Of a stretch of 64,000 nt of DNA, positions 1 to 64,000 are shown one piece after another. The position numbers and the translations under genes are program-made. Numbering within the stretch: the first letter of the stretch is position 1; the number at the start of each line of letters is the position of its first letter. The notes under the pieces were generated by a model, which saw only the letters and a list, made by a program, of their open reading frames with translations, was not told where the DNA came from and did not search any database. Origin of the DNA: Exiguobacterium marinum DSM 16307. GTDB lineage: Bacteria > Bacillota > Bacilli > Exiguobacteriales > Exiguobacteriaceae. The stretch covers positions 635,662-699,661 of the forward strand of contig NZ_KK211189.1 of NCBI RefSeq assembly GCF_000620845.1, written 5' to 3'.

Positions 1-1
1 T

Positions 2-676
2 GTATCGTTCAACGTTCGCGCAGGAGAAATCATCGGATTCTCAGGGTTGATGGGAGCGGGACGGACCGAGGTGATGCGTGCCCTGTTCGGGGCGGACACT
101 CATAAAGGAGGAGTCATTAAACTGAACGGGAAACCGATTCGCATCAAGACTCCGGCAGACGCCATCAAGCACGGCATCGCATTTTTGACAGAGGACCGAA
201 AAGGAGAGGGGTTGCTACTCGACTTCTCGCTCCGAGAAAATCTGTCACTCCCGACACTCGACAAGCGGACGAAAGGGTCCGTCATCTCGAAACATCAAGA
301 AGCGACGTTCGCGGAGACGTACTTGCAAAAACTGCGGGTCAAGCACCATTCGATGGAACAAAAAGTGAAATCGCTGTCCGGTGGGAACCAACAGAAGATT
401 GTGCTCGGTAAATGGTTAGGTGTCGAGCCGGACGTCTTGATTTTGGATGAACCAACCCGTGGCGTCGATGTCGGCGCCAAGAAAGAAATTTATAACATCA
501 TGAGCGATCTCGCAGAATCAGGTGTTGCCATCATCATGGTCTCTTCTGATTTACCAGAAGTGCTCGGCATGAGCGACCGAATTGTCGTCATGCGAGAAGG
601 CGTCATCACTGGTACGCTCACGAAACAAGAGGCGACACAAGAAAAAGTTATGACATATGCGACAGGAGGGCAATGA
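2..676 (+). CDS. rbsA: Ribose-type sugar ABC transporter ATP-binding protein, C-terminal part
   Basis: This is the second nucleotide-binding domain of a duplicated sugar ABC ATPase of the RbsA/MglA/XylG family. The reading frame is open from the window edge, so the start lies upstream and only about 225 residues are visible. The ABC signature LSGGNQQK and the Walker B stretch [16 protein letters not shown] are typical of this family, whose Walker A motif in the second half is degenerate (here GLMGAGRTE). It energises import of a pentose through the RbsC channel. The stop lies 1 base before the rbsC start, so the two are translationally linked. Ribose as the substrate is inferred from gene order and the RbsB-like binding protein. 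Confidence 0.93.
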
Positions 677-677
677 C

Positions 678-1643
678 ATGGAATTGAAAGCAACGACCGC
701 ATTGAAGCGCCCGGGTCGACTCGGATGGGGACAAAAGTTAGGCCCATTGTTTGGTCTACTCGTCATCGTCGTCGTAGTGACCGCGCTCGAACCAGGATTT
801 TTATCATTAAATAACATCTTTAACGTACTTCGACAAGTTTCCATCAATGCCTTGATTGCCTTCGGGATGACGTTTGTCATCTTGACAGGAGGGATCGATT
901 TATCGGTCGGGTCGATTTTAGCTCTCTCGTCCGCATTGGTAGCGGGTATGATGGTGGATGGTCAACATGCCGTTATGGCCGTTGCGCTCGGTTTGATTGC
1001 AGGTGCTCTTCTCGGTGCCTTTAACGGTACGGTCATCACGTACGGGAAAGTGGCGCCGTTTATCGCGACATTAGCCACGATGACGATTTACCGTGGATTG
1101 ACGCTCGTCTATACGGACGGTCGACCAATCACGGGTCTCGGAGATTCCGGTTGGTTCGAGATGCTCGGGCGCGGCTATTTCTGGATTATTCCAGTGCCGG
1201 CATTGACGATGCTCCTCGCATTTGGTGTCCTTTATTTTATCTTGAAAAAAACGACATTCGGTCGTCATACGTATGCGATTGGTGGAAATGAAGAAGCAGC
1301 TAAATTGATGGGAATTGGCGTCAATAAAGTCAAAATCATGATTTACTCGCTATCCGGGATGCTTGCTGCACTCGCCGGTATCATTTTGACATCGCGCCTC
1401 AACTCCGCACAACCGACGGCTGGGACGTCGTATGAACTCGATGCCATCGCGGCGGTCGTTCTCGGGGGAACGAGTCTTGCGGGTGGGCGAGGCTGGATTG
1501 TCGGAACGTTGATTGGGGCACTCATCATTGGAACGTTAAACAACGGATTGAACCTTCTCGGCGTGTCATCTTTCTTCCAACTCGTCGTAAAAGGTGCAGT
1601 TATATTGTTTGCAGTATTACTTGATCGTCGACAAAACGCGTAA
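678..1643 (+). CDS. rbsC: Ribose-type sugar ABC transporter permease
   Basis: A polytopic membrane permease of the RbsC family, 321 residues, which forms the channel for ribose or a similar monosaccharide. Conserved family stretches include FVILTGGIDLSVGS near residues 75-90 and AVVLGGTSLAGGRG near 255-270. The start at 678 is chosen because AGGAGGG at 664-670 sits 7 bases upstream. A start at 657 is possible in the same frame but would overlap rbsA and lacks a ribosome binding site. It sits directly between rbsA and rbsB in one operon. Confidence 0.94.
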   Translation: MELKATTALKRPGRLGWGQKLGPLFGLLVIVVVVTALEPGFLSLNNIFNVLRQVSINALIAFGMTFVILTGGIDLSVGSILALSSALVAGMMVDGQHAVMAVALGLIAGALLGAFNGTVITYGKVAPFIATLATMTIYRGLTLVYTDGRPITGLGDSGWFEMLGRGYFWIIPVPALTMLLAFGVLYFILKKTTFGRHTYAIGGNEEAAKLMGIGVNKVKIMIYSLSGMLAALAGIILTSRLNSAQPTAGTSYELDAIAAVVLGGTSLAGGRGWIVGTLIGALIIGTLNNGLNLLGVSSFFQLVVKGAVILFAVLLDRRQNA

Positions 1644-1665
1644 CACGCGAAAGGGGAAACGGAAC

Positions 1666-2577
1666 ATGAAAAAATGGACAGCTTGGCTACTCGCACTGAC
1701 AATGGTACTAATGGCAGCTTGCTCGACTGAACAACCAGGATCAAACTCTGAGACGGAAACGAAAGATGGGGATTATGAAATCGGCTTATCCATCTCGACA
1801 TTGAACAACCCGTTCTTCGTCGCATTGAAAGAAGGGGCAGAAGAGCAGGCAAAAGAGATGGATGCGACTTTGACTGTAGCGGACGCACAAAATGATGCTG
1901 CGAAGCAAGTGAATGACGTTGAAGACATGATTCAAAAGGGAATGGACTTGATCCTCATCAACCCGACGGATTCAGAAGCGGTCGGTGCGGCAGTACAGGC
2001 AGCGAACGATGCAGGCATTCCCGTCATCACGGTAGACCGTAACGCTGAAACAGGTGACGTCGTCGCACACGTGGCATCAGATAACGTTGCAGGCGGTCAA
2101 TTGGCAGGTGACTACATGGTTGAACTCGTAGGTGAAGGTCAAAAAGTCGTCGAGCTCGAAGGGATTCCTGGGGCATCTGCGACACGTGACCGTGGTCAAG
2201 GGTTCAACGAAGCAATCGATGGGAAACTCGAGGTAGTCGCGAAACAATCTGCGAACTTTGATCGTGCGGAAGGATTGACGGTCATGGAGAATATTTTACA
2301 AGACAACAAAGATATCGTCGCTGTATTCGCACATAACGACGAGATGGCACTCGGTGCCGTACAAGCGCTTGATGCGGCTGGTATGAGTGATGTCAAAGTC
2401 ATCGGATTCGATGCGACAGACGATGCAGTCAATGCAGTCGAAGAGGGAACGATGGCAGCGACCGTCGCACAAAAACCGACTGAGATTGGAAAGTTGGGCG
2501 TAGAAGCTGCAATCAACCACTTGAGCGGAGAAACGGTGGAAGAGAACATCCCAGTAGAGCTCGAATTAATCAAATAA
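1666..2577 (+). CDS. rbsB: Ribose-binding lipoprotein of ABC transporter
   Basis: The periplasmic-type sugar-binding protein of the transporter, here a membrane-anchored lipoprotein of 303 residues. It starts with a basic and hydrophobic signal sequence ending in the lipobox LMAAC, so the mature protein begins at the cysteine near residue 19. Two lobes of the periplasmic-binding-protein fold follow, with the RbsB-like runs ISTLNNPFF, VNDVEDMIQKGMD and VIGFDATDDA. The ATG at 1666 is preceded by AAGGGG at 1651-1656. An upstream extension of the frame overlaps rbsC and has no ribosome binding site. It is the last gene of the operon before a strong terminator. Confidence 0.94.
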   Translation: MKKWTAWLLALTMVLMAACSTEQPGSNSETETKDGDYEIGLSISTLNNPFFVALKEGAEEQAKEMDATLTVADAQNDAAKQVNDVEDMIQKGMDLILINPTDSEAVGAAVQAANDAGIPVITVDRNAETGDVVAHVASDNVAGGQLAGDYMVELVGEGQKVVELEGIPGASATRDRGQGFNEAIDGKLEVVAKQSANFDRAEGLTVMENILQDNKDIVAVFAHNDEMALGAVQALDAAGMSDVKVIGFDATDDAVNAVEEGTMAATVAQKPTEIGKLGVEAAINHLSGETVEENIPVELELIK

Positions 2578-2583
2578 TGTGTT

Positions 2584-2631
2584 AAAACCTCATGGTGCCT
2601 CGATTTCGGGTAAGGCATCGTGAGGTTTTTT
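2584..2631 (+). terminator. Intrinsic terminator of the rbs operon
   Basis: An inverted repeat (AAAACCTCATGGTGCCT pairing with AGGCATCGTGAGGTTTT) is followed by a run of T, starting 7 bases after the rbsB stop. Confidence 0.9.
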
Positions 2632-2769
2632 GAGTTCACACATCACTCTTCATAAATTGGATATGAAATCCCTTTTTAAGGGTATATTTAGATGGGAATG
2701 AACCTCACTTATTCACAGGAAAGATGGGAATCGTCACAAGTGAAGTTGCTGTTTCAACGAAGCATCACG

Positions 2770-4107
2770 TCAATACTGTTTATCAAGCGGAGACGGCACA
2801 GGACGAGCATCGTCGAGTGTCCAATCGTTTGAATATTGAACCTCGATGAACACAACATCTTCATGAGCTTTAAGCGTGTGCGCCGCACCGCGTTGAATCG
2901 AGATGACGTCGGTCGGCTTCGCCTCAAATGATTGTCCGTCAATTGTCACGGTCGCCGTTCCTTGAAGCATCGTCCAAATCGTATCGGTCGCTTCGTGATA
3001 ATGATAGCTGAGCTCTTTCTCTGCTTGAACGAGCATCCGTCGTGTCACACTATGATGTCCGTCCGCGAGCTCCTCGTGATGAATGACTTCCGATTGTCCC
3101 CAACGTTTCCATTTGAACTTCGGATAGTCGTCAGAAGATGCGAGATAATCTTTCAACTGTGGGGTCGCCTCTTTTGTTGATACGAGAATACCATCCGCGT
3201 TGACGGCGACCACGAGGTCTTCGAGTCCAATTCCAATTAACGGAAGGTTCAATTCGTTGATTATATGCGTGTTTGTTGACTGAAACAAGTCGACTTGACC
3301 GTGCGTTGTCGCTGTCATCTCTTCAGTTAGCGTATTCCATGTCCCTAAGTCTTTCCAATCTCCATCGTAGCGATGAACGAATACGGATTTTGCATGTTCA
3401 ACGACAGCGTAGTCAAACGAAGTTTTTGCTAACTCATCATAGCGTGATGTGAGGTCTGAATAGAACGTCGGTAAGTTTCGTTCCGTCAGTTCATCGAGTA
3501 ACAGATGAAGTTTACAAGCGAAAATTCCGCAGTTCCAAAGCGCGCCTTGCTCAATTAGTTGCTCTGCTACATTCACGGACGGTTTTTCCTGGAATAAGCG
3601 GACCGAAGAAACTTGAGCTGTCTCATTTGGCACGATATATCCATACTTCGATGTTGGATGAAGAGGCGTGACACCAATCAAATGCAAAGCATCGTCACTG
3701 GCTTGTACAGCTTGCTCAACTTGAGGGAAATATTCAAAAAAGCGAAGGTCGACATAAGCATCGACCGGCATCACGAGTACCGTCTCATCCGGGTCGACAC
3801 GTTGTTCGTTCAAATAACTGGCACCGAGCATGATGGCGGGGAACGTATCGCGACGGCTCGGTTCGGTAATGATATTGGCATCGGTTCCGATTTGATAGAC
3901 AATGGCATCACGTTGGAGCGCATTTGTTAAAATAAAGGCATCCCGATCTAATTGCATATCACTTAACTGGGAAAAGACACGTTCAATCATGGATTGTTTA
4001 GAACCTTTTCCGTCATCGAGCAATCGAATGAACTGTTTCGAGTTGATATCGTTTGAAAGTGGCCATAGACGCTTTCCAGACCCACCTGATAACAGGAGTA
4101 GTTTCAC
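2770..4107 (-). CDS. manC: Mannose-1-phosphate guanylyltransferase with cupin (mannose-6-phosphate isomerase type II) domain
   Basis: This makes GDP-mannose from mannose-1-phosphate and GTP, and the C-terminal cupin may interconvert fructose-6-phosphate and mannose-6-phosphate. It has 445 residues. The nucleotidyltransferase signature GGSGKRLWPLSND lies at residues 7-19, FQEKP is mid-protein, and the cupin stretch SYHYHEATDTIW lies near residue 380. The start is a GTG at 4107 with AAAGGGTG upstream. An in-frame ATG at 4149 would lengthen the protein ahead of the conserved first beta strand. It diverges from the receiver-like gene at 4148 with only 40 bases between them. It probably supplies GDP-mannose to the glycosyltransferases of this cluster. 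Confidence 0.9.
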   Translation of the reverse strand: MKLLLLSGGSGKRLWPLSNDINSKQFIRLLDDGKGSKQSMIERVFSQLSDMQLDRDAFILTNALQRDAIVYQIGTDANIITEPSRRDTFPAIMLGASYLNEQRVDPDETVLVMPVDAYVDLRFFEYFPQVEQAVQASDDALHLIGVTPLHPTSKYGYIVPNETAQVSSVRLFQEKPSVNVAEQLIEQGALWNCGIFACKLHLLLDELTERNLPTFYSDLTSRYDELAKTSFDYAVVEHAKSVFVHRYDGDWKDLGTWNTLTEEMTATTHGQVDLFQSTNTHIINELNLPLIGIGLEDLVVAVNADGILVSTKEATPQLKDYLASSDDYPKFKWKRWGQSEVIHHEELADGHHSVTRRMLVQAEKELSYHYHEATDTIWTMLQGTATVTIDGQSFEAKPTDVISIQRGAAHTLKAHEDVVFIEVQYSNDWTLDDARPVPSPLDKQY

Positions 4108-4147
4108 TTTGTGACACCCTTTCTGAATGAAAATGGAGGTAGACAAC

Positions 4148-4750
4148 ATGGCAAATTACTTGCTCGTCGAACCGCATGAGCATACGCGCAAAACGTTGGC
4201 TCGTCTGTTGACGAAAGAAGGAGAGATCATTTTTGAAGCGACAGAAGCGACGGATGCGATTGCGATTCTAGAATCAAGTGATATCGACGTCGTCATCACG
4301 GAATTACGGCTTCCGCATACAGATGGAGTCGAACTGTTATCCTACGTGAAGAAAAACTTTCCGCTCATCCATCAAATCGTATTGACCGACTATACGCATA
4401 CCCATACGTTGATTGCGGCCGTCAATTACGGAAACATCAAGCGCATCATGACGAAGCCAATGAAAATCGATGAGTATGTGATCCGCGTCATAAAGGATGT
4501 CGGTCAACAAGCCATCAATATGAAAACGAACAAGTATCGAGTCGCAGATGTGCTGACAGAGTTTTTAGATGATCTTGGACATACGTATTGTCTGTTTTAT
4601 GAGAACGGTGATTTGGTCAGCTCGGAAAATCTCGTTGTACCGTTCGGGTCCGGGGAAACGGACGAATTGAAACGTTTCGTCATCCCGACCCAATACGGAG
4701 ATTTTATTTTGTATCAGCCACGGGATCGCTCTTCCCAAACTTATGGGTAA
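4148..4750 (+). CDS. Receiver-domain protein with Glu at the phosphorylation site (pseudo-receiver)
   Basis: A 200-residue protein whose first 115 or so residues form a CheY-like receiver. The conserved Thr80 (VLTD) and Lys103 (MTKPM) are present. The phospho-acceptor Asp is replaced by Glu52 (VITELRLP), and the acidic pair at the end of strand 1 reads Glu8-Pro9. This suggests a constitutively active-like or phosphorylation-independent receiver. The C-terminal 85 residues match no DNA-binding domain I recognise. The start at 4148 has GGAGGT at 4135-4140. An alternative start at 4127 has no binding site. Its 3' end overlaps the convergent glycosyltransferase gene by 47 bases. The location inside a glycan cluster suggests a regulatory role there, which is inference. 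Confidence 0.82.
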   Translation: MANYLLVEPHEHTRKTLARLLTKEGEIIFEATEATDAIAILESSDIDVVITELRLPHTDGVELLSYVKKNFPLIHQIVLTDYTHTHTLIAAVNYGNIKRIMTKPMKIDEYVIRVIKDVGQQAINMKTNKYRVADVLTEFLDDLGHTYCLFYENGDLVSSENLVVPFGSGETDELKRFVIPTQYGDFILYQPRDRSSQTYG

Positions 4751-5597
4751 CGAGTTGCGATACCCCGATTATCGTCAAGCGAAGGTACATGTAGGCGACT
4801 CCTAGTGTTAACACCGGGTGCCGTCTATATTTTTTGAGGTTTGATGGGTGGTATAGCACCGGTCTAAAGAAGTACCAACGCGCCAGCGCCTTTCGGAAAC
4901 CACCTTCCTCTGTCTCGAGCGTCTGTGGCATCACTTGGAAGTAATAGCGCTTCTTCTCGAGCAAGTTCTGAAGTGTCACTTTCTTCTCGTTATGTTTCAC
5001 TGAAGTGAACGTGGCGCGTCGGATGATACCGCCTTGTTGGATGTAACGAATCGTCGGTTGCGTCTCTTCAAAACTGATTTGAGCGGGGTTGATGCCACCC
5101 GATGCTTCGTACGCTTCCATTCGCCAAAAACGTGCAGCCTCGATGGAGCGGTCATCGATTCGTTCTTCAGGAATTTGGAATAGATTTCGTTCGAACACCT
5201 TTACTTTGGAGAAAAAGTTGGTGTACGTGCTATAGGCCTCTTCTGGAATGACAAGCGCGCCGACATCTTCGTGATGTTTCAGGTAAAGTGAACAACTCGT
5301 CAACAGTCCCTCGGTCAATACCATGTCCGAGTCAATGATGTACAGCATGTCCACATTGAGCTCTCGGAGACGGCCGATTGCTTCTTTACGGGCGACCCCG
5401 CGCTCACCGTGTGGAAGTGACAGGATGATGAATCGTTCATCATCTGCGGTCAGCTCTCGCATGACCTCGACCGTTCGATCCGTCGATCCGTCATCCGCAA
5501 TCACACAGACAAACTCGGCTGTTTGTTGTTGGATGGACTGAATCGTGTCTCGAATGATTGCCTCGTTAAAATACGTAGACATCGCGATTCCAATCAT
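4704..5597 (-). CDS. Family 2 glycosyltransferase
   Basis: A GT-A fold glycosyltransferase of 297 residues that transfers a sugar from a nucleotide-sugar donor in the cytoplasm. It opens with IGIAMSTYFNEA, followed by VIADDGSTD near residue 40 and the DxD-type motif IIDSDMV near residue 95. It ends in a hydrophobic stretch that may associate with the membrane. The ATG at 5597 overlaps the TGA of the upstream gene in an ATGA, so the two are translationally coupled. A longer frame reaching 5645 lies inside that gene and is rejected. The donor and acceptor sugars cannot be told from sequence. GDP-mannose is a possible donor given manC. Confidence 0.88.
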   Translation of the reverse strand: MIGIAMSTYFNEAIIRDTIQSIQQQTAEFVCVIADDGSTDRTVEVMRELTADDERFIILSLPHGERGVARKEAIGRLRELNVDMLYIIDSDMVLTEGLLTSCSLYLKHHEDVGALVIPEEAYSTYTNFFSKVKVFERNLFQIPEERIDDRSIEAARFWRMEAYEASGGINPAQISFEETQPTIRYIQQGGIIRRATFTSVKHNEKKVTLQNLLEKKRYYFQVMPQTLETEEGGFRKALARWYFFRPVLYHPSNLKKYRRHPVLTLGVAYMYLRLTIIGVSQLVTHKFGKSDPVADTK

Positions 5598-6733
5598 GAT
5601 GTTCTCCCTTCCTGAATCAAGATTCCAAGCTTTTGGTTCAACCATTGCTCAAATACTTCACCGGTGCGACTCCATTGCAGTGTCTTCGCAAACGTATGGG
5701 CGTCATGTCTAACGGTCTCATAGTGACCGGGATCGTTTAAACAGCGTCTCATTTCGAGCGCGAGCGCCTCTGCTGTTTGTGCCATCGTCATATAACCTAA
5801 CTTCCCATACTGAACGGCGTCCCGTAGACCTGGAGCATCGTACACGACGGTTGGTGTTCCGACAGCGGCGGCCTCGCTGACAGTCAGTCCCCAACCTTCA
5901 CGACGGGATGGGAATAAAAGAGCAGTTGCTCGGCTCATCCGCTCGAGTTTCTCTTCTTCACTCACAAAACCGAAATAGTGGACGTCAGATCGTATCTCTT
6001 CCGGCGTAATGGGATTGAGTTGTTCAGTAATGTACGCCTCGTTCTTTTTCCCGATGATCCACAGTTGTGCCGTCGGGAAGTCATGTTTGATGGAAGCGAA
6101 CGCCTTGACGGCATCATTGATTCCTTTATAGGCGGACATGCGTCCAACGTATAAAAAGGTAGGTCTTTTTTCTTTTGGATACCATGCGTCTTCTGGCCAT
6201 GGTGTGAAATTGAGACCTTCCGGCAAAATCGTGATGTGTGACTCGGGAATTCCGACTGCGACGAGATCGTCTGCCGTCGACTGACTGACGGTCAACACAT
6301 CGTTTTGACGATAGAGGCGCAAGCGGCTCGTTTCCGTCCACGCCCCGACCCATGACATGGGAGGTGATAGATTGATGCGCCAAATCTCTCGTGTCAATTG
6401 ATGGATGAAAAGAATGCGTTTGTGTTCGGGTACATAGAATGGCGTGAAGAAATGGTGTGTATTCATCTGATCGATAACGAGATCGATTTCCTCTTCGTGC
6501 GCTTTGTAGTAGCGTCGTGCCCCTACGATGCTCGAGGCGTCTGTACCCGTTCGAATATAACGGACGCCATCAATCCATTCCTCGTCCTTACGTCCTTCGA
6601 TATGAGGGGACAGATGAATGATGTTGTAACGAGGGGCCACGAAAGATAGCATTTCATGCGTGAATACTTCGGCCCCGCCTGCCTTAGGGTGTTTAATGTC
6701 TCGCCAAGATAAGCATAATATAGTGGGTTTCAT
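5594..6733 (-). CDS. Family 4 glycosyltransferase (GT-B)
   Basis: A retaining glycosyltransferase of 379 residues. The N-terminal domain contains HPKAGGAEVFTHEM (the sugar-acceptor loop) and the C-terminal domain contains FLYVGRMSAYKG and the nucleotide-sugar motif PSRREGWGLTVSEAAAVG, with the EX7E glutamates. The ATG at 6733 shares one base with the TGA of the flippase gene, and AAAGGAGG lies 7 bases upstream. It sits between the flippase and the family 2 transferase in a three-gene coupled operon (flippase, GT4, GT2). A mannosyl- or glucosyltransferase is likely from the family. Confidence 0.9.
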   Translation of the reverse strand: MKPTILCLSWRDIKHPKAGGAEVFTHEMLSFVAPRYNIIHLSPHIEGRKDEEWIDGVRYIRTGTDASSIVGARRYYKAHEEEIDLVIDQMNTHHFFTPFYVPEHKRILFIHQLTREIWRINLSPPMSWVGAWTETSRLRLYRQNDVLTVSQSTADDLVAVGIPESHITILPEGLNFTPWPEDAWYPKEKRPTFLYVGRMSAYKGINDAVKAFASIKHDFPTAQLWIIGKKNEAYITEQLNPITPEEIRSDVHYFGFVSEEEKLERMSRATALLFPSRREGWGLTVSEAAAVGTPTVVYDAPGLRDAVQYGKLGYMTMAQTAEALALEMRRCLNDPGHYETVRHDAHTFAKTLQWSRTGEVFEQWLNQKLGILIQEGRTS

Positions 6734-7917
6734 CACAATTCCTCCTTTAAGCGCCGACGTCGCTCAGAGTGAAAGCGGAAACGGAGGAGCAAAGATCCAC
6801 CGAGTAAGACGACCGCTTGAGCGAAGAGCCACATCTCCATCGATTGCCGGAATAGGAATAAGGCAACGAGAAACACGAAGAGTAGTGCCCAATACCATCG
6901 TAAGTAGTGATTGTTCCGTAAAATGAACTGTAACATCGCCTCGTACTGTACGATGATGATGCCGATATACGTGAAAATCATATAGCGTACATAATACCCG
7001 GCCTCGTCGTATCCTTGTCCGAAGAAGATAGGGACGACCGATGGGATGATCAAGAAATACAGCACCGTGATGATTCCAAGGGCTGCCAATAACAAGCGGA
7101 ACACCATGCGTTCAAATGATAGGAATGAATCGGTTTCAGCTGCTCGACTCAGACGAGGCAACAGCACTTGGAAAATGGATAGACAGACGAACAAGACGAG
7201 CTGACTAAATCGTAGGCCGACGGAATAGTCTCCGACTAATGACGGAAAGAACAAGGTGACGAGTAAACTATCGACAGAAAAGAAGAGCGTCATGACAATC
7301 TGTACATGGATGAGTTGGAACAAGCCGTGAAACTGTCTCTCACCAGCCGTTTCTGGGAAATGAGTCTGCCATATGCTGAGTGCATATGTAAGAATCATCC
7401 CAATCAAAATACCAATGAGCGCGAGTGTGATGTCGAGTCGCTCGAGAAACATCCACGTGACGCCCACTTTGACAATGGCTTCGACGTAGTACGAGAGGGT
7501 AAGGGAATAAAAACGTTCGTTCGCTTGTAAAACCCCACGTCGGAATGAAACGAGTATATGGAAAAATACTGTAACTGCAAGTAAAAAGAGGTTTATCCTA
7601 GATAAAGGAAGAATATATGGGATAAGTATAAAAAGTACACTGGATAATCCCATCGCGGTGAGTAGAATCATTCGCTCGATATACCGATAATCGGTCGCGA
7701 TTTGTTGTCCTAAGTTTCGGGTGACAATCCACTGAACGGCACTTCCGATAATGAGCAATAAACCAAGAAGGGCGAGGTAAGCATTTAAGAGGCCATAGTC
7801 TTGATTGGATAGGCCACGTGCTAAGAAGAAGTGATACGAATAGTTGATGATATTGAGCAATGCATCAAGAACAGGGAAGATCAGTAAAATCGAATAACGA
7901 CTCATGACAGCTTTCAT
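6733..7917 (-). CDS. Polysaccharide/oligosaccharide flippase (Wzx-like, MOP superfamily)
   Basis: A 394-residue integral membrane protein with about 12 hydrophobic segments. The early stretch NYSYHFFLARGLSNQDYGLLNAYLA is typical of the polysaccharide transporters that flip lipid-linked oligosaccharides. The ATG at 7917 is preceded by AGAGGTG. A TTG at 7935 is in frame but would use no ribosome binding site. It is the first gene of the three-gene minus-strand operon and starts only 47 bases from the divergent gene at 7965. The middle of the gene (about 7540-7650) is visibly more AT-rich than its surroundings. Confidence 0.86.
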   Translation of the reverse strand: MKAVMSRYSILLIFPVLDALLNIINYSYHFFLARGLSNQDYGLLNAYLALLGLLLIIGSAVQWIVTRNLGQQIATDYRYIERMILLTAMGLSSVLFILIPYILPLSRINLFLLAVTVFFHILVSFRRGVLQANERFYSLTLSYYVEAIVKVGVTWMFLERLDITLALIGILIGMILTYALSIWQTHFPETAGERQFHGLFQLIHVQIVMTLFFSVDSLLVTLFFPSLVGDYSVGLRFSQLVLFVCLSIFQVLLPRLSRAAETDSFLSFERMVFRLLLAALGIITVLYFLIIPSVVPIFFGQGYDEAGYYVRYMIFTYIGIIIVQYEAMLQFILRNNHYLRWYWALLFVFLVALFLFRQSMEMWLFAQAVVLLGGSLLLRFRFHSERRRRLKEEL

Positions 7918-7964
7918 ACGAATCACCTCTTTCAATTCGTCAATCTAAAAAGGAGGACCATGTG

Positions 7965-9122
7965 ATGGATAAAGGAAAAGTGGTCATCTTCACAGACCGG
8001 CAACGACAAATTCCGTATGCTTCTTGCATTCCGCACTATGAGCTCGTTCTTTCTGAAGCGAACCACACATCCGAACAGATGATTTCACCAAACATTCGTG
8101 CCATGAAAGATCAAATTAAAGTGTACGTGATTGATTACGTGGACTATGAGACGGGATTGAACGTGGCGGCTGCACTCCGCACGTATCATCCCCAATCATC
8201 GATTCTATGGGTTGATGACGTTATTCGACACCAAGGAAACTTCCCCTTTAAACAATTGTTAGGTAATGGGATATTTAGAATATTTTATTATAGAGAAGAA
8301 TATGCGGATGAACTATTAGCCGAAATCCAAAATATCATTCATCCAGAATACGCTGTGAAAAAAGGGACTGTAGCCTTTATATTACCAATTTTTAACGAAG
8401 AGAAACGGTTTTCACACATTCATGCTTTTTTGACATCTCTTACCAAGATGATTGAACGAAACTATTTACACAGTTCAATCTATTTTGTAGATGATGCCTC
8501 TTCCGATCAATCGAAGCATCTCTTACAGGAGTATCGAGACATCGTCATGAACGCGACGGATACGTTGTTCAAAATTGATTATTTAAAGATGTATGAGTTG
8601 AAACAGAATACGAAAAAAGCAGGTCTCTTCATCGAGGGGATGACGCATATCTCAAGCGAATACTATGTGTTCGTCGATGCAGACAATTCCTTTAAAGTTG
8701 ATGACATCGCTCAACTACTGAGCATCGCGGAAAATGATTACTATGATATCGTCATCGGTACGAAAGATTTGACGATTGAAGACCGGAGTCTCGTTCGGAA
8801 ATTCGTCAGTTTCGCGAAACGAACTGTCACAAAACCGTTCTTACCAGAAGGCGTCTCGGATTCACAGACAGGTCTCAAAATCATCAATCGTCGGGCAATC
8901 CCGCGGTTGCTCCCATATTTGAGTGCAACGAGCGGGTTCGCCATCGATTTGGAGATGATGTATGCCGCTAAAAAAGAGCGTCTGCGTGTCTATCAACAAC
9001 CGGTGACTTGTATCGAACGTGAAGGGTCTCACGTCGACCTCGTGAAAGATTCCATCGCATTCCTAAAGACGATGGTCCTTCTTCTACGACGACAGCGGGC
9101 CGTCAGTCGGGCAAGACGATAA
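7965..9122 (+). CDS. Family 2 glycosyltransferase with receiver-like N-terminal domain
   Basis: A 385-residue protein. Residues about 128-360 are a GT2 catalytic domain of the dolichyl-phosphate-glucose/polyprenyl-phosphate sugar synthase type: ILPIFNEEKR, YFVDDASSDQS, the DxD motif FVDADNS, and SDSQTGLKIINRR. Such enzymes charge a polyprenyl phosphate with a sugar. Residues 1-120 match no catalytic family I know. Their strand-helix spacing (VYVIDYVDYETGL, then SSILWVDD, then FRIFYYREEYADELL) resembles a degenerate receiver domain. The ATG at 7965 has AGGAGG at 7951-7956; GTG at 7962 is the alternative. The lipid-linked sugar product would be a natural donor for a GT-C enzyme such as the giant neighbour downstream. 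Confidence 0.83.
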   Translation: MDKGKVVIFTDRQRQIPYASCIPHYELVLSEANHTSEQMISPNIRAMKDQIKVYVIDYVDYETGLNVAAALRTYHPQSSILWVDDVIRHQGNFPFKQLLGNGIFRIFYYREEYADELLAEIQNIIHPEYAVKKGTVAFILPIFNEEKRFSHIHAFLTSLTKMIERNYLHSSIYFVDDASSDQSKHLLQEYRDIVMNATDTLFKIDYLKMYELKQNTKKAGLFIEGMTHISSEYYVFVDADNSFKVDDIAQLLSIAENDYYDIVIGTKDLTIEDRSLVRKFVSFAKRTVTKPFLPEGVSDSQTGLKIINRRAIPRLLPYLSATSGFAIDLEMMYAAKKERLRVYQQPVTCIEREGSHVDLVKDSIAFLKTMVLLLRRQRAVSRARR

Positions 9123-9137
9123 AATTGCATCACGCAC

Positions 9138-9169
9138 AAAGCCCACGTCTCTTATTGGACGTGGGCTTT
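9138..9169. terminator. Bidirectional intrinsic terminator
   Basis: A 12-bp perfect stem (AAAGCCCACGTC / GACGTGGGCTTT) lies between two convergent genes. Each side ends in a short T or A run, so it can stop transcription from both directions. Confidence 0.85.
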
Positions 9170-9195
9170 CGTATGGGCGCTCATTGAAATGTGGT

Positions 9196-12100
9196 CTACG
9201 CTTTGTTGAATCGATGACGGATCCGACGAAGGAACGGTCCATCCTGCCGTGCGTTCCAATAAAAGAAGAACGAGATTGGTGTTGCGAATAGAAGAAGGAT
9301 CATGCCCACGAAGTAGACGAGACGTAAGACCGCATTCACCTGTACATCGCTTTCAGAAGACATATACAGTTGTGTCACGCCATTCAAGGCGACTTCACCG
9401 CGCTGCTCGCCTTCATTTGTCGAGAGTTCGAATAATGGGGACGGAGAGTCGTTCAACGTGAAGCGACCGAGTGAATCTTCGTGAGAGACCGTCCGTTTCA
9501 TGACACTTCGCGTCACGTCGAGTGATTCAGCTTCTGTTGTAGCGAGCAACGGACGTTCGGTCACTTCCTCGACTGTCACTTGATCGGTAAGCAGAAGGTA
9601 ATCGTAGCGGACGACGTTCAAGTTTTTCATCTCCAGTCGTCCTTCATTTTCAACATTTCCTCGTGCCCAAATGTGGAGCTGCATCGAGGCGGTATCTTCT
9701 GGTGGAATCAAAATCTGTTCATAGTGATTCCATGTCGGTTTACGGTCTTCTTCCACTTCACTGATGAAGTCGGTCCCGATTACACGACGTTCCTCATCGA
9801 GATAATACATCTTCACATGTCGATTTCGAATCTGTTCGCTCCGCGCATCGAAGGCGACCAAATATTCTCGGTCAGGGAGTGCCTTGATTTGTTCTGATGC
9901 GAAGATGTACCAGTCACAAGAACAGGTCGGTTCGTAAGAAGCGATAAACGTGTCGTCTTCGATTGTTGATTCGAACATATCATCTGTAATGGACACACAG
10001 GTCGCACACGTGGCGGCGGCTTCAGGTGTCGCGAGTGGTTCGGTCACGACGATCTCGTTCGGGTCAAACTTTCGTAAATCTTCCAGTTCGATTCGTGACG
10101 GTACGCGACTTTCCACAGCCAATTCGAGCGTGTACGATCCCGGTTCCATCTCAAATGTATTCGGAGTCCAACGTTTTAAAGTCGGATGGATATCATTGAG
10201 TGACTGAAGTTTGTATGGGAAGTCACGACGTAGGGAATCATAAGTGACCGTCTGCGTTCCGATATTTGTTTTCACATCAGGCAGTTGTCGCATCGCTGTG
10301 ACATCAATCGTTTCTTCTTGGACGACTTCTTCGTCCTGTAGGATATGCAATCGTATCGTGCCGTCTGTTGAAACAGGCGGTGTCAGATTGATATGGAAAC
10401 GGTAATCGCCAGGTTCTGCTACGTCAATCGTCCGTGACAACGCGCCGGACGTGAGCGAGACGCCTTTCCCGAAACTGAGCGACGGGTAGTTACGCTCGGA
10501 CTGAATCGTCCCGCTGTAATCAAAGTCTTGTTCACCTTCGAGAACCATGAACGTATTTGTCGGCTCGAGCACTTGTTCAAGTGATTGCTGTAAGGACGTC
10601 CATTCATCTTCCGGCAAGAAGACGATGTTTTGAATGGCGTTAAAACCGACCGTGTTCTCGACTGTGATGGTCGTCTCATTTGTCTCGATCTCGTGTAGAC
10701 CGAGTGGTAGCCACTCAAGCCGTGCGCCCGTTTGTCGGGTCGTTTCAACGATTTGTTTGTCATCGTTGATGGTGACGTCAAGCTGTCCGCCACTCTGATT
10801 TAATAAGACACGAGCAAATCCGATGTAGCGCCCCGGTGGTGTCTCTTTCGTAATCGAGAATGTGTTCGGCACCATGTGTGACTCGAAGCTCTCGATTTGA
10901 ACATCGTGAATCCACCAGTACGTCTTTCGTTCTGGTTTTTGATAACTCAATAAGTCGATTCGCATCGTCTCGGCAGCCCGTGGCGTCACGTATTCCCCGC
11001 GAAGGTGAATTCCGTCTAAATTCCCGGAATCTCTTGGGGCGACGACGTAGGTCTGATCAATTTCTTTCCCGGATGCATCGAAGAAACGGACTTTGACATG
11101 CAAGCGGTCGACGCCTCGACCTGATGCAACGATACCGAATCGATACGCGTTATTCGGAAGCGCCGGCAACAATCCAGACTTCGCAACTTGCCAAATATAG
11201 TTCGGGTCTCCCTTAGCGACCTCGGCTTGAAGAAGCGGTACGTCGTTCGTCGAAGACAATGGGTTAGGTGACAGGTCGACAACGTCTGGGTTGTCCGATT
11301 TGAAGAACGTTTCATCTTCGAGCATCGAGTTGAACGAAGCGACGCGCTTTGTCGGTAAGTCGTCGAGCTCGTAAGGTGGGGCATCGATTCGGGCAGAGGC
11401 GAACGAAAGTCCGACACCGTCTCCGAAATCAAAGTCGAACGCAGGATCTTTCACGCCTTGTGTCTGTTGATACCAACGCCAGTCACTGTTCGCAAAAAGG
11501 GTCTTGCCCCACGTGAGAAATGGATTGGCGGAATCGATCGCCTCAAACGGCTTCCAGTAATAGTTGTCTGGTACCTGACTGAGGAGCATATCTTTTTGTT
11601 CGATCATCTCGATCGCGTCACCCGGACGAATCCAATCAAAGTCGTCGCTATGTCGCTGTGTCGTGAATAAAATCGACTGCTTCCCTTGTTCGTACCCAGG
11701 AAGCGTCCCATATGTGATGGAACGGTCAATTCCGTAAGGCGTCACAATGAGCTGTGGGACGGTCCGGTCGGTGAGCGGGGCGACGACATCAAACAAAGTG
11801 AATAGCCCGACTTGTTTCGTCCGGAGTAAGTCACGTTGCGAGGTGAGGACCTCCAAGTTGAACTGCTGTCGTTCTTCCATCCCTAAATATTCATCCCGAT
11901 ACGCGAACTGGTCGACACCGAACACTTTGATCAAGTTACTCGCTTCGTCTGACCGTCCTGTATCGAGCAAGTACTGTAGGAGCGAGAACAAATAACGAAT
12001 CGCAGGAGTTGATCCTTCGTGATGAAACACCGTATTTTCAAGCGAACTGTACACATGGAAGTCACCAGTCGGTTTGACCGTTTCATCGAGTGCGGGATTT

Positions 12101-13611
12101 TGATTCCATCTCGGTGTCGCAACCCCGGTTATAGGTTGGGTCATCTCATCGGCAACAGGGAACTGAAGCCACTTCCCGTCAATTTCTTCCTGTATGGTCA
12201 CGTATTCTTCAGGTACATCGACTGGCTTATAAAACCCTTCCATATAGACGGTGCGATACGGATTTATAAAAAGAATCAAGGCGACAAAACTACCGATGAA
12301 AAGGATGCCGCGATAGAGCGGCCGGGGAATTGCCTTGGACTGTCTGGCATCGACAATTCCAATTCCGAGCGAGAGCAGTAGACTGTAGCTGACAATCAAT
12401 AGACCGACGAGCTTGTTCGGGTCGCGGAACATCGGACCAATTAAAGGTGTATACGTGACGAGCGCGACGAACGCGGTCGCGACCCATTCATATGTTCCGG
12501 TCGCGAAAATGATCAAACCGATGCCGAGTAAACCGAAGAACAAGTGAATCGGTCGTTTGTAGCTACCGAGAAAGCCAATTCCGATGAAGAAGAGCAAGAC
12601 GCCTCCTGCCACCCAAAACGTCAGCGGAAGTGTATGCAAGTCGAACATCGGCCACCAGTAACTGATGGTATACAACACGTTCTCAATGGAAGAGTTGCGA
12701 CTGAACAACATCAACGTCTCGGTGACGTTGATGTTATGTTGGGACGCCTGAGCCCCGAACAAGATGGAACCGACATACATAAAGAACCAGTAGCCATTGA
12801 ACAAGATGAATACGAATCCGACTGCAGTGATAAGCCGGACGTAGTAGAAGAAAAACGATTTGAACGGCAACGTCTTTCGTTCGGTCCAAAGGGTTTTGGC
12901 AACGATCAGACTGAGCATGATTCCCATATAAATCGCTGAGAAGAAAAAGTAATGAATCCCGGCCGACATGAACATGAACGTGACAGACAACCCGATGGCA
13001 TCCATCCAAATTCTCGGTGAGAGTCGTTTATCGAACGCAAAGTCCGGGTCTAGCTGACGTCGGAATTTCGGGTCGAACAAGTTGAAGAAGAGTAGGAGTG
13101 CGAACGGGAACAACGCATAGCCGCACAGGAGATAAATGTGTTGAATGCGCGTGATGATCCATGGGTTTAACGCATAAAACAACCCGGCGAGCGTGAACGT
13201 CATGAGTGTCATCAGGTGGAATTGTTTCGTGATATAAATCGAATGAAGTCGTTTGACGAGCGCGTACATGCTGAGCGCCGAGACGACGAGCAACGTTAAG
13301 ATGAATGATTTGATAAGGAACGGTCCGGACGCGTCAAACAACAGACTCAGTCCATAAAGCGGTGCGATGAAGACGAGTCGAGGGACGTTCAACAATGTTG
13401 TCGTGCTCCATCGCTCATTCCACGCACCAAAAATCTCTTCGATATAGCGGTCAGACGATAGACCAAACGCGATATCGCTGAAGACGACCATTCCTGGGGA
13501 GAAGAGCGGGTACGCATAGACGAAGATGCATGACAGCATAATCGTCAAGGCGATGAGGTCGTAACGGTACGTATGCAGACCGTTTCGTAAAGTGGATAAG
13601 ATGCGTTGCAA
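9196..13611 (-). CDS. Giant membrane protein, probable GT-C glycosyltransferase with long extracellular beta-rich region
   Basis: A protein of about 1,471 residues. The first 450 or so contain roughly 11-13 hydrophobic segments. An acidic loop after the first segment (SDIAFGLSSDRY) is in the place where GT-C enzymes carry their catalytic aspartate. A predicted extracellular region of about 900 residues follows, rich in beta-type and carbohydrate-binding-module-like sequence. One C-terminal membrane segment and a basic tail end the protein. This architecture resembles mycobacterial AftD (DUF3367), which is inference from layout, not a detected match. The start is uncertain. TTG at 13611 is preceded by AAAGGAGG 10 bases away; an ATG at 13644 in frame has only a weak site. 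It lies in a glycan cluster, so transfer of lipid-linked sugars outside the membrane fits. Confidence 0.72.
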   Translation of the reverse strand: MQRILSTLRNGLHTYRYDLIALTIMLSCIFVYAYPLFSPGMVVFSDIAFGLSSDRYIEEIFGAWNERWSTTTLLNVPRLVFIAPLYGLSLLFDASGPFLIKSFILTLLVVSALSMYALVKRLHSIYITKQFHLMTLMTFTLAGLFYALNPWIITRIQHIYLLCGYALFPFALLLFFNLFDPKFRRQLDPDFAFDKRLSPRIWMDAIGLSVTFMFMSAGIHYFFFSAIYMGIMLSLIVAKTLWTERKTLPFKSFFFYYVRLITAVGFVFILFNGYWFFMYVGSILFGAQASQHNINVTETLMLFSRNSSIENVLYTISYWWPMFDLHTLPLTFWVAGGVLLFFIGIGFLGSYKRPIHLFFGLLGIGLIIFATGTYEWVATAFVALVTYTPLIGPMFRDPNKLVGLLIVSYSLLLSLGIGIVDARQSKAIPRPLYRGILFIGSFVALILFINPYRTVYMEGFYKPVDVPEEYVTIQEEIDGKWLQFPVADEMTQPITGVATPRWNQNPALDETVKPTGDFHVYSSLENTVFHHEGSTPAIRYLFSLLQYLLDTGRSDEASNLIKVFGVDQFAYRDEYLGMEERQQFNLEVLTSQRDLLRTKQVGLFTLFDVVAPLTDRTVPQLIVTPYGIDRSITYGTLPGYEQGKQSILFTTQRHSDDFDWIRPGDAIEMIEQKDMLLSQVPDNYYWKPFEAIDSANPFLTWGKTLFANSDWRWYQQTQGVKDPAFDFDFGDGVGLSFASARIDAPPYELDDLPTKRVASFNSMLEDETFFKSDNPDVVDLSPNPLSSTNDVPLLQAEVAKGDPNYIWQVAKSGLLPALPNNAYRFGIVASGRGVDRLHVKVRFFDASGKEIDQTYVVAPRDSGNLDGIHLRGEYVTPRAAETMRIDLLSYQKPERKTYWWIHDVQIESFESHMVPNTFSITKETPPGRYIGFARVLLNQSGGQLDVTINDDKQIVETTRQTGARLEWLPLGLHEIETNETTITVENTVGFNAIQNIVFLPEDEWTSLQQSLEQVLEPTNTFMVLEGEQDFDYSGTIQSERNYPSLSFGKGVSLTSGALSRTIDVAEPGDYRFHINLTPPVSTDGTIRLHILQDEEVVQEETIDVTAMRQLPDVKTNIGTQTVTYDSLRRDFPYKLQSLNDIHPTLKRWTPNTFEMEPGSYTLELAVESRVPSRIELEDLRKFDPNEIVVTEPLATPEAAATCATCVSITDDMFESTIEDDTFIASYEPTCSCDWYIFASEQIKALPDREYLVAFDARSEQIRNRHVKMYYLDEERRVIGTDFISEVEEDRKPTWNHYEQILIPPEDTASMQLHIWARGNVENEGRLEMKNLNVVRYDYLLLTDQVTVEEVTERPLLATTEAESLDVTRSVMKRTVSHEDSLGRFTLNDSPSPLFELSTNEGEQRGEVALNGVTQLYMSSESDVQVNAVLRLVYFVGMILLLFATPISFFFYWNARQDGPFLRRIRHRFNKA

Positions 13612-13682
13612 ACCCGATCTGCCTCCTTTCATAACGTATGTCATCTATTTCGCCAAACGTTGAACTATCCCTGTCTAATCAA

Positions 13683-13713
13683 AAAAGAGACAGCCGATTC
13701 CGGCTATCTCTTT
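13683..13713 (-). terminator. Intrinsic terminator of the kynurenine operon
   Basis: On the minus strand AAAGAGATAGCCG pairs with CGGCTGTCTCTTT and is followed by a T run. The stem begins at the kynB stop codon. Confidence 0.85.
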
Positions 13714-14335
13714 ATAATATAGGACGAAGCAGTGCGCGAACTGGACTTCCATCCCCTTCAACAATCGGGAGGGGGACAGCGTTCAAGTCATAATCCCCCG
13801 GCAAGATATTGTCTAGGACGAGTCCTTCTAAGATGTGCACACCATTTCGTGCTAACGCATGATGGGCGCTCATCTCTTTGCTGTCAATCGCATCAACGGA
13901 TGGCAAATCGAGTCCGATCAAGAAGATCCCGAGTTCTCCGAGGCGGTCGGCAAGAGACGGCGTCAGTTCAGGAATCATTTTGGGGAAGACGCGCTTATCT
14001 GGCCAACCATCTGTCTTCAAAATGAGGCGTTCCACTCCGGTCAAATCGTGACCGTCCAAGTCAGATGCTTCGATCTTCGTTTTATCCGGCAGATGAATGA
14101 CACGGGCAGGGCCAATATAAATAGAAGGGTCGAGGTCGATGACGCGCTGTCCGTGATCATCAAAATGAAACGGCGCATCGATGTGGGTCCCGACGTGTAA
14201 ACTCATCGTCACTTTCCCGACATTGACCGAACCGCTCTGTGCCATTGGCCAAGCAATCTCGTACGAAAACTTCGTATCTCCCGGCCATGTCGTCACACCG
14301 GCATGAAGCGGCTGTGATACATCAATCCATGTCAT
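13712..14335 (-). CDS. kynB: Kynurenine formamidase (arylformamidase)
   Basis: This hydrolyses N-formyl-L-kynurenine to L-kynurenine and formate, the second step of tryptophan catabolism to anthranilate. It has 207 residues, the usual length of the bacterial cyclase-fold family. The metal-binding signature HVGTHIDAPFHF lies at residues 47-58, with His47, His51 and Asp53 as expected ligands. The ATG at 14335 has AGAGGAG upstream. It is the last gene of kynU-kynA-kynB, 15 bases after kynA. Confidence 0.95.
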   Translation of the reverse strand: MTWIDVSQPLHAGVTTWPGDTKFSYEIAWPMAQSGSVNVGKVTMSLHVGTHIDAPFHFDDHGQRVIDLDPSIYIGPARVIHLPDKTKIEASDLDGHDLTGVERLILKTDGWPDKRVFPKMIPELTPSLADRLGELGIFLIGLDLPSVDAIDSKEMSAHHALARNGVHILEGLVLDNILPGDYDLNAVPLPIVEGDGSPVRALLRPIL

Positions 14336-14350
14336 TTCGTTCAGCTCCTC

Positions 14351-15190
14351 TTATAATGATGTCCGGACCGTCCAAAGCTCAGGGAAGAAACGGTGGTCGA
14401 GCACACGTCGTAAATAGTTCACGCCAGACGAGCCACCCGTTCCCATCTTCTGCCCGATAATTCGTTCCACAGTACTCATATGGTTGAAGCGCCACATCTG
14501 TTGCTGACTGCCGATATCGAGTAACTTTTCACCAAGTTCGTATAAGTCCCAATACGTGTCGACGTCCCGGTAAATTTCGACCCATGCCTTCTCAACACTT
14601 TCATTCCATTCCCAGTCCTGTGTGACATCTCGTTCGAGCACACTCGCATCAATCGGAAGCCCCCTACGATGCATCTCACGGACAGTCACGTCATAAATGC
14701 TTGGTGCTTGAAGCGACCCTTCGAGCAGTGGATACAGTGTTTCATCATGCGCATAGACGCTTAGTGTCCGTGCATTTTTAAAGCCGAGCGCGAATTCGAT
14801 TTGTCGGTTTTGGTAAGATTGAAAACCGGATGAGGAGCCGAGCTCGTCCCGGAACTCTAAATACTCAGCCGGCGTCAACGTCGCGAGGACACCCCATGAC
14901 TGGATGAGTTGCTGCTGAATCTTCGAGACGCGGGCAAGCATCTTGAATGACCGCTCGAGCTCGCCGTTCGTGATGGCTGTCGTGGCCGCCGTCAATTCAT
15001 GCAAGATGAGTTTCATCCACAATTCGCTCGTTTGATGGATGATGATGAATAGCATTTCATCGTGATGATCGGAAAGGCGGTGCTGACTCGATAAAATCGG
15101 GTCGAGCTGCAAATAGTCTCCGTACGACATGTCTTTCGAAAAGTCGGTTTGAATCGATTTTTCCACTTTATGTTCCGTGCGTTCACTCAT
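14351..15190 (-). CDS. kynA: Tryptophan 2,3-dioxygenase
   Basis: A heme enzyme that opens the indole ring of L-tryptophan with oxygen to give N-formylkynurenine. It has 279 residues, normal for the bacterial form. Conserved family stretches are [13 protein letters not shown] near residue 20 and [20 protein letters not shown] near residues 42-61, which include the distal-pocket His and the substrate-binding Phe/Tyr region. [12 protein letters not shown] near the end contacts the substrate. It lies 12 bases after kynU, in the operon that converts tryptophan to anthranilate. Confidence 0.96.
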
Positions 15191-15202
15191 GACAGTTCCC
15201 CC

Positions 15203-16477
15203 TTATGCGACCACTTCACGGACGTTCTCAAACGCCTCATATTCTTTGTCATCCATGATTTTTTTCAACGTCACAATCACGTCATACACATCGGTGAACG
15301 TGTTGTACAGCGCGACCGGTGCGAGACGAATGATGTTCGGTGCCCGGAAATCTGGGATGATGCGATGCTCTTTCAACGCTTTACAGATGCGTGCCGCCTC
15401 TGGGTGTTCGAGGCTCAAATGGGCACCGCGTTGACGTGTGTCCGTTGGGCTGCCGATGAAGAATCCGTGTGGTGCGAGCATCTCTTCGATCAAATCCATC
15501 ATATACGTCGTGAGCGCGAGTGATTTTTGGCGAATCGCTTCCATTCCGACCTCATTAAACATCTCGAGGGCGCCAAGTTGTGGAGCGAGACTCATGACGT
15601 GTGGCGTCCCGATTTGGAATGCGCCGGCATGTTCAGCCGGTGTCATCGTATGGTCCATATCAAACTGTTTGTCTTTGCGTGAACCGAACCAGCCGGCGAG
15701 TCCCGGTGTCGTGCCGAAGTGACGTTCATGTACGAATAAGCCGCCAACCGTTCCCGGACCACCGTTCAAATGTTTGTAGTTGCACCAGTAAGCGAAGTCG
15801 ACACCCCATTCATGGAAGTCGTGAGGGATGGCGCCGACGGAGTGACAAGCATCGAATCCAATTAAAATACCGCGTTCATGCGCCGCTTTCGCTAGGCGAG
15901 GCATATCTAAAATTTGACCACTCCGATACAGGACGGTCGGTAACACGATGAGCGCAATCTCGTCGGTCATTGCGGCAATCAAATCATCTTCTACTAAGAA
16001 GCGCCCGTCCGGACTGTCCACTTGAACGAGATGTTCTGATGGGTCGAGTCCACGCAGTTCGAGCTGACTCTTCAGAGCGTAAATGTCAGACGGGAACGTG
16101 AGGGCGTCTGCCAAAATCTTCGTTCGTTTGCCTTCTGGTTTGAAGAAAGAAGCGACGAGTTGATGCAAGTTCACCGTCGTCGAACCGGTCACCATCACTT
16201 CTTCCGCCTTTCCACCGATGAGCGGCGCGTTCAGTGCGGCCAACTCTTCGGACAAGTTGAACCAAGGGTGGCGACCAGACATCCAACCGTCAATCCCGAG
16301 TTCTCTCCAGTCCGCAAGCGATTCAAGGAGCGTACGCTCGGCTCGTTTCGATAAGAGACCGAGTGAATTTCCATCCATATAAATCCCGTCTTCCGGTAAA
16401 TAAAATTCTTCCCGGTACGATGCGAGCGGGTCTTGTTTGTCTAGTTGTTGTGCGTAAGCACGTGTGAAATCGTTCAT
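15203..16477 (-). CDS. kynU: Kynureninase
   Basis: A PLP enzyme that cleaves L-kynurenine to anthranilate and alanine. It has 424 residues, the usual length. Visible motifs are [13 protein letters not shown] near residue 34, [14 protein letters not shown] in mid-protein, and [13 protein letters not shown], which holds the PLP-binding lysine. The start at 16477 matches the family N-terminus; the frame extends to 16552, but that stretch crosses the promoter. The spacing to the ribosome binding site is unusual: GGGGAG abuts the ATG and AAAGGGGG lies 11 bases upstream. It is the first gene of the operon. Confidence 0.95.
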
Positions 16478-16516
16478 CTCCCCATATTCCCCCTTTAAAG
16501 CTTGTATGTTGTCAAA

Positions 16517-16545
16517 ATCGTAGCAATCGGTCATGAGGAAGTCAA
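16517..16545 (-). promoter_or_regulatory. Promoter of kynUAB
   Basis: On the minus strand TTGACT (16540-16545) and TACGAT (16517-16522) are separated by 17 bases, a good sigma-A type promoter 40 bases before kynU. No obvious T-box or trp-type leader hairpin was seen. Confidence 0.65.
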
Positions 16546-16574
16546 CAAACAACGAGGTGTCGGCGAGTCAAACT

Positions 16575-16605
16575 AAAAAACGCTCAAGCATGATCTTGAG
16601 CGTTT
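16575..16605 (-). terminator. Intrinsic terminator of the BCCT transporter gene
   Basis: An 11-bp perfect stem (AAACGCTCAAG / CTTGAGCGTTT) with a 6-base loop and a T run on the minus strand, 12 bases after the gene's stop. Confidence 0.88.
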
Positions 16606-16616
16606 AGGAGTGTAAC

Positions 16617-18131
16617 TTATTTTATTTTTCGTACATTCTCTTGTCGGAGTAGCTTGAATAGTGTGAAGACCATCAATAAAAGGATGATGGTGAAGGGTAA
16701 AGCGGAAATTAAGGAAGCGGTTTGCAGTCCTTCAAGGCCGCTCGCAATCAATAAGACCGCCGCGATTCCTCCTAACAAAACACCCCAGGCGATTCGGACC
16801 GGAAGGGGAGGGTTCAAACTTCCGTTCGTCGTCATACTGCTAATGATATATGTGGCAGAGTCTGCCGACGTGATTAAAAAAGTCAAAATTAGCAGGATGG
16901 ATAACACCGACAGGATGAGGCTGAACGGGAGCTCGGCAAACGTCACAAACAATGCGCTCGTCACATCCGCATCGACGGCTTGCGCGATTGAAGTACCTTC
17001 AAACAAATCTAGATGTAAAGCGGTACCCCCAAACACGGCAATCCAAAGGAGCGCGATGAAAGGCGGAACGATTAGGACACCGACCACGAATTCGCGAATC
17101 GTCCGTCCCCGAGAAACACGTGCCACGAATGCCCCGACAAATGGTGACCAAGCGATGGCCCATGCCCAGTAAAAGATGGTCCAATCTCGGACCCACGTTC
17201 CTTGCTGATACGGTTGCAGACGAAGGCTATAGCGAATGAAGTTTTGTAAGTAATCACCTAGACCGAGCGTAAGTGTCTCTAGAATGAAGATGGTCGGACC
17301 GGCAAAAAAGACGAAGACCATCAACACAAGCGCTGTACCTAAGTTAATGTTACTCAGCCATTTGATGCCGCGATCGAGACCGGTCGTCGTCGAGGTTAAA
17401 AAGAGGGCGGTCAAGACGACGATGATTGTGACTTGCATCCAAGCGGTATTTGGGAGTCCGAACACACTGTTCAGTCCACCATTGATTTGAAGAACACCTA
17501 AACCAAGTGATGTTGCGACTCCCATGACGGTAGCGATGACCGCTAAAATATCGATTGTCTGATTTAAAGGTTGTTTATACGGACGCTCTTTAATAAGGGG
17601 AGAGAGGCTGGTGGAGATGAGTCCATCTGCATTTCGTCGGAACTGGAAATAAGCGATAATCAGCCCGACAATTGCGAACACAGACCATTGGCTGACACCC
17701 CAATGGAAAAACGAATACGCCATCGCGAGGCGGGCGCCTTCAACAGTCAATGCCTCTGTATCCGCGTACGGCGGCGTGAAAAAGTGACTCATCGGTTCGG
17801 CAACACCCCAAAAGACGAGACCAACTCCAAATCCGGCAGAAAATAGCATGCCAATCCAGGTGAAGAAAGGATATTGAGGGCGGTCGTCATCTTTACCGAG
17901 ACGGATTTTTCCGTATTTACTAAAGGCCAAAAAGATTAAAAAGAGCACAAACAAGAAAACAGCAAGTAAGTAGAACCAACCGAACGAGCGAGTCGTAAAG
18001 TTGAAAATAGATCCTGCAATCGAGGAAAATACGGTTGGCGCAATGGCTCCGAATAAAACGAGTAAGGCGATTAAACTTGCTGAAATATAAAACACCCGGT
18101 TCAAACGTGGTTTTTGTGTAGAATCCTTCAT
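16617..18131 (-). CDS. BCCT family betaine/carnitine/choline transporter
   Basis: A secondary transporter of 504 residues with 12 membrane segments that takes up glycine betaine or a related osmolyte, driven by sodium. The family signatures are clear: GFGVGLVFWGVAEPMSHF near residue 100, HWGVSQW near 143, DRGIKWLS and the segment-8 tryptophan motif WAWAIAWSPFVGAFVARVSRGRTIREF near residue 325. The ATG at 18131 has AAAGGAGA upstream. It is a single-gene unit with its own terminator. Substrate choice among betaine, choline and carnitine cannot be settled by eye, but osmoprotection is the usual role in Bacillales. Confidence 0.92.
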   Translation of the reverse strand: MKDSTQKPRLNRVFYISASLIALLVLFGAIAPTVFSSIAGSIFNFTTRSFGWFYLLAVFLFVLFLIFLAFSKYGKIRLGKDDDRPQYPFFTWIGMLFSAGFGVGLVFWGVAEPMSHFFTPPYADTEALTVEGARLAMAYSFFHWGVSQWSVFAIVGLIIAYFQFRRNADGLISTSLSPLIKERPYKQPLNQTIDILAVIATVMGVATSLGLGVLQINGGLNSVFGLPNTAWMQVTIIVVLTALFLTSTTTGLDRGIKWLSNINLGTALVLMVFVFFAGPTIFILETLTLGLGDYLQNFIRYSLRLQPYQQGTWVRDWTIFYWAWAIAWSPFVGAFVARVSRGRTIREFVVGVLIVPPFIALLWIAVFGGTALHLDLFEGTSIAQAVDADVTSALFVTFAELPFSLILSVLSILLILTFLITSADSATYIISSMTTNGSLNPPLPVRIAWGVLLGGIAAVLLIASGLEGLQTASLISALPFTIILLLMVFTLFKLLRQENVRKIK

Positions 18132-18265
18132 GTTGTCTCCTTTCGGTATAATTATTATTTAGGACTAGTAATCGATTCCCTATTCTCTACATTGCAAACA
18201 GGATATATAATCCATCGTGTTTTGAATACTTGATTCGGGAAAAGAAATAAAGAGGAGGGAATATT

Positions 18266-19114
18266 ATGAAATTGATTGCGATTGACTTAGATGGAACGTT
18301 GCTATCGCGTACGGGTGTGATAACAAATGCAAACCGGGACACGATTCGTCGTCGACAAGAGGACGGTGACATCGTAGCGATTTGTTCAGGGCGTTCGATT
18401 CATGATATCGAAGAGTTATTGAAGCGTAATGATCTCGTCTGTCCAATTCTGTCTGGAAACGGAGCAATCGGCTTTTATGAGGACAAGCGAATTTATTATC
18501 ACGCCATGGACCAATTCGTCGTTAACGGACTGTGGGAGATTGCCAAGGAGCATGACGCGTACGTCGAATTTTATACGAATGCGGGTGTAAAAGTCCTTCA
18601 GTCAGGCAGTGACTTGTTAAAACGAGAACTTGATGATGTATTACCTCACGATCAATCGTTCACGCGCGAATGGGCGGAGCGTGAGATTGAAATCCAAAAT
18701 GAGCAATTCGGTCTGACGTATATGGATTCGATGGAAGACATCGACTTTGCGCAAGATGAAGTGTATAAGGTGTTTGTCTATTCGTTCGATCGCCAAAAGT
18801 TACATCGCTTGCGTAAAATCTATGAGCCACGGGATGATATTTTGATTACGACAGCAGGATGGACGAAGATTGAGATTGGTCATCCTCATGCGAGTAAGGG
18901 TGAGGCGCTAAAACAATTAGCTGATCATTATCAGGTTTCGATGCGTGATGTCGTCGCTATCGGAGATAATTTGAACGATGTATCGATGTTTGAAGTAGCC
19001 GAAACAAGAATTGCGATGGGAAATGCGGTAGACTCGTTAAAAGATTTGAGTACCCATATCACAAAGGACGTGGAAGAAGATGGGGTCGCCTACGCGCTGA
19101 CACATTATGTATAA
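18266..19114 (+). CDS. Cof-type HAD-IIB phosphatase
   Basis: A haloacid dehalogenase superfamily phosphatase of 282 residues with a type IIB cap. The nucleophile motif is IDLDGTLL at residues 6-13, and motif IV is IGDNLNDVSMFE near residue 232. CSGRS near residue 40 is motif II. Such enzymes dephosphorylate sugar phosphates or flavin-related metabolites in the cytoplasm. The substrate here is unknown. The ATG at 18266 follows AGGAGGGA. No terminator follows directly; the first clear one is at 19612. Confidence 0.9.
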   Translation: MKLIAIDLDGTLLSRTGVITNANRDTIRRRQEDGDIVAICSGRSIHDIEELLKRNDLVCPILSGNGAIGFYEDKRIYYHAMDQFVVNGLWEIAKEHDAYVEFYTNAGVKVLQSGSDLLKRELDDVLPHDQSFTREWAEREIEIQNEQFGLTYMDSMEDIDFAQDEVYKVFVYSFDRQKLHRLRKIYEPRDDILITTAGWTKIEIGHPHASKGEALKQLADHYQVSMRDVVAIGDNLNDVSMFEVAETRIAMGNAVDSLKDLSTHITKDVEEDGVAYALTHYV

Positions 19115-19611
19115 AATGATTATGGAGAAATCGTGAACGAGGATTGAAGGATGCTAAAAACGGATATTGTATACATGTAACCATTCACTTTCTGAAATGA
19201 GTCGGGGAACAGGGGGCATATTTGTCACCTGTAGCTGATGGCAGAAAGAGGGTGGGAAAGTCCATGTAAACGTGAATCGTGTATTCCAAACGATGATGCG
19301 TCGGCCTCTGTTTGCTATCGAAGCAAACATACCAGACATACTGTTTGTATAAGGAATCCCACATGATCCGCGTCATAGGTGGACAACATAGGTACCAAGT
19401 CCTGTTGTGCCCATTCAATCAAAGCGTCTACGAGTCACTTGTTCGATTTCATTCTTTAGGATGTGAAAACAACTGGTGAACCAATGGACAATGCATCGAT
19501 TCGAATGATGCGTCACGCTGACTTGGACATCTCTAGTCGAACCAAATCATAGATGGGACGGTCAATCGAGTAGAAACTTGGTTGGATGAAAGTCCGGGGA
19601 CTAGAGAATCG
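19115..19611 (+). other. Intergenic stretch without an intact gene
   Basis: About 500 bases without a convincing open frame on either strand. Short frames on both strands are broken by stops within 40-75 codons and lack good ribosome binding sites. It could be a decayed gene, but I cannot name the ancestor. A terminator closes it at 19612. Confidence 0.5.
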
Positions 19612-19640
19612 AGAAAAGCGCCGAGTGTGGGCGCTTTTCT
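19612..19640 (+). terminator. Intrinsic terminator
   Basis: An 11-bp perfect stem (AGAAAAGCGCC / GGCGCTTTTCT) with a 7-base loop. It probably ends transcripts coming from the HAD gene at 18266. Confidence 0.7.
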
Positions 19641-19681
19641 TGTGGTATTCTATTGAGTGAATGCAGTGATGGAGGGATCTC

Positions 19682-19846
19682 ATGCCAAAGTTATATTGGT
19701 TCGGGACGTTCTTTAGTGGCATGATTCTTTTGACCACGGGAACGATGGAAGGTCTTTACCGTCTGTTACCGATTGGATTGATGGCTATCGCGGTCATCGG
19801 CTATTTCATACAGACTCGATTCGAGCAAAAGAAGCGGCGCCCTTGA
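19682..19846 (+). CDS. Small membrane protein, 54 residues
   Basis: A short gene preceded by GGAGGG 6-7 bases before the ATG. The product has two hydrophobic segments (FGTFFSGMILLTTG and LPIGLMAIAVIGYF) and a basic tail ending in KKRRP. It is compatible with a two-pass small membrane protein or a one-pass hairpin. The stop falls inside the following terminator stem. I do not recognise the family. The clean ribosome binding site, hydrophobic pattern and dedicated terminator support it as real. Confidence 0.6.
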   Translation: MPKLYWFGTFFSGMILLTTGTMEGLYRLLPIGLMAIAVIGYFIQTRFEQKKRRP

Positions 19847-19865
19847 TCGGGTGCCGCTTCTTTTT
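19831..19865. terminator. Terminator shared by convergent genes
   Basis: A 12-bp stem with one G-U pair (GAAGCGGCGCCC / GGGTGCCGCTTC), then a T run. It contains the stop of the small membrane gene and abuts the stop of the ABC-F gene on the other strand. Confidence 0.85.
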
Positions 19866-21708
19866 AAAAGGATTCGAGTAAACGTGTCATCACGTCATCG
19901 ATCTCTTGCTGCAACGCATCGACTTGACGTTGGAGTGCCATTAACTCATCGAGGTCATCCAATTCATTCATCTGTTGAAGCAATGCTTGATGTTCTGCTT
20001 CTAATTGTGTCAAATGGGCTTCCTCATCCACCGTAGACGAAGCGGTTTTTGTCTGCTTTATCGATTTCGATGGTTTTGCGTGCTCCGTTTTAGGTTGCTC
20101 GCTTGAGTCGTGTTCGCGTTTTTCGAGGGCATAGGCGACGCTGCCTTCAAAACGTGTCATCGTCCCGTCAAGCCAATACGTCACCGGAAATAATTTATTC
20201 AGAAAGTAGCGATCGTGTGATACGGTGACGACCGTTCCAGGAAAACGTTCTAACGCCTCTTCAAGTGCTTCTCTCGATTCGATATCCAAATGGTTCGTCG
20301 GTTCATCTAAGACGAGGACATTGATTTCTTCATGGACGAGGATGGCGAGCATGAGTCGCATCTTCTCCCCGCCGCTCAAGTTCGACACGGGTTTAAACAC
20401 ACTCGCCCCGTAAAATAAGAATTGGGCGAGAAGGAGACGCGCTTTTCCTTCATCGACTGCAATGCGGTCCCGGAACGCCTCCATTAATCGATGGGATTCA
20501 TCGAACGTGATGTGTTGTGATAGATAACCGATTTTCGCTTGGTCGGCTCGACGGACGGTACCGATTTGCGGTGCGACTTGACCGAGCAACAGCTTTAAAA
20601 GAGAAGACTTTCCGCTTCCGTTCGGTCCGACGATGGCGACACGCTCCCCGTGGCCTGTGTAAAAATTCACACCTTCGAAAAGCGGTCGGTCGTAACGGAG
20701 TGTCGCATCCGTCACCTCAAAGACGTCGCGTCCGGTTCGTCCGTTCGTCGTGAAATGGATGTTCGGTTGATCGGCTTCGAGTTGTGGTTTCTTGATTCGT
20801 TCAATTCGTTCGAGTGCCTTTTCCATCGATTTGGCGCGACGATAAAACTTTTCATTCGGTGGATTGCCTTCGTTGGCCCATTGCCGTAACTGCCGAATCG
20901 TTTCTTTCATCTTTTTAATCTTCTTTTGCTGCTCGGTATAGGCATGGAACTGATCGAGCAGCTGTTTTTCTTTTTGTGCGACAAAATCGGTATAGTTTCC
21001 GGGATAACTCGTCAATTCACCGTCTTCACACTCGACGATGCGCGTGGCAATCGCATCCAAGAAAACCCGATCATGGGAAACGATGAGGAGCGCTGAGGCG
21101 TAATCCTGTAAATAGGACTCGAGCCACGTCATCGCCTCTAAATCCAAATGGTTCGTCGGTTCATCTAAGATGAGTAACTCTGGTTCTTGTAGGAGAGCTA
21201 AGGCGAGTCCGATTTTTGTTCGTTCACCACCGCTAAGCGTATCGAACGGTTGATCCACAAATGAGGTCAATTTTAGTCCATCAATCATTGCGCTGATTTT
21301 TGACTCGTAGACATATCCACCCGCATGCTCGAATTGTGCTTGGGTGGCACCGTATGATTCGAGAAGACGTTCGAGCTGTTCGGACGTTGCCATCTCTTGC
21401 TCGAGACGAGCCATCTTTTCGCTTAAGCGAATCACTTCCTCAAAAGCAGTGTACAGGACGTCACGGCCACTGCGTTCGGGATAGTCAGGAAGCTGGACCA
21501 AATAGCCGATGGAGAGTCGTTGCCGACGGTAAATCGTCCCGGCGTCATGTTCTTCAGAGCCTACAATGATGCGTAACAGTGTCGTTTTGCCGCTTCCGTT
21601 TCGACCGATGAGTCCGACTCGTTCGTTTTCATTCATAAATAAATTCGTATCTGTGAGAACGGCGTGCCCACCGTATTGTTTTTGAATGTGTTGAAGATCG
21701 ATTAACAT
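19864..21708 (-). CDS. ABC-F family ATPase (ribosome-associated)
   Basis: A soluble protein of 614 residues with two fused ABC ATPase domains and no membrane segment. Walker A motifs are GRNGSGKTT near residue 36 and GPNGSGKSS near 353. Signature motifs are LSGGERTK and LSGGEKMR, and each Walker B ends in LDEPTNHLD. The linker between the domains (about 230-310) is long, basic and helical, as expected for the ribosome-contacting arm. A C-terminal coiled coil spans about 545-614. ABC-F proteins act on the ribosome; some protect it from antibiotics. An upstream leader peptide and attenuator point to induction by translation stress. Resistance specificity cannot be read from sequence. Confidence 0.92.
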   Translation of the reverse strand: MLIDLQHIQKQYGGHAVLTDTNLFMNENERVGLIGRNGSGKTTLLRIIVGSEEHDAGTIYRRQRLSIGYLVQLPDYPERSGRDVLYTAFEEVIRLSEKMARLEQEMATSEQLERLLESYGATQAQFEHAGGYVYESKISAMIDGLKLTSFVDQPFDTLSGGERTKIGLALALLQEPELLILDEPTNHLDLEAMTWLESYLQDYASALLIVSHDRVFLDAIATRIVECEDGELTSYPGNYTDFVAQKEKQLLDQFHAYTEQQKKIKKMKETIRQLRQWANEGNPPNEKFYRRAKSMEKALERIERIKKPQLEADQPNIHFTTNGRTGRDVFEVTDATLRYDRPLFEGVNFYTGHGERVAIVGPNGSGKSSLLKLLLGQVAPQIGTVRRADQAKIGYLSQHITFDESHRLMEAFRDRIAVDEGKARLLLAQFLFYGASVFKPVSNLSGGEKMRLMLAILVHEEINVLVLDEPTNHLDIESREALEEALERFPGTVVTVSHDRYFLNKLFPVTYWLDGTMTRFEGSVAYALEKREHDSSEQPKTEHAKPSKSIKQTKTASSTVDEEAHLTQLEAEHQALLQQMNELDDLDELMALQRQVDALQQEIDDVMTRLLESF

Positions 21709-21738
21709 AATAGGTTCCTCCTAAGGTTAGGGCCTATC

Positions 21739-21766
21739 AAAAAAACCGAGCGCAAAGAAGCGCTCG
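21739..21766 (-). terminator. Attenuator terminator in the ABC-F leader
   Basis: Minus strand: CGAGCGC pairs with GCGCTCG across a 6-base loop, followed by seven T. It lies between the leader peptide and the ABC-F start. An upstream AAGCGC (about 21780-21785) can pair with GCGCTT in the 5' arm, giving a mutually exclusive antiterminator. Confidence 0.8.
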
Positions 21767-21830
21767 ATTTAGAGAGAGGCGCTTTGTCGTATATTCAGCA
21801 ATGTCTAAAAAGGACAGACGGGTCCCTTGA

Positions 21831-21908
21831 TTAAACGACATCGTGAAAAATCGCACGCAAAATGTACAAATGTTCAGTTGTCCAATACGTACGGCCGACA
21901 AATTTCAC
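21831..21908 (-). CDS. Leader peptide of the ABC-F gene, 25 residues
   Basis: A GTG-started frame with an excellent ribosome binding site (GGAGG at 21916-21920, 7 bases away). It encodes a peptide starting MKFVGRTYW and ending IFHDVV, then TAA. It lies about 40 bases after the likely transcription start and upstream of an intrinsic terminator. In other bacteria, ribosome stalling on such leader peptides switches on ABC-F and methyltransferase resistance genes. That role here is inference from position and structure. Confidence 0.72.
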   Translation of the reverse strand: MKFVGRTYWTTEHLYILRAIFHDVV

Positions 21909-21942
21909 CTTTCTCCCTCCTTTCCATTCAATCTATACCTTG

Positions 21943-21971
21943 ATTGTAAGCGTTTTTCATATGGCTGACAA
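21943..21971 (-). promoter_or_regulatory. Promoter of the ABC-F leader transcript
   Basis: Minus strand TTGTCA (21966-21971), 17 bases, TACAAT (21943-21948). This is a near-consensus sigma-A promoter placing the start just upstream of the leader peptide. Confidence 0.75.
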
Positions 21972-22032
21972 TGTAAGTGAAGGAAATTGAAGCGATGACG
22001 TCTCATATAGGCGTCATTGAGGATGCGAGGAA

Positions 22033-22438
22033 ATGAGGAAAGAATGGCTAGGAGCACTCAGTTTGACCCTTGCGGTGAGTATATGGGGCGGGATTCGGTT
22101 CGACGGACGGATTGGAAATGGAACGGACTCGTCGATGTCATTGGATACGTTGCTTCGATTTCATTTCAATTTATCGGAACGAAGCTATCGAATGCACATA
22201 CCGGGTCGTTTGTAACCGCAGCGACTCCCGATTTCGTGGTCTTATTTGCCCGAATCCTGTTGAAGGAACGACTGACTCCTGTCAAAATTGGAGCGCTCGG
22301 ATTGGCAACGGTAGGTGTTCTCATTGTCGTCGGTTGGGAAGGAAAAGGGACATTTTCGTACTCGTTCTAGCCGCTGTGACGTGGTCGACGCTTACGGAAC
22401 GACGGCAACAACTGAAGATTTCAGAACGTCATCTGTAA
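22033..22438 (+). pseudogene. Decayed DMT/EamA family permease
   Basis: Remains of a 10-segment drug/metabolite transporter, normally about 290-300 residues. The first 20 codons from ATG 22033 (MRKEWLGALSLTLAVSIWGG) are a typical EamA start with GAGGA upstream. The frame is then lost and the recognisable middle (VIGYVASISFQFIGTKLSNA through LGLATVGVLIVVGWEG) continues in a second frame to about 22350. A final piece (LVLAAVTWS) follows in a third frame. At least two deletions or frameshifts and the loss of the C-terminal half make a functional product impossible. Confidence 0.8.
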
Positions 22439-22442
22439 CGAT

Positions 22443-22478
22443 AAAGCGGTCGCCCTCATTTTAAAGGGTGACCGCTTT
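22443..22478. terminator. Intrinsic terminator between convergent genes
   Basis: A 14-bp stem with one mismatch (AAAGCGGTCGCCCT / AGGGTGACCGCTTT), ending in T on the plus strand and A-rich on the other side. Confidence 0.85.
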
Positions 22479-22481
22479 TGA

Positions 22482-22673
22482 TTAAAATCCATGATGGTCG
22501 AGCTTGTCTTGTTCGCGCTTCATTTCGAGTTCGAGACGCTGGATGGCGAGTTTTTCTTCTTCAAGCTTCAGGCGACGTTCTTCGACACGTGCTTCTTTCG
22601 TTTTAATGATCGTATTGGCACCGACCGACGAAACGACAATCACCATGACCATAATATAAAAAAAGAAATCCAT
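22482..22673 (-). CDS. Small membrane-anchored coiled-coil protein
   Basis: A 63-residue protein with an N-terminal membrane segment (about residues 3-20) followed by a highly charged helix rich in Glu, Lys and Arg (residues 27-60), likely a coiled coil. The ATG at 22673 has AAGGAGG 8 bases upstream. It lies 15 bases after the oxidoreductase gene and probably shares its transcript. I do not recognise a named family; a PspB-like layout is superficially similar. Confidence 0.7.
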   Translation of the reverse strand: MDFFFYIMVMVIVVSSVGANTIIKTKEARVEERRLKLEEEKLAIQRLELEMKREQDKLDHHGF

Positions 22674-22688
22674 GTGTAATCCTCCTTT

Positions 22689-23594
22689 TTATGTGAATAA
22701 GTTCGTGACAAGACGTTGCGTCTCAAGGGCGACACGACCGTCTGTTAAAATCTCTGTATCATCGATAAGTGCAGAAACGAAATGATCAATCGCGCCTTGA
22801 AAACCTCGCTGGGTGAGCATTGACTCCCATGAACCAAACGTCTCGATTTCATGCCGTCCTCCCTTGAAGCGGTGCAGTGTGACCATCTCATCAACGGACA
22901 ATCGTTCTCCATCGCGAATGATGGAGACATGCTCGTGATTCGCACCTGCAGAGCGATGCATGGACGTCGTATGCATCCCGTGCTCATCTTGCCAGACGTG
23001 GCGCGCGAAATGGAGCTCAAGCTTGTCGTTTACTTCGATTTGACCCGAGACGAGTCGTAATTCGTTGCCGGCAAGGAAACGTAACGTATCTACGACGTGT
23101 AAATAATCGTCAAGCAAGGTGAAGGTCACATCTTGAGGTCCGATTCCACTCTCCCGATGTTTCACTACATCAATCATGTGGGGCTGACATTCCTGTTGTA
23201 GGCGTATATACATCGGGGCAAAGCGTCGATTGAACCCGACCATCAACTTGCGCTCGAGACGTTCGGCTTGTTCGACGAGACGTTCCCCCTCTTCTAAGGT
23301 TGACGCGAGCGGTTTATCGACGTATACATCAACGCCGTGATTTAGTAAAAACGACACGACTTCATAATGGGTTTCAGTCGAACTATGTACGAATGCCGCA
23401 TCGATGGACGAGGCGAGGACACTCAACGTCTCGAACGGAGCCATCCGAAATGTTTGGCAAATTCTTTCCCGCTTGGATGTGTTTGGAGAAAAGGCTCCAA
23501 CTAGGTCAATCAGTGGATGGTTCGCAAGGATCGGTAAATACGCTTTTTGAGCGATGTTTCCGAGTCCGACAATGCCGACTTTAGGTTTTCGCAT
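22689..23594 (-). CDS. Gfo/Idh/MocA family oxidoreductase
   Basis: An NAD(P)-dependent dehydrogenase of 301 residues. The Rossmann nucleotide motif is VGIVGLGNIAQKAY near residues 6-19, and the conserved DKPLA-type motif (VDKPLAST) is near residue 91, which carries the catalytic-site lysine. The C-terminal part is the usual beta-sheet substrate domain. Typical substrates are sugars, inositols or biliverdin-like compounds; this one is unknown. The ATG at 23594 has AAAGGAG 8 bases upstream, better than the GTG at 23603. Confidence 0.88.
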   Translation of the reverse strand: MRKPKVGIVGLGNIAQKAYLPILANHPLIDLVGAFSPNTSKRERICQTFRMAPFETLSVLASSIDAAFVHSSTETHYEVVSFLLNHGVDVYVDKPLASTLEEGERLVEQAERLERKLMVGFNRRFAPMYIRLQQECQPHMIDVVKHRESGIGPQDVTFTLLDDYLHVVDTLRFLAGNELRLVSGQIEVNDKLELHFARHVWQDEHGMHTTSMHRSAGANHEHVSIIRDGERLSVDEMVTLHRFKGGRHEIETFGSWESMLTQRGFQGAIDHFVSALIDDTEILTDGRVALETQRLVTNLFT

Positions 23595-23620
23595 CACGAT
23601 CACTCCTTTGGTACATCATA

Positions 23621-23650
23621 ACAAAAACCGGACAACTCATGTGTCCGGTT
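23621..23650 (-). terminator. Terminator of the sigma/anti-sigma operon
   Basis: A 9-bp perfect stem (AACCGGACA / TGTCCGGTT) with T run on the minus strand, 7 bases after the anti-sigma gene. Confidence 0.85.
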
Positions 23651-23656
23651 GATGAA

Positions 23657-24379
23657 TTATAGGCTGGCGATTAAGACGATTTCACCTTGCGGGGTCTCGT
23701 TGCCACGGTTCGGTTCTTTCGTGACGGCGACGGTGTCCCAATCGACGTCGACTTCGCTTGAGTCGAGCGTATAGATGACGGTTCCATTGCCCTTGTCGTC
23801 TGTGACGAAAGCGCCTGTTGGAATCGGGGCATTATCTTTTAACAGCCATACCTGATATACCTCATTGTCGTCGAGTGAGGATAAGCCGTTCGTTTGGACA
23901 ATCAATTGAGTTGTACCATCTTGCTCTGCAAGATAAGCAGTCCCTTCGGATTCACCCTCAAGTGGAATCGTTTCGGTCAATGCGATGCCAGGTGAATCGG
24001 GTTGATTGGTGAGCAGATATCCGTTTCCGATCAAAGAGAGAAGCAGTGCCGCTGCCAAAGCGACCATTCCCCAAACAGGCGCTTTTTTCCGTTCACGTCT
24101 CTGTTTAAAAGGTGTCACAGGTGGAATAGCAGCAGGTGACACGGTTGATGTTATAGGCTCATTGTCTTCTTCGAATACACGATCGAGGACGCGCGCTTTC
24201 ATACCTCGCGGTGGTTCAATCGGAGTAGACAAGAACGCGACGCCACCGACAAGTGCTTCGAGTTGTTCGAGCTCTTCTTGACAGTCTTTACAAGATGCAA
24301 GGTGTTGTTCAAATTTTGCTCGTTCATCTTCCGATAGATGTTGGTTGAAATAGTCAATCAATTGGTCGCATGCGTTCAT
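23657..24379 (-). CDS. RskA-type anti-sigma factor with zinc-binding domain
   Basis: A membrane protein of 240 residues that should hold the neighbouring ECF sigma factor inactive. The N-terminal anti-sigma domain carries the zinc motif HLASCKDC (His-x3-Cys-x2-Cys, about residues 26-33). One membrane segment follows near residues 108-128 (VWGMVALAAALLLSLIG). The extracellular C-terminal domain (YQVWLLKDNAPIPTGAF and onward) matches the RskA/anti-sigma-K family. Its start overlaps the sigma gene by 4 bases (ATGA), ensuring matched synthesis. The signal that releases the sigma factor is unknown. Confidence 0.92.
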   Translation of the reverse strand: MNACDQLIDYFNQHLSEDERAKFEQHLASCKDCQEELEQLEALVGGVAFLSTPIEPPRGMKARVLDRVFEEDNEPITSTVSPAAIPPVTPFKQRRERKKAPVWGMVALAAALLLSLIGNGYLLTNQPDSPGIALTETIPLEGESEGTAYLAEQDGTTQLIVQTNGLSSLDDNEVYQVWLLKDNAPIPTGAFVTDDKGNGTVIYTLDSSEVDVDWDTVAVTKEPNRGNETPQGEIVLIASL

Positions 24380-24936
24380 TGTTCTACCTCCTTTCCGATG
24401 AATTCATGGGATAACTGTTTCCTCAGTTGCTTCAGCGCCAGTCGAACCCTTCCTTTCACTGTACCAAGCGGGATGCCGCACGCATCAGCGATTTTTTGCT
24501 GACTTAGCCCTTGGAAGTACATGAGCCGAACGACTTGCTGCTGTTCGGTCGGCAATGTCGCCATGGCCGTCTCGATTTGGGCACGTTCTTCTTGCCACTC
24601 TGCTTCTTTCTCAACGGATGGTGACTCAGAAGGGATGGCCTCAGCATATGATTCGTCGAGCTGTAAATCGGGTTTACGCTTACGAATCAAATCAATTGCC
24701 ACGTGACGACTCATCGTGAAGAGCCAAGAACGAAACTTTCCTTTTGATTCATCATAGACTCCGCCGCCACGCCAAAGTTTGATAAACACTTCCTGCATGG
24801 CTTCTTCGGCCAAATCACGGTCCTTTGTCAGCTGTAAGACAAAAGCGTATAAAATTCGTTCATATCGATCGTACAATATTTCGAGCGCTTCTTTGTCCTT
24901 TTGCCTGACACGCTCATATAATTCTAAGTCAGTCAT
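24376..24936 (-). CDS. ECF-type RNA polymerase sigma factor
   Basis: A 186-residue group 4 sigma factor. Region 2 spans about residues 20-90 (LYDRYERILYAFVLQLTKDRDLAEEAMQEVFIKLWRG, then RSWLFTMSRHVAIDLIRKRK). Region 4 spans about 120-175 with the helix-turn-helix LSQQKIADACGIPLGTVKGRV. It is co-transcribed and overlapped with its RskA-type anti-sigma factor. Such pairs usually control their own promoter and an envelope or oxidative stress regulon. The ATG at 24936 has AAAGGAG upstream. I could not confidently assign the promoter. Confidence 0.94.
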   Translation of the reverse strand: MTDLELYERVRQKDKEALEILYDRYERILYAFVLQLTKDRDLAEEAMQEVFIKLWRGGGVYDESKGKFRSWLFTMSRHVAIDLIRKRKPDLQLDESYAEAIPSESPSVEKEAEWQEERAQIETAMATLPTEQQQVVRLMYFQGLSQQKIADACGIPLGTVKGRVRLALKQLRKQLSHEFIGKEVEQ

Positions 24937-25005
24937 AACATACTCCTTTGCGCAGAAGGGATGTCCCTTGTATTGATCTAACGTATAAAACGAAAAAATA
25001 GATGC

Positions 25006-25271
25006 CTATTTTATGTGACTATTTATTGAACATGTAGATGATTGGGTCGGAAGTTTTTTATAAATGAACAAACGTAATTTCTCTGAGATGATATAGGTGA
25101 TGATACTCAACAAGATTGCTGTCATCAGCATCAATCCGATGGCAACTGGGGTAGAGGTTATGGTTGTCCAAAAAAATAAGATCGAATACCGAAGAGAAAA
25201 GCGAAGACGATAATCAATCCTGTAATCATGCTACTCACTTGGCAATATAATTGTAAAATGCGTTGAATCAT
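25006..25271 (-). pseudogene. Frameshifted small two-segment membrane protein
   Basis: From ATG 25271, with GGAGGT upstream, the frame encodes one membrane helix (SSMITGLIIVFAFLFGI) and stops after 37 codons. A second helix in the shifted frame (VAIGLMLMTAILLSIITYII) continues to a stop at 25006. The shift is at a run of seven T on the coding strand (about 25170-25176). One added base would restore a protein of about 88 residues with two membrane segments and a basic tail. It may be a broken gene, a slippage site or a sequencing error. I do not recognise the family. Confidence 0.6.
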
Positions 25272-25333
25272 AAGATACCTCCTCTGTTTCATTGTACTAT
25301 ACAGGAAAGAGGAAACGATAAGGAGACGATAGA

Positions 25334-26134
25334 ATGAAACGATTTACGAATGAAGGACATATTCTCGTTTGCTTTGATTTTGACGAGACCTATTTCCCGC
25401 ACGCGTGTTCATCTGCTCAATTGACATCTGTTCGTCAGCTCGAAGACTTTTTGGAACGGTATTCGACCCAACTGTCGACGATGTGGGTAACGGGAAGTTC
25501 TCTCGAATCGATACAGGAAAAAACGAAGCAGGCGAACCTTCGTTTTTGGCCACATCGCATCGCCTCGAGTCTCGGGACGGAATTGTATCGAATTGATGCG
25601 GACGGAACGTTTTCAATAGAGCAGGCATATCAAAACTCATTCCCGAATGATTTTGCTTCTCGCGTCGAGCGCATCGTGTCAAAAATTGTACAGATGCGAA
25701 TTGAATTAGAAGAGCAACCGGGTAATGGGACGAGTCCTTGGATTCGTAGTTATTACGTCCGTGACCAAATCGGATCCTGGAGAGAGTCGCTTCGTATGCT
25801 AGCCGATGAAGAGGGAATTGCCGTCAATATCAGTCAATGCAATCCGAATGCAGGTGACCCGGCGGGTGCGTTTGATATTGATTTTTATCCGATATATGCC
25901 GGGAAAGAATCGAGTATTGAATATGTATGCACAACTTCTTCCTTCGTACGAGAAGATGCTTATGCTTTCGGTGACAGTGGAAATGACCTTGGCATGTTAG
26001 CACATGTAGGGAATGGATATTTGTTGAAAAATGCAACAGCACAAGCAAAACAAGCTTATTCTAAAGTGACAAAAAAAACTTATGCTGATGGCATTTTAGA
26101 AGTGTTAGAATCCAATGTTTCATCTTTCATTTGA
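25334..26134 (+). CDS. HAD superfamily hydrolase, sucrose-phosphatase-like
   Basis: A 266-residue HAD hydrolase of the IIB type. The nucleophile motif is CFDFDETYF near residues 13-21, motif II is WVTGSS near 51, and motif IV is FGDSGNDLGML near residue 215. The order resembles sucrose-6-phosphate and trehalose phosphatases, but the catalytic motif DFDET differs from the usual DLDGT. The substrate is unknown. The ATG at 25334 has AAGGAG 8 bases upstream. Its last 55 bases overlap the convergent sigma-like gene. Confidence 0.85.
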   Translation: MKRFTNEGHILVCFDFDETYFPHACSSAQLTSVRQLEDFLERYSTQLSTMWVTGSSLESIQEKTKQANLRFWPHRIASSLGTELYRIDADGTFSIEQAYQNSFPNDFASRVERIVSKIVQMRIELEEQPGNGTSPWIRSYYVRDQIGSWRESLRMLADEEGIAVNISQCNPNAGDPAGAFDIDFYPIYAGKESSIEYVCTTSSFVREDAYAFGDSGNDLGMLAHVGNGYLLKNATAQAKQAYSKVTKKTYADGILEVLESNVSSFI

Positions 26135-26385
26135 TGAATGATTTGTTCTAAGGAACGAGTGAGAGTTGAACGAATCGCTTCCGCACGTGTATTGAAATCG
26201 AGGCGTTGTTGCCAGATGCGGCAAAATAACTCAGTCAAAGTTTCTTCCGCCGTTGCCGGATGGTTGCTAAGATGAAGCGCATAGCGATAGAGTAGGTTTT
26301 CATAGCGTGAATACAAATGTTCTAAGGCTAGTCGATTTTTTAGACGAATTTGATTGACTAGGCGTTCATCAAGTGTAGGAAGCAT
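26080..26385 (-). CDS. Orphan sigma-region-2-like protein
   Basis: A 101-residue protein whose core (ALEHLYSRYENLLYRYALHLSNHPATAEETLTELFCRIWQQ) matches region 2 of ECF sigma factors closely in pattern. No region 4 follows: the C-terminus is a helix ending at SKMPSA. The ATG at 26385 has AAAGGA 7 bases upstream. Without region 4 it could bind core polymerase but not a -35 element. It could be a remnant, a split sigma subunit or an antagonist. It overlaps the convergent HAD gene by 55 bases. Confidence 0.65.
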   Translation of the reverse strand: MLPTLDERLVNQIRLKNRLALEHLYSRYENLLYRYALHLSNHPATAEETLTELFCRIWQQRLDFNTRAEAIRSTLTRSLEQIIHQMKDETLDSNTSKMPSA

Positions 26386-26430
26386 ATGCAATTCCTTTCA
26401 TATAGAATGAGTGTCTCAACTGTAAACGAT

Positions 26431-26462
26431 AAAAGGACTTTACTTTGATAAAGTACCCTTTC
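26431..26462 (-). terminator. Possible terminator after the zinc-ribbon gene
   Basis: An imperfect hairpin (ACTTTA pairing with TAAAGT, flanked by AAAGG and CCTTT) with a short T run on the minus strand. Weak. Confidence 0.35.
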
Positions 26463-26531
26463 TCTTCTTTCACTAATTTGAGGTCATTCAAACAAAAGAA
26501 CAGGGAAAATGGCAGTTGAATATGCAATGAC

Positions 26532-26747
26532 TTAAAACGTGTGATAACAATGCGGACAAGTCTGCGCATCACCTGGAGCACGTTTAAATGACGTTTTACA
26601 TTTTGGGCAAGTGACCCTCTCGCTCTGTTGATTGAATAAACTGCCACGATTGAATAGGATGTTGCGAAGATTCGGTAGTGCGAGTGCGGCAAAAATCATT
26701 GCACCGAATAAAAAGACCGCTAAAATCAGTAACAATACATAGCTCAT
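26532..26747 (-). CDS. Small membrane protein with C-terminal zinc ribbon
   Basis: A 71-residue protein with an N-terminal membrane segment (about residues 3-24) and a zinc ribbon of two CPxC knuckles (CPKC at about 47-50 and CPHC at about 64-67). The ATG at 26747 is preceded by GAGAGGAA at about 10 bases. The function is unknown. Such proteins often serve as membrane-tethered adaptors. Confidence 0.72.
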   Translation of the reverse strand: MSYVLLLILAVFLFGAMIFAALALPNLRNILFNRGSLFNQQSERVTCPKCKTSFKRAPGDAQTCPHCYHTF

Positions 26748-26832
26748 TGTCTTTGTTCCTCTCTTGTTCCATTTCTTTTATCATAATAGAAACTTGCTCG
26801 AACGAACAGCTTGTGAATATAAAAAGGAAGAG

Positions 26833-26865
26833 CCTAGCACTTGAATGAAGTGTCTAGGTTTTTTT
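26833..26865 (+). terminator. Terminator-like hairpin upstream of murE
   Basis: CCTAGCACTT pairs with AAGTGTCTAGG (internal mismatch) and is followed by seven T on the plus strand. No plus-strand gene lies directly upstream, so it either stops read-through from the HAD gene or acts as a leader attenuator of murE. Confidence 0.6.
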
Positions 26866-26994
26866 CGTGAAGTGATTGTTTTTCATTGAAAAAGGGAAGT
26901 AATATATTTGTCATCTCAATTGCCGTTTAAATCTAGTACCATGACGATAAGGTTAATCAACCTAGCGACACCCATGAGAAAGGACGTACACAGC

Positions 26995-28452
26995 ATGAGA
27001 ACGAAACGTTTATCCGCCATTTTAATAAATGAGATGGATGACATTTTTGATCCATGGGTGACCGGAGTCGAAACGGATTCCAGAAAGGTCAGTTCAGGGA
27101 ACGTCTTTATTTGCATTCGCGGCTACACGGTTGACGGACACAAGTTTGCAGAAGACGCCGTGGTCAATGGTGCGAGTGCGGTCATCTCAGAATATCCACT
27201 CGATCTCGACGTACCGAATGTGGTTGTTGCTGATACGAAGCAGACGGCAGGAGCGGTTGCGAGTGCTTTTTATGACCACCCCTCTCATCGAATGCGCATA
27301 TATGGTGTGACGGGAACGAATGGAAAAACAACAACAGCGACGTTGACATATGATTTATTGCGTCTCTCAGGACAACGTGCCGGAATCGTTAGTACGATAG
27401 GAGCTCGTTTCCTCAATCAGACGATTGAAACGGCCAATACGACCCCAGAAGCTGTCGTCTTGCATCGCATTTTAGCGGATATGGTTGATGCGGACGTCAC
27501 GGATTGTGTACTCGAAGTATCATCGCATGCATTGATGGAAGGTCGCGTGGCTGGAATTCATTTTCATGCGGCCGCGTTTACGAATTTGACGCATGATCAT
27601 TTAGATTATCATCGTTCGATGGATGAGTATGCCCGGGCGAAAGCGCGATTGTTTGAACAGGTAGAAGTGACGAACGGTGAGGCAATCGTGTTAAACGCAG
27701 AAGACTCGGCTAGTCATGTCATGGCTGAGTTTGCGCCGACACGTCAAGCCATTATGTATAGTACAAAAGAGGAGATAGATGCCGACATTCAAGTCATTTG
27801 GCGTGAAGAGACGGTACTCGTCAGTATGAAGGATTTCAAACTCGAAGTGCCCGTTCGATTCATGGGGGCGTTCAATGCAGCGAACTTAGCAGCGGCCATT
27901 GGACTCGTTTCGACTTCTGATATGGCGCTGCGGACCATTGTTTCAAATGTTCCAGGACTTACCTTGCCAAAAGGGCGTTTGGAACGTTTAGCTACAGAGG
28001 ATGCTGAGATTTATATTGACTATGCCCATACACCAGACGGTCTAGAGAAATGTTTGTCTACATTGCAACAAGACAACCGTGATCTCGTCGTCGTCTTAAG
28101 TGCAGCAGGAGATCGGGACCCGACGAAGCGCCAAGATATGGGACGCATCGCAAGTCAGTATTCAAACGAAGTGATTGTCACCGTGCATGATGTTCGTATG
28201 GAAAATCCAACACACATCATTCGCGATTTAGTCAAAGGGATTCAGCCGAATGCGAACTATGTGACGTTTGAAGCGAGGAAAGATGCACTTCGCCACGCAG
28301 TGATGCAAGCGTTAGAAGGGAAGCGCGTCGTTGTCGTCGGTAAAGGGCATGATCACATCGAACGAATCGGCCGCCAGTCGATTCCTTTCAACGAATCAGA
28401 TATTTTATTAGAAGAATTGAAAAAGCGAAAAGGGCAGGAACCTGCCGTTTAA
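26995..28452 (+). CDS. murE: UDP-N-acetylmuramyl-tripeptide synthetase (MurE family)
   Basis: A 485-residue Mur ligase that adds the third amino acid to UDP-MurNAc-L-Ala-D-Glu in peptidoglycan synthesis. The ATP-binding loop is VTGTNGKTTTATL near residues 103-115. HDHLDYH and the C-terminal domain HTPDGLEKCL are also conserved. The usual DNPR or DNPA specificity motif is replaced by HDVR within VHDVRMENP, so the added amino acid (lysine, diaminopimelate or other) cannot be read. The ATG at 26995 with GAAAGGA upstream is preferred; the frame opens from 26908. It stands alone, not in a division/cell-wall cluster, so it could be a paralogue. Confidence 0.9.
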   Translation: MRTKRLSAILINEMDDIFDPWVTGVETDSRKVSSGNVFICIRGYTVDGHKFAEDAVVNGASAVISEYPLDLDVPNVVVADTKQTAGAVASAFYDHPSHRMRIYGVTGTNGKTTTATLTYDLLRLSGQRAGIVSTIGARFLNQTIETANTTPEAVVLHRILADMVDADVTDCVLEVSSHALMEGRVAGIHFHAAAFTNLTHDHLDYHRSMDEYARAKARLFEQVEVTNGEAIVLNAEDSASHVMAEFAPTRQAIMYSTKEEIDADIQVIWREETVLVSMKDFKLEVPVRFMGAFNAANLAAAIGLVSTSDMALRTIVSNVPGLTLPKGRLERLATEDAEIYIDYAHTPDGLEKCLSTLQQDNRDLVVVLSAAGDRDPTKRQDMGRIASQYSNEVIVTVHDVRMENPTHIIRDLVKGIQPNANYVTFEARKDALRHAVMQALEGKRVVVVGKGHDHIERIGRQSIPFNESDILLEELKKRKGQEPAV

Positions 28453-28453
28453 C

Positions 28454-28481
28454 AAAACGATGACAAACGTCATCGTTTTTT
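28454..28481 (+). terminator. Intrinsic terminator of murE
   Basis: A perfect stem (ACGATGAC / GTCATCGT, extended by A-T pairs) with an AAAC loop and a six-T tail, just after the stop. Confidence 0.88.
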
Positions 28482-28548
28482 AATGTGTGAAGAACGGTAA
28501 GGAAGGCAATCACTAGTAATGTAGTAGAATTGAAGGAGGAGAATAGAC

Positions 28549-28893
28549 ATGTCAGTTTTGTACAAAGAATTTACAAACGATGAAGAAGTCGTTACCGCCA
28601 TTCAATCGATGAAATCAAATGGGGTGGATGAATCCAACATCTACGTCATTACACATGACGATGACCGAAGCAAACGCGTTGCGGACAATGCTGATGCGAA
28701 CACCGTCTCGGCAAGTGACGTCGGCTTGGGGACAGCCGCCAAAAACGTGTTCCGTAAAAAAGGGGACGAACTTCGTGCAGAGTTTCAAGAACTTGGCTTT
28801 TCGAAAGAAGAGTCAGAACGACTAGAAGAGAAATTAGACAAAGGGAAAGTGCTCGTCGTCGTGAAAGATGCACCGGCCGGATTTACCATCTGA
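28549..28893 (+). CDS. General stress protein of the YflT (GSP17M) type
   Basis: A 114-residue soluble protein. The N-terminal half (KEFTNDEEVVTAIQSMKSNG then IYVITHDDDRSKRVAD) matches the GSP17M domain found in YflT of Bacillus. The C-terminal half is a charged helix (ELGFSKEESERLEEKLDKGK) ending in a short hydrophobic strand. In Bacillus such genes belong to the sigma-B general stress regulon. I see no convincing sigma-B promoter here. The ATG at 28549 has AAGGAGGAG upstream, and a terminator follows. Confidence 0.82.
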   Translation: MSVLYKEFTNDEEVVTAIQSMKSNGVDESNIYVITHDDDRSKRVADNADANTVSASDVGLGTAAKNVFRKKGDELRAEFQELGFSKEESERLEEKLDKGKVLVVVKDAPAGFTI

Positions 28894-28918
28894 TTCCACT
28901 ACCATTGAGAATAGAGAG

Positions 28919-28959
28919 AAAAGAGGCTGAATCGACACGATTGATTCAGCCTCTTTTTT
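28919..28959. terminator. Intrinsic terminator between convergent genes
   Basis: A long stem (AAAAGAGGCTGAATC / GATTCAGCCTCTTTT) and a T run. It ends the stress-protein gene and lies next to the stop of the reductase on the other strand. Confidence 0.88.
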
Positions 28960-28965
28960 GTTCGA

Positions 28966-29958
28966 TTAACGAAGGCGGACGACGGTGCGACCGCTCAACT
29001 CTCCTCGCATCATCGCTTCGGCGTGACGTGGGACATCGTGTAGCGGAATCTCATGAATCATGTCGTTCAACATTTTCGTGTCGATGAGTTCTTCAAGACG
29101 TTCCCATGCGTTCATACGGCGTGCCATTGGTTGCATGACTGAATCGATTCCAATTAGTTTCACCCCTCGTAAGATGAACGGGTAAACGTTCGTCGGCAAA
29201 TCGGTTCCTCCCACGAGACCGCATGCGGCAACAGCACCTTCATACCTGATTTGACTCAAGATATTAGCGAGTGTATTTCCGCCAACTGAATCGATGGCGG
29301 CATCAAAACGCTGTTTGGCGAGTGGACGAACAGATCCTTCTAATTCGCTACGATTGATGATGGTCTCGACACCAAGTGAACGCAAGTAAGGTGAATCTGT
29401 TTTACCAGTCGAGGCGACGACGTGATAGCCAAGACGGCGAAGTAACGTAATGGCGAAACTCCCGACACCACCTGTCGCCCCCGTGACGAGTACCTCTTCC
29501 CCAGGACGGACACCGGCGTGCTCGAGTGCATCAATCGATAACATCGCCGTCAGCCCTGGTGTCCCGATAGCGATGGCATCGCGCATAGTCATCCCCTTCG
29601 ATAATTTGACGAGCCAGTTTCCCGGGACTTGGGCATATTGACTGAAACCACCGAAGTGACGTTCGCCAATTCCAAAACCAGTGGCGATGACTTCATCTCC
29701 GACTTTAATGTCGAGATGGTCCGATTCGACTACTTTCCCGACGAATTCACATCCAGGGATGAATGGGTAATGGTTCACGATTTTACCTGAATTCGTTAAT
29801 CCGAGTGCGTCTTTATAGTTCAACGCAGAATAGTGGACTTCGACTAAGACGTTCCCATCTTCTTCTTTTGGGAGCACGTCGGATTTGACATCTTTTACTT
29901 CGGCATGAAGGTGGTTATCCTGTTGGTCGAGCACGAGTGCTTGGAATGATTCATTCAT
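28966..29958 (-). CDS. YhdH/AcuI-family quinone oxidoreductase (medium-chain dehydrogenase)
   Basis: A 330-residue NADPH-dependent reductase of the zinc-free medium-chain dehydrogenase superfamily. The N-terminal GroES-like fold (ALNYKDALGLTNSGKI, then PFIPGCEFVGKV) and the nucleotide motif VTGATGGVGSFA near residue 150 are clear. The length and the run GVKLIGIDSVMQP are typical of AcuI/YhdH acryloyl-CoA reductases. The likely reaction is reduction of acryloyl-CoA or a related enoyl compound. The ATG at 29958 with AGAGGT upstream is preferred over 29991. Confidence 0.88.
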   Translation of the reverse strand: MNESFQALVLDQQDNHLHAEVKDVKSDVLPKEEDGNVLVEVHYSALNYKDALGLTNSGKIVNHYPFIPGCEFVGKVVESDHLDIKVGDEVIATGFGIGERHFGGFSQYAQVPGNWLVKLSKGMTMRDAIAIGTPGLTAMLSIDALEHAGVRPGEEVLVTGATGGVGSFAITLLRRLGYHVVASTGKTDSPYLRSLGVETIINRSELEGSVRPLAKQRFDAAIDSVGGNTLANILSQIRYEGAVAACGLVGGTDLPTNVYPFILRGVKLIGIDSVMQPMARRMNAWERLEELIDTKMLNDMIHEIPLHDVPRHAEAMMRGELSGRTVVRLR

Positions 29959-30101
29959 CTGTGTAACCTCTTTTCCTTTGGATATCTTCACTCTACCTAT
30001 CTTTCCCGTGCGAAATAAAATATATGCACGATTCTTTAGGGGGAATCGGGTAGAGAGTGGTACAATAAAGAAGATTCAAATTGCGTAAGGAGGAATGTAG
30101 T

Positions 30102-30524
30102 ATGCGGCACGATGACTATGAGTTTGATGATGTAGAAGTAGAAGAAGGCGAATTGTTTAACGTATACGATATTCTCCCACCAGACGGGACGATCCTAGAG
30201 ATGGCGACCGCTGAAGAAATGGTTCGGGCAGCCGAGTTAGAAGCGAAACATCATGCGCTTCAACGGCTCCAGGATTCAAACTTCCAGTTATCGGGTGTTT
30301 CGTTCAAAGAACTCCTGACAGAATTTGAACAGTATGAGCAAGAATCGATGGAATTCTGGACAGGGGTCTATAACCGGTTACGCATTCCTTGGGCGTGGAC
30401 GATTCGCATCGACGTGGCCAATGGCCCAATTCACGTTGTGAACGATCGCGATATCTTTATCGACGAAGACGACTTCGAAGAATACGATGTCGATGATTTA
30501 TTAGATGAATACGAAGAAGATTGA
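30102..30524 (+). CDS. Acidic protein of unknown function
   Basis: A 140-residue, strongly acidic soluble protein. Both ends are Asp/Glu-rich (EFDDVEVEEGELF at the start, DEDDFEEYDVDDLLDEYEED at the end) around a helical middle with aromatic residues (MEFWTGVYNRLRIPWAWTIRID). The ATG at 30102 has AAGGAGG upstream; TTG at 30081 is in frame but less likely. I do not recognise the family. A single-gene unit with its own terminator. Confidence 0.75.
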   Translation: MRHDDYEFDDVEVEEGELFNVYDILPPDGTILEMATAEEMVRAAELEAKHHALQRLQDSNFQLSGVSFKELLTEFEQYEQESMEFWTGVYNRLRIPWAWTIRIDVANGPIHVVNDRDIFIDEDDFEEYDVDDLLDEYEED

Positions 30525-30527
30525 ATC

Positions 30528-30569
30528 AAAAACGTCTTTCCCTCATTCAGATGGGAAAGACGTTTTTTT
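30528..30569. terminator. Terminator shared by convergent genes
   Basis: A 15-bp stem (AAAAACGTCTTTCCC / GGGAAAGACGTTTTT) and T run. The stop of the minus-strand small membrane gene lies inside its loop. Confidence 0.88.
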
Positions 30570-30752
30570 GTCGTGAAGCAAGTCATGACGAATACGACTT
30601 AATTCGGTCGCTCCGAATAATAACCCGACGCTGCATAAAATAGAAACCCCGCTTACCATCGCTCCAACGATTGCGGTATCCCCAATCATTGTGAACGACA
30701 TCGCTAAGCTGAACAGACCAAATAGCAGTAATCCTCCGGCAATTGTTTTCAT
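30543..30752 (-). CDS. Small two-segment membrane protein
   Basis: A 69-residue protein with two hydrophobic segments (IAGGLLLFGLFSLAMSF and IVGAMVSGVSILCSVGLLF) and a short charged tail. The ATG at 30752 has GGTGGAG close upstream; GTG at 30761 is in frame as an alternative. Family unknown. The gene ends within the terminator hairpin it shares with the acidic-protein gene. Confidence 0.65.
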   Translation of the reverse strand: MKTIAGGLLLFGLFSLAMSFTMIGDTAIVGAMVSGVSILCSVGLLFGATELSRIRHDLLHDKKTSFPSE

Positions 30753-30834
30753 ACGCTCCACCCTTTCACGTGTCTATGCATGTAGTGTAGACGGTTTAAC
30801 TAGAGAAGGGTGGTTCTATTTTTAACCTGGTAAA

Positions 30835-31542
30835 TTATTTAATTAAGTCATAAATCGAATAGGTTTTGCCGTTCTCAAGAGAGCGGTCAATCAATTGTTC
30901 TGCGAAAACGCGAGCAACCGTCTCCGGAGATCGGAGTCGCCCTTCCGTCTCGTATGAACGGAATTGTTCAAGGTCGGCGAATGCGTCTTCTGAAGAAGAA
31001 CGAATTTCGGTCTGCATCGATGTATCCATCACACCTGGATTGAATAGAGCTGCGCAATGCGGTGTTCCTTCCAGTTCTAGTGCTAACGTATTCGTAAAAT
31101 GGTCGAGGGCTGCTTTCGTGCCACAGTAAGCGCTCCAGCCTGAAATCGGACGTTTAGCGGCGCCAGACGTCACATGAATTAACTCAGTCGGCTTATCGAA
31201 AGCGAGGACCGCATTCGCCAATAGCATCGGCGCAAGCAGATTGGCATGGACATGAGCGGTCACTTTATCACCATCTAATTGTCCGACGCGATGAATCGGT
31301 TCGATCCATGCTGCATTTTGAACAAGAAGGATTGAATCAGCCGTTTCTAGCAGCGGAGTGATTTCTTCGATGGCTGAATTGATTCCAGAGACGTTTGAAA
31401 GGTCGACTGACAGCTGTTGATACGTAACCTCTTCTGCCTGTGAACGCGAGAGACCGACAACTTCATAACCTCGAGATTGGAGTTCTTGGGAGATGGCACG
31501 GCCGAGACCACGCGATGCACCCGTGACGAGAGCAAGTTTCAT
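30835..31542 (-). CDS. Short-chain dehydrogenase/reductase (YueD/sepiapterin-reductase-like)
   Basis: A 235-residue NADP-dependent SDR. The cofactor motif TGASRGLG is near residue 8, NAA near residue 77, and the catalytic YxxxK is YCGTKAALDHF near residue 140, with Ser nearby. The C-terminal region resembles YueD of Bacillus, which reduces benzil to benzoin, and eukaryotic sepiapterin reductase. The natural substrate is unknown. The second ATG at 31542 sits 7 bases after AGGAGG and is preferred. It lies 11 bases after the acetyltransferase gene in the same operon. Confidence 0.87.
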   Translation of the reverse strand: MKLALVTGASRGLGRAISQELQSRGYEVVGLSRSQAEEVTYQQLSVDLSNVSGINSAIEEITPLLETADSILLVQNAAWIEPIHRVGQLDGDKVTAHVHANLLAPMLLANAVLAFDKPTELIHVTSGAAKRPISGWSAYCGTKAALDHFTNTLALELEGTPHCAALFNPGVMDTSMQTEIRSSSEDAFADLEQFRSYETEGRLRSPETVARVFAEQLIDRSLENGKTYSIYDLIK

Positions 31543-31553
31543 ATACATTCCTC

Positions 31554-31943
31554 CTATTCGTGAATGGTTTTCCGAAAACCATGAAACGGTCGGAACCGTA
31601 ACTTTTCGTAATATGTGTGAGAGAGTTGATTCGCCAACAGTTCGATGCGCGTTGTTGGGTGTAGTGCATGGATATGTTGGAGCAACTGTTCGCCGAGCCC
31701 ACGTTTTCGATACGCGGGAGCGACCAATAATTCGCAGACGAACAAGGTGACTGTCGTATCGGTCAATCCACGCAAATAAGCGACAATCTCCCCGTTCTCA
31801 GACTCCATGACATAGGTGACGTTTGATTGTTTCCATGCCTCACGGGTCAGTTCATTCCGCTCGACGAGTTGGGTCCAACCTTCATCACGATTGAGTTGCT
31901 GGATGTGTTCAAAATCTGACGAGACATATGCACGAATGTTCAT
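31554..31943 (-). CDS. GNAT family N-acetyltransferase
   Basis: A 129-residue acetyl-CoA dependent acetyltransferase. Motif A is ELLVAPAYRKRGLGEQLL near residues 70-87 with the R-x-x-G-x-G/A pyrophosphate loop. The tail HTYYEKLRFRPFHGF is the conserved motif B region with a Tyr. The acceptor is unknown. Its ATG overlaps the stop of the serine hydrolase remnant by 4 bases, so the intact ancestor had a coupled three-gene operon (serine hydrolase, GNAT, SDR). Confidence 0.85.
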   Translation of the reverse strand: MNIRAYVSSDFEHIQQLNRDEGWTQLVERNELTREAWKQSNVTYVMESENGEIVAYLRGLTDTTVTLFVCELLVAPAYRKRGLGEQLLQHIHALHPTTRIELLANQLSHTYYEKLRFRPFHGFRKTIHE

Positions 31944-32882
31944 TCAATCCGCTCTCCAATCTGTGCTTCAATTTGTTTCATCACGTCAAACGAACCATCT
32001 GATTGATTTGAACAAACAACCGAGATGGTAGCGGTTTTCGGGTAGTATCCAGAATGGAAACTGACGCCGGGATCATACCCCATCACATGATACTTATAAA
32101 TCTCTTCCGTCGCATGACGTTGAAGACGAGTCAAGAAGACGATGTGAGAAAAGAGCTTCCCAAAACCGGCCCATATCTTGAACGGTGACATATGCGCCAC
32201 CATCTGCGCTGCCTTTGATTGGAATCGCATATTGGTTTGTGCGCCACGTGCCGTTCGAGTGGTCGATATAACCGAGCGCCGTCTGGGCAGGTAAGGCATC
32301 AAGCGAGAAGTATCCGGAATCAATCATACCGGCAGGCTGAAAAATCGATTGTTCGATATAGTCGGTGAAAGATTGTCCGGTCACGTCTTCCACAATCAAC
32401 CCTAACAGGATATACCCCGCATTGTTGTAGGAGAATCGAGACCCCGGTTCATCTTTCATGAATTTTTGTTGAAATAGTGGTAAAAAATCACGTAACTGTT
32501 GAAGACGATACATCGGAACATCGCGCCATAATGCTTCGAAATCATCAGAGATGGACTCATCAAAATAGTCAGGGATACCCGACGTATGAGTCAACAGTTG
32601 ATGAATGGTGACTTGTGGCAATATGTTTGGTAAGTCGAATGTTTGAAACGAATCAAGTGAAGTAGAAAAAGACAGTTGACCTTGTTCGACCAACTGACAA
32701 ATGGCGATTGCCGTAAACAACTTACAGCCAGAAGCAATCCCGAATCGTGTCGTCACTTCATTTTGAATCTGTTCTGAGCGGTTGGCGTAGCCGAAAGAGT
32801 GATGAATGGATTCTGTCGGACTCGTGACAGAATAGACACCAGAAAATGTTTCGTTCAACGATAGATGCGTGAAATTTTGCAA
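31940..32882 (-). pseudogene. Frameshifted serine hydrolase (beta-lactamase/class C family)
   Basis: A class C beta-lactamase-like serine hydrolase split by a single frameshift near 32125-32130. The first part, from TTG 32882 (GGAGG 5 bases upstream), carries the SxxK motif SGCK and the tyrosine motif YNN, and ends prematurely at 32094. The second part (HATEEIYKYHVMGYDPGV onward to 31940) continues in another frame with the expected C-terminus. Joined, the product would be about 313 residues. Translation of the downstream overlapping GNAT gene may suffer. It is either a genuine lesion or a sequencing error. Confidence 0.82.
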
Positions 32883-32908
32883 AGGAACCTCCAAGTGTTG
32901 AGTCGTTT

Positions 32909-32938
32909 TGTATAGTTCGACTATAGCACGAGTATCAA
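32909..32938 (-). promoter_or_regulatory. Promoter of the serine hydrolase operon
   Basis: Minus strand TTGATA (32933-32938), 18 bases, TATACA (32909-32914), 26 bases upstream of the proposed TTG start. Confidence 0.55.
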
Positions 32939-32942
32939 TTCC

Positions 32943-33263
32943 TCTTATGAGTTTACTCAATATTCAAAAAAACATTTACCAAATAAATTGAAACGCGTCG
33001 GTACAATCCTTCAAAGCAGTGAGTCATCCGTTTACCGTTTAGGAGGAGATGAGTTCGTCTTGTTTCTTGAGATGATGCCTGAAGACGCATGTGAACGAAT
33101 GGTTTGCCAAATTGAAGCGGCTTGTCAAAAAGAATCGATTTCCGTTGCAATCGGATTGGCATGGTCATCTTGTCCGGAAACGATTGAGGCACTTTGGCAA
33201 CGTGCGGATGATTCGATGTATGAACAGAAGCGACAACAAAAAACAGACCTTCTTGACGTTTAG
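32943..33263 (+). pseudogene. 5'-truncated GGDEF (diguanylate cyclase) remnant
   Basis: The C-terminal part of a GGDEF domain, about 90-105 residues, with intact RLGGDEF active-site loop followed by the normal helices (RADDSMYEQKRQ at the end). The first third of the domain (including the Mg and GTP-binding N-terminal part) and any sensor region are missing. The frame fades into the promoter region of the divergent serine hydrolase. TTG at 32988 is the only usable start and has no ribosome binding site. Best read as a deletion remnant next to another broken gene. Confidence 0.75.
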
Positions 33264-33283
33264 TTCAAGAAGGTCTGTTTTTT
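33241..33283. terminator. Intrinsic terminator between convergent genes
   Basis: A 16-bp perfect stem (AAACAGACCTTCTTGA / TCAAGAAGGTCTGTTT) with T runs on both strands. Confidence 0.9.
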
Positions 33284-35060
33284 AGCTGCTGGCTTCTTCT
33301 ATCTCAGCCGGTTCTTCACTTAGCTTGTTCAAATAGCGTTCATAACGAGAATTTCCGTATCGGTAAGAAGCCCAAACGAGAATCGTCGTCAGGGTAACGA
33401 GTCCAATCGCCAACGGGGCGAACCATCCTGACACAATCCCGTCTGCATATGCGAGACCAACCGGTGAGAAAACGAGATAGACGAATACCATTGAAGCGAC
33501 AAGCAAAATAGATGTCGACAATGCGTGACGCCACGGTTTGATGCGACCGAGTTCGATTCGAATTGGATTCGCTTGAAGCATTGGTCGTACACGCGCAAAT
33601 ACGAGCATGATTCCCGTCTCGATGACGAAGAGGATTCCGTAAATGTGGATGAAGTTGATGCCGATTTCAACACCGAACCATTGCTTCGTTCCCCACACGA
33701 GGAAATAGTAAGCGATAACGTGGAAAAAGACGACGGTCTTCGCAGCGATTGGAGGAACACGTTTAACGAGCATCCCGATTAAAACGATGACGAGAATCGG
33801 GATATTGAAGAAGCCGGTGAAGCGACGGATCAAGTCCCACAAGCCGTCTGGCGCATACATGAGATTCGGGGCGACAAAGAAAGAAACAAGTGCTACGAAC
33901 GTGCCGAACCATTTACTGACGCGAATCAAATCTTGGTCAGAGGCATCCGGTTTGAACTTTGGTTTATAAATATCGAGTACGAATAGGGTTGCGATACTAT
34001 TCAAAAGTGAGTTGAACGAGCTGAATACGGCACCAAGCAAGACAGCGAGGAAAAAGCCCATGAGCCACATTGGCAACAGCTCGGCAATCAAGCTCGGATA
34101 AGCAAGATCGACCTTTTCGATGTTTGTTCCGTACAGATGAAATGCAATGACGCCAGGTAGCAGCATGAAGATTGGAACAAGTAACTTCAGATACCCGGTA
34201 AAAAGTACTCCTTTTTGACCTTCAGCCAAGTTTTTTGCGCCAAGCGCTCGTTGAATGACATATTGATTGAGTGCCCAGTAGAACAAGTTCGCAAAAATCA
34301 TTCCTGTGAATATGGAGAGAAAAGGTACCGAATCATTGGCTGAACCAATCGCGTTCAACTTTTCAGGATTCGTCGTGACAATCGTCTTCATTCCATCTAA
34401 TAAATTTCCGTCACCTAACGCGAGAAAACCGAGCGTCGGGACGAGGAAACCAATGATGATGAGACCGATCCCATTCAACGTATCGGATACAGCGACCGCT
34501 CGAAGTCCTCCAAAAATAGCATAGATGCCTCCGATGATGCCGATGAACCAAATGACTAACCAAAGGGACTGTTCAAAGCTGACACCGAGCAGAGTAGGTA
34601 CATCGAACAGTTGGAGAACTGCCAATCCACCGGAATATAGCATAGATGGAATTGTCACGCACATATAGCCTAATAAAAACAAGAGCACGGTTAATCGACG
34701 GACATCCTCGTCGTAGCGCTGACTTAAAAATTCAGGTATTGTCGAAATTCCGATGCCGAGAAATCGTGGTAACAAAAAGAGCGCCATGATGATGGCGGCG
34801 ATTCCAGCTGTGACTTCCCATGCCATCGCAGACATGTTGCCGGCAAAGGATTGACCATTCAAGCCAATTAATTGTTCTGCTGACAGGTTGGTCAAGAGGA
34901 GCGATCCCGCGATGAAGACGCCTGTCAGTCCACGACCGGCCAAAAAGTAATCATCGGCACTTTCGACTTTTCCTTTCGTCATTCGATATGAGACGTAGGC
35001 GACGAGCCCCATGAACAAGGCGCCGGTCACGAGTATGTAGAGTACTTGTTGAAACGTCAT
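33282..35060 (-). CDS. Sodium:solute symporter (SSS family, SGLT-like)
   Basis: A sodium-coupled transporter of 592 residues with about 14 membrane segments. The opening segments and the run SLLLTNLSAEQLIGLNGQSF near residues 53-72 match the SGLT/YidK branch, which usually carries sugars. A conserved IFGGLRAVAVSDTLNG lies near residue 183 (the sodium-site and SSS signature region). The C-terminus is a charged tail. The ATG at 35060 is used; the ribosome binding site is weak (GGGGATTCT). It stands alone between a terminator and mgtE. The substrate is unknown. Confidence 0.9.
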   Translation of the reverse strand: MTFQQVLYILVTGALFMGLVAYVSYRMTKGKVESADDYFLAGRGLTGVFIAGSLLLTNLSAEQLIGLNGQSFAGNMSAMAWEVTAGIAAIIMALFLLPRFLGIGISTIPEFLSQRYDEDVRRLTVLLFLLGYMCVTIPSMLYSGGLAVLQLFDVPTLLGVSFEQSLWLVIWFIGIIGGIYAIFGGLRAVAVSDTLNGIGLIIIGFLVPTLGFLALGDGNLLDGMKTIVTTNPEKLNAIGSANDSVPFLSIFTGMIFANLFYWALNQYVIQRALGAKNLAEGQKGVLFTGYLKLLVPIFMLLPGVIAFHLYGTNIEKVDLAYPSLIAELLPMWLMGFFLAVLLGAVFSSFNSLLNSIATLFVLDIYKPKFKPDASDQDLIRVSKWFGTFVALVSFFVAPNLMYAPDGLWDLIRRFTGFFNIPILVIVLIGMLVKRVPPIAAKTVVFFHVIAYYFLVWGTKQWFGVEIGINFIHIYGILFVIETGIMLVFARVRPMLQANPIRIELGRIKPWRHALSTSILLVASMVFVYLVFSPVGLAYADGIVSGWFAPLAIGLVTLTTILVWASYRYGNSRYERYLNKLSEEPAEIEEASS

Positions 35061-35151
35061 AGAATCCCCTCAATCTTTACTTATGTTTTATATATATTTG
35101 TAAGGGATACCCGAACGAGTTGGAAATTATTCATCTAGTTTTGAGGAAATC

Positions 35152-35178
35152 AAAAAAACGCTCGAGGAATCGAGCGTT
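35152..35178 (-). terminator. Intrinsic terminator of mgtE
   Basis: A perfect 9-bp stem (AACGCTCGA / TCGAGCGTT) with seven T on the minus strand, overlapping the mgtE stop. Confidence 0.85.
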
Positions 35179-36535
35179 ATAAAAACTGAAGCATAGATGT
35201 CGCGACCGTGAAATAGATGATGAGCCCTAGATTGTCCATCAACGTCGTAATGAATGGTCCAGATGCGACAGCGGGATCTAATTTCAATCGGTTAATCAGA
35301 AGTGGAACGATTGTACCAATCATCGTGGCGACACTGAGCGCGGCGAAAATCGAAATCCCAACAATAAAGCCGATGAGCATGTTGCCATATAGAAGAGTGA
35401 TGACGCCGAAAATGACAATCATACAAGCGATTCCTAACAGGATGCCGGTCCCGAACTCGCGTCGAATCATCTTCATGACGTTCTTACGATTAATCGTACC
35501 GAGCGCAATCGACCGAACAGCGACGACAAGCGACTGGGTAGCCGCGTTCCCGGCGGATCCCATGACAAGTGGCATGAAGACGGCAAGTAACACGATCGTC
35601 TCGAGCGTATCTTCAAAGCTGCCGATTGTCGAGGCGGTAATCATGCCAAGAAACATGAGACTGACAATCCACGGGGCGCGTTTTTTTGCTGCCTCAAACG
35701 GACTCATGTTGATATCAGAAGACCCTTTCGCCGCGGATAGTTCTTCAAAGTCTTCCGTCGTTTCACGCTCGATGACGTCTAATACATCATCTACCGTGAT
35801 GATGCCGAGTAGTTTCTGGTGGTCGTCGATGACCGGGAGTGCCAACAAATCATACTTCTGTACGATACGGGCCAAGTGTTCCTGGTCTGTCATGACGTTT
35901 GCCGAGATGACACGAAAACCCATGATATCCTCAATTTTTGCATCGAGCGGCGCAACGATCAAATCTCGTAATGAGACGACGCCAACAAGTTGATGCGTGT
36001 GGTCGACGACGTATAGATAATAAATCGTCTCGGCGTCAGGTCCGAGTTCACGTAATTCTGCAAGTGTCTGTCCGACCGTCTTATCGGCTTGGAGAACGAC
36101 AAACTCAGTCGTCATAATAGAACCAGCCGTCTCTTCCGGATATTGCATCAAATCTCTTACTTCTTGCTCCTCGATATCATCCATCTGTTCAAAGAGCGTA
36201 TCCATGAATGAATCGGGTAGTTCATGCATCAAATCGGCTGCGTTATCTGAATACATCTTATTTAAGATACGAACAGCATACGGTTGGGGTGTTTCTTGGA
36301 TGAACATGCACTGTTCATCTAACGTCAACTTTTCGAATAAGTCGGTGAATACTTCGGGGGAAATGGCCCGATACACAAATGTACGTTCATTCTGGTCGAG
36401 TTCGATAAAAAGGTCGGCTTGTTCACCAGGGTGAAGGGAGAGGAATAAATCCCGAAAGTCGATTGGGTCCCCCTTCTGAATCAATACACGAAACTCTGCT
36501 TGATGTTGCTTTTGTTCCATTTCTTCTATTCTCAT
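35177..36535 (-). CDS. mgtE: MgtE-type magnesium transporter
   Basis: A magnesium channel of 452 residues, normal length. Layout: N-terminal helical domain (about 1-130, with LHPGEQADLF), two CBS domains that sense magnesium (about 135-255, starting EETAGSIMTTEFV), a connecting helix, and five membrane segments (about 285-450) containing the conserved PLVMGSAGNAATQS pore region near residue 325. The ATG at 36535 has AGGA upstream at 9 bases. I looked for an M-box riboswitch upstream, as in Bacillus mgtE, and did not find one. Confidence 0.94.
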   Translation of the reverse strand: MRIEEMEQKQHQAEFRVLIQKGDPIDFRDLFLSLHPGEQADLFIELDQNERTFVYRAISPEVFTDLFEKLTLDEQCMFIQETPQPYAVRILNKMYSDNAADLMHELPDSFMDTLFEQMDDIEEQEVRDLMQYPEETAGSIMTTEFVVLQADKTVGQTLAELRELGPDAETIYYLYVVDHTHQLVGVVSLRDLIVAPLDAKIEDIMGFRVISANVMTDQEHLARIVQKYDLLALPVIDDHQKLLGIITVDDVLDVIERETTEDFEELSAAKGSSDINMSPFEAAKKRAPWIVSLMFLGMITASTIGSFEDTLETIVLLAVFMPLVMGSAGNAATQSLVVAVRSIALGTINRKNVMKMIRREFGTGILLGIACMIVIFGVITLLYGNMLIGFIVGISIFAALSVATMIGTIVPLLINRLKLDPAVASGPFITTLMDNLGLIIYFTVATSMLQFL

Positions 36536-36686
36536 GTCGTCACATCCTGATCTTTAACATTTTTCATACTATTTTTCTTTGAATAATTTTTTTAACATTT
36601 TTAGAACGATTATATACATCGACCATACATCGTATTTCCCATTGCCGTAACACTAATTTTTTATGCTTTGTTTGTTCATTCACAAA

Positions 36687-36704
36687 TATGAGGATTTATT
36701 CATA
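36687..36704 (+). promoter_or_regulatory. Candidate ARG box (ArgR/AhrC operator)
   Basis: The 18-base palindrome TATGAGGATTTATTCATA fits the ARG consensus TNTGNATWWWWATNCANA at 10 of 12 defined positions. It lies 108 bases upstream of arcA in the AT-rich divergent mgtE-arcA region. Arginine repressors activate arc operons in Bacillus relatives. The rest of the 36536-36811 gap holds no gene. Confidence 0.5.
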
Positions 36705-36811
36705 CATATGTGGAATCAATAACAGGTGAAGTGCCGGATTAGACATTCACAAATTTGGTAAAGTGATAAGGTAAGGGTAGTTAAACACCCGAATCACAAG
36801 GAGGAAGCGAG

Positions 36812-38083
36812 ATGATCTCAATGACAAATCAACCGATTTCACAAGATACGACGCTGAAACATCCGATTCATGTGTATTCAGAAATTGGAGAATTAAAAAC
36901 GGTATTACTGAAAAGGCCAGGTCGAGAATTAGAAAATCTCACACCGGAATATTTAGAGCGACTCTTGTTCGATGATATTCCCCATTTGCCGGTCATTCAA
37001 AAAGAGCACGACTATTTTGCGAGTGCGCTCCAAAATCGTGGTGTGGAAGTTCTCTATCTTGAAAAACTAATGGCTGAGACGCTATCGCTCCCTGGTGTGC
37101 GCGAAAAGTTTGTCGCGGATATCTTATCCGAGTCTAAATCAAATATCAACGGCTCTTACGAAACATTAAAAGAGTATTTACTGGATTTTGATAACGAAAT
37201 GCTGATTGAAACGGTGATGGCCGGTATCCGGAAATCAGAAATCAAGCCGGAAAAACGCCGCCACCTGCACGAAATGATTGAAGATACGTACCCCTTCTTT
37301 TTGGATCCAATGCCAAACCTCTATTTCACACGAGATCCTGCCGCAGCGATCGGACATGGACTTTCTATTAACCGAATGAAAGAGCCGGCACGTCGCCGTG
37401 AATCACTCTTCACGCAGTATATTATGCGCTATCACCCACGCTTTGCGAAACATGATGTGCCGATTTGGTCGGACCGCGACTATCGATTTGCGATGGAAGG
37501 CGGAGACGAACTCGTCTTGTCGAAAGAAGTTGTCGCTATCGGAATCTCTGAACGTACGACCGCACAAGGAATTGAACGTGTCGCCCTCAACTTACTCAAG
37601 CATGGAGACAGCTTCAAAAAAGTAATCGCCATCGAAATTCCAAAATCACGTGCGTTTATGCACTTAGATACCGTCTTTACAATGGTCGATCATGATAAGT
37701 TCACCATCCATCCGTTCATCCAAGGTCCGGAAGGCAAAATGAATATTTTTGAACTTTCCTTAAATGCAGAAGGTGAACTTCAAATCGCACAACACACTGA
37801 TTTGTTAAAAGTATTAAAAGACGTCCTCGGATTACAGGAAGTAACCTTGATTCCTTGTGGGGGAGGCGACCCGATTGCGGCAGCACGTGAACAGTGGAAC
37901 GATGGGTCAAACACGCTCGCGATTGCTCCAGGTGTCGTGGTCACATACGACCGAAACTACGTCTCAAATGAACTGCTCCGTAAAGAAGGCGTTGAAGTGA
38001 TCGAAATCATGTCGAGTGAACTATCACGTGGACGTGGAGGTCCACGTTGCATGAGTTGTCCAATTATTCGACAAGACATCTAA
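36812..38083 (+). CDS. arcA: Arginine deiminase
   Basis: This hydrolyses L-arginine to citrulline and ammonia, the first step of the arginine deiminase pathway. It has 423 residues. Conserved runs are FTRDPAA near residue 173, [10 protein letters not shown] near 229, and [10 protein letters not shown] near 285 with the catalytic His. The catalytic cysteine is in [12 protein letters not shown] near residue 416. The ATG at 36812 has AAGGAGG upstream; ATG 36821 is a second option. First gene of arcABDC. The pathway yields ATP and ammonia, useful without oxygen and in acid. Confidence 0.96.
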
Positions 38084-38104
38084 ATTTGATAAGGAGGAAG
38101 CAGT

Positions 38105-39133
38105 ATGTCTACAACGTTCAATTTTGATTTGAAAGGTCGTCACTTTTTATCACTAAACGAATTTTCTGGTGAAGAAATCAATTATTTGATCGATTTGTCT
38201 GCTGCATTCAAGCGTCAAAAAAAACAAGGTATCCCACATCGGATATGTGAAGGTAAAAATATCGCCCTTCTCTTTGAAAAACCATCGACTCGGACACGGT
38301 GTGCCTTCACCGTCGCCGCAATTGACTTAGGGATGCATCCGGAATATTTAGGCAAGAACGACATCCAGTTCGGGAAGAAAGAATCAGTACGTGATACGGC
38401 CATTGTTCTCGGTCGTATGTTTGACGGGATTCAGTTTCGCGGGTTTGCCCATGAGACGGTCAAGGGTCTTGCTAAAGATGCGGGTGTACCTGTTTGGAAC
38501 GGTTTGACCGATCTTTATCATCCGACACAAATCTTAGCTGACTTTTTGACAGTGAAAGAGCAAAAAGGAGAATTGGCCGGAATCAAGTTTGTGTATGTCG
38601 GTGACGGACGAAATAACATGGGCAACACTCTCTTGATCGGCGGCGCAAAAGTAGGGATGGATATGCGTATTTGCGCACCGAAATCACTTTGGCCGTCTGA
38701 CGAAATTGTCGATTATGCCAAATCAGTCGCAGCTGAAACAGGTGCTGTGATTACTTTAACGGAGAGTATCGAGGAAGCGATGGATCACGCGGACGTCGTC
38801 TATACGGATGTATGGGTGTCGATGGGCGAGGAAGCGGCCTTCGCTGAACGGATTGAGCTGTTACGACCGTATCAAGTGAACATGGATATGCTTCAGACGA
38901 GTGGCAATCCAGATATCATGTTCTTGCATTGTCTTCCGGCATTCCACGACTTAGAAACAGAAGTTGGTCGGGCGATTCATGAACAGTATGGATTGACGGA
39001 GATGGAAGTGACAGATGAGGTGTTCCGGAGTCGTCACTCGTTCGTATTTGATGAAGCTGAAAACCGAATGCATACGATCAAGGCGGTCATGGCAGCAACG
39101 CTCACAGAGACACGCGAATGGCTTGAACGTTGA
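38105..39133 (+). CDS. arcB: Ornithine carbamoyltransferase (catabolic)
   Basis: This converts citrulline plus phosphate to ornithine and carbamoyl phosphate. It has 342 residues. The carbamoyl-phosphate motif STRTR is at residues 61-65, and the ornithine-binding motif HCLPAFHD is near 275. The position between arcA and arcD makes the catabolic role clear. The start at 38105 has AAGGAGG 7 bases upstream and lies 21 bases after arcA. Confidence 0.95.
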
Positions 39134-39190
39134 CGGACGGTGAGGGGAAATCCCCCTCCCGTTTCATAATAAGCGAAAGGGATGAGTAGA

Positions 39191-40666
39191 ATGTCTACGA
39201 AAGTGGAGCATGACTCAGGTGGTTCGGCTGGAGTACATCCTGACAAGCAAGATAAGCGGTTAGGTCTTGGAGCGTTGACGGCACTTGTCGTCGGATCGAT
39301 GATTGGCGGTGGTGCCTTTAACCTGGCAGCAGATTTGGCTCGAGGTGCGAACGCGGGTGCCATTTTGATCGGGTGGGTTATCACCGGAATCGGGATTATT
39401 GCGCTTGGTCTCAGTTTTCAAAATTTGACGAATCGTCGTCCTGACTTGGATGGCGGTGTTTACAGCTATGCACGAGCCGGATTCGGATCATTCGTCGGAT
39501 TTAACTCGGCATGGGGATATTGGTTATCTGCTTGGCTCGGCAACGTGGCGTATGCCACACTGCTGTTCAGTTCGGTCGGTTATTTCTTCCCGATTTTTGA
39601 AGGCGGGCAAAACATTGCCTCGATTGTCGGAGCTTCAATTATGTTGTGGCTTGTGCATACGCTCATCTTGCGAGGGGTGCATGAGGCGTCGATGATTAAT
39701 ATTGTTACGACGATCGCCAAGCTCGTTCCGATTTTTGCATTCATTACGATTAGCTTGTTCTTCTTCAATCTCGAAAACTTCACCTTCGATTTTTGGGGAC
39801 AAGGCGGCTTCTCATGGGGAAGCGTTCGCGACCAGGTCGTCTCAACGATGCTTGTGACTTTATGGGTATTCATCGGTGTCGAGGGGGCTGTCGTCCTTTC
39901 CGGTCGTGCTCGAAAACGTTCCGATGTCGGGAAAGCAACCGTGATTGGGTTACTCGGAACGCTCGTCATCTATTTACTTGTTTCCGTCATGTCACTTGGG
40001 CTCATGACGCCCGAAAACGTGGCGAATGCCTCGCAACCGGCGATGGCTTATCTGCTAGAGTCTGCAGTCGGGCCGTGGGGAGCCATGCTCATCAACGGAG
40101 GGCTAGTTATCTCTGTACTAGGAGCGTGGCTTGGGTGGACCCTTTTAGCGGCTGAAATACCATTCGTCGCTGCGAAAGACGGTGTCTTCCCGAAATGGTT
40201 CACGAAAGAGAACAAAAATCAGGCTCCAGTCAACGCACTTTGGTTGACGAATGGGTTGATCCAACTTTTCCTCTTCACGTTCTTGATTTCAGATGCAGCG
40301 TATAACTTTGCCTTCTCACTCGCTTCAAGTGCTATTTTGATCCCGTACGTGTTCTCAGCATTTTACCAAGTAAAAGTATCGAAAAATAGAATTGGCTACA
40401 GTGCAGGTGAGCGGAGAATGCGCGATTTGACGATTGGTTTGGTCGCCTCCATTTACGGACTGTGGCTCATCTATGCCGCAGGAATTGACTATTTGCTTCT
40501 CACAACACTTTTATATGCACCGGGCACTCTTCTCTACATGAAAGCGCAGCGTGAAAATGGAATTAAATCACTCACGAAAATAGAGTGGATGGTCGCTGGG
40601 GTTTTGACCGCACTTGCCATCTTCGCAGTCATTCGCATACTATCGGGTAATATCTCAGTCATCTGA
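39191..40666 (+). CDS. arcD: Arginine/ornithine antiporter
   Basis: A 491-residue APC-superfamily exchanger with 12-13 membrane segments that brings in arginine and exports ornithine, so the pathway needs no energy for uptake. The first helix motif [20 protein letters not shown] is typical of the basic amino acid antiporter branch. The ATG at 39191 is preferred because GAAAGGG lies 9 bases upstream; ATG at 39182 abuts that site. It sits between arcB and arcC as in other Firmicutes. Confidence 0.94.
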
Positions 40667-40680
40667 TCGGGGGTATAGAT

Positions 40681-41643
40681 ATGAAAAAGAAACGTGTGGT
40701 CATCGCCTTGGGTGGTAATGCGATTCAACAAGGGAAAGATGCTACAGCTGAAGCACAGATGCGAGCGGTGGAGGCAACAGCGGAATCTCTTGCCTCACTC
40801 ATCGCAGAAGGAGTCGACGTCATCATCACGCATGGGAACGGTCCGCAAGTCGGGAATCTGATGTTGCAACAAGCCGCCTCAGATAGTCCAGCAACGCCAG
40901 CGATGCCCCTTGACGTATGTGGAGCGATGACGCAAGGGATGATTGGATATTGGTTTGAAAATGCATTGACGAAAGCGCTACGTGCACGTGGCCTTGAACG
41001 CGAAGTGGCCTCTCTTGTCACGCGTAGTGTTGTCGACCCAAACGATAGTGCGTTCCACCATCCGACTAAACCAATCGGTCCGTTCTATACAGAGGAAGAG
41101 GCACTTCACCTTGAACGAACGACAGGATACGTGTTTAAAGAGGATGCAGGACGAGGGTATCGCCGGGTCGTTCCGAGTCCGGTACCGATGAAAATCGCTG
41201 AACACACGGTCATTCGAACACTCGTCGAATCAGGTCACATCGTCGTCGCTTCCGGTGGCGGTGGCATTCCCGTCATGGAGACGCCTGAAGGATATGTCGG
41301 TATCGAGGCGGTTATTGATAAAGATTTCGCTGCTGCGAAACTAGCCGATCTCGTCAATGCAGACGCGCTTCTCATCTTGACTGCGGTCGAACATGTATAT
41401 GTCAACTTTGGGAAGCCGAGTGAGATGGCGCTCCAAGAGGCGTCCAAGGAACAAATAGAAACATACATCGCGGAAGGACAGTTCGCTCCGGGTAGCATGT
41501 TGCCAAAAGTAAGAGCGGCCCTGCAGTTCGCGGAGTCTGGTACAAACCGGGTCGCCATTATCACCTCGCTCGATCAAGCATTAGCGGCCATATATGGGGA
41601 TGCCGGTACGCGTGTCCGCTTGGCCCCTTCTCTTCAACAATAA
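40681..41643 (+). CDS. arcC: Carbamate kinase
   Basis: This makes ATP from carbamoyl phosphate and ADP, the energy-yielding last step of the pathway. It has 320 residues of the amino acid kinase fold. Visible motifs are [10 protein letters not shown] near residues 10-19, THGNGPQVG near 48, [10 protein letters not shown] near 190 and [10 protein letters not shown] near 213. It starts 14 bases after arcD and ends the arcABDC operon before a terminator. Confidence 0.96.
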
Positions 41644-41649
41644 GAATGT

Positions 41650-41679
41650 GTCGCAAACGTGAAACGTTTGCGACTTTTT
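41650..41679 (+). terminator. Intrinsic terminator of arcABDC
   Basis: A 10-bp perfect stem (GTCGCAAACG / CGTTTGCGAC) and five T, 6 bases after the arcC stop. Confidence 0.9.
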
Positions 41680-41710
41680 GTTTTCTGTCCAGATTCAAGG
41701 GGAAGGAAAG

Positions 41711-41759
41711 TTGTATGCCAAAAATGAGATTGCTATCATATTTAGTGTAAACGTTTGCA
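41711..41759 (+). promoter_or_regulatory. Promoter and cre (CcpA) site of the GH31 gene
   Basis: TTGTAT (41711-41716), 17 bases, TATCAT (41734-41739). The cre-like palindrome TGTAAACGTTTGCA at 41746-41759 lies at the expected transcription start, where CcpA binding represses. It predicts strong glucose repression of the alpha-glucosidase. Confidence 0.75.
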
Positions 41760-41804
41760 CTTATTTCAGGAAGGAAGTGACGGAGAGCGGAAACGCTCGT
41801 ATGT

Positions 41805-44147
41805 ATGCGCCTATTTGAAGAAAATCATGTGTATCAGTCATGGATGAAACCAAAAGCAAAAAGAGAGGCGATCGTGCAGGGAAGCTGCTATCGCTTTACC
41901 GTGTTGACGAGTCAGTTGATTCGAATGGAGTACGCGGAAGACGGCGTCTTTGAAGACCGCGCCACCCAAGTTGCGTGGAATCGGGAATTTGATGTGCCAA
42001 ATTTCCGAGTGGTTGAAGATGAGACGGAACTTCAAATCATCACGGAACATGTTCATTTATATTATACGAAAGGTCCGTTCGCGCCGAATACGCTCTATGT
42101 GGACGTGAAAGGGAATTTTAGTACGTATTATAGCCGCTACATGTTCAACGGTCCGGAACGGACACTCAAAGGAACGGCGCGGACGCTCGACCATGTGGAC
42201 GGGGCGACAGAATTAGAGGAAGGGATTCTTTCGAAACAAGGGTATGCGATCATTGACGATTCATCCTCTTTTTTGATGACGGAAGATCGATTCGTCGAAC
42301 CGAGACGAAAAGGAATTCATGACATCTATTACTTTGGATACGGACATAATTATAAACAAGCACTTCAAGACTTTTACACGTTGACGGGTCCGACGCCGAT
42401 GCTTCCTCGTAAAGCGCTCGGGAACTGGTGGAGTCGCTACTGGCGGTATGACGAACAAGAGTATAAGGCGCTGATGCGTCGCTTTAAATCAGAAGACATA
42501 CCGTTTTCAGTCAGTGTTATCGACATGGACTGGCATGTGACAGACATTCCTGAAGAGTACGGGAGTGGTTGGACGGGGTATTCCTGGAATAAAAACCTCT
42601 TCCCTGAACCGAAGCGTTTCCTCAGATGGCTAAAAGACGAAGGGATGATGGTGACGCTGAATCTGCATCCCGCAGACGGGGTACGTGCGTTTGAAGACGA
42701 CTACGCGGCGATGGCTGAAGCGATGGGGATCGATCCGGCATCGGAAGACCGAATCCCGTTTGATTTTTCAGACAAGCGATTCATTCAAGCGTACTTCGAA
42801 CAGATGCATCATCCGCATGAAGCGGACGGCGTTGACTTTTGGTGGATTGACTGGCAGCAGGGTTCGACGTCGAAGATGGAAGGGCTAGATCCTTTATGGA
42901 TGCTAAATCACTACCATGCGGTTGATATTGCCCGTGACGGCAAGCGGCCGCTCATTTTCTCTCGTTATTCAGGCCCGGGAAGTCACCGTTATCCGGTCGG
43001 ATTCTCGGGAGACACAATCATCTCGTGGGCATCACTCGCCTTCCAGCCGTATTTTACCGCAACGGCGACGAACATTGGATACGGTTGGTGGAGTCATGAC
43101 ATTGGTGGACATCATCGTGGTAAAAAAGATGATGAGCTCGCCGCACGATGGGTCGCGTATGGGGTGTTCAGTCCAATCATGCGTCTACACTCAACGTTCA
43201 GCACGTTTAACGGCAAAGAACCTTGGCGTTTCGGTATAGAAGCCGAACAGTCGATGAAGCGATTCTTACGACTACGCCACCAACTCATTCCGTACTTGTA
43301 TACGATGAACTATCGTAATCATGCGGATGCCTTACCGCTCGTGTTACCGATGTATATCGAGCATCCTGACGACGAAGCGGCTTATCAGGTGGCGAACCAA
43401 TTTTATTTTGGAAGTGAACTCGTCGTCTCCCCGATCGTCACGCCGATGGACCGAAAACTCCACGTCGCCGCGGCGAATGTCTGGTTACCTAAGGGAGAAT
43501 GGTTCGATTTCTTCACAGGACACCGCTATGAAGGAGATAAAACGATTCGTGTGTTCCGTGGACTCAATCAACAACCGGTCTTCGCCAAAGCGGGTGCTAT
43601 CGTTCCACTGATGCCACACGAGCCGCACGGAAACGATACGGGGAATCCGAGCGCATTAGAGGTGCTCGTCTTCCCAGGTGCTTCAAATACATTTACGATG
43701 TATGAGGACGACGGAGAAAGTAGGGATTATGAAACAGGGGCGTCGCTCGAAACGACGTTCACGCTCGATTGGGAAGCACGTACGCTACACATCGAGATGT
43801 CGGGCGACCTGACTCTCGTTCCGCCGAAACGGACGTTGACGATTCTTGTCCGCGGTGTTGTCGGTGATGGTGATTATGATGCAGAGACACAGACGTTACA
43901 CATTCCATTCGGTGAATTAAAGAAAGAACAGACCGTGACACTTCCGGTCGATGTGACGCAGAACGCACATCGACTCGACCGTCTCTATCGGTTTTTAGAC
44001 CGCGCGGAAATTGCCTACGACTTGAAAGATCGCCTGTATCAGATGGCCACAACGAAGACACGTCTCGAAGCATGGTTGTTTGATCTTCATGCGTTAGAAC
44101 TCGATCGAGATTTGCAGGACGCGCTACTTGAACTTATGTTGGACTAA
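41805..44147 (+). CDS. Glycoside hydrolase family 31 (alpha-glucosidase or alpha-xylosidase type)
   Basis: A 780-residue enzyme that removes alpha-linked sugars. The nucleophile aspartate is in WWIDWQQG near residue 350 and the conserved DMDWH (residues about 242-246) and LMRLH-type run (MRLHSTF) are present. No signal peptide is visible, so it acts in the cytoplasm. The start is uncertain. ATG 41805 lacks a close binding site; GGAG at 41782-41785 is followed by a GNRA hairpin (GAGCG-GAAA-CGCTC, 41785-41798) that could shorten the effective distance. The C-terminal 90 residues extend beyond the usual fold. Substrate unknown. Confidence 0.9.
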   Translation: MRLFEENHVYQSWMKPKAKREAIVQGSCYRFTVLTSQLIRMEYAEDGVFEDRATQVAWNREFDVPNFRVVEDETELQIITEHVHLYYTKGPFAPNTLYVDVKGNFSTYYSRYMFNGPERTLKGTARTLDHVDGATELEEGILSKQGYAIIDDSSSFLMTEDRFVEPRRKGIHDIYYFGYGHNYKQALQDFYTLTGPTPMLPRKALGNWWSRYWRYDEQEYKALMRRFKSEDIPFSVSVIDMDWHVTDIPEEYGSGWTGYSWNKNLFPEPKRFLRWLKDEGMMVTLNLHPADGVRAFEDDYAAMAEAMGIDPASEDRIPFDFSDKRFIQAYFEQMHHPHEADGVDFWWIDWQQGSTSKMEGLDPLWMLNHYHAVDIARDGKRPLIFSRYSGPGSHRYPVGFSGDTIISWASLAFQPYFTATATNIGYGWWSHDIGGHHRGKKDDELAARWVAYGVFSPIMRLHSTFSTFNGKEPWRFGIEAEQSMKRFLRLRHQLIPYLYTMNYRNHADALPLVLPMYIEHPDDEAAYQVANQFYFGSELVVSPIVTPMDRKLHVAAANVWLPKGEWFDFFTGHRYEGDKTIRVFRGLNQQPVFAKAGAIVPLMPHEPHGNDTGNPSALEVLVFPGASNTFTMYEDDGESRDYETGASLETTFTLDWEARTLHIEMSGDLTLVPPKRTLTILVRGVVGDGDYDAETQTLHIPFGELKKEQTVTLPVDVTQNAHRLDRLYRFLDRAEIAYDLKDRLYQMATTKTRLEAWLFDLHALELDRDLQDALLELMLD

Positions 44148-44167
44148 AAGGGGGGAAACCCCTTTTT
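44146..44167 (+). terminator. Intrinsic terminator of the GH31 gene
   Basis: AAAAGGGG pairs with CCCCTTTT around a GGAAA loop, overlapping the stop codon. Confidence 0.8.
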
Positions 44168-44192
44168 GTCATGTCAGAAAAATGTTGGATTT

Positions 44193-44206
44193 TGAAAGCG
44201 TTTTCA
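44193..44206 (+). promoter_or_regulatory. cre site upstream of the Crp/Fnr regulator
   Basis: TGAAAGCGTTTTCA is a perfect match to the CcpA consensus TGWAANCGNTNWCA. A TATAAT lies at 44220-44225, so the site overlaps the -35 region and predicts glucose repression of the regulator. Confidence 0.75.
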
Positions 44207-44262
44207 ACGGTATATCATCTATAATGAAAGCAAGAGATCTGATTGGAAATGAGGAGATACAC

Positions 44263-44952
44263 ATGCGACATAGATGGACTATCGATGATTTACGACAGTT
44301 AACGCTTTTTGCGACATGTTCAAGTCGGACGCTTGAACAGCTCATCCCGCACGTCTATTGTAGGACTTATCGGAAAGGGCAACTGTTATTCATGGAAGGT
44401 GACCCACGGGAGCGTGTGTATTTTTTGATGAGTGGTTACATTAGGCTCGAACGAATGAATGAGAATGCGACACATCATTACGCCGACTATGTAAAACCGA
44501 AACAGTTCTTTCCTTACAACGGTTTGTTCACGGGGGAAGACTATCGCCATACTGCCGAGGCAATGACGGATATTGAAGTCATCTATATTCCGACGGACCG
44601 TTTCGAGCGGTTCGTGTCCACACAGTCGAGTATGTTGCTTTATATCATTGGGCAGATGAACCGTATTCTTGATTTACATGAGCGGCGTGTCCAAGAGATT
44701 ATCACACCGAGTGCAAAAGAGCGCGTCTTGAATACGCTCCATTTTTTGATTGAAGATTTGGGGGAGCCCGACGAACAGGGCGTGCGTGTCCGATGTCCCT
44801 TCACCGCGGTTGAACTTTCTCGTTTGTCCGGCACGTCCCGCGAGACGGTCTCAACGATTTTAGCCAAACTTCGTAAAGAAGATGTGCTTCGTATCGATGC
44901 CCACCAACTCGTCATCGGGCATCCTGAATATTTTGAGCAAGATATCGATTGA
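44263..44952 (+). CDS. Crp/Fnr family transcriptional regulator (ArcR-like)
   Basis: A 229-residue regulator with an N-terminal cyclic-nucleotide-type beta-barrel (GQLLFMEGDPRERVYFLMSGYIRL, about residues 38-61), a dimerisation helix (about 120-150) and a C-terminal winged helix with recognition helix LSRLSGTSRETVSTILAKLRKE near residue 190. No Fnr-type cysteine cluster is present at the N-terminus. The location after arcABDC and before cydDC resembles ArcR, which activates arginine fermentation in Bacillus licheniformis. ATG 44263 with GAGGAG upstream is preferred to the longer frame. A TGTGA-type site lies at the cydDC start. Confidence 0.88.
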   Translation: MRHRWTIDDLRQLTLFATCSSRTLEQLIPHVYCRTYRKGQLLFMEGDPRERVYFLMSGYIRLERMNENATHHYADYVKPKQFFPYNGLFTGEDYRHTAEAMTDIEVIYIPTDRFERFVSTQSSMLLYIIGQMNRILDLHERRVQEIITPSAKERVLNTLHFLIEDLGEPDEQGVRVRCPFTAVELSRLSGTSRETVSTILAKLRKEDVLRIDAHQLVIGHPEYFEQDID

Positions 44953-44977
44953 CGCCACTCAGATGAGGGCGTCTTTT
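44951..44977 (+). terminator. Probable terminator of the Crp/Fnr gene
   Basis: GACGCC pairs with GGCGTC across an imperfect stem, then TTTT. Moderate strength. Confidence 0.5.
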
Positions 44978-45023
44978 ACATACTCAAACGAGCGGAGCAT
45001 TCGCTTCAAACCGTGGTATATTG

Positions 45024-45046
45024 TATAATTAGTGATGAATCTCACA
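45024..45046 (+). promoter_or_regulatory. cydDC promoter -10 and Crp/Fnr-type operator
   Basis: TATAAT at 45024-45029 is followed at 45031-45046 by AGTGA-TGAATC-TCACA, which matches the Crp/Fnr palindrome TGTGA-N6-TCACA at 9 of 10 positions. The site covers the likely transcription start, a repressing position. The regulator at 44263 is the nearest candidate. Confidence 0.6.
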
Positions 45047-45082
45047 AAGAATTGAACTGTAAATAGAGAAAGGATGAATGCA

Positions 45083-46798
45083 GTGAAACGACTGCAAGCC
45101 CTTGCGTTCGCCGAAAGAAGCCATATCAGCGGACTCGTATTATCTGCGGTCATGATTGGACTCTCCATTTTGGCACAAGCGTATTTAATCGTCGACATTG
45201 TCGACCGAATCTTCTTAAAAGATGAATCATTCGAAGCTGTCATCCCGGCATTGCTTTGGCTCGTTGTTGCACTGTTAGTACGGGCGCTTTTCGGTTATGT
45301 ATCTGGCCGAATCGGTGCGAGCCTATCCGAGAAGGCGAAACAGACGTTACGTCTTCAATTGTTGGATCGCTATGCCACGAGTCCGGTCGAATCGTCCTTG
45401 ACCGGTCAGTCTGGTAAGAAGGTCAGTGTGTTCATGGATGCCGTTGACGAGGTGGACGCTTACTTCAGTCAATACTGGCCACAAGTCATCCAGACATCGA
45501 TCATCCCGCTCCTCATTTTGGTCGTCGTTTTTAGCCAACACTGGATTTCGGGTGTCATCATGATGGTGACGGCACCGTTCATCCCGCTGTTTTTCATCAT
45601 CATCGGGATCGCGACTCAGAAAAAATCCGAAGAACAGATGGAAAAGATGAATCAATTTTCCGGAAAGTTCTTGGATGTTCTGCAAGGATTGACGACGCTG
45701 AAACTTTATAACCGTACCGAACAGGAAGCAATTGCAATCGAGAAGAGCAGCCTCGATTTTCGGGATGCGACAATGATTGTGTTGAAGACAGCATTCTTGT
45801 CCGGTCTCATGCTCGAATTTATCTCCATGCTCAGCACCGGGGTTGTGGCACTAGAAGTCGCACTACAGATGGTCGTTTGGGAGAATCTCACGTTCTTCTC
45901 AGGCTTTTTAATCTTGGTGTTGGCACCGGAGTATTACTTGGCCATTAAAGATTTAGGCAGCGCCTTCCATACGGGTCGAGGCAGTATGGGCGCGGCGGAT
46001 CGAATCTTTGAGGTGCTAGACGCCCCGGATGATCGTACTCAATGGGGAACGAAGTCGCTTGATTCACGGACACCAGACCTTGAACTCGAGGACATATCGT
46101 TCGAATATGCAGGCGGGCGCTTTGCGCTTCAGCCGTTGAGTGGTCGCATTTCATCCGGTACCCACCTCGCTTTAGTCGGTGCGAGCGGATCTGGGAAGAC
46201 GACGGTGCTCAACGTCATCTCCGGACTCCTGCAAGTGAAGTCGGGACGCGTCCTCGTGGACGGCGAACCACTTCATACGTTTGGTGAGTCTGCCTGGTAT
46301 GGAAACATTGCGTATATCTCTCAAAACCCGTATCTATTTGCGGGGACACTCGCCGACAATATTTCTTTAGGTGAGGCGGCCGATGAGCGGGAATTACAAG
46401 AAGCAGTCGAGGCAGCTGGATTATCTGAGGTGATTGCACACTTGCCGAACGGGATCTGGACGGAGCTTGGGGAAGGTGGATTTGGGTTATCCGGCGGTGA
46501 AAGACAACGTCTGGCACTCGCTCGAGCCTTCTTTAAACGACCAGGGATCTTACTGTTTGATGAACCGACGACCGGTCTCGATTTGAAAACAGAGCGAATC
46601 GTCAGACGTTCCATCGATGAGCTTTCCAAAGATGCAACGTTGATCACGGTGGCACATCGCCTGCATACAATCAAAGAGGCGGATACGATTTGGTTTATGG
46701 ATGACGGGAAGCGAATCGCAGAAGGGACTCATGAAGCATTGCTCGCTGTCCCAGAGTATGCGGAACTATTTGCGCTTCAGAAAGGGGTGAGTCGATGA
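45083..46798 (+). CDS. cydD: Thiol reductant ABC exporter subunit CydD
   Basis: Half of the CydDC exporter, which sends cysteine and glutathione-like thiols outside and is needed for assembling cytochrome bd oxidase. It has 571 residues: six membrane segments (about 1-320) and an ABC ATPase with Walker A VGASGSGKTT near residue 372 and signature LSGGERQRLALARA near 470. The GTG at 45083 is 9 bases after AAAGG and is preferred; ATG 45074 abuts that site. It overlaps cydC by 4 bases (ATGA). cydAB are not in the window. Confidence 0.9.
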   Translation: MKRLQALAFAERSHISGLVLSAVMIGLSILAQAYLIVDIVDRIFLKDESFEAVIPALLWLVVALLVRALFGYVSGRIGASLSEKAKQTLRLQLLDRYATSPVESSLTGQSGKKVSVFMDAVDEVDAYFSQYWPQVIQTSIIPLLILVVVFSQHWISGVIMMVTAPFIPLFFIIIGIATQKKSEEQMEKMNQFSGKFLDVLQGLTTLKLYNRTEQEAIAIEKSSLDFRDATMIVLKTAFLSGLMLEFISMLSTGVVALEVALQMVVWENLTFFSGFLILVLAPEYYLAIKDLGSAFHTGRGSMGAADRIFEVLDAPDDRTQWGTKSLDSRTPDLELEDISFEYAGGRFALQPLSGRISSGTHLALVGASGSGKTTVLNVISGLLQVKSGRVLVDGEPLHTFGESAWYGNIAYISQNPYLFAGTLADNISLGEAADERELQEAVEAAGLSEVIAHLPNGIWTELGEGGFGLSGGERQRLALARAFFKRPGILLFDEPTTGLDLKTERIVRRSIDELSKDATLITVAHRLHTIKEADTIWFMDDGKRIAEGTHEALLAVPEYAELFALQKGVSR

Positions 46799-48510
46799 AC
46801 TCGCTTTGGACAATCACAAAATGGATGATGCGCGAGAAAAAAGATATTCTTCTCTCTATCTTCTTTGGATACGCAGCCGGATTAGCGGCGGTCGCCTTGT
46901 TTGCGGCAAGTGGATACCTCGTCTCGCGGGCAGGACTCGTCCCGCCCCTATATGCGCTCATGGTACCCGTCGTTTTGATTAAACTGTTCGGGGTCATTCG
47001 AGCAGGAAGTCGTTACCGAGAGCGCCTTGCTTCACACCGAGCGACATTTACGATTTTGAGTGAGCTACGCGTTCGGTTTTATCGACAACTTGAACCACTC
47101 GTTCCTTCTATTTTCGCAAAATATCGGAGCGGAGATTTACTTTCGCGCGTCGTCGGAGATGTTGAGAGTCTTCAAAACTACTTTCTCCGTGTATTTTATC
47201 CGCCAATCATACTCGTGCTCGTCTTCTTAAGTACAATCTTCTTTATCACTTTCTTCTCATTTGCGGTCAGTCTATGGATTTTACTCGGTGTACTCGTCAC
47301 CGGCTTCTTGATTCCGCTCGGATTTGCTCGAATTCGCGCTCGTCATGATGAGACGATTCGTGCGTTACGTGGGGATGTGTCGATTCAATTAACAGAGATG
47401 CTGTACGGGCACCGGGATTTGAAACTTCATCACCAACTCGATCGCACGAAACAAGCTGTCTACACGCGTAGTGAACGTTACATGGAGGCGGAGCGGAAAG
47501 ACGCGACGAATCAATTTTTTAATTCGTCGCTCGTCGTCGCAGCCTCATTACTCGTCTCATGGGGCGTATTGGCAATTGGTGCGTATCAGGTGGTAAACGG
47601 AGACTTGAACGGTTTATTCTTGGCAATGCTCATCATGATGTCGCTCACCGCGTTTGAGAATACGACACCGATGGCTGTGTTCCCAGGACACTTTGCAGAC
47701 AGTAAGCAAGCAGCCGATCGTTTGTTTGAAGTGACAGAACCGAGTGAAGCGATTGAGGCGTTTGAAGCGAAACGACAGGACGTGACTTTCGCTGCTTCCC
47801 CGTCGATTTCCTTCGAAGAGGTTCGCTATCGTTATCCAGATACGTATCGAGATGTGATTGATGAGGTGACGTTACACATCCCGAGCGGTTCGAAGACGGT
47901 CATCGTCGGACCGAGTGGATCCGGGAAATCAACGTTGCTTCAACTATTGTTAGCATTCGTTCGAACGGAAAAAGGTGCGATAAGATTGGATGACAAAAAC
48001 CTGAACGACGTCAAACAGACAGCCATTTGGCGTCATGCGAGCGTCGTCTTGCAAGACAATCATTTCTTTTACGGCACCGTACGAGAAAACCTGGCGTTAG
48101 CCGGTGACTTCACAGATGAAGAGATGAACGTAGCGCTTGAGCGCGTCCGTTTGGCATTCTTGCTAGACGAACCGGTCCTTGAAAAAGGGGCAAACTTGTC
48201 AGGTGGAGAACGCCAACGTCTAGCCATCGCACGGGCACTTCTCAAAAACGGGCTACTCTGGTTGCTCGATGAACCGACATCGGCACTCGATGCAGGAACG
48301 GAGGCCCATGTCTTTTCTGAACTGTTACAGCAAGCGGGAGCAGGCACACTCATCCTCGTCAGTCACCGTTTGACGGGTCTAGAGACGTTTGATCAAATCA
48401 TCGTCATGGAAGCTGGACGGATTGTCGAGGTCGGTTCATACGAGGAGCTGATGACGAAACGTGGCATGTTCTATGAATTGAAACAAATCGAGCAAGAAGT
48501 GTTCGCATAA
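46795..48510 (+). CDS. cydC: Thiol reductant ABC exporter subunit CydC
   Basis: The second half of the CydDC exporter, 571 residues. Membrane domain (about 1-320) then ATPase with Walker A VGPSGSGKST near residue 373, signature LSGGERQRLAIARA near 470 and Walker B LLWLLDEPTSALD. It overlaps cydD by 4 bases, so a heterodimer in equal amounts is expected. The terminator after it is shared with the minus-strand sRNA candidate. Confidence 0.9.
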   Translation: MNSLWTITKWMMREKKDILLSIFFGYAAGLAAVALFAASGYLVSRAGLVPPLYALMVPVVLIKLFGVIRAGSRYRERLASHRATFTILSELRVRFYRQLEPLVPSIFAKYRSGDLLSRVVGDVESLQNYFLRVFYPPIILVLVFLSTIFFITFFSFAVSLWILLGVLVTGFLIPLGFARIRARHDETIRALRGDVSIQLTEMLYGHRDLKLHHQLDRTKQAVYTRSERYMEAERKDATNQFFNSSLVVAASLLVSWGVLAIGAYQVVNGDLNGLFLAMLIMMSLTAFENTTPMAVFPGHFADSKQAADRLFEVTEPSEAIEAFEAKRQDVTFAASPSISFEEVRYRYPDTYRDVIDEVTLHIPSGSKTVIVGPSGSGKSTLLQLLLAFVRTEKGAIRLDDKNLNDVKQTAIWRHASVVLQDNHFFYGTVRENLALAGDFTDEEMNVALERVRLAFLLDEPVLEKGANLSGGERQRLAIARALLKNGLLWLLDEPTSALDAGTEAHVFSELLQQAGAGTLILVSHRLTGLETFDQIIVMEAGRIVEVGSYEELMTKRGMFYELKQIEQEVFA

Positions 48511-48511
48511 T

Positions 48512-48676
48512 GAAAAGACGAGCAGCCCCGTCGATGGGCTGCTCGTCTTGTTTTTGGCAAATATGGGTGCAACAAATGGGGGTTGTCGCAATGCTTTCAA
48601 AAAGAGTGTCGTGGAGGGGAATCCACGTGACGTGATGTGTTTGGGGAACGTGCACGTCAAGCTTGTGGGAAGCTAC
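48512..48676 (-). ncRNA. Candidate Fur-regulated C-rich small RNA
   Basis: About 165 nt transcribed leftward from a strong promoter containing a Fur box, ending at an intrinsic terminator. No start codon with a ribosome binding site is seen on this strand. The RNA would carry several unpaired C-rich runs: TTCCCAC, CGTTCCCC, ATTCCCCTCC and CAACCCCC. ATTCCCCTCC is complementary to a GGAGGGG-type ribosome binding site. This is the design of iron-sparing sRNAs such as FsrA of Bacillus subtilis, which block translation by pairing C-rich loops with ribosome binding sites. The identification is inference; sequence identity with FsrA is not claimed. Confidence 0.6.
48514..48555. terminator. Bidirectional terminator (cydC and sRNA)
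   Basis: A 14-bp perfect stem (AAGACGAGCAGCCC / GGGCTGCTCGTCTT). On the plus strand it ends in T after a G, and on the minus strand the stem is followed by TTTTC. Confidence 0.85.
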
Positions 48677-48682
48677 AACTAG

Positions 48683-48712
48683 AGTATAGTTGATAACGAT
48701 TCTCATTGTCAA
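48683..48712 (-). promoter_or_regulatory. Promoter with embedded Fur box
   Basis: Minus strand TTGACA (48707-48712), 18 bases, TATACT (48683-48688). Between and over the -35 lies GATAACGATTCTCATTGTC (plus strand 48692-48710), which matches the 19-base Fur consensus at 15 positions. Iron-loaded Fur would occlude the polymerase. Confidence 0.75.
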
Positions 48713-48723
48713 TAAGAAATACA

Positions 48724-48757
48724 GAAAAAAATCCCACACATGGAAACATGTATGGGA
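48724..48757 (-). terminator. Intrinsic terminator of the membrane-protein gene
   Basis: An 11-bp stem with one G-U pair (TCCCACACATG / CATGTATGGGA) followed by seven T on the minus strand. Confidence 0.85.
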
Positions 48758-48771
48758 AATCAATCATCTGT

Positions 48772-49296
48772 TCAGTTCGAGGCGACGCCTTTTTGAACCG
48801 TGAACCGAATTAGACTGAACAAGTATCTCGTATAGAAGAGCGCGGACGCATAGAATAGCGCGATGAACGGTGATTGAAGATCAATCCCGGGAATGTTCAT
48901 TAAAAACTCTAATACGAGAATGGATAATAAGAACACGTAGAGAGAGGCATCTAGATAGAGTGGCATGAGACGACCACGCTGATGCCAAAATGTACGAATG
49001 AGTGGTGCCACTGTCATCCCGACGATTCGTTCAGCAAAGCCGATACTGAGTACAGCGATGATGAAAGATGAAATGGTGTTGAATGCCACTAACTCGGAGA
49101 ACACAAATCCTGAAATCAATAAGAGTGGACCTATGACGATCATCATCGAAAGCGACGTACGGAAGAAAATCCATAGGTTTTGTTGAATCGAACGAAATCC
49201 CCCGAGCGTTGATTGTTGAAGTGTCTTGCCACGTTTATAGTCAATCGCGAACGAGCTGATAAACATAATTCCAAACAAAGATAGCAAAATTGACAT
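48772..49296 (-). CDS. Hypothetical integral membrane protein
   Basis: About 174 residues with five hydrophobic segments (first LLSLFGIMFISSFA near residues 4-17, then at about 47-70, 76-95, 118-135 and 145-160). The ATG at 49296 is preferred, though AAAGGGGA lies 11-12 bases upstream, somewhat far; the frame continues upstream to 49338. I do not recognise the family. Its neighbours do not suggest a role. Confidence 0.65.
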   Translation of the reverse strand: MSILLSLFGIMFISSFAIDYKRGKTLQQSTLGGFRSIQQNLWIFFRTSLSMMIVIGPLLLISGFVFSELVAFNTISSFIIAVLSIGFAERIVGMTVAPLIRTFWHQRGRLMPLYLDASLYVFLLSILVLEFLMNIPGIDLQSPFIALFYASALFYTRYLFSLIRFTVQKGVASN

Positions 49297-49424
49297 GAAC
49301 GATGTTTCCCCTTTTCTGAATAAATCATGATGTACCAATCTGAACCAAAGTCTAGCCTAGTGTAACGATTCATTTCGAGAAAGTAAAGCGAGAAAATATG
49401 TTCATGTGTGAAGCGTTCGACACA

Positions 49425-50501
49425 TTAAGAAGCAAGGATGAAACGATTTCGACCAGACTCTTTTGCGTGATATAATGCTTCATCCGCATGTTTCAACACG
49501 CTATCGATTTCAATATCATTTGAATGGCAGGCGCCGAGCGAAACGGTAATGTGTAGCGTACCAACGCTCGTCTCGAACGAGAACGTTGAAACCTTTTCCC
49601 GAATAGATTCAGCAAGCCGTGATACTTCTTCTCGATTGGCGTGAGGCATGACGATTAAAAATTCTTCACCGCCGAAGCGACCGACTAAATGCCGCTCATT
49701 GCTTTCGTTGACGAGGAGCATGCCGAGTTCGCGCAAGACATCATCGCCGACGTCGTGACCGTACGTATCATTCACGCGTTTGAAGTGATCAATATCAACC
49801 AAGATTAACGCATACTCTTCTGCCTCGACGGTCAAGTTGGCCATGGCTTCGTTCAAGAGCCTGCGGTTGGCAATTCCGGTGAGTGCGTCCGTGCGTGCTA
49901 GTTGTTGTTGATGCTGAACGTTCTCGAAATGGCGACGCAATTCGAGCAGCAGTCGATAGGCGGCACAAGCTCCGCCATAAGACATTAGTGTATATACAAT
50001 CAAAACAGGATAGAATAAATTAAGTGGCAACGCAGCGTAAATTGCCGACCCAAAGATAGCGATGCTGATTGTTATAAAAATAAGTAGTGTCGGACGCGTA
50101 TTATCCATCCGCTTTCTAAGAATACTGGTAGATGCGACGAGAAGTACCATTGTCGCAACGGCGAGATAAAGCCCGAACATGGAACCGTCTGTCAATAAAA
50201 CGATAAAAAACCGACCTGTTAATAAAATAATGCCAGCGACAGCACCGCTTACCCACCCGCCAAATAGTACACCGAGCATGATTGGAATAGCGCGTAAATC
50301 AATGAGCACACCTTCGAGTGGTAACGCATTACCTAATAGGAGTAAAGCGATCAGTCCAGTTTGCACCCCGAGTAAGACTCTCCCCTTCAAAGGAGATTGT
50401 GGTGTTAAGCGAGGCCGATTGCGAAACGGCAAAAAGGAAATTGTGAAGAGCGTAAACAAGATACACAGGTTGATGAAGAACGCATTAATAATTGTGAGCA
50501 T
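49425..50501 (-). CDS. Membrane diguanylate cyclase (5TM-LYT sensor + GGDEF)
   Basis: A 358-residue protein that makes cyclic di-GMP. Residues 1-185 hold about five or six membrane segments with the LYT-type sensor pattern (IDLRAIPIMLGVLFGGWVSG, GGACAAYRLLLELRRH). Residues 200-358 are a complete GGDEF domain: ARTDALTGIANRR at the start, DIDHFKRVNDTYGHDVGD, and the active-site loop RFGGEEF. The ending EALYHAKESGRNRF is canonical. An RxxD inhibitory site is not obvious. The ATG at 50501 has AAGGGGG 8 bases upstream. The ligand sensed is unknown. Confidence 0.92.
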   Translation of the reverse strand: MLTIINAFFINLCILFTLFTISFLPFRNRPRLTPQSPLKGRVLLGVQTGLIALLLLGNALPLEGVLIDLRAIPIMLGVLFGGWVSGAVAGIILLTGRFFIVLLTDGSMFGLYLAVATMVLLVASTSILRKRMDNTRPTLLIFITISIAIFGSAIYAALPLNLFYPVLIVYTLMSYGGACAAYRLLLELRRHFENVQHQQQLARTDALTGIANRRLLNEAMANLTVEAEEYALILVDIDHFKRVNDTYGHDVGDDVLRELGMLLVNESNERHLVGRFGGEEFLIVMPHANREEVSRLAESIREKVSTFSFETSVGTLHITVSLGACHSNDIEIDSVLKHADEALYHAKESGRNRFILAS

Positions 50502-50723
50502 CGAAGCTCCCCCTTATGCTGCATGGAAATATTTAGTTATAGTATATAGTATCCTATTGGAAATAGATAAGAATAATATGCGGGCTAAAAGTCAGTCTCT
50601 TCAGGGTTATTCAAGACAATATCACTAAACCCCTTGTTCATACGAAGAGATATTCCTCATCTTTTAGAACTTTCGTTATCGAAATCGAAAGTTTGGTATG
50701 ATAAGAGAAAAGGAGGACTGTCC

Positions 50724-50906
50724 GTGCGTTACTGGGATCATTTTAAACGAGCGTTTATTCCGATTGCGCTCATTTTGATTGGATTAGCGATCTTTTATAC
50801 TTTATCGGCCAGAGATAATATTGTATTGACGCTTTTAGGGGCTGCGATTGTAGGAGTCATTTTATTTTTAGTGATGCGTCATGTGAATCAGGTCGAAGAA
50901 GACTGA
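50724..50906 (+). CDS. Small two-segment membrane protein
   Basis: A 60-residue protein starting at GTG 50724, with AGGAGG 7 bases upstream. Two hydrophobic segments ([17 protein letters not shown] and [19 protein letters not shown]) are joined by a short charged loop. The longer frame from 50634 is rejected because the ribosome binding site sits inside it. The family is unknown. Terminator follows directly. Confidence 0.72.
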
Positions 50907-50938
50907 AACGAGAACACATTTTGTGGTTCTCGTTTTTT
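50906..50938 (+). terminator. Intrinsic terminator of the small membrane gene
   Basis: AACGAGAAC pairs with GTTCTCGTT around an inner CAC/GTG region, then six T. Confidence 0.82.
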
Positions 50939-50988
50939 GTTGTCTAGCGACGTTTTTGGGTACACTACAAAGTAAGGAGGGATTTATC

Positions 50989-51939
50989 ATGGCAATAGCT
51001 ACATTTGCGGGAGGCTGTTTCTGGTGTATGGTCAAACCGTTTCATAAATATGAGGGAGTCGAACGTGTCATCTCGGGATATACGGGTGGACATGTGGATA
51101 ATCCGACGTATCAACAGGTCTGTTCGGAAACAACAGGACACTTAGAGGCGATTGAGATTACGTTCGACCCCGAAATCATCTCTTACGAGGAGTTGCTTCG
51201 CATCTATTGGCGTCAAATCGACCCGACAGATGGTGGGGGACAATTCAATGATCGCGGCGAATCGTACCGTCCGGCCATCTTCTATCACTCAGATGAGCAA
51301 CGGGCTGCAGCAGAGCGTTCGAAACAGGAAGTGGAAGACTCAGGTCGTTTTGACCGTTCCATCGAAGTCGACATCCGTCCGGCGAAAACGTTCTGGGAAG
51401 CGGAAGACTATCATCAAGATTACTATAAAAAAAATCCATTCCGCTATGAGATGTATCGTGTCGGTTCGGGGCGTGCGAAATTCATAAAAGAAGCATGGAG
51501 CGACCGGAAACTTCAGCAGACACTCCGTGAGCGCTTGACACCGATGCAATATAAAGTGACGCAAGAAAATGGAACAGAACCACCGTTTCAAAATGAATAT
51601 TGGAATGAAGAACGGGAAGGGCTGTACGTCGACATCATCGATGGAACACCACTCTTTACGTCTCAAGATAAGTTCCAATCCAATTGTGGATGGCCAAGCT
51701 TCTCACGTCCAATCGAAGAGAAACAAGTCGATTTGAATATGGATACGACACATCATATGGTTCGAACAGAAGTTCGTTCAAAACAAGGGGACAGCCATCT
51801 CGGACATGTGTTTGATGATGGACCGAAAGAACTTGGCGGTCTACGGTATTGCATCAACTCGGCCGCTCTCCGATTCATTCCGGTAGATGAGCTCGAAGAA
51901 GCCGGGTACGGGGAATATAGACACTTATTCAACAAGTGA
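50989..51939 (+). CDS. msrAB: Peptide methionine sulfoxide reductase, MsrA-MsrB fusion
   Basis: Repairs oxidised methionine of both stereoisomers. The MsrA domain (about 1-165) has the catalytic motif GGCFWCM near residues 8-14 and conserved GYTGG. The MsrB domain (about 180-316) has SNCGWPSF and the catalytic Cys in [11 protein letters not shown]. The CxxC zinc knuckles of many MsrB proteins are absent, as in other Firmicutes forms. The ATG at 50989 with AAGGAGG upstream is preferred; a longer frame starting at 50923 runs through the upstream terminator. Confidence 0.95.
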
Positions 51940-51952
51940 AGGGGAGAGTCGT

Positions 51953-53239
51953 ATGTTCACAGCCGTCAAACAACAAATTCGGAGCGAGACGATCGGAACC
52001 GTCCTTGATTTTTATGACCAGTCGATTCGGCATCTATCTGAAACGGCGAGACAAGAAAAGTATGACAAGATGAGTTCGAGCCCGTTTTCGTTTTTTCGAG
52101 GGAGCTCCCACCTGTTCTATTACGACTTTGCGAAAGTTCCAATCGCATTTGATACCGGCCCTGATTACCCGACGTTTATTCAAGGAGACTTACACTTTGA
52201 GAATTTCGGTGTATTTGAAGACGGTGCCGGTACAATCATTTATGACGTAAACGACTTTGACGAGGCGTACATCGGTTCCTATCTGTTTGATTTGTTGCGG
52301 ATGGCGGTTTCTGTCGATTTATTTGCGGCTGAATCCGGATTTGATGGTCAAGCGGCAATTCGAGCTTTTGCCGAGTCATATGCGGGAGCGATTGAAAAAC
52401 ATGCGAAAGGTCAAAGTGAACACATTCAGTTTACGAAAGAGAATACGTGTAAAGCCGTCAAAAAAGTAATCAAAAAAGCGGAGAAAAAGAAAGATGATTT
52501 TATGTCCGAACGGACGGAAGTACGGGACGAAGAACGTTACTTTTCTACGAGTGAGGATTTGATTCCACTTTCATCGGACGTGCGAGAGAGAATTGTGGCC
52601 GGATGGGGAGATTATTTATCTTCTTTGTCAGATGAACATCGTCATCACGCTGATCATTATGAAATCAAAGACATCGCCATCAAGCTACAAAGCGGTACAG
52701 CTTCCATCGGTCTAGAGCGTTACTATATTTTGATTGAAGGAGCGGACAAGGAGCACGATGAGGATGTCATTTTAGAGATGAAACAGGCGCAGTCCGCCGT
52801 CCCATCTCTCTTTCTGCCGACGCACCCGCTATTTGAGAACGGATTGTCGCACGAAGGGGCGCGTGTCGTTGCCGCGCAGCGGGCAATGGTTCACAGTCGT
52901 GACCCATATCTTGGGTATTTAACGATTGATGGAAAAGAATATTATGTAAGGCAACGTTCGCCGTACAAACGAAAAGTAAAGGCGAAGCATATGAAAGACG
53001 AAACGTCACTCATTGAAACGTTAAAAGTACAAGCCCAAATCACTGCGAAAATTCACGCACGGGCCGATGCGACCTCAAACGTATTAGATTATACGGCGAG
53101 TGAACGGATCACCGCGGCGATTGGTGATTCTCCATCTTTATTTATCCGCCAATTGTCGAGATGGGCTAACTTTTATGCGAATCAAGTTCGTTTTGACTAT
53201 GACGCCTTTTTAAAATGGGTTGAGACAAGGAATCGTTAA
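51953..53239 (+). CDS. DUF2252 family protein (kinase-like fold)
   Basis: A 428-residue protein of the DUF2252 family. The run SSSPFSFFRGSSHLFYYD near residue 43 and QGDLHFENFGVF near residue 78, then DVNDFDEAYIGSYLFDLLRMAVS, match the family and resemble the ATP-site HxD region of aminoglycoside-phosphotransferase-like kinases. The biochemical function is undescribed. It starts 13 bases after msrAB and is likely co-transcribed. The ATG at 51953 follows AAGGGGAG. Confidence 0.85.
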   Translation: MFTAVKQQIRSETIGTVLDFYDQSIRHLSETARQEKYDKMSSSPFSFFRGSSHLFYYDFAKVPIAFDTGPDYPTFIQGDLHFENFGVFEDGAGTIIYDVNDFDEAYIGSYLFDLLRMAVSVDLFAAESGFDGQAAIRAFAESYAGAIEKHAKGQSEHIQFTKENTCKAVKKVIKKAEKKKDDFMSERTEVRDEERYFSTSEDLIPLSSDVRERIVAGWGDYLSSLSDEHRHHADHYEIKDIAIKLQSGTASIGLERYYILIEGADKEHDEDVILEMKQAQSAVPSLFLPTHPLFENGLSHEGARVVAAQRAMVHSRDPYLGYLTIDGKEYYVRQRSPYKRKVKAKHMKDETSLIETLKVQAQITAKIHARADATSNVLDYTASERITAAIGDSPSLFIRQLSRWANFYANQVRFDYDAFLKWVETRNR

Positions 53240-53301
53240 GAATACTTGCGAATCGATGGTGAAATCCTGCAAAATGGTAGCGTAAAGGATGTGTACGGAC
53301 T

Positions 53302-53580
53302 ATGATTACAGAACAACAAGTCATTGCCCAGATGCGTCAGGTGATGGTACAGGTTGAATCGTCAACAGGTGAAGTACAGAAGCGTCACTTAGCAAAGCTG
53401 ATGGGCTTTTGTGAACTGCTTCTAGCAGAGACGTCAGGTGTGAAGAGTGTCGACACGACACAATCGACGATACCGGCGAATGAGACGAAACCACCACTCG
53501 ATCGACAGATGGCGGCTTTCCTTGGGATTCCGATGGAGGAAGACGAGCAACCCAAATCGGATTCATTGCTCGATTTTTGA
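53302..53580 (+). CDS. YwdI-type (DUF5327) small protein
   Basis: A 92-residue hydrophilic protein. The N-terminal helical half (QVIAQMRQVMVQVESSTGEVQKRHLAKLMGFCELLL) matches the YwdI family of Bacillus. The C-terminal half is acidic and ends in DSLLDF. No function is established. The ATG at 53302 has AAAGGATG upstream. Terminator follows. Confidence 0.75.
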   Translation: MITEQQVIAQMRQVMVQVESSTGEVQKRHLAKLMGFCELLLAETSGVKSVDTTQSTIPANETKPPLDRQMAAFLGIPMEEDEQPKSDSLLDF

Positions 53581-53608
53581 ACCACACGTAGCCTACGTGT
53601 GGTTTTTT
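53580..53608 (+). terminator. Intrinsic terminator of the YwdI-type gene
   Basis: A 10-bp perfect stem (ACCACACGTA / TACGTGTGGT) with a GCC loop and six T. Confidence 0.85.
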
Positions 53609-53623
53609 CTTGATTCACATTCA

Positions 53624-53651
53624 TTGACTTAAATACCTTAGGGGGTATAAT
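53624..53651 (+). promoter_or_regulatory. Rhodanese promoter with CsoR/CstR-like operator
   Basis: TTGACT (53624-53629), 16 bases, TATAAT (53646-53651). Inside it, ATACCTTAGGGGGTAT (53633-53648) forms a palindrome of the ATACC/GGTAT type with a G-rich centre, the pattern bound by CsoR and CstR repressors. CstR senses persulfide and controls rhodanese genes in Staphylococcus and Enterococcus. Confidence 0.6.
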
Positions 53652-53686
53652 AAGTATAAGAATTGAAATTAAATGGAGGCGTAAAT

Positions 53687-54052
53687 ATGTTGGATTTTCT
53701 TTTTGTAGCGGTCGTCATTGGACTCGTGTATTTCTGGTGGAGTCGTCGTAACAACGTCAAAACGGTTTCGACAGACGACTTGAAGCGAAGAATCGCGGAA
53801 GAGCGAAACCTTCAATTGTTAGATGTGCGTGAACCGCATGAATATCGTGGCGGACACATCAAGCAAGCGAAAAATGTCCCCCTTTCAGGATTCGGGAATG
53901 CGCAATCGAAATACCCGAAAGAAAAAGAACGTCCTGTTTACGTCATCTGTCAGAGTGGGATGCGAAGCCAACGTGCCGCAGCGATGCTCAAGAGTGCCGG
54001 ATACACGGACGTCTATTCGGTAAAAGGCGGAATGAACTTTTGGCGAGGATGA
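53687..54052 (+). CDS. Membrane-anchored rhodanese domain protein
   Basis: A 121-residue protein with one N-terminal membrane segment (about 3-20) and a single rhodanese domain (about 28-121). The active-site loop is CQSGMRSQ near residues 87-94, with LLDVREPHEYRGGHI upstream. The six-residue loop after Cys fits a sulfurtransferase that carries persulfide sulfur. The ATG at 53687 with GGAGG upstream is preferred. Its promoter carries a CstR-like operator, which fits a role in sulfide detoxification. That role is inference. Confidence 0.88.
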   Translation: MLDFLFVAVVIGLVYFWWSRRNNVKTVSTDDLKRRIAEERNLQLLDVREPHEYRGGHIKQAKNVPLSGFGNAQSKYPKEKERPVYVICQSGMRSQRAAAMLKSAGYTDVYSVKGGMNFWRG

Positions 54053-54055
54053 TTG

Positions 54056-54089
54056 AAGCGACTGAACAGATTCGTTCAGTCGCTTTTTT
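54056..54089 (+). terminator. Intrinsic terminator of the rhodanese gene
   Basis: A 12-bp perfect stem (AAGCGACTGAAC / GTTCAGTCGCTT) and six T. Confidence 0.88.
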
Positions 54090-54165
54090 GTCACCACGTT
54101 TTCACTTTTGCATTTTCGGGGATTCTGCTACGGTAGGGAGAGAGTGAAAGAGAGGGGAACATCCA

Positions 54166-54798
54166 ATGGCAGTTATTTTATTTGATATTGATGGCACGTT
54201 AGTAGATACAACCGGACCGATGACACAGGCGATTCATGAGGCGCTCGAGGAACTTCCACACCTTCCAAAACCGAGTGAAGAGGCCGTCCGCTCTGGATAT
54301 GGGTTGGCAGGCAACGCGTTTTGGGAACATGTCATCCCTGAAGCGACACTTGAAGAGATTCACCTCATTCGCAGGTTGCGTCACACGACGTTGGAGAAGG
54401 CAATAGAAGGACAAAATGTTTTATTTGACGGAATTCGTAACATGTTGGAGACGCTTCACGAGCAAGGCCACACGCTGACGACAGCGAGTAACTGCGGCGT
54501 TCATTACATGAACCTGATATTAGATACGCAACAGATTCGTCCATATATGACGGCACCTGAATGCTTGGAGTCTGTCGGCGGCGAAAAAAAGGCAGATATT
54601 CTGACAGCACACCGTGTCCGTCACGGTGAGGGAGACTATATCATGGTCGGGGATCGTAAGTCAGATGTAGAGGCGGCCCGCGCCCACGACTTCCCGGTCG
54701 TCTTAACAGGATTCGGGTTCGGCAATGAAGAAGAGTGGGCGCTTGCGGATCACGTAATCAAGTCGCCGAACGATTTAGTCGAATGGATCAATCGATAA
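54166..54798 (+). CDS. HAD superfamily hydrolase, phosphoglycolate-phosphatase-like
   Basis: A 210-residue HAD type IA phosphatase. The nucleophile motif is FDIDGTLVDT near residues 5-14, the motif II residue is in TTASN near 106, the motif III lysine in EKK and motif IV is MVGDRKSDVEAA near 162. A helical cap spans about 18-85. Substrates of this subgroup include phosphoglycolate and small sugar phosphates. The ATG at 54166 follows AGAGGGG. Confidence 0.88.
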   Translation: MAVILFDIDGTLVDTTGPMTQAIHEALEELPHLPKPSEEAVRSGYGLAGNAFWEHVIPEATLEEIHLIRRLRHTTLEKAIEGQNVLFDGIRNMLETLHEQGHTLTTASNCGVHYMNLILDTQQIRPYMTAPECLESVGGEKKADILTAHRVRHGEGDYIMVGDRKSDVEAARAHDFPVVLTGFGFGNEEEWALADHVIKSPNDLVEWINR

Positions 54799-54799
54799 T

Positions 54800-54833
54800 A
54801 AAAGGCTTGTCGCGCGTGCCGACAAGCCTTTTT
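54800..54833. terminator. Terminator between the HAD gene and gabD
   Basis: A 12-bp perfect stem (AAAGGCTTGTCG / CGACAAGCCTTT), five T on plus; the minus side can serve gabD. Confidence 0.85.
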
Positions 54834-54845
54834 GAATACCTGGAT

Positions 54846-56258
54846 TCACAACCCGAGTGAGATATATTTCACTTCTAAAAACTCCTCGATGCCGTGATGG
54901 CCACCTTCTCGTCCGAGTCCACTCTCTTTCCATCCACCGAACGGCGCTTGAGGTGTTGACGGGAGCCCGTCATTCACACCGACGATTCCGTACTCTAACG
55001 ATTCCGCTAAATAGACCGCTTCATTGATGTCTTGCGTGAAGAGATAGGCAGCTAACCCGAACGGAGTATTGTTCGCCCGATTGATGACTTCATCGAGTGA
55101 ATCGAATGTGGCAATCGGCGCGACCGGACCGAACGTTTCCTCATTCATGCAGAGCATGTCTTCATTCGCATAGCGGATGACCGCAGGACGAATGAATAAA
55201 CCGTCTAACACTTCGCCACCGTATACTTCACCACCACGAATCTGGGCGTCCTCGATATGTTTTTCGACCTTACTAAGGGCATCGTCATCGATGAGTGGTC
55301 CGATATCGACACCTTCCTCTAACCCATTCCCAACTTTTAAAGATTCGACCTCTTTGATGAAACGCTCCGAGAAATCATCGACGACAGCGCGTTCTACATA
55401 AATTCGGTTGGCACAGACGCATGTCTGTCCGCCGTTGCGGAACTTGGTCGCGACTGCCTGCGGGACGGCTTTATCTAAGTCTGCCTTGGCCGTGACGATG
55501 AGCGGGGCGTGCCCACCTAGCTCGAGTGAAATTTTTTTCATCGTGTCCGCCGCATCACGCATAAGCATTTTTCCGACCTCTGTTGAGCCTGTGAATGTCA
55601 ATTTTCGGACTCGTTTATCTTGTTGCCACGCTTTGACGAGGTCGGAAGCTTGTCCTGTCACCAAGTTGATGACCCCTTTTGGGAATCCTGCTTTCTCGGC
55701 TAATTTCACGAGTTCAATGGCAGTCAGTGGAGTCGCTGATGCAGGTTTTATAACGACCGTGCAGCCTGCAGCGAGTGCCGGGGCAACTTTTCGCGTGATC
55801 ATGGCAGCCGGGAAGTTCCAAGGGGTGATGGCTGCGATGACCCCGATCGGTTGCTTGATGGCAAAGATGCGCTTTTGGTTCGATGAGGCAGGAATCGTCT
55901 CACCATACACACGGCGACCTTCCGCTGCGTACCAGTCGATGAATCCGTTCGCGTAGTTGATTTCACCAATTGCTTCTTTGAGCGGTTTCCCTTGTTCCTC
56001 GACCATTGTTCGGGCAAGCTCTTCCGTATGTTCTGCAATTAAACGATGCCACTCATTAAGTAATTCGCCTCGTTCTTCTGCGGTCTTTTGTTGCCATTCC
56101 CGGAGTGACTCATGCGCGGCATCGACGGCTTGTGTCGCTTCTTTCGTATCGCTTTTCGTCACGACGGCCATCACATTTCCTGTCGCCGGATTGCGTACTT
56201 CGATTGTTTGATCGGTTTCAGTCCATTCCCCGTTAATGTAGTTTTTCTCTTCTCGCAT
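54846..56258 (-). CDS. gabD: Succinate-semialdehyde dehydrogenase (NAD(P)+)
   Basis: An aldehyde dehydrogenase of 470 residues that oxidises succinate semialdehyde to succinate, the last step of GABA breakdown. The nucleotide site is FTGSTEVGKML near residue 215, the catalytic Glu is in SLELGGHAP near 245, and the catalytic Cys in NGGQTCVCANRIYVE near 280. QTCVCANR is typical of the GabD branch. The ATG at 56258 has GAAAGGGG upstream. No GABA transaminase is adjacent, so a wider aldehyde role remains possible. Confidence 0.9.
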   Translation of the reverse strand: MREEKNYINGEWTETDQTIEVRNPATGNVMAVVTKSDTKEATQAVDAAHESLREWQQKTAEERGELLNEWHRLIAEHTEELARTMVEEQGKPLKEAIGEINYANGFIDWYAAEGRRVYGETIPASSNQKRIFAIKQPIGVIAAITPWNFPAAMITRKVAPALAAGCTVVIKPASATPLTAIELVKLAEKAGFPKGVINLVTGQASDLVKAWQQDKRVRKLTFTGSTEVGKMLMRDAADTMKKISLELGGHAPLIVTAKADLDKAVPQAVATKFRNGGQTCVCANRIYVERAVVDDFSERFIKEVESLKVGNGLEEGVDIGPLIDDDALSKVEKHIEDAQIRGGEVYGGEVLDGLFIRPAVIRYANEDMLCMNEETFGPVAPIATFDSLDEVINRANNTPFGLAAYLFTQDINEAVYLAESLEYGIVGVNDGLPSTPQAPFGGWKESGLGREGGHHGIEEFLEVKYISLGL

Positions 56259-56350
56259 CTTGATTTCCCCTTTCCAAAAAGTGCACAGTTAATTAGAGGA
56301 TACCCGTTTTTCTGAAACGCACACAAACTTCCAAAAAATGAGGGGATATG

Positions 56351-56863
56351 ATGTGGATTATCATTGTCGGCTATCTAGTCGGAAGTCTGCTCGGAGGCAG
56401 GCTATATGGGTTATTAAGTGGACATGATTTAGCAACATCCGGTTCGAAAAATACCGGTGCACGCAACGCGCATCGCATCGGAGGGGTGAAGGCGTTTCTC
56501 ATCGTGTATGGATTCGACGTGCTCAAGACGATTCTTGTCTTACAGGTGAGCGGACCGTATTTTTGGCAGACGGCGTTCGCGCTCACGCTCGGTCATATTT
56601 ATCCGTTTTGGCGAATCCGTGCGGGCGGGAAGGGATATGCCGTTTTTTCTGGAATCATATGGGCGTATGACCCGTGGTGGTTTATCGGGGGGCTCCTTTT
56701 TCTGTTGTTGTTGATTAAAGGAACAGGTAATTCCCGTGAGACGGGACTGGTGATGCTCGTCTTACTTCCACTCGCTGCGCTTGGAAGTGTTGGAGACATC
56801 ATATGGGCAGTGCTCATCGCAGCTGTGATTATCTATCATCATGTGAAGGAGGGGAAACCATGA
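56351..56863 (+). CDS. PlsY-like glycerol-3-phosphate acyltransferase family protein
   Basis: A 170-residue membrane protein with five to six hydrophobic segments. It carries the PlsY signatures in modified form: GSKNTGARNAHR near residues 32-43 (for GSGNxGATNxxR) and GHIYPFWRIRAGGKGYA near 81-97. PlsY uses acyl phosphate to acylate glycerol-3-phosphate. This protein is shorter than usual PlsY (about 190-210) and has divergent residues in both motifs, so it may act on another acceptor. Its stop overlaps the next gene's start by ATGA, which links it to the GNAT-aminotransferase fusion. The ATG at 56351 follows GAGGGGAT. Confidence 0.82.
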   Translation: MWIIIVGYLVGSLLGGRLYGLLSGHDLATSGSKNTGARNAHRIGGVKAFLIVYGFDVLKTILVLQVSGPYFWQTAFALTLGHIYPFWRIRAGGKGYAVFSGIIWAYDPWWFIGGLLFLLLLIKGTGNSRETGLVMLVLLPLAALGSVGDIIWAVLIAAVIIYHHVKEGKP

Positions 56864-58443
56864 TTGTTTACCGAAAAGCTGTAATATCCGATTTTGACGC
56901 AATTCATCGGTTGAATTACGAAACGTTCGTTGAAGAGATTCCGCAACATCCACCGAACTCAGAGCGGCGACTCATCGACCGATTTCACGAAGAAAATACA
57001 TATTGGATTGGGGAAATGAACGGGGAAGTCGTGGCCATGTGTGCATTAAGAGGGAAGCGGCCATTTTCATTGGAACAAAAAGGAGTGAGTATTCCTGAAG
57101 GGGAGTGGCTCGAGATTCGCCTCCTCGCTGTGACCAAACCTTATCGTCGCAATCGCACGTTCGCAGGTCTGATGCGAGCGGTCATCGAAGATGCAACGGA
57201 GCGCCACATCGATGGCATCGTCATCAGTGGTACGACACGTGAACAATTGCTCTATCATCGATTCGGGTTTTTGCCGTTTGCTGATCCGATTGGTTCAGAA
57301 GAAGCGAGATATGTCCCGATGATGTTAACGAGGGATGCTTTTTACGAATCCAAATCAGCGACGACGCTTCGACCGAAAAGTTTGCTCGCGGGTCCCGTCG
57401 AATGTTCAGAACGTGTGAGAGCACGACTCTCGAAGCAACCACGTCCGCACCGTTCGAAAGAGACAGGACGACTACTTGAAGCGGTGCAACAAAAACTGTC
57501 GGAACGAGTCAAACTTCCTAACATCTATACACTTCTCGGAAGTGGGACGGTCGCAAATGATGCGGTCGCGCCTCGTTTGGAAGGACACGGCGTGATTTTA
57601 AACGCTGGCGAATTTGGAGAACGACTGATCGAGCATGCCCGGCGTGTAGACCGCTCGTTTGATGTCATTCGAGTGGACCAAGATGGAAAGTGGGATGTTT
57701 CTCAACTTGATCGAATTGCTCCGGACTGGGTGTGGACCGTTCATTGTGAGACATCCCTAGGAATTCTAATTGACTTGGGACCGCTTCATTCGTGGAACGG
57801 TGTCATCGCCATCGATGCGATCAGTACGGTTGGGACATTCGATTATGACTATTCCTTTGCGGACTACGTGACCTTCTCCTCAGGAAAGGCGTTACGGAAC
57901 GCCCCTGGTCTCGCATTCGTTGCGATGAAAGAGCGAGCGGAAGCGCTACGAGATGTACCACGCTACCTGGACTTGTCACTCTACAAACCGATTGCCTTCA
58001 CACAATCAGAGCCGCTTCTTGCGGCGATGGCGGTCTCGTTAGACGAACTGACGGACGAAGAGGTCGCATCGCATGAAGAGAAGATGGTGGCTCTGATCAA
58101 CTCGCTCCACGAGAACGGCCTATGTATCGAGGTGAGTCCCGCCCAATCATCTGGTATCATCACGATTCCGGTTCCGTGTGGTCAGTCCTCGATGGAGCTC
58201 GGACGACAACTGTCGTATCAGGGCTACCTCGTACAATATGAGAGTGACTACTTAAAACGGGCGAACGTCATTCAAGTGTCGACGATGGGCTGGACGACGC
58301 CTCGTATGATGCGTGACGTCGGTTCTTATATCGCGCAGTGGATTCAACAAAAAACCGCCACTTCTAAAAGTGACGGTTCGCTTATACACGAAAATCTTGA
58401 CGTGCCACGTGACGAACCTTTCGTCCGAGGCGCCTCCAATTGA
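56860..58443 (+). CDS. GNAT acyltransferase fused to class V PLP aminotransferase
   Basis: A 527-residue two-domain protein. Residues about 1-165 are a GNAT domain with the acyl-CoA loop LLAVTKPYRRNRTFAGLM; the run RFHEENTYWIGEMNGEVVAM resembles N-acyl amino acid synthases. Residues about 215-515 match class V aminotransferases (PhnW/serine-glyoxylate type): GSGTVANDA, TVHCETSLGI, IAIDAISTVG and the PLP lysine at Lys343 in SSGKALRNAPG. Domain order suggests amination and acylation of one small metabolite. The ATG at 56860 overlaps the PlsY-like stop and has GGAGGGG upstream. The 3' end overlaps the convergent UbiB-family gene by 62 bases. Function is unknown. Confidence 0.8.
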   Translation: MIVYRKAVISDFDAIHRLNYETFVEEIPQHPPNSERRLIDRFHEENTYWIGEMNGEVVAMCALRGKRPFSLEQKGVSIPEGEWLEIRLLAVTKPYRRNRTFAGLMRAVIEDATERHIDGIVISGTTREQLLYHRFGFLPFADPIGSEEARYVPMMLTRDAFYESKSATTLRPKSLLAGPVECSERVRARLSKQPRPHRSKETGRLLEAVQQKLSERVKLPNIYTLLGSGTVANDAVAPRLEGHGVILNAGEFGERLIEHARRVDRSFDVIRVDQDGKWDVSQLDRIAPDWVWTVHCETSLGILIDLGPLHSWNGVIAIDAISTVGTFDYDYSFADYVTFSSGKALRNAPGLAFVAMKERAEALRDVPRYLDLSLYKPIAFTQSEPLLAAMAVSLDELTDEEVASHEEKMVALINSLHENGLCIEVSPAQSSGIITIPVPCGQSSMELGRQLSYQGYLVQYESDYLKRANVIQVSTMGWTTPRMMRDVGSYIAQWIQQKTATSKSDGSLIHENLDVPRDEPFVRGASN

Positions 58444-60019
58444 AATAAGCCAAAACAGAGACGACGCCACCTGACCAAAACAGCCACTCATCTGGTCGGA
58501 TATAGCCCAGCAGTCCGACTAATAAACCGAGTAACATAACGATGGCATTGAACGTCTGGCGGTGCAAGAGTTCTTTTGATTCCAAGTTTCGTTGGAACAT
58601 CGCTTGCTCCGACAGGCGTTTTCGCGTCGGTTCTTTTAAGTAGTTGTCGAGAAGCGGGGGAACGTTCAACAATTTCTTCGCATAGTTGATCCCGGTCTTC
58701 ACATAACGATTTTGTAGCGTCGTCCCGTCTTCCTCGAGCCATTCGATGACAATCGGTTTACCGAGTGTGAACAGGTCGATTTTCGGATCTAAGATTTGCA
58801 GAATACCAAGTAAGGTCGAGGCGGCTCGGCCGAAGAAGGCGAATTCTGCCGGGAGTTGAATCGGTTCGTTTTTGACGAGCAGTTGAATATCTTGTAACAC
58901 TTTCTCGATCAACCTTGTATCAACGGTGTCGATATCGGTCTCTAAGTAAAAGGTGACGGCTTTCTCTAGCGCTTGACGAATGTTTTGTTTGTTCGCCGTA
59001 GGCAAGAGAAAACGTAAATCTTCTAACCCATCGACGATGCTGTCATAGTCGAGGGAGATGAACGCCTGTAAGATGTTTCGAATCGTCGCCATGTCTTGCG
59101 CCGTCGTCTGTCCGACCATACCGAAGTCGAGCAGGATGATTGTCCCGTCTGCCCGAATTTGGACATTTCCGGGGTGGGGGTCGGCATGGAACTGTCCACC
59201 GAACAACAATTGTTCGGCCGCGAGCGTGAACAGTCGTTCGGCTAGGGCGGAGCGATCAATCTCGTTCTCTTTTAAGAAGGCGAGATCGGTGATGCGTCTT
59301 GCATCGACCCAATCCATCGTCAAGACACGATTCGTACAGAGATGCTCGTGATAATCTGGGATATAGACGTCTGGATTATCAGCATACTTGGCTTTGAAAT
59401 ATAAGGCGTTTTTTAATTCGGTTTGAAAATTTAGTTCATCCCCGATGACAAAAATCATTTGGCGATATAAGCTATCTAAGTCGGTCGATTTTGCGAGGGA
59501 TGTCCGCTTCAACATCGACGTGACAATCCGCATAGCACGGAAGTCGGTACGGATGATTTTTTCGATATTGGGACGTTGGATTTTGATGGCGACCCGTTTA
59601 CCGTTTTCAAGTAGGGTGGCACCGTATACTTCTCCGATAGAAGCCGAGGCGACGGCGTCGATTCCGACGTCTTTGACGACTTGTGTGTACGGAACGCCCC
59701 ATTCCGCCTCTAAAATCGCGCGTGACTTGTCCCAACCGGATGTCGGGACCCGATCGACGAGCTCAGACAGCTCGTTTAAAACGGCTGGTGGCAACAAGTC
59801 TGCCCGAATGGATAAGAATTGTCCGAGCTTGATTAACAAGCCCTCGAGCCGCAGGGCGTTGCGTTTATACTCGCGAGCAAGCTTGAGCATGAGTGCTTCG
59901 TATTCTTCTGTCGTGGCTACACCTTGTTGTTGTTTACGTGAAAAAGCGTATAAGCGAATGATGAATCGGGCGAACATGGTGACGATAATCCATATGCGGA
60001 ACAAAGCGATACGTTTCAT
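58382..60019 (-). CDS. AarF/UbiB (ABC1) family protein kinase-like protein
   Basis: A 545-residue atypical kinase-like protein. Family hallmarks are KLGQFLSIRADLLP near residue 65 (the KxGQ motif), the alanine-rich ASASIGEVY loop near 125, AIKIQRP with the nucleotide-site lysine near 147, and FHADPHPGN with DFGMVG near 278-298. Two C-terminal hydrophobic segments anchor it to the membrane. UbiB-type proteins support quinone or isoprenoid lipid metabolism through ATP hydrolysis. The ATG at 60019 has AAGGATG at 12 bases, a little far. Its last 62 bases overlap the convergent gene. Confidence 0.9.
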   Translation of the reverse strand: MKRIALFRIWIIVTMFARFIIRLYAFSRKQQQGVATTEEYEALMLKLAREYKRNALRLEGLLIKLGQFLSIRADLLPPAVLNELSELVDRVPTSGWDKSRAILEAEWGVPYTQVVKDVGIDAVASASIGEVYGATLLENGKRVAIKIQRPNIEKIIRTDFRAMRIVTSMLKRTSLAKSTDLDSLYRQMIFVIGDELNFQTELKNALYFKAKYADNPDVYIPDYHEHLCTNRVLTMDWVDARRITDLAFLKENEIDRSALAERLFTLAAEQLLFGGQFHADPHPGNVQIRADGTIILLDFGMVGQTTAQDMATIRNILQAFISLDYDSIVDGLEDLRFLLPTANKQNIRQALEKAVTFYLETDIDTVDTRLIEKVLQDIQLLVKNEPIQLPAEFAFFGRAASTLLGILQILDPKIDLFTLGKPIVIEWLEEDGTTLQNRYVKTGINYAKKLLNVPPLLDNYLKEPTRKRLSEQAMFQRNLESKELLHRQTFNAIVMLLGLLVGLLGYIRPDEWLFWSGGVVSVLAYFNWRRLGRKVRHVARQDFRV

Positions 60020-60119
60020 ATTAATACCGACATCCTTTACGACAGTCGCTCGACTGACCTGATTTTTTTGTAACTATACTTTACCATACAATGCGTTGAA
60101 GAAAGGGCAAGGGATGTTC

Positions 60120-60719
60120 ATGGAGTGGGAATTGCTCAACGTCGTCGGAACGATTGCGTTCGCGGCGAGCGGAGCCATCATTGCGATGGATGAAAAGTAC
60201 GATATTTTTGGGGTGTGGCTGCTCGCTTTCATCACGGCCTTTGGAGGCGGTGCGATTCGAAACGTCCTATTAGGAAACCCCGTCAGTTTGATTTGGCAAC
60301 AGAATGATTTATTTATTTTATGTTTTCTTGTTGCGCTCCTCATCTTCCTGCTACCGAGTGTCGTATTGCCACATTGGGAGCGCTGGGGTGTCATTGTCGA
60401 TGCCATCGGTCTCGTCGCATTCGCCTTTCAGGGAGCACAAGTCGCAATAAAACTCGATTTACCTCTCTCCGCTGCGATTGCGGCGGCTGTCCTCACTGGG
60501 GTTGGGGGTGGAGTCGTCCGCGATTTACTGGCCGGGCGTAAGCCGCTCGTTTTACAGTCTGAAGTGTACGCGATTTGGGCAATTCTCATTGCGGTCATTA
60601 CGTATTACTTTAAACTTGAAGGTGGTCTTGTCGTCTATACGCTTTTAATTGTCGTAGCAACACTTCGAGTGATATCCTACTATCGGAAGTGGAATTTACC
60701 AGCACGAAAAGTTAGATAA
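60120..60719 (+). CDS. TRIC/UPF0126 family membrane protein
   Basis: A 199-residue protein with seven membrane segments arranged as two similar halves. Each half has a conserved turn: FGGGAIRNVLLGNPVSL near residue 43 and GVGGGVVRDLLAGRKPLVL near 127. This family (UPF0126, YicG/YvgT) is related to TRIC-type cation channels. The ATG at 60120 is preferred because AAGGG is 6 bases upstream; ATG 60114 and TTG 60096 are in frame. It lies 12 bases before the DUF423 gene. Confidence 0.88.
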   Translation: MEWELLNVVGTIAFAASGAIIAMDEKYDIFGVWLLAFITAFGGGAIRNVLLGNPVSLIWQQNDLFILCFLVALLIFLLPSVVLPHWERWGVIVDAIGLVAFAFQGAQVAIKLDLPLSAAIAAAVLTGVGGGVVRDLLAGRKPLVLQSEVYAIWAILIAVITYYFKLEGGLVVYTLLIVVATLRVISYYRKWNLPARKVR

Positions 60720-60731
60720 GGGGGAATAAAA

Positions 60732-61097
60732 ATGAAGATGTTGTTAATGATCGGTGCCGGATTGATGGCACTCGGTGTGGCGCTCGGCGCGTTCGGTGCC
60801 CATGCGCTCAAAGAGAGATTGGCGCCGAATATGTTGGCGAACTGGCAGACGGGCGTGCTCTACCACATGGTTCATGCGCTCGGCATCATCGGGATTGCGG
60901 CACTACTCATGCGCGTAAGTATCAGCCAGTTTAACATTGCCGGCTGGCTCATGTTTGCAGGAATTGTCTTTTTCTCCGGAAGCTTATATGTCATGGCACT
61001 GACTGGCATCACGAAACTAGGAGCCGTGACACCGATTGGCGGAGTCCTATTCATTGCAGCCTGGATTTTTGTCATCATTGGTGCGATGAAGCTTTAA
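60732..61097 (+). CDS. DUF423 small membrane protein (YwdK-like)
   Basis: A 121-residue protein with four membrane segments. GAGLMALGVALGAFGAHALK at residues 8-27, then the conserved NWQTGVLYHMVHALGI, SGSLYVMALTGI and PIGGVLFIAAW, are diagnostic of DUF423. The function is unknown. It is co-transcribed with the TRIC-family gene (12-base gap, GGGGGAA ribosome binding site) and ends at a strong terminator. Confidence 0.9.
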   Translation: MKMLLMIGAGLMALGVALGAFGAHALKERLAPNMLANWQTGVLYHMVHALGIIGIAALLMRVSISQFNIAGWLMFAGIVFFSGSLYVMALTGITKLGAVTPIGGVLFIAAWIFVIIGAMKL

Positions 61098-61114
61098 AAG
61101 TAACATATGTATTC

Positions 61115-61167
61115 AAAATCCATGTCTTTGCTCATGTTTTCATGAAGCAAACGCATGGATTTTTTTG
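61115..61167 (+). terminator. Intrinsic terminator after the DUF423 gene
   Basis: AAATCCATG pairs with CATGGATTT, with an inner TTTGCT/AGCAAA stem, then seven T. Confidence 0.85.
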
Positions 61168-61516
61168 AAGGGTCATCCCATCAATTGGAAAACCTATGCA
61201 TTATCAGTTTAATTGTTATTTGAAAATAGGGTAAACCATTTTCTATTTACATAAAACATTACAGAAAGATGTCAAACCGGACGATTAAAAAAGATATTGA
61301 TAAATAATAAGTTGCATATATTCGTTATAGGCGCTTTTGTTCTTGCGTAATAAAATTGAAATATAACTTTAACAGGAAAATATCTAGCAGTTAGATATAA
61401 TTAGTCGTGTTGAAACTCAACTGATTGATCGTTTTTGTTACATACTGAAACGGCTTAAAAATATGTAGTTTAACTGGTACCCAGATTTGTCATTTAAGAA
61501 AGGATGTACCCCATTC
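61168..61516 (+). promoter_or_regulatory. AT-rich leader of the M23 hydrolase gene
   Basis: About 350 bases without a gene and clearly more AT-rich than the flanks. A TATAAT at 61396-61401 is overlapped by an inverted repeat TATCTA-GCAGT-TAGATA (61381-61397), a possible operator. TTTACA-N6-ATTACA near 61246-61263 resembles the reverse WalR pattern but with one extra base of spacing. No known riboswitch consensus was recognised. Confidence 0.45.
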
Positions 61517-63052
61517 ATGAACTGGAAACGCACAGTCTCGACGCTAACGCTTGGTGTGATGCTGATTAGCACACATACAGTCGCGGATGCATCGACTTCG
61601 ATTAAAGAAAAGCAAGAACAACAACAAAAAGTGCAAGAAAAGCGCGATAGCGTAAAGGAAAATCAGTCGGAAACGTCTTCAAAGATTGAAGTGAACAAAG
61701 AAGAGATTTCAAAAGTACAGACAGAAGTCAATAAAATGGACGCGCAATTGCAAGACATCATCAATGATGTTGCGATGAAGCGCCAAGAAATCAAACGTAC
61801 CGAGATGAAAATCGAGGATCTTGAAGCCGACATTAAAGACTATCAAGAAAAAATGAAGGCGCAAGAAGAAATGATGAAAGAACGTATGGCCACGATGCAA
61901 AAGAACGGTGGCGGTTCAATCAATTGGGCTGAGTTCATCTTCGGTTCGAAAAACTTCTCTGACCTCGTCACACGTATGATTACGGCAGGAACGATTCAAC
62001 GTAGTGACCAAGAGTTGTTCGATGACTATGAAGCGACACAACGGTCGTTGAAAAAAGCACAAGCTGACTTGAAAACAGAACGTGCTTCACTTCTAGAACA
62101 ACAAAAAGCACTTGAGGTTCGCCAAGCTGAACTTGAGAAGAAAATGAAACAACGTGAAAAACGTATTAAAGAACTTGAAGAGAAAAACATCAAGTTCGAA
62201 TCGCAAATCTTCGACCTTCAAGAGATTGAAGCGACGTTAGTGGCACAAGAACAGGCGATTGCGGCTGAAATCGAGGCACAACGTCGTGAAGAAGAGGAAG
62301 CTCGTCGTCGCGCTGAAGAAGCAGCTCGTCAAGAGGCGGCACGTAAAGCAGAAGAAGCACGCCAAGCAGAAGCTGCACGTCAAGCTGAGGCAGCTCGTAA
62401 GGCAGAGGCAGAACGAGAAGCAGAAGCGGCACGTCAACAAGCTGCACAACAAAAGCAGGACAATAAATCGAATACCCCGTCTTCGTCGTCTTCAAACAAT
62501 ACGACTTCGTCGACATCGGCATCAAAACCTGCACCGGCGCCGAAACCGGCTCCAGCACCAACGCCGGCACCGAAACCGGCTCCAGCACCGAAACCAACTC
62601 CAAAACCTGCACCGACGACGTCGACACCAGCTCCATCTAGCTCGATGTTCATTCAACCGGCTTCAGGACGCTACTCACAAGGATGGGGTCCAGCGAGCGG
62701 TGCGTATGGCTACACGTTCCATAACGGTTTAGATATTGCAGGTCCTACAGGGACACCGATCCGTGCATCGGCAACAGGTACGGTCATTCGTGCAGGTTGG
62801 GGTGGCGCATACGGGAACCACGTCATGATTGCACACGTCATCAACGGTCAAGTTTGGACGACAGTGTATGCGCACATGAACTCGGTATCTGTCAGCTCAG
62901 GACAGCGTGTGACACAAGGATCAAACATCGGAACGCTTGGAAACACAGGGAACTCGTCAGGTCCGCACTTGCACTTTGAGATTCATAAAGGCGGCTACTC
63001 ATACTCGGCAACGAGCGCAGGTAGCACGGTCAATCCGCGTCAGTTTTTCTGA
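61517..63052 (+). CDS. Secreted murein hydrolase activator-like protein with M23 peptidase domain
   Basis: A 511-residue exported protein. Signal peptide about 1-27 (TVSTLTLGVMLISTHTVADA). Coiled coil about 30-125 and again about 165-325, the last part rich in Ala, Glu and Arg. A Pro-Ala-Lys linker (about 345-380) crosses the wall. The C-terminal M23 domain has HNGLDIAGPTGTPI (zinc His and Asp), YAHMNS and HLHFEIH (zinc His). The complete set implies an active peptidase, unlike degenerate EnvC types. The layout resembles the CwlO/PcsB hydrolases that act with FtsEX, but the catalytic domain is M23, not NlpC/P60. ATG 61517 has AAAGGATG at 12 bases. Confidence 0.9.
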   Translation: MNWKRTVSTLTLGVMLISTHTVADASTSIKEKQEQQQKVQEKRDSVKENQSETSSKIEVNKEEISKVQTEVNKMDAQLQDIINDVAMKRQEIKRTEMKIEDLEADIKDYQEKMKAQEEMMKERMATMQKNGGGSINWAEFIFGSKNFSDLVTRMITAGTIQRSDQELFDDYEATQRSLKKAQADLKTERASLLEQQKALEVRQAELEKKMKQREKRIKELEEKNIKFESQIFDLQEIEATLVAQEQAIAAEIEAQRREEEEARRRAEEAARQEAARKAEEARQAEAARQAEAARKAEAEREAEAARQQAAQQKQDNKSNTPSSSSSNNTTSSTSASKPAPAPKPAPAPTPAPKPAPAPKPTPKPAPTTSTPAPSSSMFIQPASGRYSQGWGPASGAYGYTFHNGLDIAGPTGTPIRASATGTVIRAGWGGAYGNHVMIAHVINGQVWTTVYAHMNSVSVSSGQRVTQGSNIGTLGNTGNSSGPHLHFEIHKGGYSYSATSAGSTVNPRQFF

Positions 63053-63062
63053 TGCCCTATAC

Positions 63063-63095
63063 AAAAAGCTCCTTTCGATTGCGAAAGGGGCTTTT
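63063..63095 (+). terminator. Intrinsic terminator of the M23 hydrolase gene
   Basis: AAAAGCTCCTTTCG pairs with CGAAAGGGGCTTTT (one mismatch), then a short T tail. Confidence 0.8.
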
Positions 63096-63102
63096 GTGCG
63101 TA

Positions 63103-63133
63103 CAAAAACACCCCTTCGCTAATTGCGAAGGGA
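63103..63133 (-). terminator. Intrinsic terminator of the permease gene
   Basis: On the minus strand CCCTTCGC pairs with GCGAAGGG and is followed by GTGTTTTTG. Confidence 0.75.
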
Positions 63134-63139
63134 TGCTCG

Positions 63140-64000
63140 TTAGTTGGCTTGCTCGATGTCGCTTGGACGATCTTGTTTTTTACGCATTTGTTCACGCACG
63201 TAATAGATAACCGTCAACCCAATCAACCATGGAATGCCGAACTTCAACATAATATTGAAGTCAGTGAACCATGTCGTGATCATGAGGCTGAGGAGTAAGA
63301 TGGCTCCGAGGATTGGAAGGAACGGATAACCAATCATGCGGACAGGGAGCTTTCGTCCCGTCCATTTCTTACGGAAGAACAAATGAGAGACGAAGACCAT
63401 GAACCATGTGAAAATGGCGCCGAACATCGAGATGCCCATTAAGAACGGATATGACGATTCCATAAACACTTGTAATAAAGCAGCCAAAACGATTCCGCCC
63501 GTGGAAACAAGTAGCGCGAACATCGGGATGCCGTTTTTGCTGATTTTTTTGAACGCTTTCGGTGCATCACCGGCTTCGGCGAGCGAGTACATCATGCGTG
63601 TCGATGCATAGAGTTGCGCGTTCATCGCTGACAAAGCAGCAATCAAAATCACAAAGTTAAGGATGCCGGCCGCGAACGGGACGTCGAACTGTTCCATGAC
63701 GAGCACGAACGGGCTTTGGTCAATCCCCGCTTGCTGCCATGGGATGAGCATAAGCATGATGGCGAGCGTGATGACATAGAAGAACGTCAGACGGAACACG
63801 GTAGCACGTAAAGCGCGTGGTACGGCCTGGTCCGGGTCTTTCGCTTCTCCTGCTGTGACGGCGACGAGTTCGGTTCCGAGGAAGCTGAAGAGGGAGATGA
63901 AAATCGTCACCCACATTCCGTAAAATCCGAAAGCGAAGAATCCTTCGTTTCCTGTCGTGATCGATTCAATCGGTGATCCTGGTTCGCCGAACAATGTAGC
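63140..64000 (-). CDS. APC family amino acid permease, C-terminal part
   Basis: The last 286 residues of an amino acid permease; the start lies beyond the window. About eight hydrophobic segments are visible. ELVAVTAGEAKDPDQAVPRALRATVFRL near the start of the visible part is the signature between segments 6 and 7 of the AAT branch (GabP, AnsP, RocC/AapA). The run SAMNAQLYASTRMMYSLAEAGDAPKAFKKISKNGIP is typical too. It imports an amino acid with protons; the substrate is unknown. The short, polar C-terminus ends in IEQAN. Confidence 0.9.
   Translation of the reverse strand, partial: ATLFGEPGSPIESITTGNEGFFAFGFYGMWVTIFISLFSFLGTELVAVTAGEAKDPDQAVPRALRATVFRLTFFYVITLAIMLMLIPWQQAGIDQSPFVLVMEQFDVPFAAGILNFVILIAALSAMNAQLYASTRMMYSLAEAGDAPKAFKKISKNGIPMFALLVSTGGIVLAALLQVFMESSYPFLMGISMFGAIFTWFMVFVSHLFFRKKWTGRKLPVRMIGYPFLPILGAILLLSLMITTWFTDFNIMLKFGIPWLIGLTVIYYVREQMRKKQDRPSDIEQAN

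Follow-up and report, generated by a model that had tools for sequence, protein, structure and literature searches.

The stretch of Exiguobacterium marinum DSM 16307 DNA analysed here, 64,000 nucleotides long and called the window below, carries on its minus strand (48512..48677) a noncoding RNA gene of ~165 nt that is conserved in 19/19 genomes of its GTDB genus. The element is real, and it is likely to specify a trans-acting sRNA, lineage-specific and repressed by Fur, that spares iron by repressing aconitase. In the mechanism proposed, Fur carrying Fe2+ would occupy a box inside the promoter and prevent transcription when iron is plentiful. When iron is short, an RNA of ~165 nt would be made, ending at a terminator that it has in common with cydC. 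The linker of this RNA, CUCUUUUUGAAAGC, would form ~14 bp with GCUUUCAAAAAGGG, from -24 to -11 in the acnA leader, and cover the Shine-Dalgarno sequence; with that sequence covered, ribosomes could not start, and the iron-sulfur enzyme aconitase would no longer be made. The conserved C-rich loops may also contact the G-rich start regions of further mRNAs, with sdhC, sdhA and the heme genes as weak candidates.

Promoter, Fur box and transcription unit

The promoter is formed on the minus strand by a -35 hexamer TTGACA (48712-48707), an 18-nt spacer and a -10 hexamer TATACT (48688-48683). The original prediction named this promoter and is borne out: the hexamers match the consensus at 11/12 positions and are the best of the four promoters found in 47500-49700, where shuffled sequences contain a mean of 2.7 sites. 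All 12 hexamer positions are invariant across the 19 genomes of the genus. The Fur box, GACAATGAGAATCGTTATC (48692..48710, minus strand), lies inside the promoter spacer and the -35 hexamer. Scored against the Fur consensus used here, it is the top site of the window. The original prediction was right to place a Fur box over the promoter, and its score of 15/19 holds for the plus strand; on the transcript strand the score is 16/19. The box reaches 16-17/19 in each of the 19 genomes.

In the 2.81-Mb genome that carries the window, the Fur motif has 11 strand-wise matches at eight places with up to three mismatches, and the reversed pattern has none. The sRNA promoter apart, three of these places are beside genes for Peripla_BP_2 binding proteins, one is beside a gene for a P-type ATPase and one beside a gene for a pyridine nucleotide-disulphide oxidoreductase. 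Five of the seven other places thus adjoin genes that would fit a Fur regulon; the remaining two (L035 and L038) are without a clear iron gene. A second Fur-like box is present in the window at 56350-56368 (minus strand, 15/19); the gene that begins ~90 nt downstream of it encodes an aldehyde dehydrogenase (54846-56258, minus strand).

From the position of the -10 hexamer, we infer that the RNA starts near 48677. Between promoter and terminator there is no gene downstream on the minus strand, as originally predicted, and the region ends with an intrinsic terminator (48512..48549; hairpin 48549-48515, 14 pairs) whose sequence fits termination on both strands. The RNA is considered a separate unit because a terminator-like hairpin (48757-48732, minus strand) follows the membrane-protein gene that lies upstream on the same strand (48772..49296). 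This gene has no Pfam or NCBIfam match, and by synteny it marks the place of the orthologous Fur promoter in the genomes of the sister genus. On the other side lies cydC (46795..48510, plus strand; TIGR02868 above cut-off), which converges on the sRNA gene and adjoins it at 18/19 loci of the genus; it was not found at the G011 locus. The sRNA terminator hairpin, in its plus-strand sense, probably also ends cydC. G011 (L014, ~1450-1500) has lost both the adjacent cydC and the 3' half of the terminator, in whose place stands an unrelated hairpin followed by a T-run. The replacement suggests selection to keep a terminator.

The convergent arrangement and the common terminator could indicate a transcript that is antisense to cydCD, or overlaps it at the 3' end, and acts in cis. 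This is highly improbable, since the terminator precedes the cydC coding sequence, G011 keeps the RNA with no cydC found beside it, and the same promoter, in the sister-genus genome G019, is ~15 kb away from cydC and serves a different gene.

Structure, conservation and range of the RNA

The sRNA folds with an energy of -56.4 kcal/mol compared to -33.3 kcal/mol for shuffled sequences (z -5.8; 0/200 shuffles as good). A consensus fold was computed with RNAalifold from 18 sequences, L014 of G011 with its replaced terminator being left out of alignment A1, and consists of four hairpins followed by the terminator, all on the minus strand. Hairpin 1 (48660..48674) has the loop UCCCACA and an invariant stem. 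Hairpin 2 (48628..48659) has an inner stem and loop, GUUCCCCAAAC, in which 11/11 positions are invariant in the 19 genomes, and an outer stem with compensatory changes at 4/7 pairs. Hairpin 3 (48610..48627; CGUGGA-UUCCCC-UCCACG) has a stem that is invariant in the 18 aligned sequences, and 16/18 of its positions are invariant in the 19 genomes. The linker CUCUUUUUGAAAGC (48593..48606), the predicted acnA-pairing segment, lies between hairpins 3 and 4. Hairpin 4 (48568..48590; 19/23 positions invariant in the 19 genomes) has the loop CCCCCAU and an invariant G-U pair, which favours transcription from the minus strand.

Changes on both sides of a pair are seen at 8/42 pairs of the 18 sequences, four in hairpin 2 and four in the terminator; covariation, proposed earlier as a check on the RNA, is thus found in these two elements. 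For the four hairpins alone, both-side changes occur at 4/28 pairs, a level reached by 1/500 column shuffles, and a second covariation measure, 'further pair types', was not above shuffles for the same hairpins (97/500). Hairpins 1 and 3 give no covariation evidence either way because their stems do not vary. All 14 nt of the linker are unpaired in the consensus fold; in single-sequence folds, 4/14 nt (centroid) or 8/14 nt (minimum energy) are paired. The C-rich runs (TCCC, CCCC, TTCCCC and CCCCC) are mostly hairpin loops and not the free single strands of the original description, and the TCC of CCCCTCC is in a stem.

In the 58 nt upstream of the promoter, one position is invariant in the 19 genomes, while the hexamers and hairpins are held; in the linker region, 12/18 positions are invariant, slightly below the loops. 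Several open frames run through the region, which might therefore code for a leader peptide or a small conserved protein; this is exceedingly improbable. In the search for a conserved small open frame that could explain the region, none of the frames of at least 10 aa that begin within the transcript is preceded by a ribosome binding site motif in any of the 19 genomes, and just one of these frames (L015) has an ATG start. Across the genomes the frames change register or extend past the end of the transcript, while conservation tracks loops and stems and one stem covaries.

A different noncoding function, in which a Fur-regulated RNA sequesters a protein through its repeated C-rich loops and is not directed at mRNAs, is quite improbable. 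The presence of several hairpins with similar, nearly invariant UUCCCC/CCCCC loops is consistent with such a sponge, which would need neither a conserved linker nor an exact complement in acnA.

The sRNA element occurs in single copy in each of the 19 genomes of the genus (E 5.2e-42 or better), and a covariance model of the sRNA likewise finds members in all of them. A scan of named genomes with an exact pattern gave 14 stretches, all from Exiguobacterium, including E. profundum, E. aestuarii and E. aurantiacum. In the sister genus, the model gives weak matches in 5/19 genomes (E 1.9e-5 or worse). These were rejected as terminators; in ~3-kb loci around the best match of each of the five genomes, there is no Fur box of at least 14/19. 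In a class sample of 299 genomes, searched with a cut-off of E 1e-5 and stricter filters, the model finds the 14 genus members drawn and 1 of the 285 other genomes (G168, E 2.4e-6). The G168 match was rejected as well, being terminator-like with no good Fur box within 2.5 kb around it. No Rfam family matches the sRNA region at its gathering threshold, and the weak matches (to E 10 or E 1) are to unrelated families, below their thresholds. FsrA and RyhB, which have models in Rfam, are not among the matches up to E 10, the Rfam FsrA model itself being without a positive control here. Promoter, Fur box, structure and sequence are kept in the genus (19/19, structure counted on 18), and the original suggestion of a lineage-specific family is supported: the model finds 19/19 genus members, and elsewhere just weak or terminator-like matches.

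Predicted pairing with acnA and other candidate targets

The strongest lead on function is the complementarity of the linker, CTCTTTTTGAAAGC in DNA letters, to the Shine-Dalgarno region of acnA over 14 bp; acnA is the predicted main target of the sRNA and the sole target claimed. In G000, the linker pairs with GCTTTCAAAAAGGG at -24 to -11 of acnA, over the Shine-Dalgarno sequence, through 12 Watson-Crick pairs plus a G-U and a G-C pair. The 14-bp helix is found in 15/19 genomes and is shortened to 12 bp in G001 and G003. A substitution in acnA disrupts it in G012, and the RNA of G016 has lost 1 nt, which weakens it. In these four genomes, another segment of the RNA outscores the linker after accessibility is taken into account. 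A 13-mer of the element, GCTTTCAAAAAGG, is present in 18/19 genomes, once each at acnA, with one extra copy in G015; the reversed pattern is absent.

The pairing was ranked among 469 start regions taken from 464 kb (16.5% of the genome), in 20 stretches of which eight were chosen for acnA, sdh or Fur sites and the rest were spaced. acnA ranks 3 with accessibility and 5 by pairing alone. It has the longest Watson-Crick run of the 469, 12 pairs; the next has 10, as do the reversed and complemented controls. An earlier and unsuitable scoring, a duplex search with unlimited loops, had ranked acnA 55 and sdhC 111 of 469 by total. The statistical support is modest, in that 6/300 shuffled RNAs pair with acnA as well as the real one. 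The acnA element could be conserved for a separate reason, such as a cre half-site, as its GCTTTCA resembles half of the CcpA cre motif. The left half of this cre-like sequence is poor at acnA, with 3-4 mismatches in 14 in 19/19 genomes.

Two other genes rank above acnA with accessibility, and both were set aside. The first (rank 1) is a GH4 glycosidase gene (L199 3053-4372, minus strand), which pairs over 14 bp with the linker, but its GCTTTCA is within a cre-like AGAAATCGCTTTCA, read by eye against the cre consensus; this pairing is probably not driven by the sRNA. The second (rank 2), a DUF5692 gene (L200 14552-15496, minus strand), has a 19-bp match including G-U, the strongest single pairing of the 469. 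The match is kept in G012 (17 bp) and lost in G009 and G005, these three being the sole other orthologues in the stretches of nine relatives.

In the mechanism originally stated, the run CCCCTCC would pair with GGAGGGG as a common ribosome binding site. This mechanism is to be revised: the best-supported pairing uses the U-rich linker. GGAGGGG occurs in the 20-nt stretch upstream of 4/469 start regions, so that it is neither common nor acceptable as the main pairing. More generally, the C-rich loops could be the chief acting part of the sRNA and bind a large number of G-rich ribosome binding sites, with the match to acnA being incidental. The loops are single-stranded yet almost invariant, slightly more so than the linker; GGGG is present in 87/469 start regions, and hairpin 2 or 3 takes part in 31 of the 50 best pairings. 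We nevertheless consider this unlikely. Besides the scarcity of GGAGGGG, start regions scoring -8 or better are no commoner with the real RNA (14 of 469) than with the reversed RNA (13), and the complement of the linker is found almost exclusively at acnA.

A broad C-rich targetome is not supported, because good scores are no commoner than with reversed RNA. Target prediction, as proposed in the original prediction, thus gave a high rank to acnA and no distinction between real and reversed RNA for a broader set. Further genes do appear in the top 30 (sdhA 7, hemE 8, hfq 24, sdhC 26 and hemH 30 of 469), four of these five being in stretches picked for sdh or a Fur site. The claim is limited to acnA because of this choice of stretches and because the scores match those of reversed RNA. 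sdhC was rejected as a main target, as 74/300 shuffles pair with it as well. The hfq start region (L205 3046-3294, minus strand) pairs with hairpin 3 of the sRNA through 10 Watson-Crick pairs; the hfq element GGGGGAATCCA is present in 6/19 genomes and Hfq itself in 19/19.

Relation to known iron-sparing sRNAs and the sister genus

Iron-sparing sRNAs with which the present RNA can be compared are known from three groups of bacteria. FsrA of Bacillus subtilis is described in PMC12871923 as an 84-nt, Fur-repressed RNA with C-rich stretches that works with FbpABC and without Hfq, and it represses aconitase (citB) and sdhCAB (PMC12871923, PMC11257911). The RNA described here resembles FsrA in having a Fur box, C-rich stretches and a predicted aconitase target; it differs in its length of ~165 nt, in its four hairpins and in its best pairing being by a U-rich linker. 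IsrR of Staphylococcus is Fur-controlled and found throughout the genus; aconitase (citB) is among its targets (PMC9410917, PMC11257911). The likeness includes genus-wide occurrence, a Fur-box promoter, hairpins, C-rich loops, an intrinsic terminator and a predicted aconitase target. IsrR is described with two Fur boxes and three C-rich regions (PMC9410917) and with three hairpins plus a terminator, whereas the present RNA has a single clear Fur box, four hairpins, each with a C-rich loop, and a terminator. The present RNA is thus set apart from IsrR by layout as described, and its model gives one weak, terminator-like match in the 285 other genomes of the class. RyhB of Enterobacteria is Fur-repressed, with targets including aconitase and succinate dehydrogenase according to the account in PMC11257911, and it depends on Hfq according to that in PMC9410917. 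It shares with the present RNA repression by Fur and aconitase as a target, both predicted in our case.

Neither its size nor its layout nor the model matches support placing the RNA in the FsrA, IsrR or RyhB families. The RNA has one mark of the functional class, a Fur box of 16-17/19 overlapping the promoter of a noncoding RNA in 19/19 genomes, with no conserved ORF. The original proposal of a functional analogue of FsrA and RyhB has computational support in the Fur box and promoter of all 19 genomes and in aconitase as the predicted main target. By inference from these likenesses, the RNA may be a functional analogue of FsrA, IsrR and RyhB without detectable kinship to them, and a known way of saving iron seems to have arisen here independently.

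The sister genus provides a control for the acnA element and shows a different product of what is apparently the same promoter. The 12-nt core GCTTTCAAAAAG is absent from 19/19 sister-genus acnA loci, whose leaders read ...ACTTAAAGGGGGAATC in 18 genomes and ...CATCTGCAAGGGGGAAATC in G024; as GGGGGAATC would still allow pairing with hairpin 3, the control covers the linker element alone. Behind cydC, there is no Fur box of at least 14/19 within ~1.5 kb in any of the 19 sister-genus genomes. The promoter string TTGACAATGATAATCGTTATCA-NN-TATANT is nevertheless found in all of them (L104-L122, ~1500), where the Fur promoter drives a nitroreductase gene (PF00881) in 19/19. Upstream on the same strand lies a homologue of the membrane-protein gene (30-37% identity, 19/19). 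Its match ends 44-120 nt before the promoter in 18 genomes and 603 nt before it in G024; in the sRNA genus, the corresponding distance to the sRNA promoter is 52-64 nt in 19/19. The nitroreductase gene starts 51-52 nt from the start of the -35 hexamer in 18 genomes and 301 nt from it in G024. G024 (L109 1500-1800) has an extra leader of ~250 nt between the Fur promoter and the nitroreductase gene, with no Rfam match up to E 5, and a gap of ~600 nt before the promoter. No nitroreductase of the sister-genus type was found in the 464 kb sampled of the genome that carries the window.

The agreement in position and sequence across the sister genera argues that the Fur promoter goes back to a single ancestral element and has two different outputs. 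We suggest tentatively, as an idea that may well prove wrong, that the output of this ancestral promoter was exchanged, nitroreductase mRNA against sRNA, and that the sRNA co-evolved with the 14-nt element in the acnA leader.

To our knowledge, the origins of iron-sparing sRNAs have mostly remained obscure. Such RNAs are reported to recur across bacteria without common synteny or sequence (PMC9410917). Our literature searches, which covered result listings and passages of PMC10837837, brought up no Fur-linked sRNA of this kind for Exiguobacterium; those passages count sRNAs, with no mention of Fur. If the exchange of outputs is true, it would be a traceable case in which promoter takeover gave rise to an sRNA and a target site for it arose as well. 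Here, the location of a promoter can be followed from one sister genus to the other although its products differ, and the predicted acnA target site occurs only where the sRNA does. How an iron-sparing sRNA and its target arose thus becomes directly testable in environmental bacteria.
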